Positions 1 to 64,000 of a stretch of DNA of 64,000 nucleotides are shown here, one piece after another. Location: contig NZ_CP156688.1 in the NCBI RefSeq assembly GCF_040616545.1, forward strand, positions 124,001-188,000, written 5' to 3'. Every line of letters begins with the position of its first letter. Positions within the stretch are counted from its first letter, which is position 1. A program made the position numbers and the translations under genes. The notes under the pieces are model-generated. The model did not search any database. It was not told where the DNA came from and saw only the letters and a program-made list of their open reading frames with translations. The DNA comes from Akkermansia muciniphila. Lineage in GTDB: Bacteria > Verrucomicrobiota > Verrucomicrobiia > Verrucomicrobiales > Akkermansiaceae.

Positions 1-45
1 AGAAGCCGCACGTGTCCATCCGGCTTCCCCCGGAAGCCTCCGTGT

Positions 46-1212
46 TCAGAAGGAGAGGGAGACGCCCAGAGCGGCCTGATGCTCCAGAAGGGATTCCCTG
101 AAATGCGCCTGGTAGGAGGCGAAGACGGAGCATCTGTCATTGAAGACCATCCTGGAGAGCAGTTTGACCTTGAATGACTGCTTTCCGGGAGAATAGCCCT
201 TCCCCTTATACCGGGATTCCCGGTATTCATCCCCTTCCCACCAGCCGTCGCGGAACGTGTAATGGGGATCGTTTCTGTAGACGTCCGGGCAGTAGCTCCC
301 GGACAGGGCATTGATCCATATGGTGTTTCCGGACAAACGGAGGACGTGTTCCAGCGTCACCCCCATCGCCAGGGACACATTGTCAAACGTTCCCCGGTTG
401 TCCCGCCTCTGGTTGTAATCATCATCGTCATCCCAGCCATCATCCCAATCGTCGTCATCCCACCAGCAATCCCCCCACCAGGAGGAATCGCCGCAATCGC
501 CCCGGTCATCCCTTTTCACCTTGTTGGCTCCATGCACATACGTCACTCCCATAAAGGGGGTAACGCTGAAGGAGTCCGTCACCTGATAGCGCCAGGAGGC
601 GGAAAGACCCGCCTGGAACGTTTCCGAGTCCCACCTGGAGGCGTTTCCCCACGCATCGTTGTGGCGGCATTTGTTTTCCGTACTGCCGAAGGCCGCATTC
701 GCGGCAAGAAGCAGGCTGGACCGCGGCCCCGTTTCCCGGAAGTAGGCGCCGTACAGGTTGGCCATCCACGCAGACTGCCGGAAGCGGTCCCCCTCGATGG
801 GGCCGTCCGGATAGTCCGGCATTTCCTGAATGTTCTGGTGCCCGAACAATTGCCCGAACGCCAGCCCCAGCATGGAACCGGATTTTTCTCCATACGCGCC
901 ATAGTCATATCCCAGCGCGTAGCCGGCGGCGGTGTAGTCAAAAGAAGGCTGATTGTTCCGGACGCCGCCATCGCCAAAGCTGCCCAGCGCGCCCGCCCAC
1001 AGGTTGGAAGGCCCTTTCTGCTGAAAACGGGAGATATTTATCTGGGCTGAGGAGGCTTCCACCAGCGTCTGCACATAGGCCGCGGACACCCACATGGAGT
1101 CCAGCGTGGTTTCCGGACCGCTTTCCGGGAACTGGTTCCAGGATTCGGCGCGCACGGCAGGAAGGCATCCTGCCAGGGCCAGGCTCCATAAGGAGATACG
1201 GGATAGTTTCAT
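46..1212 (-). CDS. Autotransporter-type outer membrane beta-barrel protein
   Basis: This 388-residue protein starts at the ATG complementary to 1210-1212, which puts a signal peptide (KLSRISLWSLALAGCLPAVRA) first; an ORF start 16 codons upstream is unlikely. The body is rich in Gly, Ala and aromatic residues in alternating beta-strand patterns (for example LGYDYGAYGE, LGLAFGQLFG), and the chain ends in Phe (GVSLSF), as outer membrane barrels do. It resembles the C-terminal barrel domain of autotransporters but has only a short N-terminal part and no passenger. Residues about 236-267 form a striking Trp/Asp-rich insert (WWDDDDWDDGWDDDDD), probably an exposed loop. Function unknown. It is transcribed divergently from kbl. 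Confidence 0.75.
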   Translation of the reverse strand: MKLSRISLWSLALAGCLPAVRAESWNQFPESGPETTLDSMWVSAAYVQTLVEASSAQINISRFQQKGPSNLWAGALGSFGDGGVRNNQPSFDYTAAGYALGYDYGAYGEKSGSMLGLAFGQLFGHQNIQEMPDYPDGPIEGDRFRQSAWMANLYGAYFRETGPRSSLLLAANAAFGSTENKCRHNDAWGNASRWDSETFQAGLSASWRYQVTDSFSVTPFMGVTYVHGANKVKRDDRGDCGDSSWWGDCWWDDDDWDDGWDDDDDYNQRRDNRGTFDNVSLAMGVTLEHVLRLSGNTIWINALSGSYCPDVYRNDPHYTFRDGWWEGDEYRESRYKGKGYSPGKQSFKVKLLSRMVFNDRCSVFASYQAHFRESLLEHQAALGVSLSF

Positions 1213-1614
1213 GGTCGGGTATGATGGGTTCAATGGCCGGAGGCTGGCTCCGACCTTCATTTTTCAAGCGCGCCCTGGCTCCCGTTTTGTGTATCAAATG
1301 TATTTCCCGGAGTCCGGGGAAGTCCTCCCTTCCCGTTCCCGCCTGTCCCAGGCGCATCCCGTACTGGTGCGGGTTTTTCATGTTTTCCCCGTTTTTTCTT
1401 TCAGGGCACGCCCCTCCCCGGGCAGCTCCCGTCTTCGCCGTCACCACGCGGTCAACGGAGGTTTTCCGCTTCTCCATTCCGTCCTCTCCCGGCCTTCAAT
1501 TTGTGTTCTTTAAGCTTTTCTTCACGGGCCAATAATGATAAAGGTGCGGGAGCAACCGTGTGATCCTTGATCGTTCACTTGCTGGCTATTTCAATTCATA
1601 TTCCATTATTCGAC
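1213..1614. other. Divergent intergenic region
   Basis: About 400 bases separate the divergent barrel gene and kbl. The half next to kbl becomes AT-richer from about 1500 and should hold the kbl promoter. I see no gene, strong hairpin or convincing -35/-10 pair. Confidence 0.5.
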
Positions 1615-2814
1615 ATGTATACCCCTGAATTCAAAAACATCCTCACTTCCACCCTGGACGGACTGCGTGCGGAAGGTCTGTACAAGGAAGAACGTTTCAT
1701 CGCCTCCCAGCAGTATTCCCAGGTGACGCTGAAGGACGGGCGCTCCGTCATCAACATGTGCGCCAATAATTACCTGGGCCTGGCCAATAATCCGGAAGTG
1801 ATGGAGGCCGCCAAGAAAGCCATTGACGAATGGGGTTTCGGCATGGCTTCCGTCCGGTTCATCTGCGGCACGCAGACCCTGCACCGCCAGCTGGAGGAAC
1901 GTCTTTCCCGGTTCCTGGGCACGGAAGACACGATTCTGTTCCCCTCCTGCTTTGACGCCAACGGCGGCCTGTTTGAAGGCCTCCTGACCGCGGACGACGC
2001 CATCATTTCCGATTCCCTGAACCACGCCTCCATCATTGACGGCGTGCGCCTCTGCAAGGCCAAGCGCTTCCGCTACGCCAACAACGACATGGCGGACCTG
2101 GAAGCCAAGCTCCAGGAAGCGGACGCCGCCGGAGCCCGCGTGAAGCTGATTTCCACGGACGGCGTGTTTTCCATGGACGGCATCATCGCCCAGCTGGACA
2201 AGATTCACGATCTGGCCGCCAAGTACAACGCCATCGTCCACTTTGACGACTGCCACGCCACGGGCTTCCTGGGCAAGAGGGGCCGCGGCACGCACGAACA
2301 TTGCGGCCTGTTCGGCAACATAGACATCACCACCGGCACTCTGGGGAAAGCCCTGGGCGGCGCTTCCGGCGGCTACGTTTCCGGACCGAAGGAAGTGGTG
2401 GACATCCTGCGCCAGAAGGCGCGCCCGTACCTGTTTTCCAACAGCGTGGCCCCGGCCATCGTGGCCGCCTCCATCAAGGTGCTGGACCTGCTGGAAGGTT
2501 CCACGGAAGCTCGCGACCGCGTGGAAGCGAATACCAGGTATTTCCGTGACGCCATGACGGCCGCCGGCTTCACCATCGGCGGCAAGGACCACCCCATTTC
2601 CCCGGTGATGCTGGGGGACGCCGTGCTGTCCCAGAAATTCTCCGCCCAGCTTCTGGACGAGGGCGTATACGCCGTCGGCTTCTTCTACCCCGTCGTTCCC
2701 AAGGGCCAGGCCCGCATCCGCACGCAGATTTCCGCCGCCCACACGCGCGAACAACTGGACAAGGCGATTGAAGCTTTCTGCAAGGTGGGCAAGAGCCTGG
2801 GGGTTATTTCCTGA
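1615..2814 (+). CDS. kbl: Glycine C-acetyltransferase (2-amino-3-ketobutyrate CoA ligase)
   Basis: This cytoplasmic PLP enzyme converts 2-amino-3-oxobutyrate and CoA to glycine and acetyl-CoA, the second step of threonine breakdown. The ATG at 1615 gives 399 residues, the usual length for Kbl; an upstream in-frame start would add 16 residues that do not fit the family. Alpha-oxoamine synthase signatures are present: NNYLGLA near the N-terminus, FDDCHATGF (Asp211, His214) and the PLP lysine Lys245 in [12 protein letters not shown]. No threonine dehydrogenase (tdh) lies beside it. The kinase gene follows 14 bases later and may be co-transcribed. Confidence 0.93.
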
Positions 2815-2828
2815 TTCCCGCACTTTCC

Positions 2829-5468
2829 ATGACTTCGGACGCACCACCCATGCCCGGCGGCAATCTGCCGACGCTGCCCGTCAAGCGGGTGGTGCGTCCC
2901 ACTCCTTCCATCCCGGACCATGAAGTCGTGCGCCAGATAGGCAGCGGCGCTTACGGGGAAGTCTGGCTGGCCCGCTCCCTGACCGGGGCATGGCGCGCCG
3001 TAAAAATCGTCTGGAGGGAGGATTTTGAGGACGAGCGCACCTTCAACCGGGAGTTTGAGGGCATCCTGCAGTATGAGCCCATCGCCCGCAACCATCCGGG
3101 GCTGGTCCACATTCTGCACGTAGGGAGGCACGACCAGGATTCCCCGTTTTACTATTACGTCATGGAGCTGGGCGACGACGCCCGCACGGGCGTCCATATC
3201 ACGCCGGACGAGTATATTCCCCGCACGCTCCAGACGGACAAGAAGTTTTCCGGCAACAAGCCCCTGCCGCTGGATTACTGCCTGGAGGTAGGCAGCCAAT
3301 TGGCCCACGCCCTGCTGTACCTGCACAGCAAGAACCTGACGCACCGGGACATCAAGCCGGCGAACGTCATCTTCGTCAACGGGCGGCCCAAGCTGGCGGA
3401 CATCGGCCTGGTGGCCCATCTGGACCAGCGCAGCTTTGTGGGCACGGAGGGGTTCATCCCCCCGGACGGCCCCGGCACCCGGCGGGCGGACGTTTACGCC
3501 CTGGCCAAGGTTTTATATGAGATCAGCACGGGAAAGGACCGCATGGATTTTCCCGAACTTCCGGATGACCTGCCGGAAGGCACCGTGCGCAAGAAGTGGC
3601 AGGCGTTCAACACGATCATCTGCCAGGCGGCGGAACCCCGCGTAGAGGAATGCACCATTGATTCCGCGGAAGAGCTGGCGGAAAAGATAGACGCCCTGCG
3701 GGGGTATGAAGTGCCTTCCCGCTTCCGCCTTCATAAGAAAAAGAAGCGCCGCAAGCTCAGGCGCACCCTCCAGCTGCTGGCCGCGGCCGTAGCCGGGGCT
3801 TTCACCGCGTACTGGGGGGCCCTGTGGCTCAACAACAGCCAGCATCTTCCGGAAGAACCCGCCGCAGACGTCCGCCAGGACCCCCAGGCCGCCAACCCGG
3901 AGGAGGAATCCCGGACCGGGTACGTTCTGGTGACCAGCTCCCCGGCGGGAGCGTCCGTATATGATGCGGACGGCAATTACCTGGATGAAACGCCCTACGG
4001 CCCCATTGAGCTGCCCTCCGGCGCTTCCGTGGCTTATACCATCAAGAAATCGGGCTTCGCGGACAAAGAGGAGGCGGGCACCGTCAAGGGCGGCTCCACG
4101 CTGGCCCTGGGCGGCGTGCTGAAGGAGTACCATCCCCCCACGGACAGCCAGCCGTGGAAAGACACGGAGGGAGTCACGTACCTGCCCGCGGAAACGCGCC
4201 ACGTGGCGCAAGGCCCCCTCACCGCCGCTCTGTTCAACAAGTTCCTGAAGGAGGACCGCCAGAAGGGGAACTACCAGATGAAACGGGAACAGACGGAACC
4301 GGGCCATCCGGAGAAGGACGTGGCCCTGCTCACGCAGGACGGCATCACGGCCTACCTGGCATGGCTGAACAAGAAATGCGAACGGGAGGGGCTGCTGGGC
4401 AAGGAATTCTCCATCAATGCGGACCCTCTTCCGCAAACATCCGGAGGCACGGACGGCCACAGCGCCTACGTCCTGAACGTCACCCGCGTGTTCCAGGTCC
4501 CCATCACCGTCACCACCAATCCGCCGGGAGCCAGCGTCTTTTTCAACAACAGGCTGATTGGCCGCACGCCCATTGAGGAATACGTCAACCAGGTACCCTA
4601 CGTGATTGAAATCAAACTGCCGGGGCATGCCACCATGCGGCGCCGGGGGCTGGACCCGCAGGATTTATACCTTTCCCTCCAGCTGGAGCCGGACAAATCC
4701 GTGATCTTCGGCTCACCCTGGACCAACAGCCTGGGCATGCAGATGGCCCCGGTAGGGGGAAACGCCCTGGTCATGTCCCATGAGGTGCGCGTGAAGGATT
4801 TCCAGCAGTTCCTGAAAGCCACGGGGAGGAAAGCCCCGGCCCGGCCCGGCTTCCCCCAGGGGGAGAACCACCCGGTGGTGAACGTCAGCAGGCAGGACGC
4901 GCGCGCCTTTGCCACATGGCTTACCAACAAGGAACGGGCCCAGGGGCTGATTGACCAGCACGATTCCTACCGCCTGCCTACGGACGAGGAATGGAGCTCC
5001 TGGGTGCGCCTGACGGATGAAAAGGGGTCCTCCCCCTATGAAAAGACGCTGCCTCATGAAAACTCCCGGGAGGTGTTCCCGTGGGGTTACTCATGGCCGC
5101 CGCCGGATAAAACAGGCAATTTTGCGGACCAGTCCGCCCTGATTTACCTTCCTTCCTCCCGCGTCATCGTGGGGTATGAGGACGGACAGCCGTATACGGC
5201 GCCCGTGAAGACCTTCCCGCCCAACCACCTGGGCCTGTATGACCTGGAGGGGAACGTCATGGAATGGGTGGACGATTCCTACGGAGGGCCGGAATCCCTC
5301 CCCATCCGCAACTACGGCGTAGCCCGCGGAGGCAGCTACCTCTCCTTCCGCCCCAAGCAGCTCACTACTTCCATCCGCACCCCCCTGCCGGAAAATACAC
5401 GGGATAACGCGCTCGGCTTCCGCCTCATCCTGTCTTCCGACCGTCCCGCCGCCCCCACGGCCCCCTGA
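2829..5468 (+). CDS. Membrane Ser/Thr protein kinase with PEGA repeats and C-terminal FGE-like domain
   Basis: This 879-residue protein has an N-terminal cytoplasmic Hanks-type kinase (about 30-300): glycine loop GSGAYGEVW, ATP lysine Lys59 and catalytic HRDIKPAN at 172-179. The metal-binding DFG is DIG (Asp191), which keeps the Asp. A basic stretch and one membrane segment (about 313-334) follow, then two extracytoplasmic PEGA repeats (about 364-420 and 557-606; TSSPAGASVY and TNPPGASVFF). The end (about 630-870) is a formylglycine-generating-enzyme-like C-type lectin fold (RLPTDEEW, LYDLEGNVMEWVDD, ARGGSY). The cysteines that sulfatase maturases carry after GGS are absent, so it is probably a binding or sensor domain. 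It lies 14 bases after kbl. Confidence 0.88.
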   Translation: MTSDAPPMPGGNLPTLPVKRVVRPTPSIPDHEVVRQIGSGAYGEVWLARSLTGAWRAVKIVWREDFEDERTFNREFEGILQYEPIARNHPGLVHILHVGRHDQDSPFYYYVMELGDDARTGVHITPDEYIPRTLQTDKKFSGNKPLPLDYCLEVGSQLAHALLYLHSKNLTHRDIKPANVIFVNGRPKLADIGLVAHLDQRSFVGTEGFIPPDGPGTRRADVYALAKVLYEISTGKDRMDFPELPDDLPEGTVRKKWQAFNTIICQAAEPRVEECTIDSAEELAEKIDALRGYEVPSRFRLHKKKKRRKLRRTLQLLAAAVAGAFTAYWGALWLNNSQHLPEEPAADVRQDPQAANPEEESRTGYVLVTSSPAGASVYDADGNYLDETPYGPIELPSGASVAYTIKKSGFADKEEAGTVKGGSTLALGGVLKEYHPPTDSQPWKDTEGVTYLPAETRHVAQGPLTAALFNKFLKEDRQKGNYQMKREQTEPGHPEKDVALLTQDGITAYLAWLNKKCEREGLLGKEFSINADPLPQTSGGTDGHSAYVLNVTRVFQVPITVTTNPPGASVFFNNRLIGRTPIEEYVNQVPYVIEIKLPGHATMRRRGLDPQDLYLSLQLEPDKSVIFGSPWTNSLGMQMAPVGGNALVMSHEVRVKDFQQFLKATGRKAPARPGFPQGENHPVVNVSRQDARAFATWLTNKERAQGLIDQHDSYRLPTDEEWSSWVRLTDEKGSSPYEKTLPHENSREVFPWGYSWPPPDKTGNFADQSALIYLPSSRVIVGYEDGQPYTAPVKTFPPNHLGLYDLEGNVMEWVDDSYGGPESLPIRNYGVARGGSYLSFRPKQLTTSIRTPLPENTRDNALGFRLILSSDRPAAPTAP

Positions 5469-5642
5469 CGCCGGGGCGCGCCGCCTCCGCAGGAGCAGAT
5501 TTCCCCTGCTCCTCCGTTCCGCACAACAAGCCGTTCCCGAAAGGGGAAGGCCCGCTGCAGCCGGCAGGCCGCCCGGCCTCTCCGGGAAAATGGTTGAAAG
5601 GGCCTCCCGTTATGCTACCTTTTCCCTGCACCCTTTTCCCGA

Positions 5643-6413
5643 ATGAAAATCATCGCCATCGCCAACCAGAAGGGGGGAGTGGGAAAAACCACCACGGCCA
5701 TCAACCTGGCCGCCGCCCTGGCCCAGCTGAAGAAGAAAATCCTTGTCATTGACCTGGACCCGCAGGCCAATGCCACCAGCGGCATGGGCATTGACGGAAA
5801 AGACATGCCCAGCCTGTATCCGGCCCTGCTCGGCCAGCTTCCGGCGGAAGAGTGCATTGTGCCTTCCGGCAGAAAACGGCTGAACATCATTCCCTCCACC
5901 ATGGACCTGGCTGGCGTGGAAATAGAGCTGGCCCGGTCCGGCAACCACCTGACCAGGCTCCGGGAAACGCTCGCCCCCCTGCGGGAGTCGGAAGCGTACG
6001 ACTACTGCATCATGGATACGCCGCCCTCGCTGGGCGTCCTGATGACCTCTGCCCTAGCCGCCTGCGACGAAGTGCTGACTCCCCTGCAATGCGAATGGTT
6101 CGGGCTGGAAGGGCTGGCCAAAATCCTGCACGTGACGGCGCAGATCTGCGCCAGCGGAGCCAATCCCCGCATCAGGCATGAAGGAGTGCTGATGACCATG
6201 TATGACGGCCGCACCAACCTCTCCCGCCAGGTCATTGACCAGGTGGAAAAACACCTGCCCCAGATGCTGTACAAGACGGTTATTCCCCGCTCCATCCGGC
6301 TCGGGGAAGCGCCCAGCTTCGGCCACACCATCTTTGAACATGATCCTTCCGGCACGGCGGCGGACGCCTATCTGAAGGCCGCCCGGGAATTCATCAGGCG
6401 CCACAAGTCCTGA
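5643..6413 (+). CDS. ParA/Soj-family ATPase
   Basis: This 256-residue P-loop ATPase has the deviant Walker A motif KGGVGKTT (Lys10 and Lys15), typical of ParA/MinD proteins that form ATP sandwich dimers. It also has DLDPQANAT and DTPPSLG (Asp125). It matches Soj-type ParA in length and order: [10 protein letters not shown] start, [14 protein letters not shown], and [15 protein letters not shown] near the end. ParA proteins position chromosomes, plasmids or protein clusters with a partner such as ParB. No parB is adjacent; the gene lies alone between two kinase genes. It could be the chromosomal Soj or an orphan positioning ATPase. Confidence 0.9.
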
Positions 6414-6652
6414 AAAGGTGAAGGGCCGGCTTACACAGAAATGGATTTCATGGACGCGGCGAACGGAAAGGACAAGGCAGAAAGAAGCCTCCACCCCGCC
6501 CCGTAGGCCCGTTCCGTCCACTTAACTTGCGCCATTCCGGGCCCCCCTCCAGGAGCCGGCAGCCCTGAACGCAGGAAAACAGGCATTCACCTTGACTTGC
6601 CGCACCCGGCATATGAGAATGCCCGTAGCTTCCGCTTCAGGAACTTTCCCTC

Positions 6653-9406
6653 ATGCCAGCAGAAGAAGGCCATCCAGATGACCAGCCCCGGACGACAGGG
6701 CAAGTCCCGCCTCCCGCACCGACGACAGGCCTGGAACAGATTCTGCCCGGCCGCCCCCCTCTTCCCCATGCGGAAGAAAAAGGCGCCTTTTTCGTCTACC
6801 AGCGGGAGCTGGCGCCCGGCACGCGCCTGGAACAGTATGAAATCATCCGCGTCCTGGGCAGCGGAGGCTTCGGCATCACTTATCTGGCCAAGGACCTGTT
6901 CCTGAACCGCAACGTGGTCATCAAGGAAAACTTCCCCTCCAGCTGCTCCTACCGGGACCCGCTGACCGGGCACATCCGCCCCAACAATGAACACGACCTG
7001 GAAAATTACACCTGGGCCCTGAAAAGCTTCCTGAGTGAGGCTCAGACGCTGGCGGAACTCAACCATCCCGGCATCGTCAGGATCCTGTCCGTCTTTGAAG
7101 CCAACGGCACAGCCTACTTCGCCATGGAGCACATCACCGGGCTCTCCTTGGACTTTCTGGGGGAAAAGCTCCACAGCACGGGCCACCGTTACACGGAGGA
7201 TGAACTCAAGGGGCTGCTGACGCGCCTGCTCCGTATTCTGGACTACCTCCATTCCCGGCACATCTACCACCGTGACATCAAGCCCGGCAACATCCTGCTG
7301 ACGGAGGAGGGCACGCCCGTGCTGATCGACTTCGGCGCGGCGCGCCACGCCCTGAAGCTGCACGCCGCCACCGTCCTGACCACCCAGGGGTATTCCTCCC
7401 CGGAACAGGCTCTGGGAAAAACGAACATCGGCCCCTGGAGCGACCTTTATTCCGTGGGAGCCACCTTTTACGCCCTGCTCACGGGCCACCCGCCGGAACG
7501 GGCGGAAGTGCGCCTGGCGGAAGACGGCATGCAGCCCCTGCACAGTGATCCCGTGCTCACGCGCTTTTATTCCCGGCAGTTCCTGCTGTCCCTGGACAAG
7601 GCGCTCTCCCCCCAGATCAACTGCCGCTACCAGAACGCCCGGGAATGGATTCACGACATCTGCGCCATTTCCGGGGAGGAATCCTCCGCCACCATCCACC
7701 TGTCCCCGGCAGACATCCACTACATCCATCCGGAAGGGATGCCGCGCCCCTGCGCTGAAAAAAAATCCGGGAACAACAATCCCGCCGCCAGCCCGGGCGG
7801 CCTCCATTCCGCCTCCCGGAGGCTGTCGGCACGCACCCTCCGCCGCAACCGCCACATGATGTACCTGATGGTGGGCAGCGCCTGCACCCTTCTGCTGGCC
7901 GCCGGAGCGGTCTACCTGACGGACTACCTGAAAAAGGCCCCCATGGGCACCACCATCAACACCATCAAGGAAGCCATCCAGCAGCCCGCCGCCAATTCCA
8001 ATGGTCGGGAACTGCCGGCCCCACCCAGGGACCTGGCGTCCATCCGCATTCCGGAACTTAAAATGACGGAAGACGCGGCGCTGGAACCGCGAACGCTCCA
8101 GGAATTCCACCTGCGCCTTGATGATACGATCCTCACCCGCTCCGGCCTCCCCTCCATCCTGCCGGAAAAACTGCGCATCTCCTGCATTTATCTTCAAATC
8201 ACGCCGCCGCCCTCCGGCGGCGAGGAAATTCACCTCACCATCCGGGACTCCAACGGCGCCCTCGTGGACCGCTCCGTCAACCCGGTCCCCTCCTTCACGG
8301 TGCCGGGACAGTCCACCAGCACGTTCTTCTTCCCGTCCCTCCCGGAACTGTCCACGGACCGTGTTTACACGTACACCTTTGAAACCGCCACGCACAGGGC
8401 CGTTCCCATGCAAATGGCCTGTTTCAAAAGCGAGACGGAACGCACGGAAGAGGCGTTCCCCAAAATCCGTTTCATTGCCGCGCCGCCTGCGCCGGAGCCT
8501 GCCCTGCTGCATGACCCGGTTTACAAGGGGCTGGTGGCGGCGGTCACTACGCCAACACCGGGCCACGGAGACGTCCTGAACCATGCGGACGCCACACCGG
8601 ACACGCTGGCGGCCCTGGAGCAACTGGCCAGAGCCGGCTACCCCATTGCCCAGCAGGTACTGGGAAAAGCCCTCATGTCTCCGGACTGCCCCGGAGGCCC
8701 CCGGCCTGAAGAAGGCGTGGAATGGCTCTACCGTTCCGCCACCGGAGGATGCTACGAGGCCATGAAGGAGCTGGGCATCCTGCTCATGGACGTCCCCTCC
8801 TACTTCCCCCGCCTGCCCCAGCAGCCCCCGCTGGCCTCACGGGATTACGCCCAGGCGGCTCGGTTCCTGAGAATGGCCGTCCAGTACCGGGACCAGGAGG
8901 CCATGTACCTGCTCTCCCTCATGTACTCGCAGGGGTGGGGCGTGCCCGCTTCCTCGGAACTTTCCCGCCTCATGATGGAACGCCTCAACGGCTCCGGCTA
9001 CCTCACGGACAGCCTGAACCCCAGGGCGGACATTGCGGCGTACTGGCTCCCCCTGCCGCTCGCTTCAGGAGAATCCACCATCCTGCGGTTCACCATTCCG
9101 GGACCGTTTGCCCCCGCCCAGCTCAAGGGCGTCACGCTGCATAACACAGGCATGAAAGACGCCTTCTCCATCAGCAAGATCAACATTCTCCAGCACGGGC
9201 GCCTCATTCTGGACATCATCTCCCCCCAGGAAGTATTGCCCGGCAAAAGCTCCGCCCCCATCGGCATCTCCATCCCGGAAGGACTGCTGGCGGACACCTC
9301 CCTGCCCCTGGAGGTGGAAATACTGCTGACGCCCGGAGGCAGCACTGGCGTGGTGGAAATGCCCCCTCCGGCGGAAAAGCAACGTTCCAGAAATGGAACC
9401 AACTGA
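6653..9406 (+). CDS. Membrane Ser/Thr protein kinase with Sel1-like repeats
   Basis: This 917-residue protein has a proline-rich N-terminus of about 55 residues, then a complete kinase domain (about 62-340): GSGGFGITY, Lys91 (VVIKENFP), HRDIKPGN (206-213), DFG at Asp226 and a TTQGYSSPEQ activation segment. A membrane segment (about 402-425) separates it from an extracytoplasmic part. Residues about 645-770 look like Sel1-type helical repeats (ARAGYPIAQQVLGKAL, YLLSLMYSQGWGVP). The last 140 residues are beta-rich and not recognised. It shares membrane-kinase architecture with the kinase at 2829 but has different sensor domains. Substrates cannot be read from the sequence. Confidence 0.87.
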   Translation: MPAEEGHPDDQPRTTGQVPPPAPTTGLEQILPGRPPLPHAEEKGAFFVYQRELAPGTRLEQYEIIRVLGSGGFGITYLAKDLFLNRNVVIKENFPSSCSYRDPLTGHIRPNNEHDLENYTWALKSFLSEAQTLAELNHPGIVRILSVFEANGTAYFAMEHITGLSLDFLGEKLHSTGHRYTEDELKGLLTRLLRILDYLHSRHIYHRDIKPGNILLTEEGTPVLIDFGAARHALKLHAATVLTTQGYSSPEQALGKTNIGPWSDLYSVGATFYALLTGHPPERAEVRLAEDGMQPLHSDPVLTRFYSRQFLLSLDKALSPQINCRYQNAREWIHDICAISGEESSATIHLSPADIHYIHPEGMPRPCAEKKSGNNNPAASPGGLHSASRRLSARTLRRNRHMMYLMVGSACTLLLAAGAVYLTDYLKKAPMGTTINTIKEAIQQPAANSNGRELPAPPRDLASIRIPELKMTEDAALEPRTLQEFHLRLDDTILTRSGLPSILPEKLRISCIYLQITPPPSGGEEIHLTIRDSNGALVDRSVNPVPSFTVPGQSTSTFFFPSLPELSTDRVYTYTFETATHRAVPMQMACFKSETERTEEAFPKIRFIAAPPAPEPALLHDPVYKGLVAAVTTPTPGHGDVLNHADATPDTLAALEQLARAGYPIAQQVLGKALMSPDCPGGPRPEEGVEWLYRSATGGCYEAMKELGILLMDVPSYFPRLPQQPPLASRDYAQAARFLRMAVQYRDQEAMYLLSLMYSQGWGVPASSELSRLMMERLNGSGYLTDSLNPRADIAAYWLPLPLASGESTILRFTIPGPFAPAQLKGVTLHNTGMKDAFSISKINILQHGRLILDIISPQEVLPGKSSAPIGISIPEGLLADTSLPLEVEILLTPGGSTGVVEMPPPAEKQRSRNGTN

Positions 9407-9490
9407 CGGACAGCATTTTCCACCCCGATCCGCGTAGAAGGATTCATAAAACATCCTTGCTTCCATCCTTGGGAATGCTACAAAGGCAGC

Positions 9491-10069
9491 ATGACTTCCC
9501 TTACCTTCCTTCGCCGCATGCTCCCTGTGGTGGCCGTCCTCCTGATGGCCTCCTGCGGTGACCCTACCGTTTCCTACTGGAAAAAAGCGGCTGACATCAA
9601 TACGGAATACTCGGAAAAGAGCGACGCGCTGGTGCAGCGCCTCCTTAAACTGAAAAAGAACCCCACCCTTCCGGGCCTGGCGGAAAGCAGCAAGGACGCG
9701 GCGGACCTGCTGCGGGAGCGGGATGAAGAACTGGCGGACCTGAGCACGAAAGACGTGGACCCCGCTGTGGTGGCCTACGTGGAGGAAGACCGCCAGCTCT
9801 TTGCCAGGGGGCGGGAACTGGCGGAACGCTACCAGCAATACTTTGAAAAATACCTCAAGGGAGGGCCGGAATTCACTCCTGACCCGGCCCGCGCCGCCTC
9901 CCACATAGGCCGCGGGCGGCAGGAAATACGCAAAATCCTGGCCTCAGCCCGCCAACTGGAAGAACGGGCGGAAACCCTGAGGAAAGAAAAAGCAGCCGCC
10001 CTGGAAACGGAACTTCCCCCTTTGCACTTCCGTCTCCCGGACATGAAGCAACTGCTGTCCAACCGCTGA
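9491..10069 (+). CDS. Small coiled-coil lipoprotein, function unknown
   Basis: This 192-residue protein has a lipoprotein signal (MTSLTFLRRM, hydrophobic core, LMAS before Cys22), so it is probably anchored to a membrane as a lipoprotein. The mature part is highly charged and helical (YSEKSDALVQRLLKLKK, ELADLSTKDVD, SARQLEERAETLRKEKAAALE), suggesting coiled coil. I recognise no family. It follows the Sel1 kinase by 84 bases on the same strand and may be its partner, but nothing in the sequence proves that. Confidence 0.75.
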   Translation: MTSLTFLRRMLPVVAVLLMASCGDPTVSYWKKAADINTEYSEKSDALVQRLLKLKKNPTLPGLAESSKDAADLLRERDEELADLSTKDVDPAVVAYVEEDRQLFARGRELAERYQQYFEKYLKGGPEFTPDPARAASHIGRGRQEIRKILASARQLEERAETLRKEKAAALETELPPLHFRLPDMKQLLSNR

Positions 10070-10347
10070 CTGCTCTCTTGAGCAGGGACGGAAAAGGGCA
10101 TTTCTCCGAGCTTGGGTTGATTTTCAATAAAGGCCAGGAAGCGCCGCAGGCCTTTGTACGTTCTTCTCTGAAACCTCCCGGCCGTGCCCTTCGGGGACTG
10201 CCTTCCCATCATCCCGCTTTAATCCGTATTTTCCCGGAGAAAGCTGGCCGGATTCTCCCGCAGCCTTCCGCAGAAACAAGGCATCTTTTCCAAAAACGAG
10301 ATTGACACCCGCGTTTCTTTCCCCTAGTATCCGCGCACAACATCAGC
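10070..10347. other. Intergenic region before the tRNA pair
   Basis: About 280 bases. A promoter for the tRNA operon is expected near 10300-10340 (TTGACA at 10302 as -35; TAGTAT at 10325 as -10, 17 bases apart), a good match to a housekeeping promoter. No gene seen. Confidence 0.55.
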
Positions 10348-10422
10348 GGCGGGGTGGCCAAGTGGTAAGGCAACGGTCTGCAAAATCGTTATTCGCGGGT
10401 TCGATTCCCGCCCCCGCCTCCA
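10348..10422 (+). tRNA. trnC: tRNA-Cys (GCA)
   Basis: The 75-base cloverleaf has a GGCGGGG/CCCCGCC acceptor stem, an ACGGT/ATCGT anticodon stem with loop CTGCAAA (anticodon GCA), a GCGGG TTCGATT CCCGC T-arm and an encoded CCA. Confidence 0.95.
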
Positions 10423-10444
10423 AGATGCTGTAAAACCTGTTCAA

Positions 10445-10520
10445 GTCGCGTTCGTCTAGCGGTCTAGGACTCCCGCCTTTCACGCGGGCAACACGGGTTC
10501 GAGTCCCGTACGCGATGCCA
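10445..10520 (+). tRNA. trnE: tRNA-Glu (TTC)
   Basis: The cloverleaf has acceptor stem GTCGCGT/ACGCGAT, anticodon stem CCCGC/GCGGG with loop CTTTCAC (anticodon TTC), T-arm ACGGG TTCGAGT CCCGT and an encoded CCA. It lies 22 bases after tRNA-Cys, probably in one transcript. The phage-like remnant starts just downstream, so its 3' end is a likely integration site. Confidence 0.95.
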
Positions 10521-10542
10521 CTCCCAAGAAGAAGTGGAAAGA

Positions 10543-10575
10543 AAAAAGCCTGATTTTATCAGGCTTTTTCTATTT
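10543..10575 (+). terminator. Rho-independent terminator of the tRNA pair
   Basis: Perfect stem AAAAAGCCTGA / TCAGGCTTTTT with loop TTTTA, 22 bases after the tRNA-Glu CCA. Confidence 0.85.
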
Positions 10576-10620
10576 TGGAGAGAACCGCCGGAAGCGGCCG
10601 GAAAAAGATAACTGTGCCGT

Positions 10621-11064
10621 ATGTTGTACACGGTTCAAAAACTGTACAGTACAGTAGGCATCATCAACCAAGGTAATAAATGGATACCGCTGTCCGCTCC
10701 CTGGATGGCAAAGAGTTCCAGTGAAGGTGCGGCAGCGTGGGAGGCTGGCCGCAACGGATTGTCCGCGGGAAAGTTCCTGCTTGAATCACTCCCTGGACTT
10801 CCTGGGGACGAGCGCAACATGATGCTCACCGCCGTGAACAAAGGAATGGCAAAGGACTTTATGGAGCGTGAACTTGAACGGGTTTCCGCCGGCACGATGA
10901 TCCGGTACGTATCCACGCTATCCGGCGCTTTTAACGTGGCGGTTGACCACGAGCTTATTCCTCTCAACCCGCTTTCCAAGACTTACACGGGCAGTTCGGG
11001 GGCCAAATTGATTGATTTGGACCCAAAGCTGGTTGTTCCTGTGGATTTCAAGATTATTGAGTAA
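10621..11064 (+). pseudogene. Fragment of a phage-type tyrosine integrase
   Basis: This open frame of 147 codons reads like the N-terminal arm and core-binding (SAM-like) domain of a tyrosine recombinase: WIPLSAPWMA, then DFMERELERVSAGTMIRYVS and LSGAFNVAVDHELIPLNP. The catalytic domain with its Arg-His-Arg-Tyr residues is missing. After about residue 120 the sequence changes character (GAKLIDLDPKLVVPVDFKI), as if a deletion joined it to another gene. Its place directly after tRNA-Glu fits an element integrated at that tRNA. It should be inactive. The family call is by motif only. Confidence 0.6.
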
Positions 11065-11314
11065 GGGGAAGTATCCAACGAAGTAATTTTGTTCTTTCCC
11101 AATTTACCGTAAGTCAGATACGTTTGTTATGCTGGCGGACATCAGGGAGGATACCTATCAGGCAAATGCCGCACCTGTCTTGTACATTGATACGCTATTA
11201 GGAGGGCTTGCTCCGGTTGGAGTCCCCGACGGTGCTTAACGGCATCGGCAGCAATACTTGCGTGTGCTACGAGCTGGCCCCCCTATCAGCGTAGCTGAAT
11301 AACCAACGGAATAA

Positions 11315-11739
11315 TTTTTGAATAGCGTACCATTACAATCCCAGTTTCCCGAATCCGTCAACTGGGGAAAGCTTACCCTGACAGCCGTATTCGCGGACAA
11401 GAACGGCTTCATTAAGTCCCGACGTTTCACACAGGATGATATTTCCTAGGAACAGACAGAAACTTTCAATGAAGTGGCATCACACCGTGCCGTTTTATTC
11501 GACAATTGGAAAGCGCTTCAAGTCTGGGTGCGGCTGAGCCAGGCCATCGTCAACCCACTCCCGGAGGGAGGGAAAGTATTCCCGGAATTCAGGGATGCGG
11601 TTGCGTTGACCGTGGAAGCAGTCAATGCCGGGGAGAACGCAGGCTTTTCACCAGTCAGGATGATTCGGAGTTCACGATAGTGGACAGGGCGGTAGTGGCG
11701 TTTTTCAACCACTTCACGACAAACAATAACAAAGAATAA
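11315..11739 (+). pseudogene. Decayed phage structural gene upstream of the tail fibre
   Basis: One frame reads PESVNWGKLTLTAVF onward to an in-frame TAG at 11447-11449, then continues through VLFDNWKALQVWVRL and VALTVEAVNAGENAG. Near 11655 the similarity moves to the -1 frame, which reads SQDDSEFTIVDRAVVAFF and stops at 11737-11739, just before the fibre ATG. At least one nonsense change and one frameshift interrupt it. The second copy at 63761-64000 has the same frame break. The 250 bases before it (11065-11314) hold further stop-interrupted phage-like reading (TFVMLADIREDTYQANAAP) and no intact gene. Confidence 0.6.
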
Positions 11740-12060
11740 CAATCATGAATAAAATTACTTCTATCAACGGAACTCTCCTGGCCTCTTTGAATGAATTGAA
11801 GGAGCATACGGAAAATGGAACCGTACATGTTACGGTGGAGGAGCGTACCGGGTGGAACGCTAAAGCCGATGCTTCCGCTCTTTCTACAAAAGCCGATACG
11901 TCTGTGTTTGACGCACACAAGAATGATGCTGCAGTCCACATAACAGGGAAAGAGCGTGAAACATGGAACGGCAAGCAGGACAAGCTGACGGATAAAGCGG
12001 GCAATATGACACTGGACGGCGGGCTGACTGCGACGGAAACTATCAATGCCAACGGGGGTG
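11505..12060 (+). repeat. Long inverted repeat, left arm
   Basis: The DNA covering the end of the decayed tail gene and the first 97 codons of the fibre gene is repeated in reverse at about 63470-63998. The arms are near-identical by eye, with scattered substitutions. Confidence 0.75.
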
Positions 12061-13319
12061 TGCGCGTGCCACTGCCCTCCACGGCACAGGAAGCCCTGTC
12101 TTACGAGGCATTGATAGAGCAGCAGACCGCTAATGACTGGCGGCAGATGAATAGCTACATAGATACAATGATCCCGTCATGGGTGACAACATTGGTGCGG
12201 CAGATTCAACTGGCCACGTCTTATCATGTGGGAACGGCTAATGCGTCCATAAAGGAAGGAATTTTTGAAAACGATCTGCACGATTTTCTGATTACCATGA
12301 CGCCCGCCTCCGGTATTTCCCTGATTGGTAAATCTACGGGCGCATGGAAATTTGCCTACCTGGGCGATTACTATAACAGTAATTATGCCTCCGCAGTTGT
12401 GTGGCGGGTTATCGGCTCTGACAAGGCGTCTATTCTGTTGGGAAGCACATCCCAGGGATACTCATCATCAACCATCCCGGCGGCGGCCTGTTATGCTCAT
12501 CCCATCCATTGGATAGATTTCAATCATGCCGAAGCGGATTACAGATATCCGTTGCTTAACGCAACCAATAATTACACCAACCGAGACATGTCACCCGCCT
12601 GGCAGGTGACGTTATACGGCACCAGGTATCTAGGCAGCACGAAGTCCATGTTAATCCGGGGGACGGATTACGGGCGCGACCTTGGCGACCAGCAGTATGT
12701 GTGGGCTCTGGTGCCGCCATCCGTGTATAATACAACCTATGTGTCCGTGGCAATGGCTCCCCGTGCAGTGGCCGACCACGAAAACACGATGAATAGATGG
12801 GAATTATTTATTGACAGCAAATATGTCATGCCGATGACATCCTTGTTCTGCGGGTCTGGTCACACAGCCTGCGTCACGGCAAAAGCCAAGGCGCACGAGG
12901 TAAGCAGTACCTTTCAAGTAGGGCTGCGGATGGGAGGTATGAGGATTGACGCAATCCCCACGCTGGGAGTCAACAATGTACGATCCATCATGGGGCGCGT
13001 GGTGATGGACGGAGCAACGGCCAAACCCGTGCCGGAAGTGGCAGCATCGGCGCTGAAAGTATCGGCGGAAGGAGGGGAGGTAACGCTGACGGTATCGTCC
13101 ACGCTGGTGGAGGACCTATATGTGGTCAACGACACCATGTGCGGGCATGATTCCGCCGCCGTGTGGTGCACCCAGTCTACCGAACAGATACCTTCCGGCG
13201 GCGGCCAGGTCACTCTGACGCTGGCGTCCAACACCACCGGAGCTGCCAGAGAGGTATGGGCATTCGTCGCCCACCATTACGGGCAGGCAGCCGTGGTCAA
13301 GATTATTCAAGCAGCTTAA
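11745..13319 (+). CDS. Phage tail-fibre-like protein with BACON-like C-terminal domain
   Basis: This protein has 524 residues. Its first 97 carry the repeat pattern seen in tail fibres: HVTVEERTGWNAKADAS, HITGKERETWNGKQDKLTD, then GNMTLDGG. Residues about 100-430 are beta-rich and not recognised, and probably form the receptor-binding part. The last 90 residues (ALKVSAEGGEVTLTVSS, then SGGGQVTLTLASNTTGAAR) resemble a BACON-type Ig-like carbohydrate-binding domain. It has no signal peptide. Base composition is more AT-rich than the neighbouring housekeeping genes, in line with phage origin. The N-terminus is nearly the same as that of the inverted gene at 62305-63768, while the rest is unrelated. 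It seems intact although its upstream genes are broken. Confidence 0.72.
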   Translation: MNKITSINGTLLASLNELKEHTENGTVHVTVEERTGWNAKADASALSTKADTSVFDAHKNDAAVHITGKERETWNGKQDKLTDKAGNMTLDGGLTATETINANGGVRVPLPSTAQEALSYEALIEQQTANDWRQMNSYIDTMIPSWVTTLVRQIQLATSYHVGTANASIKEGIFENDLHDFLITMTPASGISLIGKSTGAWKFAYLGDYYNSNYASAVVWRVIGSDKASILLGSTSQGYSSSTIPAAACYAHPIHWIDFNHAEADYRYPLLNATNNYTNRDMSPAWQVTLYGTRYLGSTKSMLIRGTDYGRDLGDQQYVWALVPPSVYNTTYVSVAMAPRAVADHENTMNRWELFIDSKYVMPMTSLFCGSGHTACVTAKAKAHEVSSTFQVGLRMGGMRIDAIPTLGVNNVRSIMGRVVMDGATAKPVPEVAASALKVSAEGGEVTLTVSSTLVEDLYVVNDTMCGHDSAAVWCTQSTEQIPSGGGQVTLTLASNTTGAAREVWAFVAHHYGQAAVVKIIQAA

Positions 13320-13392
13320 CAATGACGAGTTCCCCGGAAAAACAGTTTTGATATCCCACCGCTGAAATAGCGAGTTAAATATCAATAAACAG

Positions 13393-13420
13393 GCACCAAC
13401 CGGGTCCGGCTCCTTGGTGC
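13393..13420 (+). other. Hairpin downstream of the tail-fibre gene
   Basis: GCACCAA and TTGGTGC pair across a 14-base loop, about 75 bases after the fibre stop codon. There is no T-run, so it is not a typical terminator; it might be a remnant of the element's end. Confidence 0.35.
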
Positions 13421-13465
13421 ACCTTCAGCCTTCCAGCCGCCGGCAACGGCGGCAAATGGAAAACC

Positions 13466-13491
13466 AGCGGCATCCATGATGCCGCTTTTTT
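13466..13491 (+). terminator. Rho-independent terminator
   Basis: Stem AGCGGCAT / ATGCCGCT with loop CCATG (reading 13466-13486) is followed by six T. It closes the phage-like segment before thiS. Confidence 0.8.
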
Positions 13492-13584
13492 CTTTTTCCC
13501 CCGCCTGGAACCGGAGCCTTTTTTACGCCATCCCCAAGGTATGTTTCTGGATTCTCCCCCCTGTTGTGGTATACTGGCTCCGCC

Positions 13585-13797
13585 ATGACAGCCCAAAACG
13601 ATATCACGCTGAACGGAGCCCCGTATGGACTGGCGGAACCCTGTTCCGTTTCCCGGCTTCTGGAACTCCTGAACATGAACGGAGCTCCCGTGGTGGTGGA
13701 GCACAATGGCTCCGCCCTCCTTCCGCAGGATTTTCCCGCGGTGACCGTCGCTCCCGGAGACCGGGTGGAGATCGTCTCCATCGTCGCCGGCGGCTAG
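13585..13797 (+). CDS. thiS: Sulfur carrier protein ThiS
   Basis: This 70-residue ubiquitin-fold protein ends in Gly-Gly (VEIVSIVAGG), the C-terminus that is adenylylated by ThiF and thiocarboxylated to deliver sulfur to the thiazole of thiamine. The pattern fits ThiS: ITLNGAPYGL start, VVVEHNG, VAPGDRVEIV. The ATG at 13585 gives the usual length; an earlier in-frame ATG would add seven residues with no family match. No other thi gene is adjacent; mutL follows 40 bases later. Confidence 0.85.
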   Translation: MTAQNDITLNGAPYGLAEPCSVSRLLELLNMNGAPVVVEHNGSALLPQDFPAVTVAPGDRVEIVSIVAGG

Positions 13798-13837
13798 TAC
13801 CCTGATTCCGATACTTCTTTCCCAATCCGCTGCCGCC

Positions 13838-15715
13838 ATGCCCTCCATTCACGTCATGTCTTCCACTCTTGCCAGCCAGGTGGCGGCGGGCGAGGTGGTG
13901 GAACGCCCCGCCTCCGTCGTGAAGGAGCTGGTGGAAAACAGCCTGGACGCCGGAGCCAAAGCCATACGGGTGGAGATACGCCGCGGAGGCGTGGGCCTGA
14001 TCAAGGTGACGGACGACGGCAGCGGCATGTCCCGGGAAGATGCCCAACTATGCGCCAAGCGCCACGCCACCAGCAAGCTTTCCTCCCTGGAGGACCTTTT
14101 TGAAATCACTCACCTGGGGTTCCGCGGCGAGGCCATTCCCAGCATCGCCAGCGTATCCCGCTTCAAGCTCTGCACCAGACAGCCGCAAGCGCTGGAAGGC
14201 TGGGAAATACGCATTGACGGAGGCCAGGAGCATGAGCCGAGAAGCTCCGGCGTCTCCCCCGGCACCGCCATTGAGGTTTCCGACCTGTTTTACAATACCC
14301 CGGCGCGGCGCAAGTTCCTGAAGTCCTCAGAGACGGAGGCCTCCCATGTGGAGCACCAGCTCCGCCTGCATGCCCTGGCCTACCCCCAGGTGCGCTTTAC
14401 CTACAAGCGGGATGACCAGCTTATTTTTGACCTGCCGGCCACGGCAGACCTGCGCGTCCGCATTTCCGCCCTGACGGATGCGGCCACGGCGGCGGCCCTG
14501 ATCCCGGTAGAACCGGTCATCGGCCCCGGCATTTCCGTCACGGGCTTCCTGCTCCCGCTTTCCGAAGCCAGGCGCACCAGAAAAGGGCAGTACGTGTTCA
14601 TGAACACCCGGCCCGTGGAAGACCAGCTCATCAACCGGGCCATCCGGGACGGCTACGGCGGCTTTCCCACCGGACTGCATCCCGCGCTGTTCCTGTACAT
14701 GGAGGTGGAGCCCGCCCTGGTGGACGTGAACGTGCACCCCGCCAAGAAGGAAGTGCGGTTCCGCCGTTCCGCGGACGTGGTGAACACCATTGTGGAGGCA
14801 ATCTCCAACACCCTCCAGAAACACGCCCGCCAGGAAATCCACGCTCCCGCCGCAGAGCCGGATACGGAAAAGCGTCTTCCGGAAGCTCCTTTCCCCGCAC
14901 CGCGTGAGGAAAAACCTCTCCGGGCGGACCATCCACTGCCGCCTTCCCCGGAAAAAGGCGGCATGGCTTCCCTCCTTTCCGGAACCAGCCAGACGCGCGG
15001 AAGCGCGCCCGCCCCCCCGCTCCGGCCCATTCCCCTGAAACAGGTTCCCGCCACCCAGGGGCGGCTGGATTTTCAGAATAAGACGGAGGGCGGCACCCCG
15101 CGGAGCGCATGCGGAAAGGCAGCCATGGAGAAAGACGCCTCCGCCGGATTCACCTATCTGGGGACCCTCCGCCAGCAATTCGCCCTGTTTGAAACGCCGG
15201 AAGGGCTGGTGCTGATGCATCCCAGGGCGGCGCGGGAGCGCATCATCTTTGAACGCCTGCGCGCCCACCGGGAAGCGCCGATGCCGTCCCAGCAGCTGCT
15301 GGACCCGGTCATGCTGGACCTGGACCCCCGGGACTTTGCCGTTATCCAGCAGGTCGCCCCCCATTTTGACCAGGCCGGAATGACCGTTACTCCCTTCGGG
15401 CAGAACACCATCAGGATAGAATCCCTCCCCGCCCTGCTGGAGCTGGACAACGCCCGCGCGTTCCTTCTGGAGCTGGTAGACCGCCTCACGCAGTCCGAGT
15501 TCAGCCGAAACGCCAAACGCATGGCCTATGAAACCTTCATCGGGGAAATTGCCAGAAAATCCGCCTGGAAGGAACGTATCTCCCCGCACCGCGCCCCGGC
15601 CATCCTGAAAGAACTGCTGGCCTGCGAGGTGCCGTACTGCACGCCGGGCGGCAAGCCTACGCTGGTTAATTATTCCGTTCCGGAGATCAAGCGCAAATTC
15701 GGCATCCAGGCGTGA
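13838..15715 (+). CDS. mutL: DNA mismatch repair protein MutL
   Basis: This 625-residue protein has a GHKL ATPase N-terminus: AAGEVVERPASVVKELVENS with catalytic Glu30 and Asn34, DDGSGM, THLGFRGEA and the FYNTPARRKFL region. A transducer domain follows (NVHPAKKEVRF), then a Pro/Arg-rich linker (about 335-425) and a C-terminal dimerisation domain. MutL links mismatch recognition by MutS to strand incision. The endonuclease motif DQHA(X)2E(X)4E of MutL proteins from bacteria without MutH is replaced by MHPRAARERIIFE, so this protein probably does not nick DNA itself. Either MutH-like activity comes from elsewhere, or a divergent metal site is used. Confidence 0.95.
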   Translation: MPSIHVMSSTLASQVAAGEVVERPASVVKELVENSLDAGAKAIRVEIRRGGVGLIKVTDDGSGMSREDAQLCAKRHATSKLSSLEDLFEITHLGFRGEAIPSIASVSRFKLCTRQPQALEGWEIRIDGGQEHEPRSSGVSPGTAIEVSDLFYNTPARRKFLKSSETEASHVEHQLRLHALAYPQVRFTYKRDDQLIFDLPATADLRVRISALTDAATAAALIPVEPVIGPGISVTGFLLPLSEARRTRKGQYVFMNTRPVEDQLINRAIRDGYGGFPTGLHPALFLYMEVEPALVDVNVHPAKKEVRFRRSADVVNTIVEAISNTLQKHARQEIHAPAAEPDTEKRLPEAPFPAPREEKPLRADHPLPPSPEKGGMASLLSGTSQTRGSAPAPPLRPIPLKQVPATQGRLDFQNKTEGGTPRSACGKAAMEKDASAGFTYLGTLRQQFALFETPEGLVLMHPRAARERIIFERLRAHREAPMPSQQLLDPVMLDLDPRDFAVIQQVAPHFDQAGMTVTPFGQNTIRIESLPALLELDNARAFLLELVDRLTQSEFSRNAKRMAYETFIGEIARKSAWKERISPHRAPAILKELLACEVPYCTPGGKPTLVNYSVPEIKRKFGIQA

Positions 15716-15964
15716 GGGGCCCTGTTTTCCGCAAAACAAGCTTGCGGCGTTTCATGGCAGGGCGGCTGGTTCATTTCCGGCGGATGCTTCCCGACAACAG
15801 GGTGAGGCCTCTCATAACCTCTTTTCCCCTGCCTTCTCAAGGTATCCGGTTTTACACAAGGACGCCAAAAACATCCCGCCTCCCCCGGAAGCTTGCGCTT
15901 GGCAACGGAGTTCCCCGCGTCTATACTGTTGCCTGCATTTCTGCCATCCAGTCCACGTTCAGCC

Positions 15965-17914
15965 ATGCCAGACCCTATCCCCAGCAAACCGCCCGCGCCG
16001 CGCATTGCTGAAACCGTTGCCGGAAAGGCTCTGGCAGCGCTTCTGGCTCTTTTTTACTTTTCCCTGGCGACGACTGCCGCGGGGGGGGAATGGCACACTC
16101 TTTTTCTTCCCGCCTGCCTTCTGGCGGCGGCCCTTCTGCTGTTCTGCTTCTGCATCATCCGGGGAGACAAGATTCCCAGCCCCGGCCTGGCAGGCTGGCT
16201 CGCGCTGGGGCTGGGGGGCGGTTATTTTTTCCTGCGCGCGTGGTTCTCCCCCTGGTTTTATTATGAGAGCGTGGCGGACCTGGGCCTGATCGCCACCGCC
16301 ATGGTCATGTTCATGGCCGGGGCGTATGCCGGAGCGGGCGACGGGAAGAAGAGTGTTCTCCCCGTGCTGGCGGCAGCCCTGGGGTTGCTGAATGCGCTGC
16401 TGTGGGGTTACCAGAACCTGACGGGGACGGAGGCCTCCTGGTTCAGGCCGGATTATTCCCTTTTCGGCACGGAGCTGCGCAATATCGGCCTCTTCGGGTA
16501 CAAGAATTTTTCCGCCCATTTCCTGTCCGTCACGGGCTTTTTCCTTTGCGCCTACAGCGTGGCGTCCGCCAGGAAATGGGGCGCCGCCCTGTTCACGGGA
16601 CTGGCGCTCATCCTCGTTTCCTTCACCTGCGGCTCCCGTTCCGCCTTCCCGAACGCCCTGGCAGGCGTCACCCTCTGTTTCTTCATTTATACCTCCAGCG
16701 TTTTCCGCAACAACAGGAAATTTTACGCGGCGGCCATCCTGTTTATCCTCCTGCTCTTCTTCGGGGCCGCGTACGCCGTGCTGGACCTGGCGAACGGTGC
16801 CGGAAAGCTGGGTTCCCTGCTGGATACGTTCTCCTTCGGCAGCAGGCTGGACCTGTCCAGGCTGGCGTGGGCCCTGGCGGACCTGGCGCCGTGGACCGGC
16901 CACGGCAGCAGGATGTTCACCAATCTCTCCACGGAATTTTTTTCCGGCTCCAACCTCCCCAATTTTGCGCACCATGAATATGCGCAGGCCGCCTGTGATT
17001 ACGGCTATGCGGGCCTGGTGCTGATGCTGGCCCTGCTGGCCCTGTTCCTCTTCTCCGGGTTCCGGAGCGTGCTCCGGCTGGCGGGCGAGCACCAGAGAAC
17101 CAATCCCCTGGGGCCCGCGGCCTTCTGCGTGCTGTGCATCGCCGCCTTCCATGCCTACGGAGAGTTTATCTGGCATAATCCGGCCCTGCTGGGCGCCAGC
17201 GCCCTGTGCTGCGGCATTACCTGCACCGCCTCCCTTTCCAGAGTGAAGGCATCCCGGCGCGCCGGACGCTGGGCCCAGGCTTCCACGGCCTTTCTGCTGG
17301 CGGCGCTTGCCCTTTGTTTCGCGTTCCTGGCCTTCCCGGTCTGGAAGGCCTCCCTGCACGCCGCCCCGCCTTCCTCCAACGGACGGCTCCCCATGCTGGA
17401 GGAAGCCGCCTCCGCCAGCCTGGACCCGGACCTGGTACGGCGCAGCATCCTGCACGCCTTGGGCAATTCCCCGGCTCCGGACCAGGCCCGTCTCCGAGAG
17501 CTGGAACGGCAGGAGGAAGAAGCGGAGCTTCTGAGCCCCGGCAATTATGGAATGGCAGCGGCCAAGAGCCTGCTTTACATCCATCAGGGGCGCTACACGG
17601 AGGCGGAGCAACTGCTGCGCCCGTATCTGGAGCCCGGCAGGTTTGACGACCGCATATTCGCCTGGACCACCATTTACACCAACATGCTGTATTCCTGGAG
17701 TGCGGTTACCGCCTCCCGGTCTCCGGGGCAGGCTCTGTCCATGGCCCTGACGGCGCAGGAGCTGATGTCCGCCCAGACGGACCAGTGGCTGTTTTACGGA
17801 GCCCTGAATCCCGAAGTCAGGAAAGAACATGACCTGCGCCTCAGCGAGCTCAAGATGCTGATCCTGACGCTGCAGTCCCGCGGCGCGGTGCCCGATTCCT
17901 CCTGGCGGAAGTAG
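15965..17914 (+). CDS. O-antigen ligase/polymerase-like membrane protein with C-terminal TPR-like region
   Basis: This protein has 649 residues from the ATG at 15965. About ten to twelve hydrophobic segments fill residues 20-475. A loop-to-helix motif typical of the Wzy_C/O-antigen ligase family (FAHHEYAQAACDYGYAGLVL) follows a SRLDLSRLAW / WTGHGSRMF segment. The last 170 residues are helical with repeat-like pairs (GNYGMAAAKSLLYIHQGRYTEAEQLLRPYL), like a TPR. Family members join polysaccharide to lipid carriers or polymerise glycan units at the periplasmic face. No other glycan genes are nearby, so the substrate is unknown; a protein O-oligosaccharyltransferase role is also possible. Confidence 0.75.
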   Translation: MPDPIPSKPPAPRIAETVAGKALAALLALFYFSLATTAAGGEWHTLFLPACLLAAALLLFCFCIIRGDKIPSPGLAGWLALGLGGGYFFLRAWFSPWFYYESVADLGLIATAMVMFMAGAYAGAGDGKKSVLPVLAAALGLLNALLWGYQNLTGTEASWFRPDYSLFGTELRNIGLFGYKNFSAHFLSVTGFFLCAYSVASARKWGAALFTGLALILVSFTCGSRSAFPNALAGVTLCFFIYTSSVFRNNRKFYAAAILFILLLFFGAAYAVLDLANGAGKLGSLLDTFSFGSRLDLSRLAWALADLAPWTGHGSRMFTNLSTEFFSGSNLPNFAHHEYAQAACDYGYAGLVLMLALLALFLFSGFRSVLRLAGEHQRTNPLGPAAFCVLCIAAFHAYGEFIWHNPALLGASALCCGITCTASLSRVKASRRAGRWAQASTAFLLAALALCFAFLAFPVWKASLHAAPPSSNGRLPMLEEAASASLDPDLVRRSILHALGNSPAPDQARLRELERQEEEAELLSPGNYGMAAAKSLLYIHQGRYTEAEQLLRPYLEPGRFDDRIFAWTTIYTNMLYSWSAVTASRSPGQALSMALTAQELMSAQTDQWLFYGALNPEVRKEHDLRLSELKMLILTLQSRGAVPDSSWRK

Positions 17915-18202
17915 TGATTACGGGCATGAGCAGCCCTCCTTTCCGCTACATTTTTATTAAATAAATGTATTCATCGGATTTTCAATCCGTTGTCAATAAT
18001 AATTCATTTAAGGCAAAATTACTTGAGCCTTATCCGGTGCCTCCCTCCCCCTTCTTGCAGGCATGACAGGAAGAGGATAAAAAACGGAACAACTCCTTGG
18101 ATACAAGGGAATCGCCATGTCCTTGCGGATTGAAAATCCACCAGTCTCCGGGAAGTTTGCGGACACAGCCGCAACATTAATCCAAAGACAAACTCCAAAT
18201 AA
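17915..18202. other. AT-rich leader before the Pmp-like autotransporter
   Basis: This gene-free stretch holds an AT-rich segment (17950-18020) and an inverted repeat: GGATTTTCAATCCG near 17977 and CGGATTGAAAATCC near 18126. It probably contains the promoter for the autotransporter; no clear -10 could be fixed. Confidence 0.4.
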
Positions 18203-19807
18203 ATGATTCCAAGACTTCCTCTCCCCCTCCTTGCCGCCCTGCTCCTGTCACAGGCGGTTCCCCATGCCTCCGCTTCCGGCCCCATCTCCTGGGATGATCT
18301 TGTGCAGGGCTGGCAGGACGGCTCCATCACTGAAACGGTACTTGAGCTGGGCGCGGACGGTTCCATTTCAGAAACAGCCGTCAACGGCGCCGCCGTCACC
18401 GTGGCTCAAGACGCATCCCTGACGCTGAACGGAGGCCGTCACGCCTTGTCCTCCACCACGCAGAGCCTCCAGACCTTCACCAGCCGGGCGTTTGACAACC
18501 GCGGCACATTGGAAATCAGCGACTGCACCATCACCGGCAATTTCAATACCGCCGTGAGCTGGTATTCCTATTCCTCCGGCGGAGCCATCTCCAACGGAGA
18601 GAACGCCAGGCTGGCCCTTTCCGGATGTTCCTTTTCCAATAACGGGATGGTTTCCCAGACAGCCGGAGGCGGCGGCGCGCTCGCCGGAGCGGCAGGTTCC
18701 GTGATGAGTATCCAGGGGTGCGAGTTCACCGGGAATTACGTTTCCTTCAATGAACCGTGCCTCAACAGCCCCCAGCAGCATGGCGGAGCCATTTCCAGCG
18801 TCGGCGCCGTTACGCTGAATAACTGCCGCTTCTCCGGGAATTACGTCTCCTACCTGAATGCCGGAGCCAATGGCATGAGCATGGCGGCGGGGGGCGCCGT
18901 TTCCATGGCCACGTACGGGGGACGGCTGGAGGGAGACGCCCTGGAGTTCCACGGGAATTACACCATGGGCTATGCAGCCTCCGGAGGCGGGATTGATTTG
19001 AATAACAATGCCTCCATCAATCTGGGGAATGCCGTCTTTACCGGGAATTACGCCTTCTGCACCGCAGGCCCCATCAGCTCAGGGCGTGCGTGGGGAGGGG
19101 CGCTCAACCTGGAAACCGGAGCCTCGGGCACGCTTGTTTCCTGCGTCTTTAACGGCAATCACGCTTCCTCCATGACGGAGACGGATTCCAGCGGGGGAGC
19201 CATTCACAATTTTACCGGCAGCACGCTGACGCTGGTGAATTGTTCCTTTTACAGTAATTACGCCTCTTCCGCAGATCCGTCCCTGGCGCAGGGGGGAGCC
19301 ATCGCAAACGAAGGGCGGCTCCGGGTGATCGCCAACGGGCGGGACAGCATTTTCCGCGGCAACAGGGACCGGGTTCCGGCACTTGGCGGCGAAGGCGTTT
19401 CCAACGCCATTCACTCCAAGTATTACGCCAACATTGCCCTTTGCGCCGGGAACGGCGGCTCCATGGTTTTTTACGACGGCATCAGGGGAGAGGGCAGAGA
19501 GAGCGTCTTGACGATCAACAAGCCCGATCCAGCAGGCTATCCCGTGGACGGAACCGTGTTTTTCAAGGCCGGAGCCTCCATTGACGGGCTTGATACGGAA
19601 CTGTACCGGGGAAGCCTGGGCATGGGGGAGGGAACGGCCATCCACGGCGCGCTGGACGCATGGCAGGGAAGCAGCCTCATCATTGACGGCTTTACGACGA
19701 TGGACGGCCAGTACAGCGTGCATGCCGTAAAACCGGGGAGCACCCATACCGTGCTCGTGCAGATGACTGATTCCATGGCGTCGGCCACGGAGGAGAATCC
19801 CGTATGA
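18203..19807 (+). CDS. Passenger half of the split autotransporter
   Basis: This is the part still translatable from the original start: 534 residues with signal peptide and the Pmp-type repeats, but no barrel. Made alone it could reach the periplasm but should not be displayed on the surface. Confidence 0.6.
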   Translation: MIPRLPLPLLAALLLSQAVPHASASGPISWDDLVQGWQDGSITETVLELGADGSISETAVNGAAVTVAQDASLTLNGGRHALSSTTQSLQTFTSRAFDNRGTLEISDCTITGNFNTAVSWYSYSSGGAISNGENARLALSGCSFSNNGMVSQTAGGGGALAGAAGSVMSIQGCEFTGNYVSFNEPCLNSPQQHGGAISSVGAVTLNNCRFSGNYVSYLNAGANGMSMAAGGAVSMATYGGRLEGDALEFHGNYTMGYAASGGGIDLNNNASINLGNAVFTGNYAFCTAGPISSGRAWGGALNLETGASGTLVSCVFNGNHASSMTETDSSGGAIHNFTGSTLTLVNCSFYSNYASSADPSLAQGGAIANEGRLRVIANGRDSIFRGNRDRVPALGGEGVSNAIHSKYYANIALCAGNGGSMVFYDGIRGEGRESVLTINKPDPAGYPVDGTVFFKAGASIDGLDTELYRGSLGMGEGTAIHGALDAWQGSSLIIDGFTTMDGQYSVHAVKPGSTHTVLVQMTDSMASATEENPV

Positions 19808-19858
19808 ACATTCACGGAAGGTTCTTCTCTGGCGGCCTTTGCAGGCTCCCTGGAGTTT

Positions 19859-21037
19859 GTGCTGGACGTCAGCCGGCTCGGCATTTCCTATGAAGAACTG
19901 CGCCCCTTCATTTTTTCCCATGAAGGGCAGACTAAGGAATTGATGGACAGCGTCAACGGGGCCAAAAGCGTGCGCCTGGTGGACGCCGACGGATGGAGCT
20001 ACAGCGTAGGCGGCTCCTTTTTCGATTACCTTTCCGGGCAGCACAGCGCCCTGCTTCCACCGGAGGGAGAGGGGGGAGACTGGCGTGCCCCGGCGGGAGT
20101 AGGCACCGTCCAGGGGAATTCCCAGTGGACGGCCATGCGCAGCCTGCGCAGTTTTGCCGCCACGGCGGGAACCAGGGAGGGCCAGCGCCTGAAGCCGGAC
20201 GGAAGAACGGCTTTCTGGATCACGACCACGGGAGATTATTTCACCCAGTCCTCCCAGGCGGCGGCTCAGGGTTACCGCTTCCGTTCCCGGGGGTATTCCT
20301 GCGGAGGCGCTTATGACCTTTCTCCCATGTGGACGCTGGGCGCCGCCTTCGGCCAGAGCTTCGGGACGAACGATGTTAACGGGGACATGGGCAGCTTTGA
20401 CCAGGACGCCGTCATGGCCCTCCTGCAACTTTCCCGGTCCATGAAGCTGGGCACGAAGGATTTCTTCCATCTCAGCCTTCAGGGCGGCTATGGTTCCGCA
20501 TGCAGCAAGGGGGGCTTCACCTCCCCGGACCTGGCGGGCGACCGCCTGTCAGGCTCCTGGAAGGACAGGACATGGCTGCTGGACCTCCAGGGAAGCTGGA
20601 CGCGGGAGCTGAACCGGAAAACACGGCTGGGCCTTTATTCCGGCCTCCAGTACGCGGAAAGCTCACAGGACGCCTCCACCCTTCAGGGGGAACGCTACGC
20701 CTACTGCCTGAAAGACAGCCGCATGAATGCCCTGCGCGGACGCCTGGGCGTGGAATTCCACCGGAACGGTTCCGCACTGGGAAGAGCGGCTCTGGGCTAC
20801 GTGCGCACGGGCATGGCGCACGACCTGGACCGCCGCACGCCCCATGTGGCGGTCCAGGGCGTTGCCCGTTCCTGGACGGCACCCGGCAGCAAACCGGGCC
20901 GCACCGCCCTTCAGGCCTCCGCCGGATTCCAGATCAGCATATCCGGCAACTGGAGCGCCGGGCTGGATTACAGTCTGGAGGCGGGCAACGGCCATCTGGA
21001 CCAAAGCGGCAGAATGGGTGTCATGCTGGAATTCTAA
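19859..21037 (+). CDS. Beta-barrel half of the split autotransporter
   Basis: This 392-codon open stretch from a possible GTG start has barrel-type strands (WTLGAAFGQSFGTNDV, LGLYSGLQYAESS) and a terminal Phe. It lacks a signal peptide, so it would not be exported unless read through from 18203. Confidence 0.5.
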   Translation: MLDVSRLGISYEELRPFIFSHEGQTKELMDSVNGAKSVRLVDADGWSYSVGGSFFDYLSGQHSALLPPEGEGGDWRAPAGVGTVQGNSQWTAMRSLRSFAATAGTREGQRLKPDGRTAFWITTTGDYFTQSSQAAAQGYRFRSRGYSCGGAYDLSPMWTLGAAFGQSFGTNDVNGDMGSFDQDAVMALLQLSRSMKLGTKDFFHLSLQGGYGSACSKGGFTSPDLAGDRLSGSWKDRTWLLDLQGSWTRELNRKTRLGLYSGLQYAESSQDASTLQGERYAYCLKDSRMNALRGRLGVEFHRNGSALGRAALGYVRTGMAHDLDRRTPHVAVQGVARSWTAPGSKPGRTALQASAGFQISISGNWSAGLDYSLEAGNGHLDQSGRMGVMLEF

Positions 21038-21084
21038 TCCGGAACAGCTATCTTCTATCTATCCGCAGGCACTTGTTTTTCCAG

Positions 21085-21120
21085 CGTCTCCGGGCCTTTC
21101 AGGCCCGGAGACGTTCTTCT
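21085..21120 (+). terminator. Rho-independent terminator of the autotransporter
   Basis: Perfect 12-base stem CGTCTCCGGGCC / GGCCCGGAGACG with loop TTTCA, followed by TTCTTCT, 48 bases after the stop codon. Confidence 0.75.
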
Positions 21121-21246
21121 GATTCCACCTTTGTTTTACCCGTCAGCCGCCGCGCCGCGCATGCCGCAGGACGGCCGCATGACCTTCTCCGGCTCAACGG
21201 ATGCATGCCCGGGAAGCTCTATTTCTGTAATAAAACTATTTTTTAA

Positions 21247-21603
21247 ATGAATATTTCCATCAAACGCATTTATGATCCCCAGGACGCCGGAGACGGGTAC
21301 CGCGTGCTGGTGGACCGGCTATGGCCGCGCGGCATTTCCAAGGAAAAGGCTTCCTGGGATGAATGGGAGAAGAACGCAGCCCCCACCACACGCCTGCGCC
21401 AGTGGTTTGACCATGACGATGCCAAATGGGACGAGTTCCGCCAGAGGTACTTTGAAGAGCTTGACAACAATACGGAGGCGGTTTCTCACCTTCTCCAACT
21501 GGCCCGCAAGGGAAAGATAACGCTGCTGTATTCCGCCAGAAACACGGAGCATAACGAAGCCGCGGCGCTGAGGGATTACCTGATGAAGCAGTCTTCTTCA
21601 TAA
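21247..21603 (+). CDS. DUF488 family protein
   Basis: This 118-residue cytoplasmic protein fits the DUF488 (YeaO-like) family: IKRIYDPQDAGDGYRVLVDRLWPRG at the start, an R..WFDHDDAKWDEFR middle and LLYSARNTEHNEAAAL near the end. Its biochemical role is not established. It lies alone between the autotransporter terminator and a small basic-protein gene. Confidence 0.85.
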   Translation: MNISIKRIYDPQDAGDGYRVLVDRLWPRGISKEKASWDEWEKNAAPTTRLRQWFDHDDAKWDEFRQRYFEELDNNTEAVSHLLQLARKGKITLLYSARNTEHNEAAALRDYLMKQSSS

Positions 21604-21713
21604 ACCAGGCGCACATTTTGCACAAGCGCCGTCCGCAAGGCCCAAATGCTGTCACAGGGACCTATGATATGGCCGGATTTCTTCTCTCGTTCATGAACAA
21701 GTGAAGAAAATGG

Positions 21714-21724
21714 AAAGGAGGTGA
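21714..21724 (+). promoter_or_regulatory. Near-perfect Shine-Dalgarno sequence
   Basis: AAAGGAGGTGA ends seven bases before the ATG at 21732. Few genes in this window have a recognisable Shine-Dalgarno, so this one suggests strong translation and fixes the start of the small gene. Confidence 0.85.
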
Positions 21725-21731
21725 ATATAAC

Positions 21732-21899
21732 ATGGCAACCAGTTCCCACATGGGTGGAAATCACAGAGGCGGTTCAAAGAAGCGCTCTGAAACCACCACC
21801 AATAAAACCGGGCAGCGCGTCAAGCGTGATGCTTCAACCGGGCAGTTTATGTCCGAAAAGAGCTCCAGCTCCAAGGACAGTCACAAGGAAAAACACTAA
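21732..21899 (+). CDS. Small basic hydrophilic protein, 55 residues
   Basis: This frame is supported by an ideal Shine-Dalgarno sequence and a strong terminator 26 bases downstream, so it is a compact monocistronic gene. The product is hydrophilic and Lys/Ser/Thr-rich (MATSSHMGGNHRGGSKKRSE start, then GQRVKRDASTGQFMSEKSS), with no membrane segment. The piece KRDASTGQFM resembles short motifs in small DNA-binding or stress proteins, but I cannot place it in a family. High expression is likely. Confidence 0.75.
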   Translation: MATSSHMGGNHRGGSKKRSETTTNKTGQRVKRDASTGQFMSEKSSSSKDSHKEKH

Positions 21900-21924
21900 T
21901 TTCCGTGCGCTCACTGCTCAATTC

Positions 21925-21955
21925 AGGTTCCGGACAAAGTCCGGGACCTTTTTTT
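21925..21955 (+). terminator. Rho-independent terminator
   Basis: Stem AGGTTCCGGAC / GTCCGGGACCT (one G-T pair) with loop AAA, followed by a run of T. Confidence 0.85.
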
Positions 21956-21995
21956 GTTTTCCCTGATCCGGAAAAAAAGCGGGAGAACCGCGCCG

Positions 21996-22931
21996 TCAGC
22001 GCACTCCCAGTTCTTCAAAAGCCCGCAGGCCAAGGTCCCGGGGAGCTTTCCGGTCCCCCCGGACCACCACGACAAAAGGCTCTTCCCGGCCCGGCACGTA
22101 GTACGCCGCGCTCAGAACCATTTCTTCACCTTCCAAACGGGCGTAAACCCCCACGGGCGTGGAACAGCTGGCGCCCAGGCGCACCAGGAACGCACGTTCC
22201 GCCAGGGCGCAGCCATAGGCTTCCGGATCATTCACGCTATTGAGAATGCCAGCCGTCTCCTTGTCCGCGGCGCGGCATTCCATCCCCACAATGCCCTGCC
22301 CCACGGCGGGAATGAAGGCTTCCACCGGCAGGGGGCGCATGTAAAGTTTTCTTCCATCCGCCACGGTTTCCGGAGCATACAGCCCCAGGCGGTCCAGTCC
22401 GGCCCTGGCCAGAATGACGGCGTCCCAGCCGGGGTGCTGCGCCAGCTTCGCCAAGCGCGTGGGCACGTTGCCCCGCAGGTCCTCAAACCGCAGGCCGGAG
22501 CCCCAGTACGTACGCGCCATGAGGCGGCGGCGCACGCTTCCCGTAGCCAGGGTGCCCGTTCCGTTCCAGTCCGGTTCCTTCGTAATCAGCACGTCCTCCA
22601 CAGCGGCGCGGGGAAGGACGGAGGCCAGCGTGAAGCCGGGCGCCAGCTCGCTGGGCACGTCCTTCAGGCTGTGCACCGCCACGTCAATGCGGCCTTCCTG
22701 CAGGGCGGCTTCCAGCTCCTTGATGAAGATTCCCTTGTCCACGATGCCGGAAACGCGGGCCACGTCCGCCAGCGGCACGTCCGTGCGGCGGTCCCCGGTG
22801 GTATGGATGATTTCACGGCGCACGTCCAGCCCGGGATGACGGACGGCCAGCGCGGCCTGTACCATGTCCGCCTGGGCCAGCGCCAGGGCGCTCCCGCGGG
22901 TGCCGATGATGAGGGTGTTTTTACTGGTCAT
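21996..22931 (-). CDS. hemC: Hydroxymethylbilane synthase (porphobilinogen deaminase)
   Basis: This enzyme joins four porphobilinogen units into hydroxymethylbilane in heme synthesis. The 311-residue frame from the ATG at 22931 has IIGTRGSALALAQA, HSLKDVPSEL, GSVRRR, EDLRGNVPTRL and the cofactor cysteine Cys256 in GASCSTPVG, which binds dipyrromethane. The start overlaps the last 11 bases of hemA, so the two are translationally coupled. A longer in-frame reading upstream lies inside hemA and is not real. Confidence 0.95.
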   Translation of the reverse strand: MTSKNTLIIGTRGSALALAQADMVQAALAVRHPGLDVRREIIHTTGDRRTDVPLADVARVSGIVDKGIFIKELEAALQEGRIDVAVHSLKDVPSELAPGFTLASVLPRAAVEDVLITKEPDWNGTGTLATGSVRRRLMARTYWGSGLRFEDLRGNVPTRLAKLAQHPGWDAVILARAGLDRLGLYAPETVADGRKLYMRPLPVEAFIPAVGQGIVGMECRAADKETAGILNSVNDPEAYGCALAERAFLVRLGASCSTPVGVYARLEGEEMVLSAAYYVPGREEPFVVVVRGDRKAPRDLGLRAFEELGVR

Positions 22932-23943
22932 AGAGAGCGGAGTCCGGAAAGTATTTGGAGATGTTGTCCTGGATGATGGCCTCGCACCGGGAGACTTCCT
23001 GCTCCCGGCTGCGCTTGGCCTCATCCGCCAGCTGGGTAAGGGTGTCAATGTCGTACAGATACACCTCGTCAATGTCCGCCACGTCCGGTGAAATGTTGCG
23101 CGGGACGGAGATGTCAATCAGGAACAGGGAGCGGTACTTGCGGGCGGCGCGCAGGGGCAGCAGCGTTTCCTGCGTGATGATGCAGTGGGGGGCGGCGGTG
23201 GCGGCCACCACCACGTCAATGTCCTTGAGGTAATCCCCCCACACGTCGTACCGGATGGCCTGGCCGCCGATGGTGCCCGCCAGTTCCACGGCCCGGTCAA
23301 AGGAGCGGTTGGCCACGTAAATGCCCTCCGCCCCGCGGGCGCGCAGCGCGCGGCCCGTCACACGGCTCATGTCCCCGGCTCCCAGGATGAGGACGCGCGT
23401 GCCGGAAAGATCGCCGAAGATTTGTTCCGCCAGCTCCACGGCCACGGACCCCACGGAGGTGGCCCCGGCGTGAATCTGGCTGTCCGTGCGCACCCTCTTG
23501 CCGATGGTGAAGGCTTTCTGGAAGGTTTTATTGGCGCAGCCCGCGGTCACTCCGGCATCCAGCGCCATCTGGTAGGCCGTCTTCACCTGGCCGAAGATTT
23601 CCGTTTCACCCAGCACCATGGAGTCCAGCCCGCTCAGCACACGGCACAGGTGTTCCAGCGCCTCCGCGCCCAGGTGGCTGTAAAAGTGGGCCCCCATGTC
23701 CACGTTCCCGCGCCCGGTCCCCAGGAAATGGGACAGGATGTGCTCCTGCGCGCTTTCAGGACGGTCCGACCAGTAGTAGATTTCCATCCGGTTGCAGGTG
23801 GAAAGCACCACGCACTGGTCCACGTCCGGCAGGGAGCGGATGCGCCGCCCTTCTTCCTGGAGCCTGTGGCACGGCACGGCAAAACGCTCACGTATTTCCA
23901 CGGGAGCGGTCCGGTGATTCAAGCCTAAACAAACCATTCTCAT
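22921..23943 (-). CDS. hemA: Glutamyl-tRNA reductase
   Basis: This NADPH enzyme reduces Glu-tRNA(Glu) to glutamate-1-semialdehyde, the first step of the C5 heme pathway. It has 340 residues from the ATG at 23943, with GLNHRTAPVEIRE at the start, catalytic Cys50 in VVLSTCNRMEIY, GETEIFGQVK and NADPH-site LILGAGDMSR. It is shorter than the 400-plus residues of many homologs because the C-terminal dimerisation helix region is reduced. The start codon overlaps the upstream stop (TGATG), so it is coupled to the membrane protein gene before it. Confidence 0.94.
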   Translation of the reverse strand: MRMVCLGLNHRTAPVEIRERFAVPCHRLQEEGRRIRSLPDVDQCVVLSTCNRMEIYYWSDRPESAQEHILSHFLGTGRGNVDMGAHFYSHLGAEALEHLCRVLSGLDSMVLGETEIFGQVKTAYQMALDAGVTAGCANKTFQKAFTIGKRVRTDSQIHAGATSVGSVAVELAEQIFGDLSGTRVLILGAGDMSRVTGRALRARGAEGIYVANRSFDRAVELAGTIGGQAIRYDVWGDYLKDIDVVVAATAAPHCIITQETLLPLRAARKYRSLFLIDISVPRNISPDVADIDEVYLYDIDTLTQLADEAKRSREQEVSRCEAIIQDNISKYFPDSALYDQ

Positions 23944-24701
23944 CAGCTTACCAGGAAAATGCTCATGGATGCCATAAAGAGGGCCACACAGCAGTAGGCC
24001 AGAACCCTGCCCGGCATTCCGCGGCGGTAGGTCCGCCACAGCAGGGCGGCGTAGCCCAGCGTCAGCAGAATGACAATAACGGTCTTGGCCCCGTTGATGG
24101 GGAGGTGCCGCTGCCAGCCCAGCCATTCCCCGGCCAGGAGCAGGATGAACGCCACCAGGATCAGGCGCTTCATGCTGGCTTCCAGCGTGCGGATGGGGGG
24201 CAGAAGGCGGCAGGTGCCGGGAATCTGGCGCCTTTTAAGGCATTCATTCTGCATGCAGAACGCCACGCCCGCGGCGGCGGCCAGGCCCCCGGCCCCGTAA
24301 GACATCATGGCCACGCCCACGTGCGCCGTCACCCAGAAGTCATGCGTGCCCTGCACATCCGCGCCGGATATGCTGACCAGGAGGGAAAGCGCCGTCAGCA
24401 GGGCAATGGCCGGAGCCGTGAAAATGCCCAGCACGGACATGCGGTACGCGCGGCCCAGCAGAAGATAGAAGAGGTTGATGGTCCAGGAAAGGAAGAAGAG
24501 CACTTCCGATGCGCCGCGGATGGGGCACATCCCCGTCTGGTACGCCTTGACACAGAGCGCCCCGGTCTGGAGCGCAAAGAGGCACGCCATCCAGAGGTGG
24601 GCGTATAAAAAACGGCGTCCGGAGGCCAGCAGGCGCCATCCCAGCCCCGTGAAAGCCAGGGAGAGGACGAGAGATGCGATGGCCCACCAGTTGTCGTTCA
24701 T
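23943..24701 (-). CDS. CcsA/HemX-like cytochrome c assembly membrane protein
   Basis: This 252-residue protein has about eight hydrophobic segments. The layout fits the CcsA/HemX family (CytC_asm), including a MCPIRGASEVLFFLSW segment and late conserved residues around GEWLGWQRHLPINGAKT. Family members handle heme for cytochrome c maturation (CcsA) or control HemA level (HemX). Its position directly before and overlapping hemA favours the HemX-like role, as in Bacillus, but the sequence does not settle it. Confidence 0.78.
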   Translation of the reverse strand: MNDNWWAIASLVLSLAFTGLGWRLLASGRRFLYAHLWMACLFALQTGALCVKAYQTGMCPIRGASEVLFFLSWTINLFYLLLGRAYRMSVLGIFTAPAIALLTALSLLVSISGADVQGTHDFWVTAHVGVAMMSYGAGGLAAAAGVAFCMQNECLKRRQIPGTCRLLPPIRTLEASMKRLILVAFILLLAGEWLGWQRHLPINGAKTVIVILLTLGYAALLWRTYRRGMPGRVLAYCCVALFMASMSIFLVS

Positions 24702-24722
24702 AACTCCGGCACGGGAAAAAGT

Positions 24723-25517
24723 TCAGGAACGCAGGTCGCGTTCAATGACGGCGTACGCCTGGTGGTTGTGGATGGATTCAAAGTTTTCCGCCTCCACCCG
24801 GTACCAGCTGAAGGCGGAATGGCTCTGCGTTTTCAGCGCCACGTTCCGCACCAGGTCTTCCACAAAGACGGGGTTTTCATAAGCCTTTTCCGTCACCCAT
24901 TTTTCATCCGGCCTTTTCAGCACGCTGTACAGGGAGCAGCTGGCGCAGGATTCCACCAGGTCAATCAGGTCTTCAATCCAGACGGGACGGGAGGCAAACC
25001 GCACGGAATAAGTGACCAGCCCGCGCTGGTTGTGGGCCCCGTAGGCGCTCATGGCCTTGGAACAGGGGCACAGCGTCGTCACGGGGACGACCACGGTCAG
25101 CTTGAAGTCCGCCAGCTTGTTGTCCGCTTCCGCCTCCATTTCAAAGCGGACCACGTAATCCATCATCCCTTCTATTCCGGTCACGGGGGCATTCTTGGCG
25201 CGGAAGAACGGGAATTCCATTTCCACATGGGAGCGGCGCGCGGACAGGCGGCGGAGCAGTTCCCGGGGAACGGCCAGGGCCGTGTGCACGTCCAGCAGGG
25301 GGCCGTGCTGGTGCAGGGCCTCCACAAAGCGGCTCATGTGCGTGCCCTTGAATTCCTCCGGCAGGTCCACCGCCAGGGAAACCGTCGCCACGGTGGACTG
25401 GATGCGGTTGAGCTTGTCCTGAATCTGGATGGGGAAGCGCAACCCCTTGACGCCCACCCGGTCAATGGAGATATTGCGCGTATCCGTCTCGGACTGGGTA
25501 TCTTTCAGTTCCTGCAT
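24723..25517 (-). CDS. folE2: GTP cyclohydrolase FolE2
   Basis: This type IB GTP cyclohydrolase makes dihydroneopterin triphosphate, the first folate (and queuosine) precursor. The 264-residue frame starts at the ATG at 25517. Family marks are VGVKGLRFPI, GTHMSRFVE, the metal-binding Cys150 in TTLCPCSKAMS, then AHNQRG and a C-terminal IHNHQAYAVIE. FolE2 enzymes can use metals other than zinc, which helps under zinc limitation. It lies 21 bases before the CcsA/HemX-like gene and after rpsR in the same minus-strand run. Confidence 0.93.
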   Translation of the reverse strand: MQELKDTQSETDTRNISIDRVGVKGLRFPIQIQDKLNRIQSTVATVSLAVDLPEEFKGTHMSRFVEALHQHGPLLDVHTALAVPRELLRRLSARRSHVEMEFPFFRAKNAPVTGIEGMMDYVVRFEMEAEADNKLADFKLTVVVPVTTLCPCSKAMSAYGAHNQRGLVTYSVRFASRPVWIEDLIDLVESCASCSLYSVLKRPDEKWVTEKAYENPVFVEDLVRNVALKTQSHSAFSWYRVEAENFESIHNHQAYAVIERDLRS

Positions 25518-25620
25518 GGGAGGATGATGGCTGGAAATAAAGCGGGAGTCTGCCCTGTTACCGGACAAACTCCCGCCTGCAAAGACAATTTCTACCGAAA
25601 GAGATTTTCCTTGGCGCTTG

Positions 25621-25866
25621 TTACGGCAGAAGGTTGATGGAACGGGCCCGCTTGATTTCACGGGTCACCTTGCGGTGCATCTTGGCAGACAGACCGGTCA
25701 CGCGGCGGGGAAGAATTTTGCCGGTTTCAGAGGTGAACTTGGACAGGAAATCGGGGTTGAGCAGATCGACCTGATCCATCGGGATGTCGAGACGGCGGCG
25801 CGGCATCTGGCGATTGCACGTGCGGAAACGAATACGACGTTCTACAGTCTTGGGTTCAGTGGACAT
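25621..25866 (-). CDS. rpsR: 30S ribosomal protein S18
   Basis: This 81-residue protein contains the S18 core: [43 protein letters not shown]18 sits on the platform of the small subunit and binds S6. It follows rpmG by 29 bases. Confidence 0.96.
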
Positions 25867-25895
25867 AATAATAAAGAATATAGGCTGGCCCGTTA

Positions 25896-26069
25896 TTAAC
25901 GCATTTCACGATGAAGCGTACGGCGCTTCAGGAAAGGATTGTACTTAACCTTTTCCAGGCGGCCGGGGGTACGCAGGCTCTTCTTGTTGCGCGTGGTGAC
26001 GTAGCGGGACGTAGGCTTTCCTTCGGCTTTGGCCTCAGTGCATTCGAGGATGATGATGTCTCTTGGCAT
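25896..26069 (-). CDS. rpmG: 50S ribosomal protein L33
   Basis: This 57-residue protein starts [14 protein letters not shown] and includes [20 protein letters not shown] and [14 protein letters not shown], the L33 pattern. Only one cysteine is present, so this is the zinc-free form. It lies between the DksA-like gene and rpsR. Confidence 0.95.
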
Positions 26070-26102
26070 GATGAAAATGTGTTACGGGGGAGGATTTATA
26101 CA

Positions 26103-26915
26103 CTATTCTTCATCATCGTCAAGTGAAACAGATAAATCAACATCATTTTGTCCTCCCGCAAAGCCCAGGGCCACTCTGGGGCGGAACCGGGCGTTCTGCC
26201 CTTTTTCCTTTTCCCACTGGGCCTGGCATTCCACGGTAAGGCGCGCGAAGGGGATGGCCTCCAGGCGCAGGATGGGAATGACCTTGTATGACATTTCACA
26301 AATGCCGTACGTTCCGTTGTCAATGCGGGCAAGCGCCTGCTCAATTTCATACAGGCCGTCCTGTTCCTTGGAAAGAAGGCTGAGGGCGAAGTCACGGTCA
26401 TAGGCGTCGCTGCCGGCGTCCGCCTGGTGCTCACCGGAGCCGGAGGCCTCACTGCCTTCCGGATGGTTCCGGAGGGTGTCGCGGGCCACGCCGCTCATGT
26501 TGTCCAGCGCCCTGTCGCGCAGGTCCATCAGGTGCTGGCGCTGCATCAGCACAAAGGGTTCCCATTCCGGGTCCGCGGCCAGTTGCGCCTTGGCGGCGGC
26601 AATGGCTTCCGTCTGTTCATCCGTCAGCTCATTCCTGGCGGGAGCGGGCGCCGGAGCGGCGGGAGAAGCGGCGGTTTTCCTGGCCGGGGCCTTTTTGGCC
26701 GTCTTAGGTTCCGGCTTCTTTTCCACAGCGGCAGCAGGGGAGGCGGCTTTTTTAGCCGGCTTGACGGCCTTTTTCGGTTCCGCAGCCTTTTTCTTTTTAG
26801 CGGGAGCCTCTTGCTCTACAGGGGTCTTGCAGGCGGTCTTCCCGCAGGTCTTTTTCTTGGGAGCCGGAGCTTTTTTGGCGGCGGCCTTGCTTTCGGTTTT
26901 CTTGGGAGTAGGCAT
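26103..26915 (-). CDS. DksA/TraR-like protein with Lys/Ala/Pro-rich N-terminal half
   Basis: This 270-residue protein has about 95 N-terminal residues of Lys, Ala and Pro (KKAPAPKKKT, EAPAKKKKAAEPKKAV), histone-H1-like. A DksA-type coiled-coil (EWEPFVLMQRQHLMDLRDRA, YDRDFALSLLSKEQDGLYEIEQAL) and the RIDNGTYGICEMSYK motif follow. The zinc finger is degenerate: of the four cysteines in C-x2-C..C-x2-C, the second and fourth are Ser and Gln. DksA proteins act at the RNA polymerase secondary channel in stringent control. The basic tail suggests nucleic acid binding. It heads the rpmG-rpsR run. I chose ATG 26915 because it begins the basic tail; 26954 is possible. Confidence 0.8.
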   Translation of the reverse strand: MPTPKKTESKAAAKKAPAPKKKTCGKTACKTPVEQEAPAKKKKAAEPKKAVKPAKKAASPAAAVEKKPEPKTAKKAPARKTAASPAAPAPAPARNELTDEQTEAIAAAKAQLAADPEWEPFVLMQRQHLMDLRDRALDNMSGVARDTLRNHPEGSEASGSGEHQADAGSDAYDRDFALSLLSKEQDGLYEIEQALARIDNGTYGICEMSYKVIPILRLEAIPFARLTVECQAQWEKEKGQNARFRPRVALGFAGGQNDVDLSVSLDDDEE

Positions 26916-27138
26916 ATGAGGTGTCTCTATGGGCTGAGGTTGACGATGTTTCACGAACAGCGGGCGAGACCGCCCAACTGACTAGACTATGAGACACTAC
27001 AAGCGGCCAAATGTTCATTCAAGAAAATTCAGCCATGAAACAAGTCATTTTCCGCGGCATCCTTCCGGCCGTTTTTTTAACGGAAACGTACTTCATTTAA
27101 CCTTTCCATCGACCCGTAAAATTCTATATTGGTACCAT

Positions 27139-28098
27139 ATGACAGCTTCAACCATCCCCACCATCGGCATTGACTTCGGGGGCACCTCCATCAAGCTGGG
27201 GGTCGTCAAAGGGACGGAAGTGATCGCGCACGCGCCTTCCATCGCCACCCAGGAATACGGCAATCCGGATCAATTGATTGAAGCCATCGCCCAGTTCGTG
27301 AACATGCTGCGGCTGAACCACCCGGAGGTGCAGGCCATCGGCATGGGGATGCCCGGCTTCGTCAATTTTTACCAGGGAACCGTTTACACGCTCACCAACG
27401 TGCCCGGATGGAACAACGTTCCGGTGCGGGACATGCTCCAGGCCGCCTGCGGACTGCCCGTGTATGTGGAGAACGACGCCAACTGCATGGCCTACGCGGA
27501 ATGGAAGCTGGGGGCAGGAAAAGGAAAAAGGCACCTGGTCTGCCTGACCCTTGGCACGGGTGTGGGCAGCGGCCTCATCGTGAACGGGGACCTTGTGCGC
27601 GGGGCCACCTGCTCCGCCGGAGAGCTGGGACAGACGAGCATTGACTACCGGGGACGGCTGGGCCATTACGGCAACCGCGGCGCCCTGGAGGATTACGTGG
27701 GCAACCGGGAAATAGCGGCGGACGCCCGCACCCTGTACGCCAGCCACGGCGTGGACAAGGCCATTGTGGACTGCAACCCCATCGCCCTGGAACGGGCCGC
27801 GCTGGCGGGGGATGAAGTGGCCGCCCAGGTATGGCGGGACCTGGCCGTGAAGCTTTCCTGCGCGCTGATGAACTGCTGCTACCTGCTGAACCCGCAGGCC
27901 ATCATCATCGGCGGCGGCGTGGCGAAGGCCAAGACCCTGCTCTTCCAGCCCCTCCAGGAAATCATGAGGGCCCAGCTTGCCGCCCCGCTGGTGGAAGAGC
28001 TTGAAATCCTCCCCGCCCAGTTCGGCACGGAGGCGGGCATCCTGGGGTCCGCCCATCTGGCGCTCAACACCCACTTCGGCGAAACGTTCCGGGCCTGA
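27139..28098 (+). CDS. ROK family sugar kinase
   Basis: This 319-residue kinase of the ROK (glucokinase-like) family has phosphate-binding GIDFGGTSIK (Asp12 to Lys19), the catalytic Asp113 in VENDANCMAY and LGTGVGSGLI. ROK proteins usually bind zinc through a His and a CxCGxxGC cluster; here the cluster reads RLGHYGNRGALED and the preceding motif is GELGQ, so the zinc ligands are lost. Glucose is the usual substrate for such members, but N-acetyl sugars are possible. The start at 27139 puts the DFGGT motif at the usual distance from the N-terminus. Confidence 0.88.
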   Translation: MTASTIPTIGIDFGGTSIKLGVVKGTEVIAHAPSIATQEYGNPDQLIEAIAQFVNMLRLNHPEVQAIGMGMPGFVNFYQGTVYTLTNVPGWNNVPVRDMLQAACGLPVYVENDANCMAYAEWKLGAGKGKRHLVCLTLGTGVGSGLIVNGDLVRGATCSAGELGQTSIDYRGRLGHYGNRGALEDYVGNREIAADARTLYASHGVDKAIVDCNPIALERAALAGDEVAAQVWRDLAVKLSCALMNCCYLLNPQAIIIGGGVAKAKTLLFQPLQEIMRAQLAAPLVEELEILPAQFGTEAGILGSAHLALNTHFGETFRA

Positions 28099-28102
28099 TC
28101 TC

Positions 28103-29071
28103 GTGTCCTCCATCCAAATACTCAGGCTCGCCTCCAAGCTGGGGCTGGCTCCGGAACAGGAGCAGGATTTTCTGGATGCCATGCAGGCCGGGGACCGCGC
28201 CAGAAGCGCGCTGGTCATCACCCCGCAGGCTCCGGAAGGCTACGTTCCGCCCCTCCCTGCGGATGAAACGCCGCGGGACTGGGGGCACCCTTCCATTCTG
28301 GCGCTCCCGGCGGGAGAAACGGAGGCCCGGCCCGGTTCCCTGCCGGATTACGAACGCGGCTATTACTACCCCCTGGACCTCTCCTCCGTCTGGGAGACCG
28401 CCCCGCTGGCCCATCTGCCCCTCCGGCCGGAACGCTGCCTGGACCTGTGTGCCGCGCCCGGAGGGAAAAGCATTCTGGCGCAAACGCGGGTCGCCCCGCG
28501 GGTGCACGTCTCCAACGAGGTGCACCCCAAACGCCTGGGCATCCTGCGCCACAACCTGCTGCGCTGCGGCTTCACGGGCCTGTACACCCAGCGCCTGCGG
28601 CCGGACCAGTGGGCGGAACTCGCCCCCGGCAGTTTTGACCTCATTCTGGCGGACGCCCCGTGCAGCGGGCAGTCCCTGCTGGCCAAGGGCATTCCCAACC
28701 CCGGCTGCTTCAACCCCTCCGTGACCGGGGGCAACGCCAAGCGGCAGCGGGGCATCCTGCTGGCGGCGGTCCGCTGCCTGGCGCCCGGAGGCCATCTGCT
28801 GTACACCACCTGCACCTACGCCCCGGAGGAGAACGAGCGCAACATCCTGTACCTGCTGAAACGCTGTCCGTATCTGTGCACCGTGCCCGTGCCGGAGCTG
28901 GAGCCCTTCCGCTCCGCGCTGGCGCGGGAGGCCTGCTACCGTCTTATGCCTTTCCACGGAGCGGGCGCGGGCGGCTTCACCTGCCTGCTGCGCCGGGACG
29001 GGGAATCCTCTCCCCTGCCTCCCCTGCCTGACGAACTGCTGGCCTGGCCCATCCAGGCCATGACCCGCTGA
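28103..29071 (+). CDS. RsmB/RsmF-type rRNA (cytosine-5) methyltransferase
   Basis: This 322-residue protein starts at a GTG five bases after the ROK kinase. The SAM-binding motif CLDLCAAPGGKS, the DAPCSG motif and the catalytic cysteine motif TTCTYAPEEN are those of the NOP2/RsmB/RsmF family, which makes m5C in rRNA or tRNA. There is no N-terminal NusB-like domain, so it is closer to RsmF than to RsmB, but the C-terminal PUA part of RsmF is also missing. The target base is not known. Confidence 0.85.
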   Translation: MSSIQILRLASKLGLAPEQEQDFLDAMQAGDRARSALVITPQAPEGYVPPLPADETPRDWGHPSILALPAGETEARPGSLPDYERGYYYPLDLSSVWETAPLAHLPLRPERCLDLCAAPGGKSILAQTRVAPRVHVSNEVHPKRLGILRHNLLRCGFTGLYTQRLRPDQWAELAPGSFDLILADAPCSGQSLLAKGIPNPGCFNPSVTGGNAKRQRGILLAAVRCLAPGGHLLYTTCTYAPEENERNILYLLKRCPYLCTVPVPELEPFRSALAREACYRLMPFHGAGAGGFTCLLRRDGESSPLPPLPDELLAWPIQAMTR

Positions 29072-29077
29072 AAGAAC

Positions 29078-29587
29078 ATGAAGATAGGCATTTTTTCCGA
29101 CCTGCACGACCGCACGGACCACCTGGAGCCCGCCATGCGCCAGATGCGCCTGCTGGGCTGCGGACATTTCTTTTTCCTAGGAGACTGCACCACCCCGGAA
29201 AGCTTCCTGCGCATATTGGAGCTGACCGGCGGCCTGCCCCTGGACGCCGTGCCGGGCAATAACGATTACGATCTTCTCCTGATGCACCGGATGGCGGCCA
29301 ACTCCCCGGCGGCGCGCCTGCACCCGGAACACGCCGTCATCACCAGGTACGGCATGAAATTCTCCCTCTCCCATTATCCCAAATACGCCATGCGGGAAGC
29401 ACGGAGCGGCAATGTGGACGCCGCCCTGTACGGCCACACCCACCAGGCCGTGCGGGAAATGTACGGAGACTGCCTGCTTGCCAATCCGGGGGAACTCCAG
29501 GGAAGAACCGGGCGCATCGGCTTCGGCATTCTGGATACGGACTCCCGCATCATGAACCTGCACGCCGTGGATTTAAGCGCATCATGA
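29078..29587 (+). CDS. YfcE/MJ0936-type metallophosphoesterase
   Basis: This 169-residue calcineurin-like phosphoesterase has metal ligands in order: FSDLHD (D-x-H), FLGDCT, PGNND, LSHYP and YGHTHQ. The size and motifs fit the small YfcE class, which hydrolyses phosphodiesters in vitro. It overlaps the next gene by four bases (ATGA), so both are translated together. Confidence 0.88.
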   Translation: MKIGIFSDLHDRTDHLEPAMRQMRLLGCGHFFFLGDCTTPESFLRILELTGGLPLDAVPGNNDYDLLLMHRMAANSPAARLHPEHAVITRYGMKFSLSHYPKYAMREARSGNVDAALYGHTHQAVREMYGDCLLANPGELQGRTGRIGFGILDTDSRIMNLHAVDLSAS

Positions 29588-29991
29588 ACACCCTGGACGT
29601 TTGCTGCGCCCTGATTGAGCTGTCCGCCGCCCAGGGAACCCTGCTCCTGGCCGCCAGAAAGGCCGCGGGACAGTCCAACGGGCTGCTTTATGAATTTCCC
29701 GGCGGAAAACTGGAACCCGGAGAAAACGCGCAGGACGCCATCATCCGGGAAATCCGGGAAGAGCTGGGGTGCGCCGTCCATCCCGTCCGCATGCTCACTC
29801 CCGTACGGCACGGGGAAAAGGAACGCATCATCCGCCTCATCCCCTTCCTATGCCGCCTGGAACCCGGAGCGTTGCCCCGGCCCCTGGAGCATGAAAGCCT
29901 GGGCTTCTTCTCCCGCCGCACGCTGGCGGAACTGCCGTGGGCGCCCGCAGACCGCCCCATTTTAAAGGAATGGCTGGAGGGTGCCTGCTGA
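29584..29991 (+). CDS. Nudix hydrolase, MutT-like
   Basis: This 135-residue protein carries a full Nudix box (GGKLEPGENAQDAIIREI then REELG) after LLYEFP. An N-terminal VCCALIEL strand and size fit MutT/8-oxo-dGTP diphosphatase, with related nucleotide pyrophosphohydrolases as alternatives. It overlaps the phosphoesterase by four bases and ends a four-gene run from 27139. Confidence 0.88.
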   Translation: MNTLDVCCALIELSAAQGTLLLAARKAAGQSNGLLYEFPGGKLEPGENAQDAIIREIREELGCAVHPVRMLTPVRHGEKERIIRLIPFLCRLEPGALPRPLEHESLGFFSRRTLAELPWAPADRPILKEWLEGAC

Positions 29992-30071
29992 CGGAACGGC
30001 ATCCCGTTCAGGTTCAATCACTCCCCGGCGGCCCTTCCGCGCATGTCTTAAAAGATTCCAAAAACACCTTG

Positions 30072-30077
30072 GATAAT
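30072..30077 (+). promoter_or_regulatory. Candidate -10 box of the 6S-like RNA
   Basis: GATAAT (5 of 6 to TATAAT) lies seven bases before the terminal stem of the proposed RNA, a normal distance to a transcription start. The -35 is not clear. Confidence 0.45.
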
Positions 30078-30083
30078 ATCCCG

Positions 30084-30246
30084 CCGTGCAGTATATAAGG
30101 TGTTGGCTGCTGCACTCGTCAACACCTGGCAAAGTGGCCCGAACCGATATTATACCTAATGGGGGCAGCCCCGACGCAGGGCTGACTAAGTCCTATACCG
30201 GATAAGTCAAAACAGCGGCGGAAGTCCCCGCTCTATTGAGGCACGG
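30084..30246 (+). ncRNA. ssrS: Candidate 6S RNA
   Basis: This gene-free stretch can form a long closed structure. The ends pair (CCGTGC at 30084-30089 with GCACGG at 30241-30246), and it is about 163 nt long, close to the usual 180. The piece GGCCCGAACCGATATTATACC resembles the 6S RNA segment of gamma-proteobacteria that reads CCTGAGCCGATATTTCATACC, near the open-promoter-mimic bulge. An internal hairpin AGGTGTTG / CAACACCT is also present. 6S RNA binds the housekeeping RNA polymerase in stationary phase. The similarity is by eye only; another structured RNA is possible. Confidence 0.45.
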
Positions 30247-30249
30247 GAA

Positions 30250-30760
30250 CGTGGCTCATTGCCAGTGACGGTGCAGCGGTGTCTTTCCTCTCCCTTTGCA
30301 GCCGGGAGCCCGGCGGCCTAATTGAACACATGCCCGCCGGAGCATGGGCGCCAACAGTTTTTACGGCTTCTGCCCTGCATGGTTTCCATACAGAAGCCCG
30401 GAGGGCGCTCAAAAGGAACGCATCCGCGCGTTGGCCGCCATGATCTTCAAATATTCCAGGGCCTTCCGTTCCCTCTCCTTCCGGTTCCTGCATGGCCGGG
30501 AGGAACGGCAGAAGGAATGAAGCAGCCTGAACATCAAATCAAATAAATCGTTCTTGTACATATGGTTTACTGGTTATTTCCGGATCACGCGATCCTTCAC
30601 ATTTTACCTTGCAAGAAACGTGCCAGTTTTTACCTTTGAATGAAAAAGCATGGATATCAATTGATTGCCGGGAGCACTCTCCGGGCGCCCTGCCCCAGCC
30701 CCTTACAATTCCGTAAAAAAGAGCACGGGCATTACGATTATGTAAGATAATTAGTTAATA
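30250..30760. other. Intergenic region between 6S-like RNA and efflux operon
   Basis: About 510 bases without a convincing gene. A frame of 58 codons from ATG 30344 (MGANSFYGFCPAWFPYR) has no family match or Shine-Dalgarno. The sequence becomes AT-rich after 30540 towards the efflux promoter. Confidence 0.5.
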
Positions 30761-30779
30761 TTCCATAACTGTTATGGAA
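30761..30779. promoter_or_regulatory. Palindromic operator candidate upstream of the efflux operon
   Basis: TTCCATAAC-T-GTTATGGAA is a perfect nine-base inverted repeat with one-base centre, in AT-rich DNA about 110 bases before the MacA-like start. This is the shape of a dimeric repressor or activator site. A second, wider inverted repeat (GAAAAAGTT at 30834 and AACTTTTTC at 30857) lies nearer the gene. No regulator gene is adjacent. Confidence 0.55.
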
Positions 30780-30889
30780 TGAAATAAATCCTTAGACATT
30801 TCCGGAAATCATGGTAGGATCACTCCCCGTTGCGAAAAAGTTTTTAACATCTGTGCAACTTTTTCATTATTGCGAAGTATATTATAGTC

Positions 30890-32281
30890 GTGAAGGGATT
30901 TATCAAACTCATCATCGTCATTGTCGTTCTCGCAGGCGCCTGGTTCGCCTGGGAACAGTGGAAGGGGAATGAAGCCATCCAGGTGGAGTACCAGACAGAG
31001 CCTCTTGAAAAGGGGGATCTGATGATCACCATTGATGCCACCGGCGTCACGGAACCTGATGAACTGGTGGACGTGGGCGCCCAGGTCAGCGGCATCATCA
31101 TGGAGTTCGGCAAGGATCTGAACGGCAAGGTGGTGGATTACTCCAGCCCGGTGAAGGCGGGGCAGATGCTCGCGGAGATCGACAAGCTGCCCGTACAGCT
31201 GGACGTGCAGCGTGCGGAAGCCTCCAAGGCGCAGGCCTCCGCCGGAATCGCCCGCGCCAGGGCGGACATCCAGCAGGCCAAGGCCAAGCACCACCAGGCC
31301 AAGCTGGACCGGGAACGCGCGGAAAAGCTGGGACCGGGGGACGCCCTGTCCAAGTCCAGCTATGACCAGTACATTGCGGATGAAGAGACTGCACGCGCCA
31401 ACGTAGCCGTGGCGGAAGCTTCCCTGCTGGAAGCGGAGGCCTCCCTGAAACAGGCGGAAGCCGCGCTGAAAAAGGAAATGCGCAACCTGGAATACACCAC
31501 CATCCAGTCCCCCGTGGACGGCGTGGTGGTCAAGCGCCTGGTGAACATCGGCCAGACGGTGGTTTCCAGCATGAGCGCCTCCAGCCTCTTCTACATCGCT
31601 ACGGACCTTTCCAAGCTTAAAATCTGGGCCGCCGTGAATGAGGCGGACATCGGCAGCATCCGCCAGGGGCAGGAAGTCATCTTTACCGTGGACGCCTTTT
31701 CCGGCCGCAAATTCAAGGGAACGGTAGACAAAATCCGCCTGGACGCCACCATGACCTCCAACGTGGTCACCTACATTGTGGACATTGACGTTCCCAACCC
31801 GGACAAGCTCCTCATCCCCTACCTGACGGCCAACGTCCAGTTTGTGGTGGAGGACATCCGGAATGCCTTCCTGGTCTCCAATGCCGCGCTCCGCTTTCAG
31901 CCGGAAGCGGACATCATCGGCGCCGAACAGAAAAAAGCCCTTGAACAGATGCAGCCCGAACTGGCCGCTCCCGCACAAAAGGGACAGGAGAAAAAAGCCG
32001 TGGTCTGGGAACTGCGGGACAGTCTTCTTTACCCCCACCTGGTCACCAGGGGGGAAAGCAACGGCATGATGACGGCCGTCAAGGGGGAAACGCTCCGGGA
32101 AGGTATGGAAATTGTCTCCACGGCGCAGATCCTGAACCGCTCCGAGAACTCCGGGGACGGAACGTCCGCCTCCGCCGGCGGTGAAAACCCGTTCGCTCCC
32201 AAGATGCCTCCGCGCCGCAAGCCGAGCACGGGCAATACGAAGGCGGCCTCCGGCAATGGCGGCCCGCCCCCGCCTCCCTGA
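30890..32281 (+). CDS. macA: MacA-like periplasmic adaptor (membrane fusion protein)
   Basis: This 463-residue protein has an N-terminal membrane anchor (FIKLIIVIVVLAGAWFAW), a barrel-sandwich hybrid start (VDVGAQVSGII), a long alpha-hairpin (about 90-190, rich in Ala, Glu, Lys) and the second half of the lipoyl fold (TTIQSPVDGVVVKRLVNIGQ). Beta-barrel and membrane-proximal parts follow. The C-terminus is Pro/Gly-rich. It bridges the MacB-like transporter to the outer membrane channel. The start is GTG at 30890; TATATTATAG lies directly before it, so either the message is nearly leaderless or that AT-rich run is not the -10. Confidence 0.9.
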   Translation: MKGFIKLIIVIVVLAGAWFAWEQWKGNEAIQVEYQTEPLEKGDLMITIDATGVTEPDELVDVGAQVSGIIMEFGKDLNGKVVDYSSPVKAGQMLAEIDKLPVQLDVQRAEASKAQASAGIARARADIQQAKAKHHQAKLDRERAEKLGPGDALSKSSYDQYIADEETARANVAVAEASLLEAEASLKQAEAALKKEMRNLEYTTIQSPVDGVVVKRLVNIGQTVVSSMSASSLFYIATDLSKLKIWAAVNEADIGSIRQGQEVIFTVDAFSGRKFKGTVDKIRLDATMTSNVVTYIVDIDVPNPDKLLIPYLTANVQFVVEDIRNAFLVSNAALRFQPEADIIGAEQKKALEQMQPELAAPAQKGQEKKAVVWELRDSLLYPHLVTRGESNGMMTAVKGETLREGMEIVSTAQILNRSENSGDGTSASAGGENPFAPKMPPRRKPSTGNTKAASGNGGPPPPP

Positions 32282-32345
32282 TCCGGGGACCACGCCATAC
32301 CAGCCCGCTCAACCATTTTTTTACCGCATCAAGCATTACAACAAC

Positions 32346-33050
32346 GTGATCCGCTTACGTGACATAACCAAGGTGTACCACCTGGGGGAAATAGACCTTC
32401 AAGTGCTCAAGGGCATCACCCTGGACATCAGGGAAGGGGAGTTCGTCTCCCTCACGGGGGCCTCCGGCTCCGGAAAATCCACCCTGATGAACATCCTGGG
32501 CTGCCTGGACCGCCCCAGTTCCGGCCATTACTACATTGCCGGAGAGGACGTAGCCAAATTCAACGCCGCAGAGCGCGCCACGCTCCGGAACAAGCGCATC
32601 GGCTTCGTCTTCCAGAACTTCAACCTGCTCTCCCGCACCACCGCGCTGGAAAACGTGATGATGCCCGCCGTGTACGCCCACCCCACCCTCAGCATGAAGG
32701 CCATGCGCGAGCGCTCCGTGGAGCTGCTGAACCTGGTGGGCCTTTCCGACCGCATGGACCACACCCCGGCCCAGCTTTCCGGCGGCCAGCAGCAGCGCGT
32801 AGCCATCGCCCGCTCCCTCATCAACAACCCCAGCATCCTGCTGGCGGACGAGCCCACGGGCAACCTGGACTCCACCACCTCCAAGGAAGTGCTGCACATG
32901 TTCAGAGACCTGAACCGCCGGAAGGGGATCACGGTCATCCTGGTGACGCATGACCCCAAAATAGCCGCCTTCACGGACCGGGCCATCAACATGGCGGACG
33001 GCCTCATCTGCGAAGGGATTTCCGACACGCTAAGCAAGGACGACGTATGA
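32346..33050 (+). CDS. macB: MacB-type ABC transporter ATP-binding protein
   Basis: This 234-residue ATPase starts at GTG 32346 (VIRLRDITKVY). It has Walker A GASGSGKST, signature LSGGQQQR and Walker B ILLADEPTG, and belongs to the LolD/MacB class (FVFQNFNLLSRTTALENV). In this genome the ATPase and permease are separate genes, whereas E. coli MacB is one protein. It overlaps the permease gene by four bases. A longer in-frame reading upstream runs into the macA end and has no family match. Confidence 0.92.
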   Translation: MIRLRDITKVYHLGEIDLQVLKGITLDIREGEFVSLTGASGSGKSTLMNILGCLDRPSSGHYYIAGEDVAKFNAAERATLRNKRIGFVFQNFNLLSRTTALENVMMPAVYAHPTLSMKAMRERSVELLNLVGLSDRMDHTPAQLSGGQQQRVAIARSLINNPSILLADEPTGNLDSTTSKEVLHMFRDLNRRKGITVILVTHDPKIAAFTDRAINMADGLICEGISDTLSKDDV

Positions 33051-34408
33051 AATTCCTTCCCCTCCTTAAAACCTGCATCAAGGCCCTGGTGCGCAACCCC
33101 ATGCGCGCCGCGCTCACCATCCTGGGCATCATCATCGGCATTGCCGCGGTGATCGCCATGGTGGAAATAGGCCAGGGGTCCACGCTCCAGATTAAAAACA
33201 CCATCGCCTCCATGGGGGCGGACACCCTGAACATCCGCCCCGGCGCCATCTCCAAAAGCGGCGTCAACACCGGCGCGGGCGGCAGGGCCTCCCTGACCAA
33301 CGCGGACTGTGAAGCCATCATGAAAGACTGTACCATGGTCCTGCGCGCCACGCCCGTGGTGCGCGCCAGCGGCCAGGTCATTTACGGCAACAAGAACTGG
33401 AGCCCGGAAACCGTGGAAGGCGGTTCCGTGGAATACCTGAAAATCAAAAGCTGGTATGACATGGAACGCGGCCAGCCCTTCTCCGAGGAAGACGTGGAGC
33501 AGGCCAGGCGCGTGTGCGTCATCGGCCAGACGGTAGCCAGGGAACTCTTCGGGGATGAAGACCCGCTGGGCAAGGACATCCGCATCAAGAACGTCATGTT
33601 CAAGGTCATCGGCATCCTCCAGAAGAAGGGGGCCAACATGATGGGCCGCGACCAGGACGACTCCATCATCCTGCCGTGGACGAGCATCCGCTACCGCCTT
33701 CAGGGGCTGGGTGGCGGGTCCGCCTCCTCCTCCGGCAAATCCACCACCACCTTCAACCGGGCGGACAAGTACACCGCCAATTCCGTGGATTACTACACGG
33801 AAACCACGGACCAGCCGTACACGGACGCCCCCCATCCGCGCCGCTTCAACAACATTGACTCCATCATGGCGCAGATTGCGGACCCGGAGCGCTCCTCCGA
33901 GGCGATCGACCAGATTACGGAAGTCATCCGCGCCAAGCACAACCTGAAGGACGGCCAGCTGGACGACTTCCGGGTGTGGGACATGGCTGAAATGTCCCGC
34001 GCCATGAGCAGCACCACGGAAGTCATGACCAACCTGCTGATGATCGTGGCCATGATCTCCCTGGTCGTGGGCGGCGTGGGCATCATGAACATCATGCTCG
34101 TCTCCGTCACGGAACGCACCAAGGAAATCGGCCTGCGCATGGCCGTGGGCGCCCGTCCGCAGGACATCATGCGCCAGTTCCTGCTGGAAGCGGTGCTGCT
34201 CTGCGTGGTGGGCGGCGCGCTGGGCATCATGCTCGGCAAGGCCATCTCCATCATCGTCAGCCGCACCATGAACTGGGCCACCGCCTCCTCCCCGGAAGCC
34301 ATGGCCCTGGCCGTGGGCGTCTCCGTGTTCATCGGCCTGGCTTTCGGGTGGTATCCGTCCTGGAAGGCTTCCAAAATGGACCCCATCGACGCCCTGCGCC
34401 ACGAATAA
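33047..34408 (+). CDS. MacB-type ABC transporter permease
   Basis: This 453-residue protein has one N-terminal membrane helix after FLPLLKTCIKALVRNPMRA, a large periplasmic domain (MacB_PCD; SMGADTLNIRPG) and three C-terminal helices with the FtsX motif (GGVGIMNIMLVSVTERTKEIGLRMAVGARPQ, shortened here to its conserved part). Such permeases use ATP power to push substrates such as macrolides, peptides or lipids from the periplasm into a TolC-type channel. It overlaps the ATPase gene and precedes the outer membrane factor by 24 bases. Confidence 0.93.
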   Translation: MKFLPLLKTCIKALVRNPMRAALTILGIIIGIAAVIAMVEIGQGSTLQIKNTIASMGADTLNIRPGAISKSGVNTGAGGRASLTNADCEAIMKDCTMVLRATPVVRASGQVIYGNKNWSPETVEGGSVEYLKIKSWYDMERGQPFSEEDVEQARRVCVIGQTVARELFGDEDPLGKDIRIKNVMFKVIGILQKKGANMMGRDQDDSIILPWTSIRYRLQGLGGGSASSSGKSTTTFNRADKYTANSVDYYTETTDQPYTDAPHPRRFNNIDSIMAQIADPERSSEAIDQITEVIRAKHNLKDGQLDDFRVWDMAEMSRAMSSTTEVMTNLLMIVAMISLVVGGVGIMNIMLVSVTERTKEIGLRMAVGARPQDIMRQFLLEAVLLCVVGGALGIMLGKAISIIVSRTMNWATASSPEAMALAVGVSVFIGLAFGWYPSWKASKMDPIDALRHE

Positions 34409-34432
34409 CCTCCCCTTACTCTTTTCTTTTCC

Positions 34433-35806
34433 ATGTCATCCATGTTCAAATACCTCCCCCTGCTGGCCGCCTGCTGCCTGAGTTCCTGCATGGTAGGCCC
34501 TGACTTCCGGCCGCCGGCCAATGACCTGCCCTCCTCCTGGGCCACGTCCCGCCCCCCCCGCAGCTCCGACAAGGACCTGCGCTCCTGGTGGAACATCTTC
34601 GGGGATCCCCAGCTCAACCGCCTGGTCTCCGCCTCCCTGAACAACAATCCGGACATGAAGTCGGCCCTGCTCCGCATCCGGGAAGCCAGGGAAAGGCTGC
34701 GCGTCTCCCAGGCCTCCCTGCTGCCCTCCGCGGACGCGAGCGCGGGCTGGAGCCTGTCTCCGGACCGGGGCTTCCGCAGCTCCACCTCCCAGGACTTTAC
34801 CCTGGGGGCCTCCACCTCCTGGGAGCTGGACCTCTTTGGCGGCAACCGCCGTTCCATTGAGGCGTACCGCGCTTCCCTCATGTCCACGGAGGCTTCCGCG
34901 GGCGCCGTGCGCACAGCCCTGCTGGCGGACGTAGCCACGGCCTACTTTGACTGGATCACCGCCTGCGAACAGCTCCGCATTGCCCGCGAACAGCTGGAAA
35001 TCCAGCGCAACACCCTCACCATTGCGGAAAAACGCTACAAATCGGAATTCGCCCCCCGCCTGGACGTGGAACAGGCCACCTCCACCGTAGCCTCCACGGA
35101 AAGCCGTATTCCGGCGCTGGAAGCACAAGTGGCTTCCGCCAAAAACCAGCTCTCCGTGCTGCTGGGCACGTACAATTCCCGCGTGGAACTGACGCTTCCC
35201 AAAACCTCCGTCTTTGAAAAAACTCCCGTGGTTCCGGTGGGCCTCCCCTCCGAACTCCTGCGGCGCAGGCCTGACGTCATCGCCGCGGAGGCGGACCTGC
35301 ACGTGGCTGTGGCCAACGTGGGCGTGGCCGTGGCGGACCTTTACCCGCGCTTCAGCCTGACGGGCTCCCTTTCCGGCCGCGGCGGGGACTTCGGCCAGCT
35401 CTTCCGGGAAAACAACAACGTCTGGTCCCTGGGCGGCAACCTGGTGCAGCCCCTGTTCCGGGGCGGAGCCCTGAGAGCCACGGTGCGCGCCCAGAAAGCG
35501 GCAGCGGAACAGGCCGCGGAAGCCTACCGCAAGACGCTCATTACCGCCGTCTCCGAGGTGGAGGAAGCCCTGATCGCCTACGGCAACTACACCTCCCAAA
35601 TGCAATACCTTCACAAGGAAAACAATGCCAACAAGGAGGCCTTCCTGCTCTCCCGCACCCTGTACATCAACGGACAGACGGACTTTCTGAACGTCGTCAC
35701 GGCCCAGCGCTCCTGGCTCAGTTCCGAGGAATCCCTGGTCACCATGAAGCAAAACATCCGCAAGGCCGTCGTCCAGCTTGCCCGCGCCCTAGGCGGAGGG
35801 TGGTAA
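34433..35806 (+). CDS. Outer membrane efflux lipoprotein (NodT/TolC family)
   Basis: This 457-residue protein has a lipoprotein signal (SCMVGPDF after LLAACCLS) and the NodT-family opening P-x-DLPSSW. Two repeated helical halves follow (LDVEQATSTVASTESRIPALEA and the second at about 375-440), with RRRPDVIAAEADL, VGVAVADLYPRFSL and LVQPLFRGG motifs. It should form the trimeric outer membrane channel of the MacA-MacB pump and closes the operon. Confidence 0.93.
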   Translation: MSSMFKYLPLLAACCLSSCMVGPDFRPPANDLPSSWATSRPPRSSDKDLRSWWNIFGDPQLNRLVSASLNNNPDMKSALLRIREARERLRVSQASLLPSADASAGWSLSPDRGFRSSTSQDFTLGASTSWELDLFGGNRRSIEAYRASLMSTEASAGAVRTALLADVATAYFDWITACEQLRIAREQLEIQRNTLTIAEKRYKSEFAPRLDVEQATSTVASTESRIPALEAQVASAKNQLSVLLGTYNSRVELTLPKTSVFEKTPVVPVGLPSELLRRRPDVIAAEADLHVAVANVGVAVADLYPRFSLTGSLSGRGGDFGQLFRENNNVWSLGGNLVQPLFRGGALRATVRAQKAAAEQAAEAYRKTLITAVSEVEEALIAYGNYTSQMQYLHKENNANKEAFLLSRTLYINGQTDFLNVVTAQRSWLSSEESLVTMKQNIRKAVVQLARALGGGW

Positions 35807-35853
35807 AAGGCGGCTTTCCGGAGCCGGACGCATTCTTCATCTTTAAATCACTT

Positions 35854-35902
35854 CTTCTCCCTGCGCTCCTCCATGGCGGATGGCGCAGGGAGAAGTTTTT
35901 TT
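35854..35902 (+). terminator. Rho-independent terminator of the efflux operon
   Basis: Stem CTTCTCCCTGCGC / GCGCAGGGAGAAG followed by seven T, about 47 bases after the stop codon. Confidence 0.88.
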
Positions 35903-36227
35903 ATCTGCCGTAAGGCATCAGGGGGGTGTTGTCGAAAAACGGAAGATTCGGCACTTGCGGAGGCGGGGCAAAAAGATATGGTAGTAGTTAGAAATGCCGG
36001 AACTTAAATACTTGTGGAGCCAGCACGGCTTCCGAACCTTCCATGAATTTGAGGCCCCTTATTTCCCTAAAAACGGCTTAACGCTCCACAGGGAAATAAA
36101 ACTAACGCCACAGGCATGAAAGACCATGCGCCTTATCTTCATCCTAGATAGTAAGTCCTCCGCTTCCGGAAAACAATCACTAGTCCCAGCATTGGAATTT
36201 TCATTACCCCATCCCTGTTGAAGGAGC
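35903..36227. other. AT-richer intergenic region with a doubtful 41-codon frame
   Basis: A frame at 35994-36119 (MPELKYLWSQHGFRTFHEF) is open but has no Shine-Dalgarno or known family. Otherwise I see nothing here. Confidence 0.35.
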
Positions 36228-36770
36228 ATGAACAGCCGTCTTACAAATACCATCATTGTTCTCCTCGCTGCCGTCTCACTCGTTGAAGGGTGTATTATCT
36301 GGTATGAAAAGGGTATCCTCCGCGATTCTCAAAAGATGGGAACAGAGGAAAAAAGCAGCCGCTGCGACCATGGAGATGACGATTTCGTCCCGGATATTTC
36401 TTCCGAATTTCCCCATCTTTATTTCCGGAACCGGGAAACACAGGACTCCTTCTCCGCTGAAGGAGGAACCCTGATTATTGAAAAAGCTCAATCCAGGCAA
36501 TCCGCTGGAAATAGAGAATATGCCGAGACGGAAACACATTTTATCAATCCCAATGAAACTGCCCATCTTCCCGCGGAAATAAAAAATACGCCTGTCTTCT
36601 CCATTCTCTGGACACCCGACTCCGTTACCACTAAAATGGAAGAGAATTCTCTTTCCATAGAGATAGGCAAAAAATCATTATCCCCTTTGAAGCTGGCGCT
36701 CACCCTAAGGGCCAAAGACGGAAAGGGCCGGGAATGGAAACTGGCATGGGTTCCGGCAAATGAAGATTGA
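36228..36770 (+). CDS. Hypothetical exported or membrane-anchored protein
   Basis: This 180-residue protein has an N-terminal hydrophobic segment (NTIIVLLAAVSLVEGCIIW), possibly a signal anchor, then a hydrophilic domain with beta-type patterns (GGTLIIEKAQ, NTPVFSILWTPDSV, LKLALTLRAKDGKG). I recognise no family. Its DNA is more AT-rich than that of its neighbours, a possible sign of recent transfer. It stands alone between the efflux operon and the SH3-like gene. Confidence 0.6.
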   Translation: MNSRLTNTIIVLLAAVSLVEGCIIWYEKGILRDSQKMGTEEKSSRCDHGDDDFVPDISSEFPHLYFRNRETQDSFSAEGGTLIIEKAQSRQSAGNREYAETETHFINPNETAHLPAEIKNTPVFSILWTPDSVTTKMEENSLSIEIGKKSLSPLKLALTLRAKDGKGREWKLAWVPANED

Positions 36771-36881
36771 CCAGACAAGACCTCACCAGGAACACAAGCT
36801 CCCGCCAATCACGCAGCGCCCTCTTAAAGCACGAACAGGATTCTATTGCCCTACGGAAAAGCTCATCACACACATACAAGA

Positions 36882-37274
36882 ATGAATACCCAGGAAATTT
36901 TTAAAACAATTGCTTCACACCGGACGGAATATGAACATCCCATCAGGCTGGAAAAGGGGGAACGCGTTATGCTGGGAGAAAGAGCGCCGGAGGAAAACTG
37001 GAAGGACTGGATTTGGGCGGAAAACAGCCGGGGCCATGGAGGCTGGGTTCCCGTTCAACTGATTGACCATCCGGAAGACGGAGCGCAGGGAACGGTGCTG
37101 GAAGATTACAGCGCCAAGGAATTGAACGTAGACCCGGGGGAAGAAATCGTCAAGATCAGGACGCTGAACGGGTGGACGTGGGTCCGGAGAATAAGCGACC
37201 GGGAGGAGGGATGGATACCCAATGAGTCCATTGGAGATGAAGCGGCGCAGACCGCGGAAAACGGACGCTCTTAA
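36882..37274 (+). CDS. Tandem SH3-like domain protein
   Basis: This 130-residue cytoplasmic protein starts at ATG 36882 (MNTQEIFKTIASHRTEYE). Two similar SH3-type repeats are visible: VMLGERAPEENWKDWIWAE then GHGGWVPVQLI, and LNVDPGEEIVKIRTLNGW then EEGWIPNESI. Each has the W-x-W and GW(V/I)P marks of bacterial SH3-like domains. There is no signal peptide. The partner is unknown. Confidence 0.7.
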   Translation: MNTQEIFKTIASHRTEYEHPIRLEKGERVMLGERAPEENWKDWIWAENSRGHGGWVPVQLIDHPEDGAQGTVLEDYSAKELNVDPGEEIVKIRTLNGWTWVRRISDREEGWIPNESIGDEAAQTAENGRS

Positions 37275-37358
37275 AAACAGGCCGCGCATCCGGAAAATCT
37301 CCCTTTTACTCCGGAAGAACGGCTTTTACTCTCCTGCCCTCCGGTTCTTTCCGGAAGG

Positions 37359-38498
37359 TCACGCCTCCGGCGCCCCCTGAATTTCCTTCATCACCGCGTC
37401 AATGAGCAGGCGCGTTTTCACGCCGGGCAGCACGTTCAAGTCCATGCGGTTCATCGCGTAACCGAAGGAGAGGCCGTGGGCCGGGTCCGCAAAGGCGTGG
37501 GAGCCGCCCGCCCCGGCGTGCCCGAAGCCGCCGGAGCCGAACAGGCGGCGCAGCTTGCGCCCCGTGGCGGGGTCCGCCGGGTCATGCATAAAGCCGCAGG
37601 AAAAGGCGGTGGGCGTTTTCAGGGTCAGGTCCGGGCCGTCAATGACGATGTCCCGCATCCAGCCGCGCACCGCCGCCGGGAATACCTGAAGTTCATCCAG
37701 CCCCAGGCACGCCTGGTAGAATTTTGCCATGCCGCGGGCGGAAGCTACACCCCCGAACGCCGGAGCGCCGGACGTCCACGCTTCCGGCGTGTTCATCTGC
37801 CGGACGCTGTTCAGGCCGGTCAGGGTGTTGAACGCGCGGTTCACGGGCGTTCCCTTCTTCATGTATTCCAGATAAAACGGCGTGCCCATGTTGGACATGT
37901 CCATCTTGCCGGGGTACAGGGTCGCCACCCGGCTGAATTCGGATTCCGGCAGGCGGATGTAAAAGTCCAGGTCCAGCGGCGTGCGGATGTATTCCTCCCA
38001 GTAACGCCAGAGGCGCTCCCCGGTCAGGCGCAACATGAGTTCATCCAGCATCACGCCGTAGGTATGCGGATGGTAGCCGTGCTCCGGTGGCTGCCACGCC
38101 GGAACGGTTTCCTCCAGGGCGCGAACGCAGTCCTCATGGTCAAAGACGCTGGCAGGCCGTGAGAAGGCAGCCAGGCCGCACTGGTGGGACATCATTTGCG
38201 CGATGGATGCGTAGGGCAACGGGAATTCCGGCCACAGTTCCCCCATGCTCATCTGCGGTGAGGCTCCCTGCCGGTGCAGGGCCAGCAGCAGGGCGGCGGA
38301 AGCGGCCCCCTTGGTGGCGGAGTAAACGGGCACCAGGGAACGGTCCGTCCACGGGCGCATTTCATCCGCCACGGCAAAACCGGAATGCAGGGAAACAATT
38401 TCCCTCCCCTCCTTCCAGACGGAAACGGATGCGCCCAGTTCCCCGTAATCACGGAAGTTCCTCTCAAAAGCTTCAGCTATCTGCCGGTCATTGTTCAT
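37359..38498 (-). CDS. Class C beta-lactamase-family serine hydrolase
   Basis: This 379-residue protein from ATG 38498 has the SxxK nucleophile motif SATK (Ser60, Lys63) after LVPVYSATKG, a conserved YG / HxYG pair at GYHPHTYGVMLDEL, and FGHAGAGGS near the end, where HxG motifs lie. No signal peptide is present, so it is likely cytoplasmic, closer to esterase EstB or LACTB-like hydrolases than to true beta-lactamases. The substrate is unknown. The start at 38498 was chosen because the upstream extension lacks family features. Confidence 0.85.
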   Translation of the reverse strand: MNNDRQIAEAFERNFRDYGELGASVSVWKEGREIVSLHSGFAVADEMRPWTDRSLVPVYSATKGAASAALLLALHRQGASPQMSMGELWPEFPLPYASIAQMMSHQCGLAAFSRPASVFDHEDCVRALEETVPAWQPPEHGYHPHTYGVMLDELMLRLTGERLWRYWEEYIRTPLDLDFYIRLPESEFSRVATLYPGKMDMSNMGTPFYLEYMKKGTPVNRAFNTLTGLNSVRQMNTPEAWTSGAPAFGGVASARGMAKFYQACLGLDELQVFPAAVRGWMRDIVIDGPDLTLKTPTAFSCGFMHDPADPATGRKLRRLFGSGGFGHAGAGGSHAFADPAHGLSFGYAMNRMDLNVLPGVKTRLLIDAVMKEIQGAPEA

Positions 38499-38677
38499 TC
38501 CCTTAAACAGTCCGGTTCCATTCCCGGATTCCGGGAGAAGGCTACCTCCCCATGCCCCGTAAAGCAAGCCCCCGCACTGTCCTGACGGGCCGCCCAGGGT
38601 CCGCGCCTGATGACCAGGGCAACGGCCAATATAACCGCAGGCGGATGGAAAAACACCGGGATTTCAAGCTTTCATCT

Positions 38678-39370
38678 TTAGTCTCCCGTATTCGGGCGTT
38701 GCCCGGAGGGCTCCAGAGACAGCACGTACAAGCGTCCCTCCACCACCCTGAATTTCACCTCCCACCCGGAGAACAGGAGGCCGTAAATCCGTTCCGGGTC
38801 ATCCTGGTACTGGGGGCGGGGGTCCAGGGACAGCGTATCCTCCAGCGCCGCCAGTTCCTCCGGCGGCATGGATTCCGCCAGAGCGGCGGGTATTTCCACG
38901 TCCAGCCGCTCATAGGGGGAGGCGGTGAAACCCTCCGCGGCCTCCGGAATGCAGTCCGCCAGGGGCACATAAGGCTTGATGTCCAGAATGGGCGTGCCGT
39001 CCACCAGGTCCACGCCGGAAAGGTGCAGTACCGGGCCGTCCTGCGGGTGCAGTTCCACCCGTTCCAGCCTGACGGCGGACAGGCCGATGGGGTTGGGCCG
39101 GAACGGCGCGCGCGTGGCGAATACCCCCATGCGCACATTCCCGCCCAGGCGCGGAGGCCGGACGGTGGGGCTCCACCCTTCCCGCAGGTTTTCACTGAAC
39201 ACCCAGATCAACCACACGTGGGAAAAGCCCTCCAGGCCGCGGACGGCGTCCGAATTGCGGAACGGCGGTTCAAACACCAGCCGCGCCCGTGCTCCCGGCA
39301 CCAGGCCGCTCTGGCGCGGCACGCCGAACTTGTCCGGATAACACGTGCTGACGCGGGCGACGGGGTGCAA
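38678..39370 (-). CDS. trmO: tRNA (N6-threonylcarbamoyladenosine37-N6) methyltransferase TrmO
   Basis: This 230-residue protein of the TsaA/TrmO (YaeB) family adds a methyl group to t6A37 in tRNA-Thr using SAM. Conserved pieces are QSGLVPGARARLVFEPPFRN, GFSHVWLIWVF, FATRAPFRPNPIGLS and GVDLVDGTPILDIKPYVP. Length and order match the family. It lies between the pyr operon end and the serine hydrolase, all on the minus strand. Confidence 0.92.
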   Translation of the reverse strand: MHPVARVSTCYPDKFGVPRQSGLVPGARARLVFEPPFRNSDAVRGLEGFSHVWLIWVFSENLREGWSPTVRPPRLGGNVRMGVFATRAPFRPNPIGLSAVRLERVELHPQDGPVLHLSGVDLVDGTPILDIKPYVPLADCIPEAAEGFTASPYERLDVEIPAALAESMPPEELAALEDTLSLDPRPQYQDDPERIYGLLFSGWEVKFRVVEGRLYVLSLEPSGQRPNTGD

Positions 39371-39376
39371 GAGGAA

Positions 39377-39406
39377 GTTAATAGCTAATAGTTAATAATT
39401 AATAGC
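39377..39406. repeat. AT-rich TTAATAG-type tandem repeat
   Basis: Four imperfect copies of TTAATA/CTAATA follow one another (GTTAATAGCTAATAGTTAAT, then AATTAATAGC). The run lies between the pyrC stop and the trmO start and could hold the trmO promoter or be slippage-prone. Confidence 0.5.
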
Positions 39407-39433
39407 TTCCGGTCTTTCTTCATTACGCTTTCA

Positions 39434-40708
39434 TCAGAAGCAGTGAAGCTGTTCTCCGAGCACTACGGCTTCCACCTTCCCCTTCAGGGTCTTGCCCAGG
39501 AAGGGGGTATTGCGGGCGCGGCTGCGGAGCGTTTCATCCGTGACGGGCGTTTCACCCTCCGGGTCAAACACCACCAGGTTGGCCGGGGCGCCTTCCTCCA
39601 GGGAGACGGGGGGAAGGCCCATGAGCCTGCGGGGAGCGTCGCTGCATGCGCGCGCCACCGTTTGCCAGGACATTTTTCCGGGTTCCACCAGATACTGGTA
39701 AATGGCGGGAAGGAACGTATCCAGGGCAATCATGCCCTGCGGCGCGATGACGAAGTCCTGAAGCTTGGAGAACGGCGTGCAGGGCGTGTGGTCGGAGACG
39801 ATGCAGTCAATGGTGCCGTCATTCACCGCGGCAATCAGAGCGTCCACGTCAGACCGGTCCCGCAGGGGAGGCAGGGTCTTGTAACTGGTATCGTAACGGC
39901 CCACGTCCTCATGTGTGAACAGGAGGTGGTGGAGGGCCGCTTCCGCGCTCAGTCCGGCGGTTTCCGGCTTGCAGCGGCGCAGGATGTCCACGCTGCCGGC
40001 GGTGGAAACGGTCTGCACGTGCAGGGAGTTGCCCGTCTCCACGGAAAGGCGGATGATGGTTTCCATCCCTATTTCCTCCGCGCAGGAGGGGGAGCCCGTG
40101 AGACCCAGGCGGTAGGAGGTGGTGCCCGGGTGCATGGTGGCCTTGGCCGTCAGGGATGGCACGTCCCCGCGCAGGGCGAAGGTGAGGTTCAGGTTGCTGG
40201 CGTACTGCATGGCGCGGTACAGCAGCAGCATGTTGTCCGGCGCGCGGTCCCCGTCCGTGATGAAGCGCACGCCCTTGGCGCGCAGGGAGTCGTAGGAGGC
40301 CTGCTCTTCACCGCCGTCCCCCTTGGTCAGGCAGCCGGAGGGGATGACCTCCACCAGCGCATCCGTGCGGCAGATTTCCATGAAGGTGGTGATCTGGGCG
40401 GCGTTATCCATCACGGGATCGGTATCCGGCATGGCCATCAGTCCGGTTACGCCGCCATGCAGCGCGGCAGCCGTAGCCGTAGCCACGCGCTCCTTGTCCT
40501 CCCGTCCGGGCTGGCACAGGTGAGCATGAAGGTCAAACAGGCCGGGCAGCACCAGCTTGCCGGAGGCGTCCAGCACCTTCTCCGCGGAATCCGCGGACAG
40601 CGTTCCGGCAGGCGCCTTGGAGGCGATTACTCCTCCGGAAACCAGAATATCCACCGGAGCGGAACCGTCCGCCAGCCGGGCATTGCGAATAAGTACGGAA
40701 GTTTTCAT
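39434..40708 (-). CDS. pyrC: Dihydroorotase
   Basis: This cytoplasmic amidohydrolase closes carbamoyl-aspartate to dihydroorotate, the third pyrimidine step. It has 424 residues from ATG 40708. Metal-binding His61 and His63 lie in LFDLHAHLCQPGRE, and the late Asp306 lies in CIVSDHTPC. Type I (long) dihydroorotases look like this. It follows pyrB by six bases, the last gene of the run. Confidence 0.94.
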   Translation of the reverse strand: MKTSVLIRNARLADGSAPVDILVSGGVIASKAPAGTLSADSAEKVLDASGKLVLPGLFDLHAHLCQPGREDKERVATATAAALHGGVTGLMAMPDTDPVMDNAAQITTFMEICRTDALVEVIPSGCLTKGDGGEEQASYDSLRAKGVRFITDGDRAPDNMLLLYRAMQYASNLNLTFALRGDVPSLTAKATMHPGTTSYRLGLTGSPSCAEEIGMETIIRLSVETGNSLHVQTVSTAGSVDILRRCKPETAGLSAEAALHHLLFTHEDVGRYDTSYKTLPPLRDRSDVDALIAAVNDGTIDCIVSDHTPCTPFSKLQDFVIAPQGMIALDTFLPAIYQYLVEPGKMSWQTVARACSDAPRRLMGLPPVSLEEGAPANLVVFDPEGETPVTDETLRSRARNTPFLGKTLKGKVEAVVLGEQLHCF

Positions 40709-40714
40709 GAACAA

Positions 40715-41641
40715 TCAGTGCTGGGTTTGCGGGGTGAGATGGTAAAGGATGGACATGCGGCACGCGATGCCGTTCTCCACCTGGCGGTTGATGAGGCAGC
40801 GCTCGTAGTCCATTGCCAGGTCGCAGATTTCCACGCCGCGGTTGACCGGGCCCGGATGCATGATGTACAGGCCTTCACCGGAAATGCGCTCCAGCCGTTC
40901 CTCCGTGACGCCGTAAATCTTGTTGTACTCCCGGGCGCTGGGGAAGAAAGGGGCGTCCTGCCGTTCCTTCTGCACGCGCAGCAGGTAAATGACGTCCGGC
41001 TTCCACGCGAACGCCTCGTTGAAATCCGAAAAACGGGGGATGCCGGAATGCTCCGTGCGCGGCACCAGGGAGCCGGGCCCCAGGTAGGCCACTTCCATCC
41101 CCAGCCTCTTCATCAGCAGGGAGGTGGAGCGCGCCACGCGGGAATGCAGGATGTCCCCCACAATCAGCACGCGCTTTCCCCTCACGTCCGGGAACACCTC
41201 CCGGATGGTGAAGGAATCCAGCAAGGCCTGGGAGGGATGGGCATGCGCCCCGTCCCCGGCGTTGATGACGCTGGCGCAGGTATGGCGCGCAATCACGTTC
41301 GGCAGGCCGCTGTTGTAATGGCGCACAATCACGTAATCCACCTTCATGGCCTGGAGCGTGGCAATCGTGTCCTGCACGGATTCCCCCTTCACCACGGAAG
41401 AGGTGGACACCGTAAAGTTGGTCACGTCTGCGGACAGGCGTTCCGCCGCCACCTCAAAGGAGGAGCGGGTGCGGGTGCTGGGCTCATAAAAAAGCGTCAA
41501 AACGGACTTCCCTTTCAGGGCAGGCACCTTTTTGACGCTTTTGGTGAAGAGCTCCTTCATCGGACCGGCCGAATCCAGCAGCGTATGAATTTCCTCGTCG
41601 GTCAACGAGGAGATGTTGAGAAGATCCTTGCGGGGATTCAT
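40715..41641 (-). CDS. pyrB: Aspartate carbamoyltransferase catalytic subunit
   Basis: This 308-residue enzyme joins carbamoyl phosphate and aspartate, the committed pyrimidine step. Its carbamoyl phosphate loop is STRTRSSFE (Ser55, Arg57) and it has HPSQALLD and VGDILHSRVARS. The C-terminus has HPGPVNRGVEI, typical of PyrB. No pyrI is present. It is 28 bases after pyrR and 6 bases before pyrC. Confidence 0.95.
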   Translation of the reverse strand: MNPRKDLLNISSLTDEEIHTLLDSAGPMKELFTKSVKKVPALKGKSVLTLFYEPSTRTRSSFEVAAERLSADVTNFTVSTSSVVKGESVQDTIATLQAMKVDYVIVRHYNSGLPNVIARHTCASVINAGDGAHAHPSQALLDSFTIREVFPDVRGKRVLIVGDILHSRVARSTSLLMKRLGMEVAYLGPGSLVPRTEHSGIPRFSDFNEAFAWKPDVIYLLRVQKERQDAPFFPSAREYNKIYGVTEERLERISGEGLYIMHPGPVNRGVEICDLAMDYERCLINRQVENGIACRMSILYHLTPQTQH

Positions 41642-41669
41642 GAAAAACGGGTAATGGATTGAGAACTGT

Positions 41670-42206
41670 TTAATTGGCGGCGATGACCACACGGTCTTCG
41701 CCGTCGGCCTCCTTCATGCTTACGATGACCTTGGCCCCGGCGTGGTCCAGCACGTGGCCCGTATAGTCCGGCTGGATGGGCACCTCCCGCCCCCCGCGGT
41801 CAATCAGGCAGGCCAGCTCTATGCGGGCCGGGCGCCCGTAGTCAAAGAGGGCGTTCAGGGCCGCGCGGATGGTGCGCCCCGTATAAAGGACGTCGTCCAC
41901 CAGCACCACCCTCATGTCATCCGTGGAAAAGGAGAGGTTGGAGGAGCGGAGGGAGGGACGGGCCTCCAGCTTGAAAATGTCATCCCGGTACAGGGAAATG
42001 TCAATGGCTCCGCACTGGGCTTCCACGCCCAGTTCCTTCACCTTGTCCACCAGCCTCCGGGCGATGACGTCCCCCTGGCTGAGCAGGCCCACGATGGCGA
42101 GCGGTTCCCCGGGGAAGCGGGCCACAATGCCGTGGGCCATGCGCTCCAGCGCACGGGAAATCCCCGGGCCGTCCAACACGATTTCCTGTGAGGGGGGAGG
42201 AGTCAT
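41670..42206 (-). CDS. pyrR: PyrR pyrimidine regulator / uracil phosphoribosyltransferase
   Basis: This 178-residue phosphoribosyltransferase-fold protein has the PRPP loop VVLVDDVLYTGRTIRAALNAL and an ISLYRDDI stretch typical of PyrR. In Gram-positives PyrR binds pyr mRNA leader with UMP and causes attenuation; it also has weak uracil phosphoribosyltransferase activity. No anti-terminator/terminator leader is visible in the short gaps between purE, pyrR and pyrB, so whether it attenuates here is open. It lies 26 bases after purE. Confidence 0.92.
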   Translation of the reverse strand: MTPPPSQEIVLDGPGISRALERMAHGIVARFPGEPLAIVGLLSQGDVIARRLVDKVKELGVEAQCGAIDISLYRDDIFKLEARPSLRSSNLSFSTDDMRVVLVDDVLYTGRTIRAALNALFDYGRPARIELACLIDRGGREVPIQPDYTGHVLDHAGAKVIVSMKEADGEDRVVIAAN

Positions 42207-42232
42207 CTGCCGGAAGGTAAAGGAGTGAACGG

Positions 42233-42643
42233 TTACAGGCCGGCCAGCTTCAGAATACGGTGGGCGGCCATGGCGGCGTTAACGGGGGTCTTCTTATGCA
42301 GGCCCACCGTGGTGCAGGGCACGCCGCCCGGGCACTGGGCGATAGCCAGCAGGGCGTCAATGCCGTTCAGGGGGCCGCCGGGAACAGGCACGCCGATTAC
42401 CGGAAGAGAGCAGCTCATCACCACCACGCCGGGCAGGGCGGCGGACAGGCCGGCCACGGCCAGAATCACGGCCTTTTCTCCGCTGGCTTCCAGATCACCC
42501 AGGAACTTGATCAGTTCCGGGAGGTCGCGGTGGGCGGACAGGACGGTTTCTTCATACGGAACATTCTCCTGCGTAAAATACTCGCGGGCGGGTTCCATAA
42601 AGGGCTTATCATTCGGGCTGCCGTAGATGACGATGACTTTCAT
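42233..42643 (-). CDS. purE: PurE-type phosphoribosylaminoimidazole carboxylase subunit
   Basis: This 136-residue protein has the PurE fold: VIVIYGSPNDKP in place of GSxSD, SAHRDLPELIKFL and GVPVPGGPLNGIDALLAIAQ near the end. PurE moves or adds the carboxyl group on aminoimidazole ribonucleotide in purine synthesis. It is shorter than usual (about 160). Being the first gene of a run with pyrR-pyrB-pyrC, it ties purine and pyrimidine synthesis together. Confidence 0.88.
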   Translation of the reverse strand: MKVIVIYGSPNDKPFMEPAREYFTQENVPYEETVLSAHRDLPELIKFLGDLEASGEKAVILAVAGLSAALPGVVVMSCSLPVIGVPVPGGPLNGIDALLAIAQCPGGVPCTTVGLHKKTPVNAAMAAHRILKLAGL

Positions 42644-42712
42644 GGCTGTGTATGCGGTTGTGAAACTTGCAGATTATGGCCCCAAGCCCCCTGCCCTGGC
42701 AAGACTTAACCT

Positions 42713-42735
42713 TCAAAAAAAGCGGCGGGCCGCAG
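42713..42735 (-). terminator. Weak terminator after the 42773-43420 gene
   Basis: On the minus strand a short GCGG / CCGC hairpin is followed by seven T. It would separate the secreted-paralog gene from purE. Confidence 0.5.
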
Positions 42736-42772
42736 GCGTGAATGGCGTCCAATATCCATTTCCGCATTCCCA

Positions 42773-43420
42773 TTACCTTACAAAAACCTTCAAGCATCCT
42801 CCGACCTCATCATCCGCTTCTTCAGCCGACCCGGGGAGTTCCATTTTTCCGGCAATCAGCTCATCCTTCATCCGTTGGAGCAGCTTTATTTTTTCCTCCT
42901 TCTCCAATACCCGGAGTTTGCGGTTCAATGCCTCCAAAAGAGAGATGCTGCGTTCTTTCAAACGGTATTTTTCTCCCACGGGAGCGCTAATTTCATTGGT
43001 CCGGATGTAAAATTCCTTAAAAGCCGCGCGGAACTGGACATCATCCATCTTCTCCTTGCGCACCCTGTCCAGAAGTTTTCCCGTTTCCTCCCTCACTGCC
43101 TCATAGGTTCTTCTGTAGTCAGGCGGGCATTTCTCCAGCATTTGAGGAGGAACCCCGTCCTGATGGTTGGCATACAGGGCCATCAGGACGTCACGCATCT
43201 CCCTGCCCTCCATTTCCAGAGTCGTTATCATGCTTATGATGTTTCCCAGCACGACCACCCTGTCAATGGCTTCCCGGCCCCGCTCCAGCGCCTTCCCCTC
43301 CTCCGTTTCCAAATCCACATTCGCCATGGAGGGAGCCGCAATATCCTGCGCCCGGGAGGAAAGGGGGCACATGCCGCCCAACAATGCACCAATCAATAAA
43401 AGACGACTCGCTCCGGACAT
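42773..43420 (-). CDS. Secreted protein, tandem paralog family member 3
   Basis: This 215-residue protein from ATG 43420 has a signal peptide (GASRLLLIGALLGGMCPLSSRA) and then the family head QDIAAPSMANVDLETEEG, which its two upstream neighbours share. The body is helical and charged (REAIDRVVVLGNIISMITTLE, LEKCPPDYRRTYEAVREE), ending LQRMKDELIAGKMELPGSAEE. It is probably periplasmic. I recognise no domain; the family is described under findings. Confidence 0.72.
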   Translation of the reverse strand: MSGASRLLLIGALLGGMCPLSSRAQDIAAPSMANVDLETEEGKALERGREAIDRVVVLGNIISMITTLEMEGREMRDVLMALYANHQDGVPPQMLEKCPPDYRRTYEAVREETGKLLDRVRKEKMDDVQFRAAFKEFYIRTNEISAPVGEKYRLKERSISLLEALNRKLRVLEKEEKIKLLQRMKDELIAGKMELPGSAEEADDEVGGCLKVFVR

Positions 43421-43517
43421 GCCAACACCATAGCACACGGCCATTCTGGAACAATGAGTTTTCCTCATGCCCCCAAGGATAGTTCCGGGCCATTCCGGAA
43501 GAACTCCGGCTCCGGGC

Positions 43518-44087
43518 TCAGTCCTCCACCGCTTCCGGCATCACCAGATGCCCAGAACGCACCTTGTCCCGGAATTTTCTGAACTCCCGGGCAAAGGATT
43601 CCTGGTCCATGTCACCGCGGGTGTTGACTTCCCTGCTTATCCAGTTCATGACCTGCTGGCACACGTCTTCCATGCCGTACTGAGCCAGGAAGATGAAAAG
43701 TTCCCGGTCTTCCGGATTAAACGGGGTGGTTTGCAATTCCCTCTTCCCGTCCACGGCGTCCTTCAGCTCCTGCACCCTGGCATTCATCAAATGCTGGAGC
43801 CCCTGCGGGCATTCCTTCAGTTCCTGCTCCGGAAAAGCGGCCAGCATGAGGGGATACAGGTCTTTCTCCCTGCAAAGATCGCTCTGGTTTTCCATGGCGG
43901 GCAGGATTACCGCCAAATAGAGCAGCACGAAAAACTTGCGGATGGCCGCCTTCTCCTTCGCCAGCTTCTGCCCGGAAGGAGTTTCCAGGTCCACATTCGG
44001 CATGCCGGGAGCCCCCACATCCTGGCCCGCGCCGGGCAGCGCGAACCACACGGGGCACAGTATTAAGAAGATCCGGGACGCTCTCAT
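43518..44087 (-). CDS. Secreted protein, tandem paralog family member 2
   Basis: This 189-residue protein has a signal peptide (RASRIFLILCPVWFALPGAG) and the same head, QDVGAPGMPNVDLETPSG, then KLAKEKAAIRKFF. It shares the spaced Cys-Pro pair (LKECPQGLQHLM) and the tail FRKFRDKVRSGHLVMPEAVED with its neighbours. No known domain. It is one of three adjacent genes on the minus strand, 97 bases before the next. Confidence 0.72.
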   Translation of the reverse strand: MRASRIFLILCPVWFALPGAGQDVGAPGMPNVDLETPSGQKLAKEKAAIRKFFVLLYLAVILPAMENQSDLCREKDLYPLMLAAFPEQELKECPQGLQHLMNARVQELKDAVDGKRELQTTPFNPEDRELFIFLAQYGMEDVCQQVMNWISREVNTRGDMDQESFAREFRKFRDKVRSGHLVMPEAVED

Positions 44088-44318
44088 GGCTCATTTTGGA
44101 CAGCTGCGCCCCCCGAGCGTTCGAAATCTGTAGGTATCTCCTGTTCTTTCACTACTTTACTTTTCCGGGCCGTTTCACCAGGAAAAACTTAAAATCTCTC
44201 CTTCCGGAATGAAAACCGCAGAAAAAAACGTTTTTCCCGGACGCCGCCCTCCTCTTTTCCACCAGTAGGCAGCAATTTCCGGCGCACGGCAGTTCATGAC
44301 GCGCCATAACTCCTTCTT

Positions 44319-44924
44319 TTATACATCTTCCGGCATTTCCGGGCCCTCCATTTCTTCAGCCTCGCCCACATCACCGGGAACTGCAACTTTTCCTGCCTCC
44401 ATCTCTTCTTTCAGTTCATGTATCCGCCGGGCTTTAAACGCGGGGGTATCGCTTTGCCTGAAGGCCAGCCTCTTAGCCAGCCAGCGGGCAATCCGGTCTT
44501 CTTCATCCTTCAAGCCGTACTTGAACAGCAAGGCAGTGACTTCTTCATCCGCCGCATAAGGCCAGACAATGCTTTTTTCCTTTCCGTCCAGGAATTCCTG
44601 TATCTTCCGCTTTTTTGCAACAATCAGTTCCTGAAAATCCGCAGGACAGCGTTTCAGGGCGCTTTCCGGGAATTCCTCCAGGATCACCTGGTAAAATTCC
44701 GTAGCCAGACCGTTGCCGCCCCTGATTATGACTTCAAAGGCAGGGAGGTTCCGGACAAGGCACAACTGGGCAAGAAAGTTCCGAATTCCTTCACGATTCT
44801 TTTCACGCACCCTCCCCTCCTCCGTATCCCGGTTCAAGTCCGGCACGGCGGGAGGAGCAATATCCTGGGCGGCCGCCATTCCCGATATACTTAAAACGAG
44901 CAGAAAACGAACCATCTTCCCCAT
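44319..44924 (-). CDS. Secreted protein, tandem paralog family member 1
   Basis: This 201-residue protein has a signal peptide (VRFLLVLSISGMAAA) followed by QDIAPPAVPDLNRDTEEG, then REGIRNFLAQLCLV. It carries LKRCPADFQELIVAKKRK and the tail IHELKEEMEAGKVAVPGDVGE. It is the first of three tandem paralogs. The C-terminal 15 residues are acidic (EAEEMEGPEMPED). Function unknown. Confidence 0.72.
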   Translation of the reverse strand: MGKMVRFLLVLSISGMAAAQDIAPPAVPDLNRDTEEGRVREKNREGIRNFLAQLCLVRNLPAFEVIIRGGNGLATEFYQVILEEFPESALKRCPADFQELIVAKKRKIQEFLDGKEKSIVWPYAADEEVTALLFKYGLKDEEDRIARWLAKRLAFRQSDTPAFKARRIHELKEEMEAGKVAVPGDVGEAEEMEGPEMPEDV

Positions 44925-45257
44925 GAAAACACCATACCAGAAACATGCATTCCGGCAATACCGTTCCTCCGGCCTCTTCCCTTCCGGCTTGCATGCGCCA
45001 ATTATTTCCGGAACGAAAGGCTGTTCTTACAGGTCAACAGACGGGGATGCGGCCTTGTCCGGCGGAGCGTGGAAAGAGCTTCATGGAGCATCGCAGGCCT
45101 CCGCGGCAACTGAAACAATGCCGGGCTCCGGAGAACTGGCAATGACATTAAGGGAGAAACACGGGATTGGTAAAAAAGAGTGCGCCTTTGGCAGCGCCTC
45201 CGTCCCGTTATCCGTAGAAGCCTGCGGCAGCCCCGGTGGCCGCCGCGCAAGACCGTT
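44925..45257. other. Intergenic region without a gene
   Basis: About 330 bases between the paralog array and the FAD dehydrogenase. I see no gene. A piece near 45082 (CTTCATGGAGCATCGCAGGC) resembles one near 56360 in another gene-free region. Confidence 0.45.
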
Positions 45258-46850
45258 TTAACGGGACGCCTGCTGTGCCATGGCTTCCGCACAGCGGCGG
45301 CCGTCCAGGGCGGCGGAAACAATGCCGCCCGCATACCCGGCTCCTTCCCCGCAGGGGTACAGGCCTTCCAGTTCCGGATGCTCCAGCGTGGCGGAGTCCC
45401 GCGGAATGCGCACGGGGGAGCTGGTGCGAGTCTCACAGCCGATGAGCTGGGCGCACGGCCCGGCAAAACCGCGCCACTTATGGTCAAATTGCCGCAGTCC
45501 TTCCCGCATGCGCCACACGATTTCCGGCGGAAACAGTTCATGCAGGGGATGGGACGCAATGCCGGGGTGGTAGCTGGTGGGAAGAAGGGAGGAGGAAACG
45601 CGCCCCTTGAGAAAATCCTCCACTTTCTGGGCGGGGGCTTTCTGCATGCCTCCTCCGGCCCGGCTGGAGGCGGTTTCCAGCGTCTTCTGGTAAGCCACGC
45701 CCGCCAGAACGCCGTGCTCCCTGCGGAAGGCTTCTGTGTCTTCCGGATGCACGCTGACCACAAACCCGGCATTGGCAAAGGGGGAGTCACGCCGGGCCAG
45801 GGACATGCCGTTGACCACCACCTCGTCATTTTCCGTGGCGGCGGGCACGATAAAGCCGCCGGGGCACATGCAGAAGGAGTGGACGCCGCGGTCACGGATG
45901 GTCGTGGTCACGGAGTAGCGCGCCGCCGGAAGCTGTTCCGGGCGTTTCCCGTCCGGGCGCAGATGGTACTGCCGCGCGTCCACGAATGCCTGCGGATGTT
46001 CAATGCGCACCCCCACGGCAAAAGGTTTCTGTTCCAGCGCCAGCCCCTCCGCCAGCATCATGCGGTACACGTCCCGTGCGCTGTGCCCGGTAGCCAGCAG
46101 GACGGCATCCGCCGCAAATTCCCGGCCATCCGCACAGGCCACGCCGCGTATGCGCCGCCCGTCCGCGGAACGGAGCAGATGCACCACCCGGGCGTTGAAA
46201 TGGATTTCCCCGCCTGCGCGCAGGATGGATTCCCGGATGGCCTTCACCACGTTCGGCAGCAGGTTGGAGCCGATGTGCGGATGGGCGTCCGTCAGGATTT
46301 CCCGCGGCGCGCCGTGAGCGACGAATATTTCATAAACCTCCCTCACCGGGCCGCGCTTGGTGGCGCGCGTATACAGCTTGCCGTCCGAGAAGGTGCCCGC
46401 GCCGCCCTCTCCAAAGCAGTAGTTGGAATCCTCAATCACCGTGCCCTGCCGCAGAATGGGGGCCAGGTCAAAACGGCGGGAGGAGACGTCCTTCCCCCGT
46501 TCCAGCACCACGGGCTTCATCCCCAGCTCCAGACAGCGCAGTGCGGCGAACATCCCCGCCGGGCCGAATCCCACAATCAGCGCCGCCGGGGCGCCGGGTT
46601 TCACGGGCGGATAATCCCGGGAGGGGAGGCGCTCCGGGGGCAGCGGTTCATCCACCCCCGCCAGAAAACGGAGCTGAAACAAAATTTTCTTCTGCCGGGA
46701 ATCAATGGATTCCTTCAGCAGGCGCAGTTCCCGGATGCGGGAGGGGGCAATGCCCAGCTTGTCCGCCACGGCGGCGCGGCGCGAGCGCTCGTCCGCGGCC
46801 TTCTCCATCGGCAGAATCACATCCACCGTTACGCCTTCCTCCGCGCTCAT
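45258..46850 (-). CDS. FAD-dependent dehydrogenase (COG2509-type)
   Basis: This 530-residue flavoprotein from ATG 46850 has a leader of about 90 residues and then the dinucleotide-binding motif ALIVGFGPAGMFAALRCLE. Further family marks are GGAGTFSDGKLYTR, GEIHFNARVV, LATGHSARDVY, MCPGGFIVPA and the final GEGAGYAGGIVSAALDGRRCAEA. It belongs to a widespread family of uncharacterised FAD dehydrogenases; no substrate is known. Its start overlaps the agmatine deiminase stop by four bases, so the two are coupled, though a functional link is not obvious. Confidence 0.88.
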   Translation of the reverse strand: MSAEEGVTVDVILPMEKAADERSRRAAVADKLGIAPSRIRELRLLKESIDSRQKKILFQLRFLAGVDEPLPPERLPSRDYPPVKPGAPAALIVGFGPAGMFAALRCLELGMKPVVLERGKDVSSRRFDLAPILRQGTVIEDSNYCFGEGGAGTFSDGKLYTRATKRGPVREVYEIFVAHGAPREILTDAHPHIGSNLLPNVVKAIRESILRAGGEIHFNARVVHLLRSADGRRIRGVACADGREFAADAVLLATGHSARDVYRMMLAEGLALEQKPFAVGVRIEHPQAFVDARQYHLRPDGKRPEQLPAARYSVTTTIRDRGVHSFCMCPGGFIVPAATENDEVVVNGMSLARRDSPFANAGFVVSVHPEDTEAFRREHGVLAGVAYQKTLETASSRAGGGMQKAPAQKVEDFLKGRVSSSLLPTSYHPGIASHPLHELFPPEIVWRMREGLRQFDHKWRGFAGPCAQLIGCETRTSSPVRIPRDSATLEHPELEGLYPCGEGAGYAGGIVSAALDGRRCAEAMAQQASR

Positions 46851-47902
46851 GGCTCCTCCTTCCGCGGCCGGGGCTGCTGCTGGGTGATGCAGTGGATGGC
46901 TCCGCCCTCCAGCACCAGCTTGCGTGCATCCACGCCCACCACCTGTTTTCCGCTGAAGCATTCCCGCAGAATGCCCAGGGCGCGGTCGTCATTCCGGGGC
47001 TGGTTGAACACGGGAACAATGACGGCGTCATTCACGATCAGGAAATTGGCGTAACTGGCCGGAAGCTGGTCCAGCCGCCAGTCCTCCGCGCGGAGCGGGT
47101 CCGGCATGGGTAGCGGTACTACCTCCACGCCGGAGCCGTCCACGCACTTCAAATCCTGCAACCGTTCATTGTTTTCCGCCAGGGCGCGGTAATGGGGGGA
47201 GGAGGAGTCCGGCTCCACGATGGAGACCACGGCATCCCGGCGCACAAAGCGCACCATGTCGTCAACATGGCCGTCCGTATCATCCCCCTCAATGCCGGAA
47301 CCAAGCCAGAAAACGGTCTTCACGCCCAGCATGCGCCGCAGTTCCTCCTCCATCGCGGTGCGGCTCCATTCCGGATTGCGGTTGGGATTCAGCAGCACGG
47401 ACTCCGTCGTCACCAGCAGGCCGTCTCCATTCCCCTCAATGGCGCCACCTTCCAGAATCATGGAGGAGCTGCGCACGGGCAGCCCCAGCGCGGCGCCCAT
47501 CAGGGCAGGAATGCCGTTGTCCAGGTCCCAGGGAGCAAATTTGCCGCCCCACGCGTTAAACTGCCAGTCCGCCAGCATCAGGGAGCCGTCCTTCAAGTCC
47601 TGCACAAAGACGGGGCCGTGGTCCCGGCACCAGACGTCGTTGGTGGGATGGTTGAACAGGCTGTACTGTTCCTCCCGCACCCCCGCATCCTGCATGGCCT
47701 GCCGGATGCCCGGATGAAGAACTTCCGCGGCGTTCACGCACACGCGGGCATGCGGGGCAATGGCGGCGGCCACGCGCCCGTAAGTCTGCCGGAGTTCGTC
47801 CAGGCCGCCCTGCCACAGATCCCTGCGGTGGGGCCAGGAAAGCCAGACGGCGTCCTGCGGTTCCCATTCAGCGGGCCAGCGTACATCAGGTTCCTTGCTC
47901 AT
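46847..47902 (-). CDS. aguA: Agmatine deiminase (peptidylarginine deiminase family)
   Basis: This 351-residue enzyme hydrolyses agmatine to N-carbamoylputrescine in polyamine synthesis. Key motifs are AVWLSWPH, NDVWCRDHGPVFV, GGAIEGNGDG, the catalytic DDTDGHVDDMVRF and the nucleophile Cys338 in GGAIHCITQQQP. The last motif is the agmatine deiminase type rather than a plain peptidylarginine deiminase. No carbamoylputrescine amidohydrolase gene is beside it. Confidence 0.92.
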   Translation of the reverse strand: MSKEPDVRWPAEWEPQDAVWLSWPHRRDLWQGGLDELRQTYGRVAAAIAPHARVCVNAAEVLHPGIRQAMQDAGVREEQYSLFNHPTNDVWCRDHGPVFVQDLKDGSLMLADWQFNAWGGKFAPWDLDNGIPALMGAALGLPVRSSSMILEGGAIEGNGDGLLVTTESVLLNPNRNPEWSRTAMEEELRRMLGVKTVFWLGSGIEGDDTDGHVDDMVRFVRRDAVVSIVEPDSSSPHYRALAENNERLQDLKCVDGSGVEVVPLPMPDPLRAEDWRLDQLPASYANFLIVNDAVIVPVFNQPRNDDRALGILRECFSGKQVVGVDARKLVLEGGAIHCITQQQPRPRKEEP

Positions 47903-47916
47903 GGCTGTATGATCGG

Positions 47917-48312
47917 TTAACTGGGCTGATCCCGGAATTCGTAAGGCTCCTCAAACGCCTTGCGGAAACTCATGAATCCCTTGAAGTCATCCAGGGAATC
48001 TTCCGGCTGCTTGGAAAACACGTCCTCCTCAATCAGTAAAAAAACCATCTCCCCCACATTCTTGCCGTTGCGCAGCCCCCAGTCCTTCAGCACGGTGGAG
48101 GCCATGGGACCGAACTGGCCCAGGGCGTAATCCCGGAAGCCTTCCAGCAGCTCCTGCCCGCTGACATGGCGCTGGGAGCCCGCCTCCTGCTCTTCAATGC
48201 GCTGCATGGTGAAATCCAGCGCATCTTTCAGAAAGGCATACGCCCGTTCCGAGAAACGGGAGTCTTTCTGCACAATGCGGCTCACGGCATCTTCAAACGT
48301 AGGGGTGGTCAT
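47917..48312 (-). CDS. Minf_1886 family protein
   Basis: This 131-residue protein shows the pattern of a verrucomicrobial family named after Methylacidiphilum Minf_1886: FEDAVSRIVQKDSRFSERAY, HVSGQELLEGFRDYALGQF, GPMASTVLKDWGL and GEMVFLLIEE. The function is unknown. The family is good evidence for the phylum. It lies 15 bases before the agmatine deiminase gene. Confidence 0.85.
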   Translation of the reverse strand: MTTPTFEDAVSRIVQKDSRFSERAYAFLKDALDFTMQRIEEQEAGSQRHVSGQELLEGFRDYALGQFGPMASTVLKDWGLRNGKNVGEMVFLLIEEDVFSKQPEDSLDDFKGFMSFRKAFEEPYEFRDQPS

Positions 48313-48351
48313 AACGGCGCACCACCACCCTATAGAGCCCCCCTGGGAAAA

Positions 48352-49662
48352 TCAAGGTTTTTGGGAGCACGCAACGTTCATGCCCGCCTGTTCCTTTTCC
48401 GGGTATTCCAGACCGGCAAAGGTTCCGGCAAAGAGCACCGCCCGGTCCACCGGGCTGTAAATGAGCCACAGGAAAGGGCGGTTGAATTTTATTTCCGGCC
48501 CTTTCCCAAGAGGAGGAGTTCCGGCAAAAGGCTCCATGTCATCAGCGGTGGAGGCCACGGCTTCCAGCCCGTCCTCCCGTACCCGGATGGCGCATTTCTG
48601 GTATACGTCATGGATTTTCAAGGGTTCCGACGCGCAACTTCCCATGCGTGAAAAATCCGCGCGGGCGGTAAACGCGTCTTTCATTCCCAGGGCCTCCAGG
48701 GCTTCTTTCAGGGAGAGCGTGGGAGAGGCCTGGGAGAAACGGGGCAGACGCAAATGGTATCTGGAATATTGCTCCAGCGGTTTTCTGCCGGGCTGGCGCG
48801 TCTCCTCCGAGGCATCGCGGGTGGACAGGGCGGAGAGAATGCCGTTCCATTCCTCCGCCGCCATGCCGGCAATGAATTGTTTCAGCTTCTTCCCCTCCGG
48901 AGGCAGGACGGCCATGAACACGGGAGCCCCCTTTCCCCCGGAAAAGAACAGGCTGGCCGCGCGCACTCCACCCTTCTCATAATACATGCCGCCCTGCCTG
49001 GGCCATGAGTTTCCTTCCGTGAAGACCTGCTGCTTCATCATGGGCATGATGCAGGAAGAGCCGTCCTCCCGGAAGAACGCCTGCGCCTCCGTCTTCCCTT
49101 CAAACCTGCTCTCCCAGAATGCCCTCATATACACGGCATTGACCAGCACAAGCGCCGTCCGGCCACTTATTTCCTGCTGGTTCAGAAGGTTCCTGATCCG
49201 GTCGCCCGTGTTTTTGGCCGCCCAGGCGTTGACCTGGCGGACAGCTTCCGCCTTGTTCTCCCGGAACGGAGCCGGAACCACGCGGTCCGCCCCCACGGCC
49301 TTTTCATAGTCTTCTTTCAATTTCACGGACCGGTCCGCAAAAATGCGGCTGGCGGAATAACAGCGCCATGACCGGGAAAAATCCTGTGACAAAAAAGACC
49401 ACTCCTTCCTGATGGCGCCGTCCCCCGGTAAAACGGCCTCCATCTGGTTTTTCGTCTCCCCTGCCGCCCCCGGCAACAGGTAACGGAGAACTTCATACAG
49501 GGAAAAGGGGGAAATCATGATATTGCCGCCGCTTTTTTCCGCGCCCGCCCGGAGCAGACGCAGTTCCGGAGGGGCGGAAACGCCCGGAACCGGAGGCGCA
49601 GGGATGCCTGCCCATGACACGGACCCCAGAAAAACAATACACGCCAATATCCTGAATATCAT
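48352..49662 (-). CDS. Secreted serpin-family protease inhibitor
   Basis: This 436-residue protein has a signal peptide (MIFRILACIVFLGSVSWAG). The serpin fold is visible in NIMISPFSLYEVLRYLLPGA, the helical middle, VLVNAVYMRAFWESRF (breach region), the C-terminal reactive-centre stretch (about 365-390: EDGLEAVASTADDMEPFAG) and FNRPFLWLIYSPVDRAVLFAG. Serpins trap serine or cysteine proteases by loop insertion. The hinge (GLEAVAST) has small residues, as inhibitory serpins do. A gut bacterium might use it against host or microbial proteases. It is separated from the Minf_1886 gene by 39 bases. Confidence 0.93.
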   Translation of the reverse strand: MIFRILACIVFLGSVSWAGIPAPPVPGVSAPPELRLLRAGAEKSGGNIMISPFSLYEVLRYLLPGAAGETKNQMEAVLPGDGAIRKEWSFLSQDFSRSWRCYSASRIFADRSVKLKEDYEKAVGADRVVPAPFRENKAEAVRQVNAWAAKNTGDRIRNLLNQQEISGRTALVLVNAVYMRAFWESRFEGKTEAQAFFREDGSSCIMPMMKQQVFTEGNSWPRQGGMYYEKGGVRAASLFFSGGKGAPVFMAVLPPEGKKLKQFIAGMAAEEWNGILSALSTRDASEETRQPGRKPLEQYSRYHLRLPRFSQASPTLSLKEALEALGMKDAFTARADFSRMGSCASEPLKIHDVYQKCAIRVREDGLEAVASTADDMEPFAGTPPLGKGPEIKFNRPFLWLIYSPVDRAVLFAGTFAGLEYPEKEQAGMNVACSQKP

Positions 49663-49785
49663 ACTCCTACATTATCAGATCCTTCCGCCGTGGCAAGTTT
49701 TACCATCAGATGCCGTCAAAATGCCCCCCAGGCAGCAAGGAAACCTTGCCAGCGTCTGGTCTGTTTGTTATGAATAGAACGCTTT

Positions 49786-51093
49786 ATGTTCCGTTTCTCC
49801 ATTTTGCTTCTGGCAACCGTGCTGTGCGCTTCCTGCGTATCGCACCGGCCCATCCAGGACAGCAGTTCGCCGCCCATTGACGCGGCCAACCCGCTGGACG
49901 GCACTCCCGTGGCCCTGGCCTGGAGCTCCGGAACGCAGTTGATGATGGGCGTGGATACGGGCGCCGTGCAAACCTCCCTGCTTTTCTCCCCGGCGGTGGA
50001 ATCCATAGGCGCGCGCCTGCGCGGCAGGGGCGTCATGCGCACGGCCAATGTACCCATTTCCCTGAAGGAGGACGGGGAGCCCATCTCCCGGAAGCAGGAC
50101 GTGGTGATGGTGGACCAGGCCCCCTATGACGGCCTGCTGGGCTGGGAGTGCATCCGCAAGTACGTGTGGAACATCAACTATCCCAAACGCTCCCACCGTT
50201 TTTTCAACAAGCTTCCCGCCAAAATCAAGAGCTGGCACAAGCTGACCCTGATCCCCGGTTCCGACTACCCGCAGATTGCGGACAAGCACGGGCGCCGCAT
50301 CATTCTGGATACGGGGGCCCCCCATGCCGTCTATATCTCCAAGAAGCGCTGGAGCGCCATCAAGCAGGCCTATCCGGACGCGTTTGTCAGCGTCTATTCC
50401 GGCTACAGCCCCGCCGCGGGAGGGTTTTACGCGCATGAATGCATGCACGTGAGCTCCTTCCAGCTGGGCCCCCTGGAATTGAAAAACATCCTGCTCTGTG
50501 AGAGCTTCGCCAATCCGGACGTGATGGGCATTCCTAATGACATTGACATCATCCTGGGGTACGGCGCGCTTTCCGCCCGCCAGTTCTGGCTGGACGGACC
50601 GGGGAACGCCCTTTATTTCAGCTCCACCACCCACCGCATGCCCGCCCCCGCCTCCTTCAACCTGATGGGCGGGACCTTCATCCAGGACCGCAACGGAAAC
50701 GGCCCCATGAAGGCCTACGTGGCCGAATGGTCGCCCGCCTGGGACGCCGGACTCCGGACGGGGGACGTGCTCGTCTCCATCAACGGGAGAAAGAATCCGT
50801 ACCCGGATCTCGTAGAATATGTAACCACCCAGCGGGGGGCCCAGGCCAGCGTTGTGGTCCAGCGCAGGAATAAACTGGTGCGTATTCAATGGGAAGTTCC
50901 GGCCGCGCCCCCCGCCGGGGATTATTACCCCACGCCCCAGGCCATTACGGAGAAGGAGTTTGAGAACCACGTCAAGCAGCAGGAGGAAAAGGACCAGGCC
51001 CGGGACGGCGCCGGGGAACAGCAGCCTGCGGGCCCGGCGGAAGAATCCTCCCCCGGCCCTGAAGATCAACCGGAAAAAGGCTCAGCCGCCTGA
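49786..51093 (+). CDS. Retropepsin-like aspartyl protease with PDZ domain, probable lipoprotein
   Basis: This 435-residue protein has a signal sequence with Cys17 (SILLLATVLCASC), probably a lipoprotein though -3 is Cys. Two retropepsin-type aspartate motifs are seen: VDTGA (Asp57) and ILDTGAPHAV (Asp175). A PDZ domain follows (about 305-370: AEWSPAWDAGLRTGDVLVSINGR). The C-terminus is Pro/Glu-rich. Such proteins cleave periplasmic substrates. It is divergently placed to the serpin, 123 bases away, an interesting but unproven pairing of inhibitor and protease. Confidence 0.8.
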   Translation: MFRFSILLLATVLCASCVSHRPIQDSSSPPIDAANPLDGTPVALAWSSGTQLMMGVDTGAVQTSLLFSPAVESIGARLRGRGVMRTANVPISLKEDGEPISRKQDVVMVDQAPYDGLLGWECIRKYVWNINYPKRSHRFFNKLPAKIKSWHKLTLIPGSDYPQIADKHGRRIILDTGAPHAVYISKKRWSAIKQAYPDAFVSVYSGYSPAAGGFYAHECMHVSSFQLGPLELKNILLCESFANPDVMGIPNDIDIILGYGALSARQFWLDGPGNALYFSSTTHRMPAPASFNLMGGTFIQDRNGNGPMKAYVAEWSPAWDAGLRTGDVLVSINGRKNPYPDLVEYVTTQRGAQASVVVQRRNKLVRIQWEVPAAPPAGDYYPTPQAITEKEFENHVKQQEEKDQARDGAGEQQPAGPAEESSPGPEDQPEKGSAA

Positions 51094-51128
51094 ATCCGCG
51101 CCCATTCAGCCATCTCTCTACAACCGGT

Positions 51129-52442
51129 ATGAACAACGCACAGCAGCAGAATACGCATGGCGGCCCTGACGCCTGCGGCGTTCCCTCACTCTTCCAGAGA
51201 AAAACCTGCTGGTGCGCCCTGACGGGAGTCGCTTTCCTGGCGATGCTGTGCATTGCGGCCTTCGTCATTTTTGAAGTAGTGGAGCTCCTGGGCTTTCTGG
51301 AACCGGTCCTCCTGCCCATCCTGATTGCCGCCGTCATCTCCTACCTGCTGGAACCGATCGTCTCCTGGCTGGTTCACCTTAAATTTTCCCGCCCCTGGGC
51401 CGTGGTCACGGTCATGTTCGCGGCGCTGGCCGTCATGGTGGGCTTCGGCGCCACTATCCTGCCCCCGCTGATCCGGCAGACGGATGAATTGATCGACAAC
51501 CGGATGGAGCTCTGGGACAAGACCTCTGAGCTGATTGACTCCACCATTGAAATTCCCTTTATCTCCCGCACCATCGACAGCGTTTACAGCACCAGCCTGC
51601 GGGAGCTGGACGCGGGCCATTATTCCATGGCGGAACTCCATGACCTGAGAAACGCCAAAACCGCCCGGGAAAAACTGGGGGCGTACATGACCATCAATTC
51701 TTCCTTTTACCAGGACAAGCTCATGAGCTGGCTTACTTCCGGCGGGAGGGCCCTGTACAGCACCATAGGCATCATGGTGAGCATCCTGATCACCCCCATC
51801 TTTGCCTTCTACTTCCTGCTGGAGGCAGACAAGATCAGGGAGAAATGGCCCAGCATCCTGCCCCTGAAGGCCTCCAAATTCAGAAAGGACGTGGTGGACA
51901 CCATGGAGGAAATCAACGGATACCTGATTTCCTTCTTCCGCGGCCAGATGCTGGTGAGCATCATTGAGGGTATCCTGATCGCCATCTGCCTGAAACTGCT
52001 TGGGCTTCCGTACGCCGTCACCATAGGCGCGGCGGTCTGCGTGCTGGGCATCGTGCCGTACCTGGGCATCATCACCGCCTTCATTCCCGCAGTGCTGCTG
52101 GCCTGGTTCACGTGGGGGGACTTCCAGCACGTGCTGATCGTTTCCGGCATTTTCCTGGCCGTCAACCAGTTTGACGGATGGATCATCCAGCCGAAGATCG
52201 TGGGGGATTCTGTGGAGCTCCACCCGCTTACGGTCATGTTTTCCGTGCTGATCTGGACGCTCATTCTGGGCGGCCTGATCGGCGCCCTGCTGGCCGTCCC
52301 CCTGACGGCCGCCATCAAGGTTCTCTACAAGCGGTACATCTGGCAGAACGCCAGCATGCGCCCCATGACGGACCCCCTGCCTCCCCCGGACGAGCCCCAT
52401 GAAGCACCCCCGCCAGGTTCGGGAGAACCCACTCCCGGTTAA
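51129..52442 (+). CDS. AI-2E family transporter
   Basis: This 437-residue membrane protein has the AI-2E (PerM) layout: paired N-terminal helices (FEVVELLGFLEPVLLPILIAAVISYLL, shortened), a cytoplasmic or periplasmic helical part and five to six later helices with GIVPYLGIITAFIPAVLLAW and WIIQPKIVGDSVELHPLTVM. Members export AI-2 or other small molecules, or act as Na+/H+ antiporters. It follows the PDZ protease by 35 bases. Confidence 0.9.
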   Translation: MNNAQQQNTHGGPDACGVPSLFQRKTCWCALTGVAFLAMLCIAAFVIFEVVELLGFLEPVLLPILIAAVISYLLEPIVSWLVHLKFSRPWAVVTVMFAALAVMVGFGATILPPLIRQTDELIDNRMELWDKTSELIDSTIEIPFISRTIDSVYSTSLRELDAGHYSMAELHDLRNAKTAREKLGAYMTINSSFYQDKLMSWLTSGGRALYSTIGIMVSILITPIFAFYFLLEADKIREKWPSILPLKASKFRKDVVDTMEEINGYLISFFRGQMLVSIIEGILIAICLKLLGLPYAVTIGAAVCVLGIVPYLGIITAFIPAVLLAWFTWGDFQHVLIVSGIFLAVNQFDGWIIQPKIVGDSVELHPLTVMFSVLIWTLILGGLIGALLAVPLTAAIKVLYKRYIWQNASMRPMTDPLPPPDEPHEAPPPGSGEPTPG

Positions 52443-52500
52443 ACCGCGGCATCCCGCCCTCCATTTCTCAAGCAAATACCATCCACACACACCTGACAAC

Positions 52501-54081
52501 ATGAACAAAACCGCATTACACCTGATGCTGGCCCTGGCGGCGGCAGCGGCCTGCCCGGCCGCCACCACGCCCAAGGTCAAGCCGCCCAAAGCCATCGTCA
52601 TGATTTACGCTGACGACCTCGGCTACGGGGACGTAGGCTGTTATGGAGCCAAGGGGATTCCCACCCCTTCCATTGACAAGCTCGCCAAGCAGGGCGTCCG
52701 CTTCACGGATGCCTATTCCACCACCTCCGTCTGCACCCCCTCCCGCTATGCCCTGTTTACCGGGGAATATCCGTGGCGCAAGGAAGGCACGGGCATTCTG
52801 CCGGGGGACGCCGCCCTGATTATTGACACCAAGAAGCCCACACTGCCCAAGATGCTCCAGTCCCACGGCTACAAGACCTACATGGTAGGCAAGTGGCACC
52901 TGGGCCTGGGGGAAAAGGGAAAGAAGATTGACTGGAACAAGCACATCGCCCCCAGCCCGAACGAAATAGGCTTTGACGAAAGTTTCATCTTTGCCGCCAC
53001 GGGCGACCGCGTTCCCTGCGTGATTCTGGAAAACGGCAACGTCCGCAACCTGGACCCGAACGACCCCATTGAAGTGTCCTACCAGCGCAACTTCCCGGGA
53101 CTGCCCAACGGCAAGGATAACAAGGACCTGCTCAAGCTCATGTGGAGCCACGGCCACAACCAGGCCGTCATCAACGGCATCGGACGCATCGGCTTCATGA
53201 AGGGCGGCAAGAGCGCCCTGTGGAAGGACGAGGAAAACGCGGACGTGATCACGAAAAAGGCCATTGAATACATCCAGAAGAGCGCCAAGGCCAAGGAACC
53301 GTTCTTCCTGATGTTCGCCACGCATGACATCCACGTGCCCCGCTGCCCGGAAAAACGCTTTGTGGGCAAGAGCCAGCACGGCGTGCGCGGCGACGTGACC
53401 GTGGAACTGGACGACTGCGTCCAGCGCATCACGGAAGCCCTGCAAAAAGCCGGCCTGGAAAAGGACACCCTGGTGATCTTCTCCAGCGACAACGGCCCCG
53501 TGCTTGACGACGGCTACAAGGATTTTGCCGTGCGGGACAATGCCACCCACTCCCCCGCCGGACCCTTCCGCGCCGGCAAGTACAGCATTCTGGAAGGCGG
53601 TTCCCGCATCCCGTTCATCGTCAAATGGCCCGGAGTGGTCAAGCCCGGAACCACCAGCAAGGCCCTGTTCAACCAGATGGACCTGGCTGCCTCCCTGGAA
53701 CAACTGCTGGAACCCGGCAAGGCCAACTCCTTCCGCGACTCTGAAAACGTGATGCCCGCCCTGCTGGGCAAATCCGCCAAGGGCCGCGACTACCACGTCA
53801 TCAACAGCACCGGCAAGGCGCTGGCCATCCGCCACGGCAAGTGGAAGTTCATTCCCGCCGGCGTAGCCATCCGCGACGGGATTAGCGGACTGGGAGCAAA
53901 GATGAGCAAGTCCCCGGAAGGCGGCAGCCTGTTTGACCTGGAAAAGGACCCCAAGGAACTCAACAACGTGGCCGCCCAGCATCCGGACATTTGCGAACAG
54001 ATGAAGGCCAAGCTCCAGGAAATCCGCCAAAGGCCGGAAACCAAGGCTGACCTGGTGGACCTGCTTCCCCTGGACGACTAA
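52501..54081 (+). CDS. Secreted arylsulfatase-type sulfatase
   Basis: This 526-residue enzyme has a signal peptide (NKTALHLMLALAAAAACPA) from ATG 52501. Alkaline-phosphatase superfamily motifs are IYADDLGYGDVGCYG (metal), the Cys-type formylglycine site SVCTPSRYALFTGEY (Cys78), GKWHLG and SSDNGP. Cys78 must be oxidised to formylglycine to work. Substrates of such sulfatases in gut bacteria include mucin and glycosaminoglycan sulfates. It follows the AI-2E gene by 58 bases. Confidence 0.94.
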   Translation: MNKTALHLMLALAAAAACPAATTPKVKPPKAIVMIYADDLGYGDVGCYGAKGIPTPSIDKLAKQGVRFTDAYSTTSVCTPSRYALFTGEYPWRKEGTGILPGDAALIIDTKKPTLPKMLQSHGYKTYMVGKWHLGLGEKGKKIDWNKHIAPSPNEIGFDESFIFAATGDRVPCVILENGNVRNLDPNDPIEVSYQRNFPGLPNGKDNKDLLKLMWSHGHNQAVINGIGRIGFMKGGKSALWKDEENADVITKKAIEYIQKSAKAKEPFFLMFATHDIHVPRCPEKRFVGKSQHGVRGDVTVELDDCVQRITEALQKAGLEKDTLVIFSSDNGPVLDDGYKDFAVRDNATHSPAGPFRAGKYSILEGGSRIPFIVKWPGVVKPGTTSKALFNQMDLAASLEQLLEPGKANSFRDSENVMPALLGKSAKGRDYHVINSTGKALAIRHGKWKFIPAGVAIRDGISGLGAKMSKSPEGGSLFDLEKDPKELNNVAAQHPDICEQMKAKLQEIRQRPETKADLVDLLPLDD

Positions 54082-54103
54082 CAACAGCCATTCAACCTGA
54101 ATC

Positions 54104-54592
54104 ATGAGAGAATCCGCCACATGCTCCCAGTGCGGGCACGGGTACACCTACCCGGCTGAACTGGATGCAAAAACCGGCATGCGCTGTGCGTCGTGCGGCG
54201 TTCTGATTCACGTTAAAACGGGGCTTCCCTTCGGGGAAGCCCCCTCTTCCCCCTCCGGGCAGGAGGAGGAAAACGCCATGAAGAAAACTCCTTCCCTCCC
54301 TCCCGTTAAAAGAAAACAGCCGTCCTCCCCCGGGCGGGACGCAGATGCCCGCGGAGCCAGGGAAGAAATCCTCAGGCAGCCCATGAACACGGCAACCGGC
54401 AGCCCCGTTCCCGCCGTATCCTGGCTGGCGTGGGGGCTGGCCCTGGTCGCGTTAATCCTGGCCTTTATCTTCCCCTCTTACGGGAACGACTCCACGGACC
54501 CGCTGTACATGCTCCAGTGGCTCCCCTCCATGATCTTCGGCTGCGCGGCGGCCATCCTTTTCATCCAGGGACTTGCGGCCATGCGCCGCTAA
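54104..54592 (+). CDS. Zinc-ribbon protein with two C-terminal membrane helices
   Basis: This 162-residue protein starts with a CxxC...CxxC ribbon (CSQCGHGYTYP then MRCASCGVLIHVKTG), a MJ0042-like fold. A flexible basic and Pro-rich linker follows, and the end has two hydrophobic segments (WLAWGLALVALILAFIF and SMIFGCAAAILFIQGLAA). It is likely an inner membrane protein with a cytoplasmic ribbon. Function unknown. It is 22 bases after the sulfatase. Confidence 0.75.
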   Translation: MRESATCSQCGHGYTYPAELDAKTGMRCASCGVLIHVKTGLPFGEAPSSPSGQEEENAMKKTPSLPPVKRKQPSSPGRDADARGAREEILRQPMNTATGSPVPAVSWLAWGLALVALILAFIFPSYGNDSTDPLYMLQWLPSMIFGCAAAILFIQGLAAMRR

Positions 54593-54709
54593 CGGGAGCC
54601 GGACTTCCGGAGACTATGGGCGCAACTACGGAAAGGGACCGGGCGCAAGCCCGTAAAACAGACCGCCGGCATCCGTAAACGCCTTCCCGCAAAGCCGTGA
54701 TTTTTAAGC

Positions 54710-54738
54710 TTGCCTGTCAAATTAGCAGGGTCTAATTT
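54710..54738 (+). promoter_or_regulatory. Promoter with palindrome before the FeoB-like permease
   Basis: TTGCCT (54710-54715) and TAATTT (54733-54738) are spaced 17 bases apart. The inverted repeat AAATTAG (54719-54725) / CTAATTT (54732-54738) overlaps the -10, the place for a repressor. The arm TTAG..CTAA resembles DtxR/MntR-type boxes, so metal control is possible. Confidence 0.5.
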
Positions 54739-54752
54739 ATGCTCCGTAACTT

Positions 54753-56003
54753 ATGGAACGGGAGGCAGAGGCGCAGGAAAACAGGTGGAGAACCAGGCTG
54801 GACGCCGTCCTGATGCACAGGATATGGGGGACTCTTATCTTCCTGTGCATTGTTTACGTCATCTTCTTCCTGAGCTTTGCCATCGGGGACCCCCTGGTCA
54901 AACTGATCCAGACGGGCACGCAGATGTTCAGCATCTGGGCCAGCCGCATGCTGGAACCGTGGCCGCGCCTGCAATCCCTGCTGGGTGAAGGCGTGGTGGG
55001 CGGCGTAGGAGGCGTGCTGGCCTTCCTGCCGAATGTGGTTCTCCTCTTCGGGGCCATCACCGTGCTGGAAAACAGCGGATACATGATGCGCGTCTCCCGC
55101 CTCATGGGCCGCATCATGAAAATCATGGGGCTGAACGGCAGCAGCTTTGCCCCGCTCCTGCTGGGCTTCGGCTGTTCGGTTCCCGCCATCCTGTCCACCA
55201 GGAGGATTGGCGCGCGCAATGACCGGCTGGTCACCATCGCCGTACTGCCCATGATGAGCTGCGCAGGGCGCCTGCCCATCTACATGATGTTCGTCTCCGC
55301 CCTGTTTCCCTCCCGGTTGCAGGCTACCGTGCTGTTTGGCATTTACGCCAGCGGCGTTCTGCTGGCCCTCTGCTGCGCCCGGCTCCTGAAAAATACGTTT
55401 TTCAAAACCGTGCAGCGGGACTCCCCCCACCACATGAAACGCCTGCGCCTCCCCTCCCTCCGGAAGGTGGGCTATCTGATGTGGTCCCGGGCTTTTATGT
55501 ACGTCCGGAAGGCGGGAACCTTCATCCTGGGGGCCTCCATTATCCTGTGGTTCCTGAATACCTATCCCAGGCCGGAGGAAGGCGCCGCGCCGACTGCCGC
55601 CGCGGCCATGGAGCAATCCTACGCCGGGCAGATAGGCCACTGGATGGAACCCGTCACGCAAGTGGCCGGATTTGACTGGAAAATCAATTCCGCGCTGCTG
55701 GGCGCCTTTGCCGCCAAGGAAATCTTCGTCACCCAGATGGGCATCCTCTTTGCCGTGCAGGACGGGGACTCCGGCCCCGCGGCCCAGCAGACGCTGAACG
55801 CCCGGCTCAAGGCCAGCTACACCCCGCTGCAAGGCATCAGCATCATGATGTTCTGCCTCATCGCCCTGCCCTGCATCGGCACCGTCACCGTCGCCAAGCG
55901 GGAGGCAGGCACCTGGTGGTTCGCGCTGGCCCAATTTGCAGGTCTGACGCTGCTGGGCTTTCTGACGGCTACGCTGGTGTACCAGGCGGGATTGCTGTTG
56001 TAG
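54753..56003 (+). CDS. FeoB-like gate-domain permease lacking the G domain
   Basis: This 416-residue membrane protein has about eight hydrophobic segments and two Gate (nucleoside-recognition) modules. Motifs match FeoB: GEGVVGGVGGVLAFLPNV, LLLGFGCSVPAILSTRR, PMMSCAGRLPIYMMF and ALLGAFAAKEIFVTQMGIL. FeoB imports ferrous iron and normally has an N-terminal GTPase domain of about 270 residues; here only about 30 hydrophilic residues precede the first helix. Either a G protein is encoded elsewhere or this is a GTPase-free relative. No feoA is adjacent. Confidence 0.85.
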   Translation: MEREAEAQENRWRTRLDAVLMHRIWGTLIFLCIVYVIFFLSFAIGDPLVKLIQTGTQMFSIWASRMLEPWPRLQSLLGEGVVGGVGGVLAFLPNVVLLFGAITVLENSGYMMRVSRLMGRIMKIMGLNGSSFAPLLLGFGCSVPAILSTRRIGARNDRLVTIAVLPMMSCAGRLPIYMMFVSALFPSRLQATVLFGIYASGVLLALCCARLLKNTFFKTVQRDSPHHMKRLRLPSLRKVGYLMWSRAFMYVRKAGTFILGASIILWFLNTYPRPEEGAAPTAAAAMEQSYAGQIGHWMEPVTQVAGFDWKINSALLGAFAAKEIFVTQMGILFAVQDGDSGPAAQQTLNARLKASYTPLQGISIMMFCLIALPCIGTVTVAKREAGTWWFALAQFAGLTLLGFLTATLVYQAGLLL

Positions 56004-56520
56004 GGGAGGATTGCTTCCGGAGAAAGGAAAGTTGCCCCTTTCCCGGCACGCATGCGGCCATGGAAGATACCGGAACCTATCTGATGTTCCGGTATGAAGT
56101 ACCCGCCCAGGCGCAGAGAAGGAATTCTCCTGCAAGGACCGGGAAACCGTGTTGCGGCTGGACGGAAAGGGAGGCTTGGAGCCCGCAGAGTGAATGAGCC
56201 TGAAAGGCGAATGAATCCAACCCTTTTCCTGCGGAGGGATTCTACAAGGGCTGGGAAGCCCCCGCTCCCGGCAGTACGGCCATCAAGGGACACAGTGAAA
56301 GGACTGTTTTCCCACAGTTTGAATGGAACACATCCAGCGGGGAATGAAGGCCTCCCGTCCTTCATGGAGCGCCGCAGGCTTCTGCGGCTCCGGAACAAAA
56401 ACACGGACGGAGCCGCTCTTTTTTAACCACCGGATTTCTCCCTTTCCGGATTCTTCCCTCTCTGACTCCCGGTTTCCTCTCACCTGCCGCAACGGCTTGC
56501 GGCGGTCCATACGGTTCTTC
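56004..56520. other. Gene-free structured stretch between convergent genes
   Basis: About 500 bases without a gene. It has several strong hairpins on the plus strand (GGAAAG / CTTTCC; TACCGGAAC / GTTCCGGTA at 56068 and 56086; GCCGCAG / CTGCGGC near 56372) and ends in a terminator at 56384-56424. This could be an RNA gene; I could not match it to RNase P, tmRNA or cobalamin riboswitch signatures. Confidence 0.5.
56384..56424 (+). terminator. Rho-independent terminator
   Basis: Stem GCGGCTCCG / CGGAGCCGC with a 15-base loop, followed by TCTTTTTT. It lies 380 bases after the FeoB-like stop, so it may end a separate transcript. Confidence 0.75.
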
Positions 56521-56521
56521 C

Positions 56522-56556
56522 CCACAAAAAACCGGAGGGATGCCCCCCTCCGGTTT
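56522..56556 (-). terminator. Terminator of the large repeat-protein gene
   Basis: On the minus strand a stem AAACCGGAGG / CCTCCGGTTT is followed by a T-run, 24 bases after the stop codon at 56580. Confidence 0.8.
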
Positions 56557-56579
56557 CCGGATACGGTTGGTAAAACCGG

Positions 56580-58901
56580 TTAAATGGTCTTGATGACGGA
56601 AGACTCGTCGTCCTCCCTGTCGTCGCCGGAGGCGGCTTTTTTGGTGGGAACGGGCGTCTTTTTAACCTTTTCCAGGGCTTTTTCCACCGCCGCAATTACC
56701 TTGTCTTCCCCAGTCTTTTCACTGGCAAGTTCATTGTAAACCTTTTCCTTGGCTTCATAATCAGCCTTGGCGGCAGCATCGTTCGGGTTGGCCTTGAATT
56801 TGTCTTCCGCCTTGAACAGGGCTTCCTCCGCGGCCTGGAACTTGGGTTCCACTTCATTCCTGTGGTCTTCCGCCGTCTGCTTGATGCGGCCCAGCAGGCG
56901 GATCACATAGGGGCGGTTGCTCAGCCTCTTGAAGGCGGACACCAGGAACTGGCGGCGTTCGCTCGTCTTGGCGTCCGCAATGAGGGGTTCAAACAGCTTG
57001 AGGGTGGCGTTGTCATCCCGGTCACGGTCCACGGAAAGCACACGGAGAATGGAATCATGGGCCTGGGAGCGCACGCGTTCATGCAGGGATTCATCCTTCC
57101 AGGCCTTGAAGAGGTACGGAACGGCGTCATCCGTGTTCCAGTCCCCCCAGGCGGTGACGATGGCCAGGGCCTTCTTGGGGTCTTCCTTGTAGCTCTTTTC
57201 CATCATGTCCAGCACCTTGGGGTCCCCGGTGCGGGCCAGCAGCTTGTAGAGAATCTTGACGTTTTCCTCCGGCATGTTCTTCTGGTACTGCAACAGCTTA
57301 GAAGACAGGGCCGTGCGCTTGGCAGGAGGAGCCTCGTCAATCAGGTAGCGGGCCGTGCGGAAGGCAGAAGAAATGAGGTCCGGAGAGGCATCCTTCTGCT
57401 GGAGAATCTTCATGATGTCGTCCAGGTCGTCCAGCTTCATCGCAAAGCGCATGTACTTGAGCACCACGGCCTGCTTGTCCTGAATTTTCTTGTTCTTGCT
57501 CTCGCTGATGGAAGCGTACAGGTCCTTCAGCAGGTCACGCATGGCGGGGCTGGAGGATTTGGCCAGCAGCGTCACCATCATGGAGTATTTTTCCTTGCTG
57601 TACTTGCCGACGTTTTTCTTCATGTCTTCCACTACCTGGCGGGCAATGTTGTCATCCATCTGGGCCATGATGGAAACCAGGTGGGCGGCTCCGGGCCAGT
57701 TTTCCCGGTTCCCCTTGACGCCCCTTATATTGGAGAGCAGCAGGGCGGCATCCTCCGCATTGGGCACGACTTTCACGTCCGGAACACGGCCAAGGTTTTT
57801 GGAATCAAACAGGCGGCTGCGGCCCAGCTTTCCGCCTTCCACCACCAGCGCGTTCAAGCGCGCGTTTTCCCCTTCCACCTGGTCTTTCTTGCTGTTGGTA
57901 TGCCATGCGTAAATCCCCACGCCGCCGGCGGCAAGCACCAGAACGCATACCCCGTAAATCACGCCCCTCAGCAGGGATTTGGACTTATCCACGGAGGCGA
58001 CCATTTCCCGGGCGGTTTCCGTTCCGGCAGGCGGCTGGATTCCGCCGGTGCCCGGCAGGGGAATGCTGCCGGTGGGGGAAGCAGCCGCGGCAGGAACGGG
58101 CTGGGAAGAGGCGGCAGACGCTACAGAAGGCGCAGGAACTGCGCCAAGGGGGGATTTCAGCACCTTCAGCCGGGGCACGGAGCTTTCATCCGGGGCAGCG
58201 GCAGGTGCTTCCTCCGCCTGGGCGGGAGCGGAAGCCGTCTTGAAAACTTTCAATTTGGGAACGGTGCCAGCGGCGGGCGCCGGGGCTGGTTCCGGAGCAG
58301 CGGGGGCCGGTTCCTGGGCGGCCGCGGGCGCCACGCCGGCGGCCTGCGCCAGAGCGGCGGCCTGAGCGTCCGCCAGGGCTTTCTGAGCCTCCGCTATTTT
58401 AGCCAGGGCATCCTGGATCTGGGCATCCACGGCGGGGTCCGCCATGGGCTTGGAAGCAGCTTCCTTCTGTTCCTGTTCCGCGGCAAGACGGGCCCTTTCC
58501 TCCTCCGCGGCCATGCGCGCCGCTTCCTTTTCCGCGGCGATCCGCGCGGCTTCCGCCGCCTCCTGCTCCGCTTTGATTCTGGCGGCTTCCTCCTCCGCAG
58601 CTATTCTGGCAGCCTCTTTTTCCGCGGCAATGCGGGCGGCCTCCTGTTCGGCGGCGGCCTTTTCCGCGGCAATCCTGTCCGCTTCCGCCTGCTCCGCGGC
58701 GCGGCGCGCGGCTTCTTCCTGTTCCTGAACCAGCTTGGCCTGCAATTCAGGAGTGAGGAAACGCGGTTTGGCAACTTCCACGCCCTCTGCGGCAGGGGAA
58801 GCAAACTTTACCTTGGACGCTGCGGGAGGGGCAGCCGTTACAAGACGCCTGCGTAATTTGGGAGCCTCTGGAGAAGACGGGGTTTCTGGCTGATCTGTCA
58901 T
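56580..58901 (-). CDS. Membrane protein with Ala/Glu/Arg helical repeat and C-terminal HEAT-like domain
   Basis: This 773-residue protein starts at ATG 58901 (MTDQPETPSSPEAPKLRRRL). Residues about 55-150 are an almost perfect helix repeat of AARIAAEKEAARIAAEEEAARI type, like TolA or IF2 linkers. A Pro/Ala-rich stretch and a membrane segment (about 305-330: LLRGVIYGVCVLVLAAGGVGIY) follow. The C-terminal 440 residues are helical with HEAT-like units (AHLVSIMAQMDDNIARQVVED, KALAIVTAWGDWNTDDAVPYLF). It probably has a long cytoplasmic rod and a periplasmic domain. No close family; the TolA-like rod could bridge compartments. Confidence 0.75.
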   Translation of the reverse strand: MTDQPETPSSPEAPKLRRRLVTAAPPAASKVKFASPAAEGVEVAKPRFLTPELQAKLVQEQEEAARRAAEQAEADRIAAEKAAAEQEAARIAAEKEAARIAAEEEAARIKAEQEAAEAARIAAEKEAARMAAEEERARLAAEQEQKEAASKPMADPAVDAQIQDALAKIAEAQKALADAQAAALAQAAGVAPAAAQEPAPAAPEPAPAPAAGTVPKLKVFKTASAPAQAEEAPAAAPDESSVPRLKVLKSPLGAVPAPSVASAASSQPVPAAAASPTGSIPLPGTGGIQPPAGTETAREMVASVDKSKSLLRGVIYGVCVLVLAAGGVGIYAWHTNSKKDQVEGENARLNALVVEGGKLGRSRLFDSKNLGRVPDVKVVPNAEDAALLLSNIRGVKGNRENWPGAAHLVSIMAQMDDNIARQVVEDMKKNVGKYSKEKYSMMVTLLAKSSSPAMRDLLKDLYASISESKNKKIQDKQAVVLKYMRFAMKLDDLDDIMKILQQKDASPDLISSAFRTARYLIDEAPPAKRTALSSKLLQYQKNMPEENVKILYKLLARTGDPKVLDMMEKSYKEDPKKALAIVTAWGDWNTDDAVPYLFKAWKDESLHERVRSQAHDSILRVLSVDRDRDDNATLKLFEPLIADAKTSERRQFLVSAFKRLSNRPYVIRLLGRIKQTAEDHRNEVEPKFQAAEEALFKAEDKFKANPNDAAAKADYEAKEKVYNELASEKTGEDKVIAAVEKALEKVKKTPVPTKKAASGDDREDDESSVIKTI

Positions 58902-59273
58902 GATGATAAAATGGCTGGAAGATTGGGGTGATTTTACATGATCTCCGCGGCCCTGCAATCTCAAAATCCCGGCTGACGAAGGGATGAGGAACGCCCGGAA
59001 GCCCTGATTTAACAAAGGTATTCCGGAAAAAGTCTTCATGCAGAGCGGGAAATGAAAAGGCGCTTAAACATCCGGTAAAGGGCCTTGCACAAATTATTAA
59101 ACAATGCAATTTTTTAATGATAAAAAACGTGAATAAAAGATGAAACCATAACTGAACATCAAGAACATGTGACCGTTATTTAAACGGTCTTTTAAATCAT
59201 GTCAAAATACACGCTCTTTTTTCTTGCTACCCCCCAGGTCTTTTATTAAACAAAGAACCACTCGTCAATTATC
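58902..59273. other. AT-rich divergent promoter region
   Basis: From about 59090 the sequence is strongly AT-rich. A palindrome GACCGTT-ATTTA-AACGGTC lies at 59171-59189, followed by TTTTAAAT. It separates the large repeat protein and the HTH/AT-hook gene and may be a binding site for the latter. Confidence 0.5.
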
Positions 59274-59654
59274 ATGAATTCCAACGACAGCACCAAAAAC
59301 AAGAGGCGTTATACGCCTGAAGAAAAACAATCCGTTCTTGATTTCATTGCTGAACGAAAAACCCAGAACAAAAGGGGCGCCCAGAAAGAAGCCGCAGAAC
59401 GCTACGGCATCAGCACGGTGACCATCTCCAGCTGGATGAAGGCCACCAAGGCCAAGCGCGGCCGCAAGCCCGGCACCAAAAACACAGCCGCCCCCAAAGC
59501 GCAGCCCCTTGCTGCGGCCCAGCCCGCGGACCTGCGCCGCCTGGCCGCCGTGCTGGAAGAAATAGCTGACCTTGAAGCCCAGACAGCCAAGCTTGACACC
59601 CTCCGCGCCGAAGCAGAGGAACTCAAAAACAGGCTGACGGCCAAGCAAGCCTGA
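59274..59654 (+). CDS. Small HTH/AT-hook DNA-binding protein
   Basis: This 126-residue protein begins with a transposase-orfA/IS3-like helix-turn-helix (KRRYTPEEKQSVLDFIAE, then AAERYGISTVTISSWMKATK). An AT-hook-like KAKRGRKPGTK and an Ala-rich stretch follow, and it ends with a coiled coil (AAVLEEIADLEAQTAKLDTL). No transposase orfB lies downstream and no terminal repeats are seen, so it looks domesticated rather than an insertion sequence. Confidence 0.78.
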   Translation: MNSNDSTKNKRRYTPEEKQSVLDFIAERKTQNKRGAQKEAAERYGISTVTISSWMKATKAKRGRKPGTKNTAAPKAQPLAAAQPADLRRLAAVLEEIADLEAQTAKLDTLRAEAEELKNRLTAKQA

Positions 59655-59679
59655 TTATAGGTCTCCATTCCTTTTCCCG

Positions 59680-59718
59680 ATAACCGGCTTTTCTTAACGG
59701 GAAGCCGGTTATTCTCTT
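59680..59718 (+). terminator. Terminator of the HTH/AT-hook gene
   Basis: Stem ATAACCGGCTT / AAGCCGGTTAT with an 11-base spacer, followed by TCTCTTT. Confidence 0.7.
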
Positions 59719-59769
59719 TCCGGAGATCACACTTGCCCCTCCGGAATAATTCCTTTAATATTTGCGCCC

Positions 59770-61905
59770 GTGACTCAACCCGCCCACATTGCTCCCGCGA
59801 GCCAGTCCGTGGAAGGCATGTATGCCGACTACTTTCTGGATTACGCCTCGTACGTCATCCTGGAACGGGCCGTGCCAAAGATCAATGACGGGTTCAAACC
59901 TGTGCAGCGCCGCATCCTGCACGCCATGGACCGGCTGGATGACGGGCGCTATAATAAAGTGGCGAATATCGTGGGCGACACGATGAAGTTCCACCCGCAC
60001 GGCGACCGCTCCATTGCGGACGCGCTGGTGGGGCTGGGACAGAAAGGACTGCTTATCGACACGCAGGGGAACTGGGGCAACATCCTGACGGGAGACCCCG
60101 CGGCCGCCTCCCGGTACATTGAAGCGCGCTTCACCCCCTTTGCCCACGATGTGGTTTTCAGCCCCAAGGTCACGGAATGGCAGCTTTCCTATGACGGCAG
60201 GAACAAGGAACCGGTTAGCCTTCCCGTCAAATTCCCCCTCCTTCTCGCCCAGGGGGCGGAAGGTATTGCGGTGGGTCTTTCCAGCAAAATTCTTCCCCAC
60301 AATTTCAATGAGCTGATTGACGCTTCCATCGCCCATCTGCGCGGGCAGCCCTTCCAGCTTCTGCCGGACTTCCCCACCGGAGGCGTCATGGACGCCACCA
60401 ATTACCGGGACGGGGAACGCGGCACGGGCCGCGTGCGCATCCGGGCGCGCATCATCACGGAATCCAAAAAGCTCCTCCGCATCACGGAAATACCGTTCGG
60501 GGTCACTACGGAAATACTGATTGACTCCATCGTCTCCGCCGCGGAGAAGGGAAAAATTAAAATTGCCCGCATTGAGGACAATACGGCCCAGCACGCGGAC
60601 ATCCTGGTGCACCTGCCCGCCGGAGCGGACCCGGAGCAGACCAGGAAGGCGCTGTTCGCCTTCTCCGCCTGCGAGGTCAGCATCTCCCCGAACGCCTGCG
60701 TCATTGTGGAGGAAAAGCCCAGGTTCATGTGCGTGAGCGACATCCTGCGCTACAACACGGACTCCACCCGGGAAATCCTGCGCCAGGAGCAGGAAATGCG
60801 CCTCAAGGAACTCAACGAGGCCTGGCACCAGGCAAGCCTGGAAAAGATCTTCATTGAAAACCGCATCTACCTTTCCATTGAAGACTCCGAGACATGGGAG
60901 GAAGTGCTGGGCACCATTGACCGGGAATTGCAGCCCTTTGCCGCCTCACTGCGCGGCCCCATCACCAGGGACGACCTGGTGCGGCTCACGGAAATCAAGA
61001 TCAAGCGCATCTCCAAGTTTGACGCGTTCAAGGCGGACCAGCACATCCGGCAGCTTGAGGCGGACATTGAACAGACGCAGAAGAACCTCAGCCAGCTTAC
61101 CAAGTTCACCATCCGCTGGTTTGAGTCCCTGCGCAAGAAATACGGCGCGGCCTATCCCCGGAAAACGGAAATCTCCTCCTTCGGCTCCGTGGACCGGGCC
61201 CAGGTGGCCGTGGCCAATGAAACGCTGTACATTGATGAAGAAGGCTTCGCCGGCTATGGCGTCAAGAAGGGGAACCCCGTCTGCAAGTGCTCCACGCTGG
61301 ACGACGTGCTGGTCATCGACAGCACGGGGATACTCAAGATCGTGCGCATCCAGGACAAATTCTTTGCCGGTAAAAACCCCCTTTATATTTCCGTAATCAA
61401 GAAGGATGACGATCCCGTCTTCAATCTGATCTACCGGGACGGCAGGGACGGCCCGGTGTACGCCAAACGCTTCCACATAGGCGGCTTCACCCGGGACAAG
61501 GAATACCCTCTTACGCTGGGAACCAAGGGAACGCGCATCTTCCACTTCTCCGTGCATGAAACGGAGGAAAACAGCGCCCAGATCAGCGTGAACGTGTACC
61601 TGAAGGCCGTACTGAAACTCCGTAACCTGGTCAGACCGTTCCACTTCTCGGAACTAAGGATCAAAAACCGTGGCGCGCAGGGCAACATCATCACCAAGCA
61701 TCCGGTGGAACGCGTCTCCCGCATCATGCCTCCGGCCAAATCCGGGGATGAGGAAGCGGATGAAGAATCCCCCGCCCCCGGAGCAGCACAGGCGGAAAGC
61801 ACGCCCGCGCCGGACACGGAAACGCCGCAGGCCTCCCCGGCTCCGGACCAGGAAGAGCCCCCCTCCGGCCCCACGCTGGAACAGGGCTCCCTGTTTGAAT
61901 CCTGA
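59770..61905 (+). CDS. parC: DNA topoisomerase IV subunit A
   Basis: This 711-residue subunit starts at GTG 59770. The type IIA catalytic core has YASYVILERAVPKINDGFKPVQRRILHA (shortened here), HPHGDRSIADALVGLGQ, and the active-site Tyr116 in AAASRYIEARF. The C-terminal part is a short beta-pinwheel (YGVKKGNPVCK, LVIDSTGILKI), shorter than in GyrA, and ends in an acidic/Pro tail. No GyrA-box motif is visible, so ParC is more likely than GyrA. parE is not in the window. Confidence 0.85.
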   Translation: MTQPAHIAPASQSVEGMYADYFLDYASYVILERAVPKINDGFKPVQRRILHAMDRLDDGRYNKVANIVGDTMKFHPHGDRSIADALVGLGQKGLLIDTQGNWGNILTGDPAAASRYIEARFTPFAHDVVFSPKVTEWQLSYDGRNKEPVSLPVKFPLLLAQGAEGIAVGLSSKILPHNFNELIDASIAHLRGQPFQLLPDFPTGGVMDATNYRDGERGTGRVRIRARIITESKKLLRITEIPFGVTTEILIDSIVSAAEKGKIKIARIEDNTAQHADILVHLPAGADPEQTRKALFAFSACEVSISPNACVIVEEKPRFMCVSDILRYNTDSTREILRQEQEMRLKELNEAWHQASLEKIFIENRIYLSIEDSETWEEVLGTIDRELQPFAASLRGPITRDDLVRLTEIKIKRISKFDAFKADQHIRQLEADIEQTQKNLSQLTKFTIRWFESLRKKYGAAYPRKTEISSFGSVDRAQVAVANETLYIDEEGFAGYGVKKGNPVCKCSTLDDVLVIDSTGILKIVRIQDKFFAGKNPLYISVIKKDDDPVFNLIYRDGRDGPVYAKRFHIGGFTRDKEYPLTLGTKGTRIFHFSVHETEENSAQISVNVYLKAVLKLRNLVRPFHFSELRIKNRGAQGNIITKHPVERVSRIMPPAKSGDEEADEESPAPGAAQAESTPAPDTETPQASPAPDQEEPPSGPTLEQGSLFES

Positions 61906-61999
61906 AGCATTTAAAATGGGGCGCGCTCAACGTGCCACCCCATTTTCGGCTTGCCACAACGGCCCATCTCCGATAGATATGGGCCACCTCATTTACCAC

Positions 62000-62074
62000 G
62001 CCGCTTTAGCTCAGTGGTAGAGCACCCGCCTTGTAAGCGGACGGTCGTCAGTTCAAATCTGACAAGCGGCTCCA
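62000..62074 (+). tRNA. trnT: tRNA-Thr (TGT)
   Basis: The 75-base gene has acceptor stem GCCGCTT/AAGCGGC, D-arm GCTCAGTGGTAGAGC, anticodon loop CTTGTAA (anticodon TGT), T-arm GTCAG TTCAAAT CTGAC and an encoded CCA. The outer anticodon stem pair C-A is a mismatch. Confidence 0.93.
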
Positions 62075-62079
62075 TCAAT

Positions 62080-62117
62080 AAGCCCCTCAAGTTTAACGCT
62101 TGAGGGGCTTGCTTTTT
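62080..62117 (+). terminator. Terminator of tRNA-Thr
   Basis: Stem AAGCCCCTCAAG / CTTGAGGGGCTT with loop TTTAACG, followed by GCTTTTT. Confidence 0.88.
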
Positions 62118-62127
62118 CTTGCATGGC

Positions 62128-62274
62128 AACATACAGCCATACGTCAATGTGGAAAATGTTGTGTTGAGGCCCCAGGAATGGCATGAGATGGACATGCGCC
62201 AGTATCTCGAGCTTGCGTCCAGGGGGCAACACGAATTTGTCCTATACGCAGGTTATGGGAAACTGTATCTGTAA
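62128..62274 (+). pseudogene. C-terminal fragment of an unknown gene after tRNA-Thr
   Basis: A plus-strand frame (NIQPYVNVENVVLRPQEWHE then MDMRQYLELASRGQHEF) runs 48 codons to a TAA at 62272 but has no start, as if the rest was lost. It lies between the tRNA terminator and the reversed tail-fibre gene. A phage or mobile-element remnant is likely. Confidence 0.4.
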
Positions 62275-62304
62275 TTGTGCGTTGTTCATATTATTGTCTA
62301 TCTA

Positions 62305-63768
62305 TCAGCTAATTGCAGAGCTCCATGGCTCTGTCTCCGTACTTACCTGACAATCAGTACCCATGGCCTCTATGACTTCGTAACAAGGTCCCCCTCCAAA
62401 GACCACCCGGTTGAAATTCCTAGCCCGTGTAAAGCATATCTTACTGAAATCCGTCCATCCCAGGTCCCCGCCAAACACATCAACATGCAAGATATTCAGT
62501 CCCGATACCTCGTAAAAATCCAATTTAGGGACTTCTGCCAGCTTGCACACACGGCTACCTACCACCAGCCAGACTCCACCTTGGCTCTCATCTTGGCAAT
62601 ACACCAGTCCACGACACTTTTCAGCATACCCGGTAAGGCCGGGGACACTCGCCATCACCGTCATCAAACGGTAAGCCGCGACAACCTTGTCGTAATAAAT
62701 CACCCGCACCCTTACGGACGCATTACCGGATACTACTGCTTCGATTGTCACATCCACCACAGATGCGTTAACACCGCCATACCCTGTCGGAGCAATCGTA
62801 AACTCATCCATGTTGGACGCGTCCCGGCAATAAGCAAATCTATTGAGGTTCTCTCCATGCGTAGACCATGTAAACTTAACCTTTCCATAAATCCCCGTAG
62901 ACGCATTGGTTAGCAACAATGTTCCCAAAGGTAAGTAAAACCCGGAACAATCATTATAATTACCCCAAGATGAGCCCGAAAGATAGGTTGAAAATCCAAT
63001 ATCGGCAGTGCAATATCCTCCCTTGGGCACCTTCACAGCAACACCCTGTCCCTCGGTAGGCCAATCTATCAGTTCCCCATCTCCGTAAACGGCATTACCT
63101 GAACGGTTAACCAACACGTCATGCTGCCAAATATCGCTCAACCCCATTAATCCCGCCGCCCAGTAAGTATTGAGGGCGGTAGTGTTGGACAAGGATGTGA
63201 GAGCAGACAGCGGGATATTGACCCCGCCGTTAGCATTGATGCAGGTTGTGGCGTCGACTGCACCCCTGAGATGCACCGCTCCATTTGCAAGCAACGACGC
63301 TCTACCTCCGCCGTTAATCCTGATTACTCCGTCCTCTACCCACAAGTCATTACGGAGCACAGCCCCTCCCCTTAACTCCACCTGTCCATAGCACCATGTG
63401 CGTCCATGGATATAATTTGTGTCAAGGGGATCAGTGGAATAATTATGGACATTGAATATCCCATTGATCGTGGCGGTAGGTGCCGCCAAACCGCCGGTCA
63501 GAGTCATATTGCCCTCTTCATCCGTCAGCTTGTCCTGCTTGCCGTTCCATGTTTCACGCTCTTTCTCTGTTATGTGGGCCACGGCATCATTCGTGTGTGC
63601 GTCAAACACAGATGTGTCGGCTTTTGTAGAAAGAGCGGAAGCATCGGCTTTAGCGTTCCACGCGGTGCGCTCATCCTCCGTCACATGTACAGTTCCATTT
63701 TCCGTATGCTCCTTCAATTCATTCAGAGAGGGTATGAAAGTGCCGTTGATAGAAGTAATTTTATTCAT
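62305..63768 (-). CDS. Phage tail-fibre-like protein, second copy
   Basis: This 487-residue protein starts at ATG 63768. Residues 1-97 differ from the tail-fibre gene at 11745 at about 15 positions only (MNKITSINGTFIPSLNELKE, then HVTEDERTAWNAKADAS). Both then have an INANGG...PL piece. After that the sequence is different: beta-rich, with WCYGQVELRGGAVLRNDLW and LLTNASTGIYGKVKFTW, and without the BACON-like end. It probably is a trimeric fibre or receptor-binding protein. Its 3' end faces tRNA-Thr. Confidence 0.7.
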   Translation of the reverse strand: MNKITSINGTFIPSLNELKEHTENGTVHVTEDERTAWNAKADASALSTKADTSVFDAHTNDAVAHITEKERETWNGKQDKLTDEEGNMTLTGGLAAPTATINGIFNVHNYSTDPLDTNYIHGRTWCYGQVELRGGAVLRNDLWVEDGVIRINGGGRASLLANGAVHLRGAVDATTCINANGGVNIPLSALTSLSNTTALNTYWAAGLMGLSDIWQHDVLVNRSGNAVYGDGELIDWPTEGQGVAVKVPKGGYCTADIGFSTYLSGSSWGNYNDCSGFYLPLGTLLLTNASTGIYGKVKFTWSTHGENLNRFAYCRDASNMDEFTIAPTGYGGVNASVVDVTIEAVVSGNASVRVRVIYYDKVVAAYRLMTVMASVPGLTGYAEKCRGLVYCQDESQGGVWLVVGSRVCKLAEVPKLDFYEVSGLNILHVDVFGGDLGWTDFSKICFTRARNFNRVVFGGGPCYEVIEAMGTDCQVSTETEPWSSAIS

Positions 63769-63998
63769 GATTGTTATTATTTGTCGCGAAGTGGCTGAAC
63801 AACGCCGCTGCCGCCCCGTCCACCATCGTGAACTCCGAATCATCCTGACTGATGAAAAACCTGCGCCCTCCCCGGCATTGACTGCTTCTACGGTCAACGC
63901 AACCGCATCCCTGGATTCCGGGAATACTTCCCCTTCCTCCGGGTGTGGGTTGACGATGACTTGTTTCAGCCGCGCCCAGACTTGAAGCGCTTTCCATT
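63470..63998 (-). repeat. Long inverted repeat, right arm
   Basis: This is the reverse-complement partner of 11505-12060. The arm may extend beyond the window end. Confidence 0.75.
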
Positions 63999-64000
63999 CG
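63761..64000 (-). pseudogene. 3' part of the decayed tail gene, second copy (cut by window end)
   Basis: This is the counterpart of 11506-11739: about 90 percent the same by eye, with WKALQVWARL, VEAVNAGEGAGF in one frame and SQDDSEFTMVDGAAAALF in the -1 frame. The TAG found at 11678-11680 in the first copy is TGG here. Its stop overlaps the fibre start. The gene continues past the window. Confidence 0.55.

Follow-up and report, generated by a model that had tools for sequence, protein, structure and literature searches.

The window, a 64,000-nucleotide stretch of the complete, single-contig 3.06-Mb genome of an Akkermansia muciniphila strain, contains a gene for an 879-amino-acid protein in which a Hanks-type kinase is joined through a predicted membrane helix to an ectodomain built of PEGA domains and domains of the formylglycine-generating enzyme (FGE) family (Table 1). 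The order of kinase, membrane helix, PEGA and FGE is that described in the initial annotation, which had been made from the letters of the DNA. A contig of A. muciniphila CSUN-56 (AmIII) matches the window protein at 100% over residues 1–879.

Table 1. Features of the kinase–FGE gene, in window positions, with the basis of each assignment where one applies.
Feature	Residues	Position	Strand	Basis or remark
Whole gene: membrane Hanks-type kinase with PEGA / half-FGE / PEGA / FGE ectodomain	879 aa	2829..5468	+	
Cytoplasmic protein kinase domain (predicted location)	22–292	2892..3704	+	Pfam, conserved residues, PknB fold match (Z 26.1)
DIG motif at the DFG site	191–193	3399..3407	+	Alignment A1
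Predicted membrane helix, N side basic	about 314–334	3768..3830	+	
PEGA1	361–435	3909..4133	+	Profile–profile match to PEGA2, 99.5%
Truncated FGE domain, N-terminal half only (half-FGE)	436–553	4134..4487	+	Profile comparison, model
PEGA2	554–622	4488..4694	+	Pfam, profile comparison, model
Full FGE / C-type-lectin-fold domain, cysteine-free	623–870	4695..5438	+	
GGSYLSF loop, Ser839 at the presumed first FGE Cys site	834–840	5328..5348	+	

We searched 97 genomes for homologues, the source genome included (59 of the genus and 38 at order level), and found strong matches (E below 1e-130) to the kinase–FGE protein in 48 of the 59 genus genomes. The other 11 (G001, G003, G006, G019, G022, G030, G031, G032, G041, G050 and G057) are draft assemblies of roughly 40 to 230 contigs, so either the assemblies miss the gene or these bacteria can do without its function. 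Forty-eight genus loci were retrieved, counting the source genome's own copy; 45 entered alignment A1 (the own copy, L006, and L009 and L033 were left out), which together with 22 order-level loci from 21 of the 38 order-level genomes and the window protein itself comprises 68 rows. Full-length relatives thus aligned also come from other families of the order. In a sample of 288 genomes of the phylum, the matches listed that cover nearly the whole ectodomain profile come from the genus, family or order, and those listed from further away cover chiefly the FGE part.

Pfam Pkinase matches residues 32–237 with 77 bits, above the gathering cut-off, and the Lys, Glu, HRD Asp, Asn and DxG Asp that are invariant in Hanks-type kinases are present in every row: K59, E75, H172, D174, K176, N179, D191 and G193 do not vary across the 68 sequences. 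The Arg of HRD is replaced by Cys in six rows. The DIG in place of DFG that the initial annotation had pointed out is where it placed it, and it is part of a wider pattern, as residue 192 is Ala in 31 rows, Ile in 28, Val in 7, Met in 2 and never Phe, a replacement that may alter the regulation of the kinase. The activation loop contains an invariant T206 and, in 60 of 68 rows, Ser or Thr at position 202. The predicted fold superposes on that of PknB (Z 26.1, rmsd 2.5 over 240 residues), and the family model for PASTA kinases, NF033483, matches only the kinase part (63.5 bits against a cut-off of 450). Because the catalytic residues are intact and the predicted fold is PknB-like, we expect the kinase to be active; an inactive kinase fold, named in the initial annotation as one result that would count against its reading, is not what residues and prediction indicate. 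We think it highly improbable that the protein is a pseudokinase receptor with a catalytically dead kinase domain: the DFG Phe is replaced in all aligned members and the same genome encodes a related FGE protein whose kinase-like part lacks the motifs, but Lys59, Glu75, Asp174, Asn179 and Asp191 are kept in 68 of 68 rows.

The predicted membrane helix is preceded by nine Lys or Arg in 15 residues and followed by one in 15, and on this charge pattern the kinase should lie inside the cell and the FGE domain in the periplasm. A topology rule that combines a hydropathy over 1.6 with more Lys and Arg before the helix than after it is satisfied by 55 of 68 rows; the window protein, at 1.59, falls under the hydropathy threshold and has a clear charge pattern. 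The initial annotation had proposed a sensor outside, perhaps for glycans or peptidoglycan, that signals to a kinase inside. The topology fits this proposal, except that the ectodomain, being expected in the periplasm, would not face the exterior directly.

Both of the PEGA repeats recognized at the outset are present. Pfam PEGA (PF08308) identifies PEGA2 at residues 559–606 (51.7 bits against a cut-off of 20.8), and PEGA1, which has no Pfam match at E 0.01, was identified by profile comparison by itself (Table 1). Between them lies a segment that the initial annotation did not mention, the profile of which matches the N-terminal part of the FGE domain with a probability of 99.4%; the maximum for 30 column-shuffled control profiles was 2.1%, and the cross-comparisons of half-FGE with PEGA2 and of PEGA1 with FGE gave 0.2%. 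As PEGA1 resembles PEGA2 and the half-FGE resembles the N-terminal part of the FGE domain, the profiles indicate that the ectodomain is a tandem duplication, [PEGA–half-FGE][PEGA–FGE], in which the first FGE copy is without its C-terminal half. The arrangement is retained in all 68 rows, in each of which the half-FGE measures 103–140 residues against 236–284 for the full domain. The half-FGE to FGE match recurs at 99.3% in both order-level subsets compared, one of 12 and one of 10 rows; in the smaller of these the PEGA1–PEGA2 match is weaker (93.3% over 30 columns), and PEGA1 is only 42–47 residues long in four of its ten sequences.

The whole chain was predicted with a mean pLDDT of 83. A fold search with this model listed kinases only, and the ectodomain (residues 361–872) was therefore folded and searched separately, with an alignment of 58 of the 68 rows (A2) as input, giving a mean pLDDT of 91.4. 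The closest fold matches were PvdO (Z 22.9), Treponema TvpA (Z 22.5) and PorK (Z 21.2), with human and bacterial FGE at about Z 20; these matches lie over the FGE domain and say little about the PEGA domains and the half-FGE.

By its predicted fold and by its match to Pfam FGE-sulfatase (PF03781; residues 648–867, 96 bits, above the gathering cut-off), the C-terminal domain belongs with the formylglycine-generating enzymes. That it is the two-cysteine copper enzyme is excluded, because the domain has no cysteine: the four in the protein (residues 151, 265, 275 and 517) all lie elsewhere. Residues 839 and 844 occupy what we take to be the positions of the two catalytic, copper-binding cysteines of FGE, the first of them in the GGS loop. 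In the 68 rows, residue 839 is Ser in 52, Asp in 7, Thr in 7, Val in 1 and Gly in 1, and residue 844 is Gln in 46, Glu in 8 and one of nine other residue types in the remainder, so that neither presumed site holds Cys in any orthologue; cysteine occurs elsewhere in the loop in three rows, and two of these cysteines are in L040. The absence of the catalytic cysteines from GGSYLSF, reported in the initial annotation, therefore extends to all 68 aligned rows, and its conclusion that the protein cannot mature sulfatases is borne out as far as the two-cysteine copper enzyme is concerned. The structure prediction that it had proposed as a check returned an FGE fold, and an active site with both cysteines is excluded in a cysteine-free domain. 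We accordingly ruled out a role as sulfatase maturase.

The full motif RGG[DS][YW]xSFRPxQL is found in 37 of 68 rows, which argues that the former active-site loop has been retained for a different role and has not decayed. The kept motif, and the position of PvdO as the closest fold match, would also suit a domain that is still an enzyme of another kind, in the manner of PvdO or of EgtB relatives that do without the FGE cysteine pair. We give this possibility a slim chance, given that no catalytic or metal-binding set was identified in the FGE domain and that the PvdO family model (NF051459) scores 52.1 bits against a cut-off of 500.

The initial annotation had further reasoned that the secreted sulfatase of this window (frame at 52594–53706) needs a maturase that must be elsewhere. 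The complete genome offers no support for this. PF00884 has 17 matches in 16 frames of the genome, and 13 of the 16 frames, the window sulfatase included, carry the C-x-P-x-R motif of Cys-type sulfatases. All five FGE-family domains found in the genome are without the cysteine pair, and no anSME scores above its cut-off (best 48 against 349 bits). The 12 radical-SAM matches, judged by sequence, look like members of families other than anSME. Ten were scanned as whole proteins, and eight of these were assigned above cut-off to a different family (MiaB, TIGR04053, pyruvate formate-lyase activase, RimO, NrdG2, lipoyl synthase, RlmN and ThiH), with a NirJ1/AhbC-like and a QueE-like protein below the cut-off of their best family; of the last two matches, one, scanned as a 175-residue piece, is HemW-like and below cut-off, and one is BioB by eye from its sequence. 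Across the genus, anSME was found above cut-off in 1 of 76 genomes, and the other radical-SAM/SPASM matches reach at most 118 bits, one third of the anSME cut-off. With 13 Cys-type sulfatases and neither an FGE with the cysteine pair nor an above-cut-off anSME, the sulfatases of this genome either go without modification or are matured by an unknown route.

The available text of a review (PMC13341924, citing Kim et al. 2022) attributes anSME and high sulfatase activity to some A. muciniphila strains, and that of PMC10540074 describes sulfatases as conserved genus-wide; the portions available of PMC12928629, PMC9067506, PMC11323728 and PMC13383068 contain nothing on sulfatase maturation in Akkermansia. 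What comes into focus is whether Cys-type sulfatases are activated at all in Akkermansia strains that have neither FGE nor anSME, and if so by what means. Two other loci were noted in this survey. One 859-residue frame (L078:1399-3978, at about 652700-654900 of G000:C1) joins a Cys-type sulfatase with an apparent signal peptide to a BioB-like sequence and is followed by a BioA-like gene (BioB and BioA by eye), possibly through loss of the stop codon between two genes. The other, L001:1-2292, codes for a large protein with CxxCH motifs (by eye), whose middle domain is hydrazine-synthase-alpha-like and whose FGE domain lacks the cysteine pair.

Selection on the kinase–FGE gene is purifying in all domains, as dN/dS does not exceed 0.143 for any domain across the six closest comparisons, and the architecture is therefore not a product of chance. 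Three more distant comparisons reach dN/dS values of 0.46 in the half-FGE and 0.31 in the FGE domain, with dS undefined or at 1.4–2.8, and are thus saturated. Mean identity to the window protein falls from 71% in the kinase to 57% in the FGE domain and 39% in the half-FGE among the 45 genus rows, and from 55% to 42% and 18% among the 22 order-level rows. As the kinase is more conserved than the FGE and half-FGE parts, the pattern is in keeping with an output that stays constant while the input varies.

We also considered whether the protein is a hypervariable target of a diversity-generating retroelement. Like the cyanobacterial kinase–CLec proteins described in the available part of PMC7517822, it has a kinase at the N-terminus and a C-type-lectin-fold (CLec) domain at the C-terminus, and the FGE domain shares the TvpA fold. 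However, the source genome has no match to the reverse transcriptase family PF00078 at E 0.001, in a search that found matches in 3 of 14 control genomes, and dN/dS over the whole FGE domain is 0.03–0.14 in the six closest comparisons. We rejected this candidate on both counts and assign it a vanishingly small probability.

The surroundings of the gene indicate no partner. Among 30 loci, surveyed with flanks of at most 1.5 kb and with several loci ending at contig ends, an aminotransferase gene lies upstream in 11 and a ParA gene downstream in 8; both are confined to the closest relatives, and we found no conservation of the neighbourhood beyond these. A partner defined by an operon was consequently dropped. 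Two genes downstream in the window, past the ParA-type gene, a second Hanks-type kinase of 917 amino acids is encoded at 6653–9406 (+); it seems by eye to have a membrane helix, and it matches a Sel1-like repeat below threshold.

We consider it probable that the protein is a catalytically active membrane kinase and that its tandem PEGA–FGE part, without enzymatic function, acts in the periplasm as a binding module that regulates the kinase. It would be a single-pass inner-membrane Ser/Thr kinase with its catalytic domain in the cytoplasm. The full C-terminal FGE domain would most likely bind a periplasmic protein or an envelope ligand, and the PEGA domains and half-FGE could form a stalk that sets its distance from the membrane. 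For PknB-type kinases, control of trans-autophosphorylation through chain association has been proposed. By analogy, binding of the ligand or partner may alter the association of chains and so switch trans-autophosphorylation of the kinase; we infer this dimer-driven step, like the binding function itself, from architecture and analogy.

An ectodomain that serves as a structural tether or scaffold, placing the kinase at an envelope complex with no sensing of a ligand, would resemble the FGE-fold lipoproteins GldK and PorK. The nearest solved relatives by profile are indeed PorK chains (E 3e-21), which structure titles place in a ring complex with PorN, and GldK is the second NCBIfam match. That match amounts to 61 bits against a cut-off of 350 (TIGR03525), however, and since the fused kinase is intact and conserved, the fusion suggests regulation over tethering. 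We regard a pure tether as unlikely and favour the regulated kinase.

The same genome encodes a second FGE-bearing protein that resembles a receptor. It has 511 amino acids (G000:C1:2833196-2834728 (-), equivalent to L005:1216-2748 (-)), a hydrophobic helix, an FGE part (98.8% by profile) and an N-terminal part that matches the kinase with 86%. A joint MAFFT alignment with its family was unusable over the kinase part, and profile comparison was used instead. The VAIK Lys and the HRD and DFG motifs are lost in the family members displayed. Because a Pfam scan detects no kinase in it, the label pseudokinase derives from the profile comparison by itself. The best match to this protein spans the kinase-like part and part of the FGE domain (to at least residue 357) in 51 of the 59 genomes of the genus and is shorter in the other eight. 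One could speculate that the active kinase and the 511-residue protein form a receptor pair, with their FGE domains, both lacking the FGE cysteine pair, outside the membrane and the half-FGE serving as a docking site or decoy. We hold such a pairing to be decidedly doubtful; if true, bacteria would have an equivalent of kinase/pseudokinase co-receptors.

Kinase–FGE fusions were already known, and the PEGA and half-FGE arrangement appears to be a new form among them. Neither a description of this kinase architecture nor a publication joining a PEGA domain, a kinase and Verrucomicrobia was found in the literature searched, which excluded bioRxiv and most subscription papers. A relative from another family of the same class (L254) has a kinase of the same subfamily (52% identity) and a single FGE domain (42% identity), with as many as four PEGA-like repeats, of which two have good support (98% and 92%) and two are weak (63% and 43%). 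The half-FGE profile matches only its one FGE domain, and because L254 has no half-FGE copy, this copy may be an elaboration of the order studied here or may have been lost in L254.

In overall layout the protein resembles mycobacterial PknB-type kinases, with a cytoplasmic kinase, one membrane helix and repeated extracytoplasmic domains, but the DFG site reads DIG or DAG in most of the aligned rows, and it carries PEGA and FGE domains where PknB has four PASTA domains (PMC3145798, available part). Chlamydia Pkn1, likened here by its description in the accessible text of PMC3581485, has an N-terminal kinase and a C-terminal PF03781 domain in one chain, as in our protein. The cyanobacterial kinase–CLec proteins, according to the same partial text of PMC7517822, are retroelement-diversified or paralogues of such proteins, the diversified ones are mostly predicted to be cytosolic, and their CLec domain is proposed to be autoinhibitory until a ligand is bound; in contrast, the window protein is conserved and membrane-spanning, and its genome is without a reverse transcriptase match. 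FGE domains are also proposed as CLec sensors in the part of PMC10907252 available.

The fold of the FGE domain is common to FGE/SUMF1, SUMF2, PvdO and PorK/GldK (Z 17–23); unlike the formylglycine-generating enzyme, the domain studied here is cysteine-free and attached to a kinase. Genes of this family are prone to annotation as sulfatase activators, and here the fold forms part of a membrane kinase. In the mucin-degrading Akkermansia and their order, the protein represents a conserved branch in which a cysteine-free FGE fold, a tandem module and a conserved half-domain occur together.
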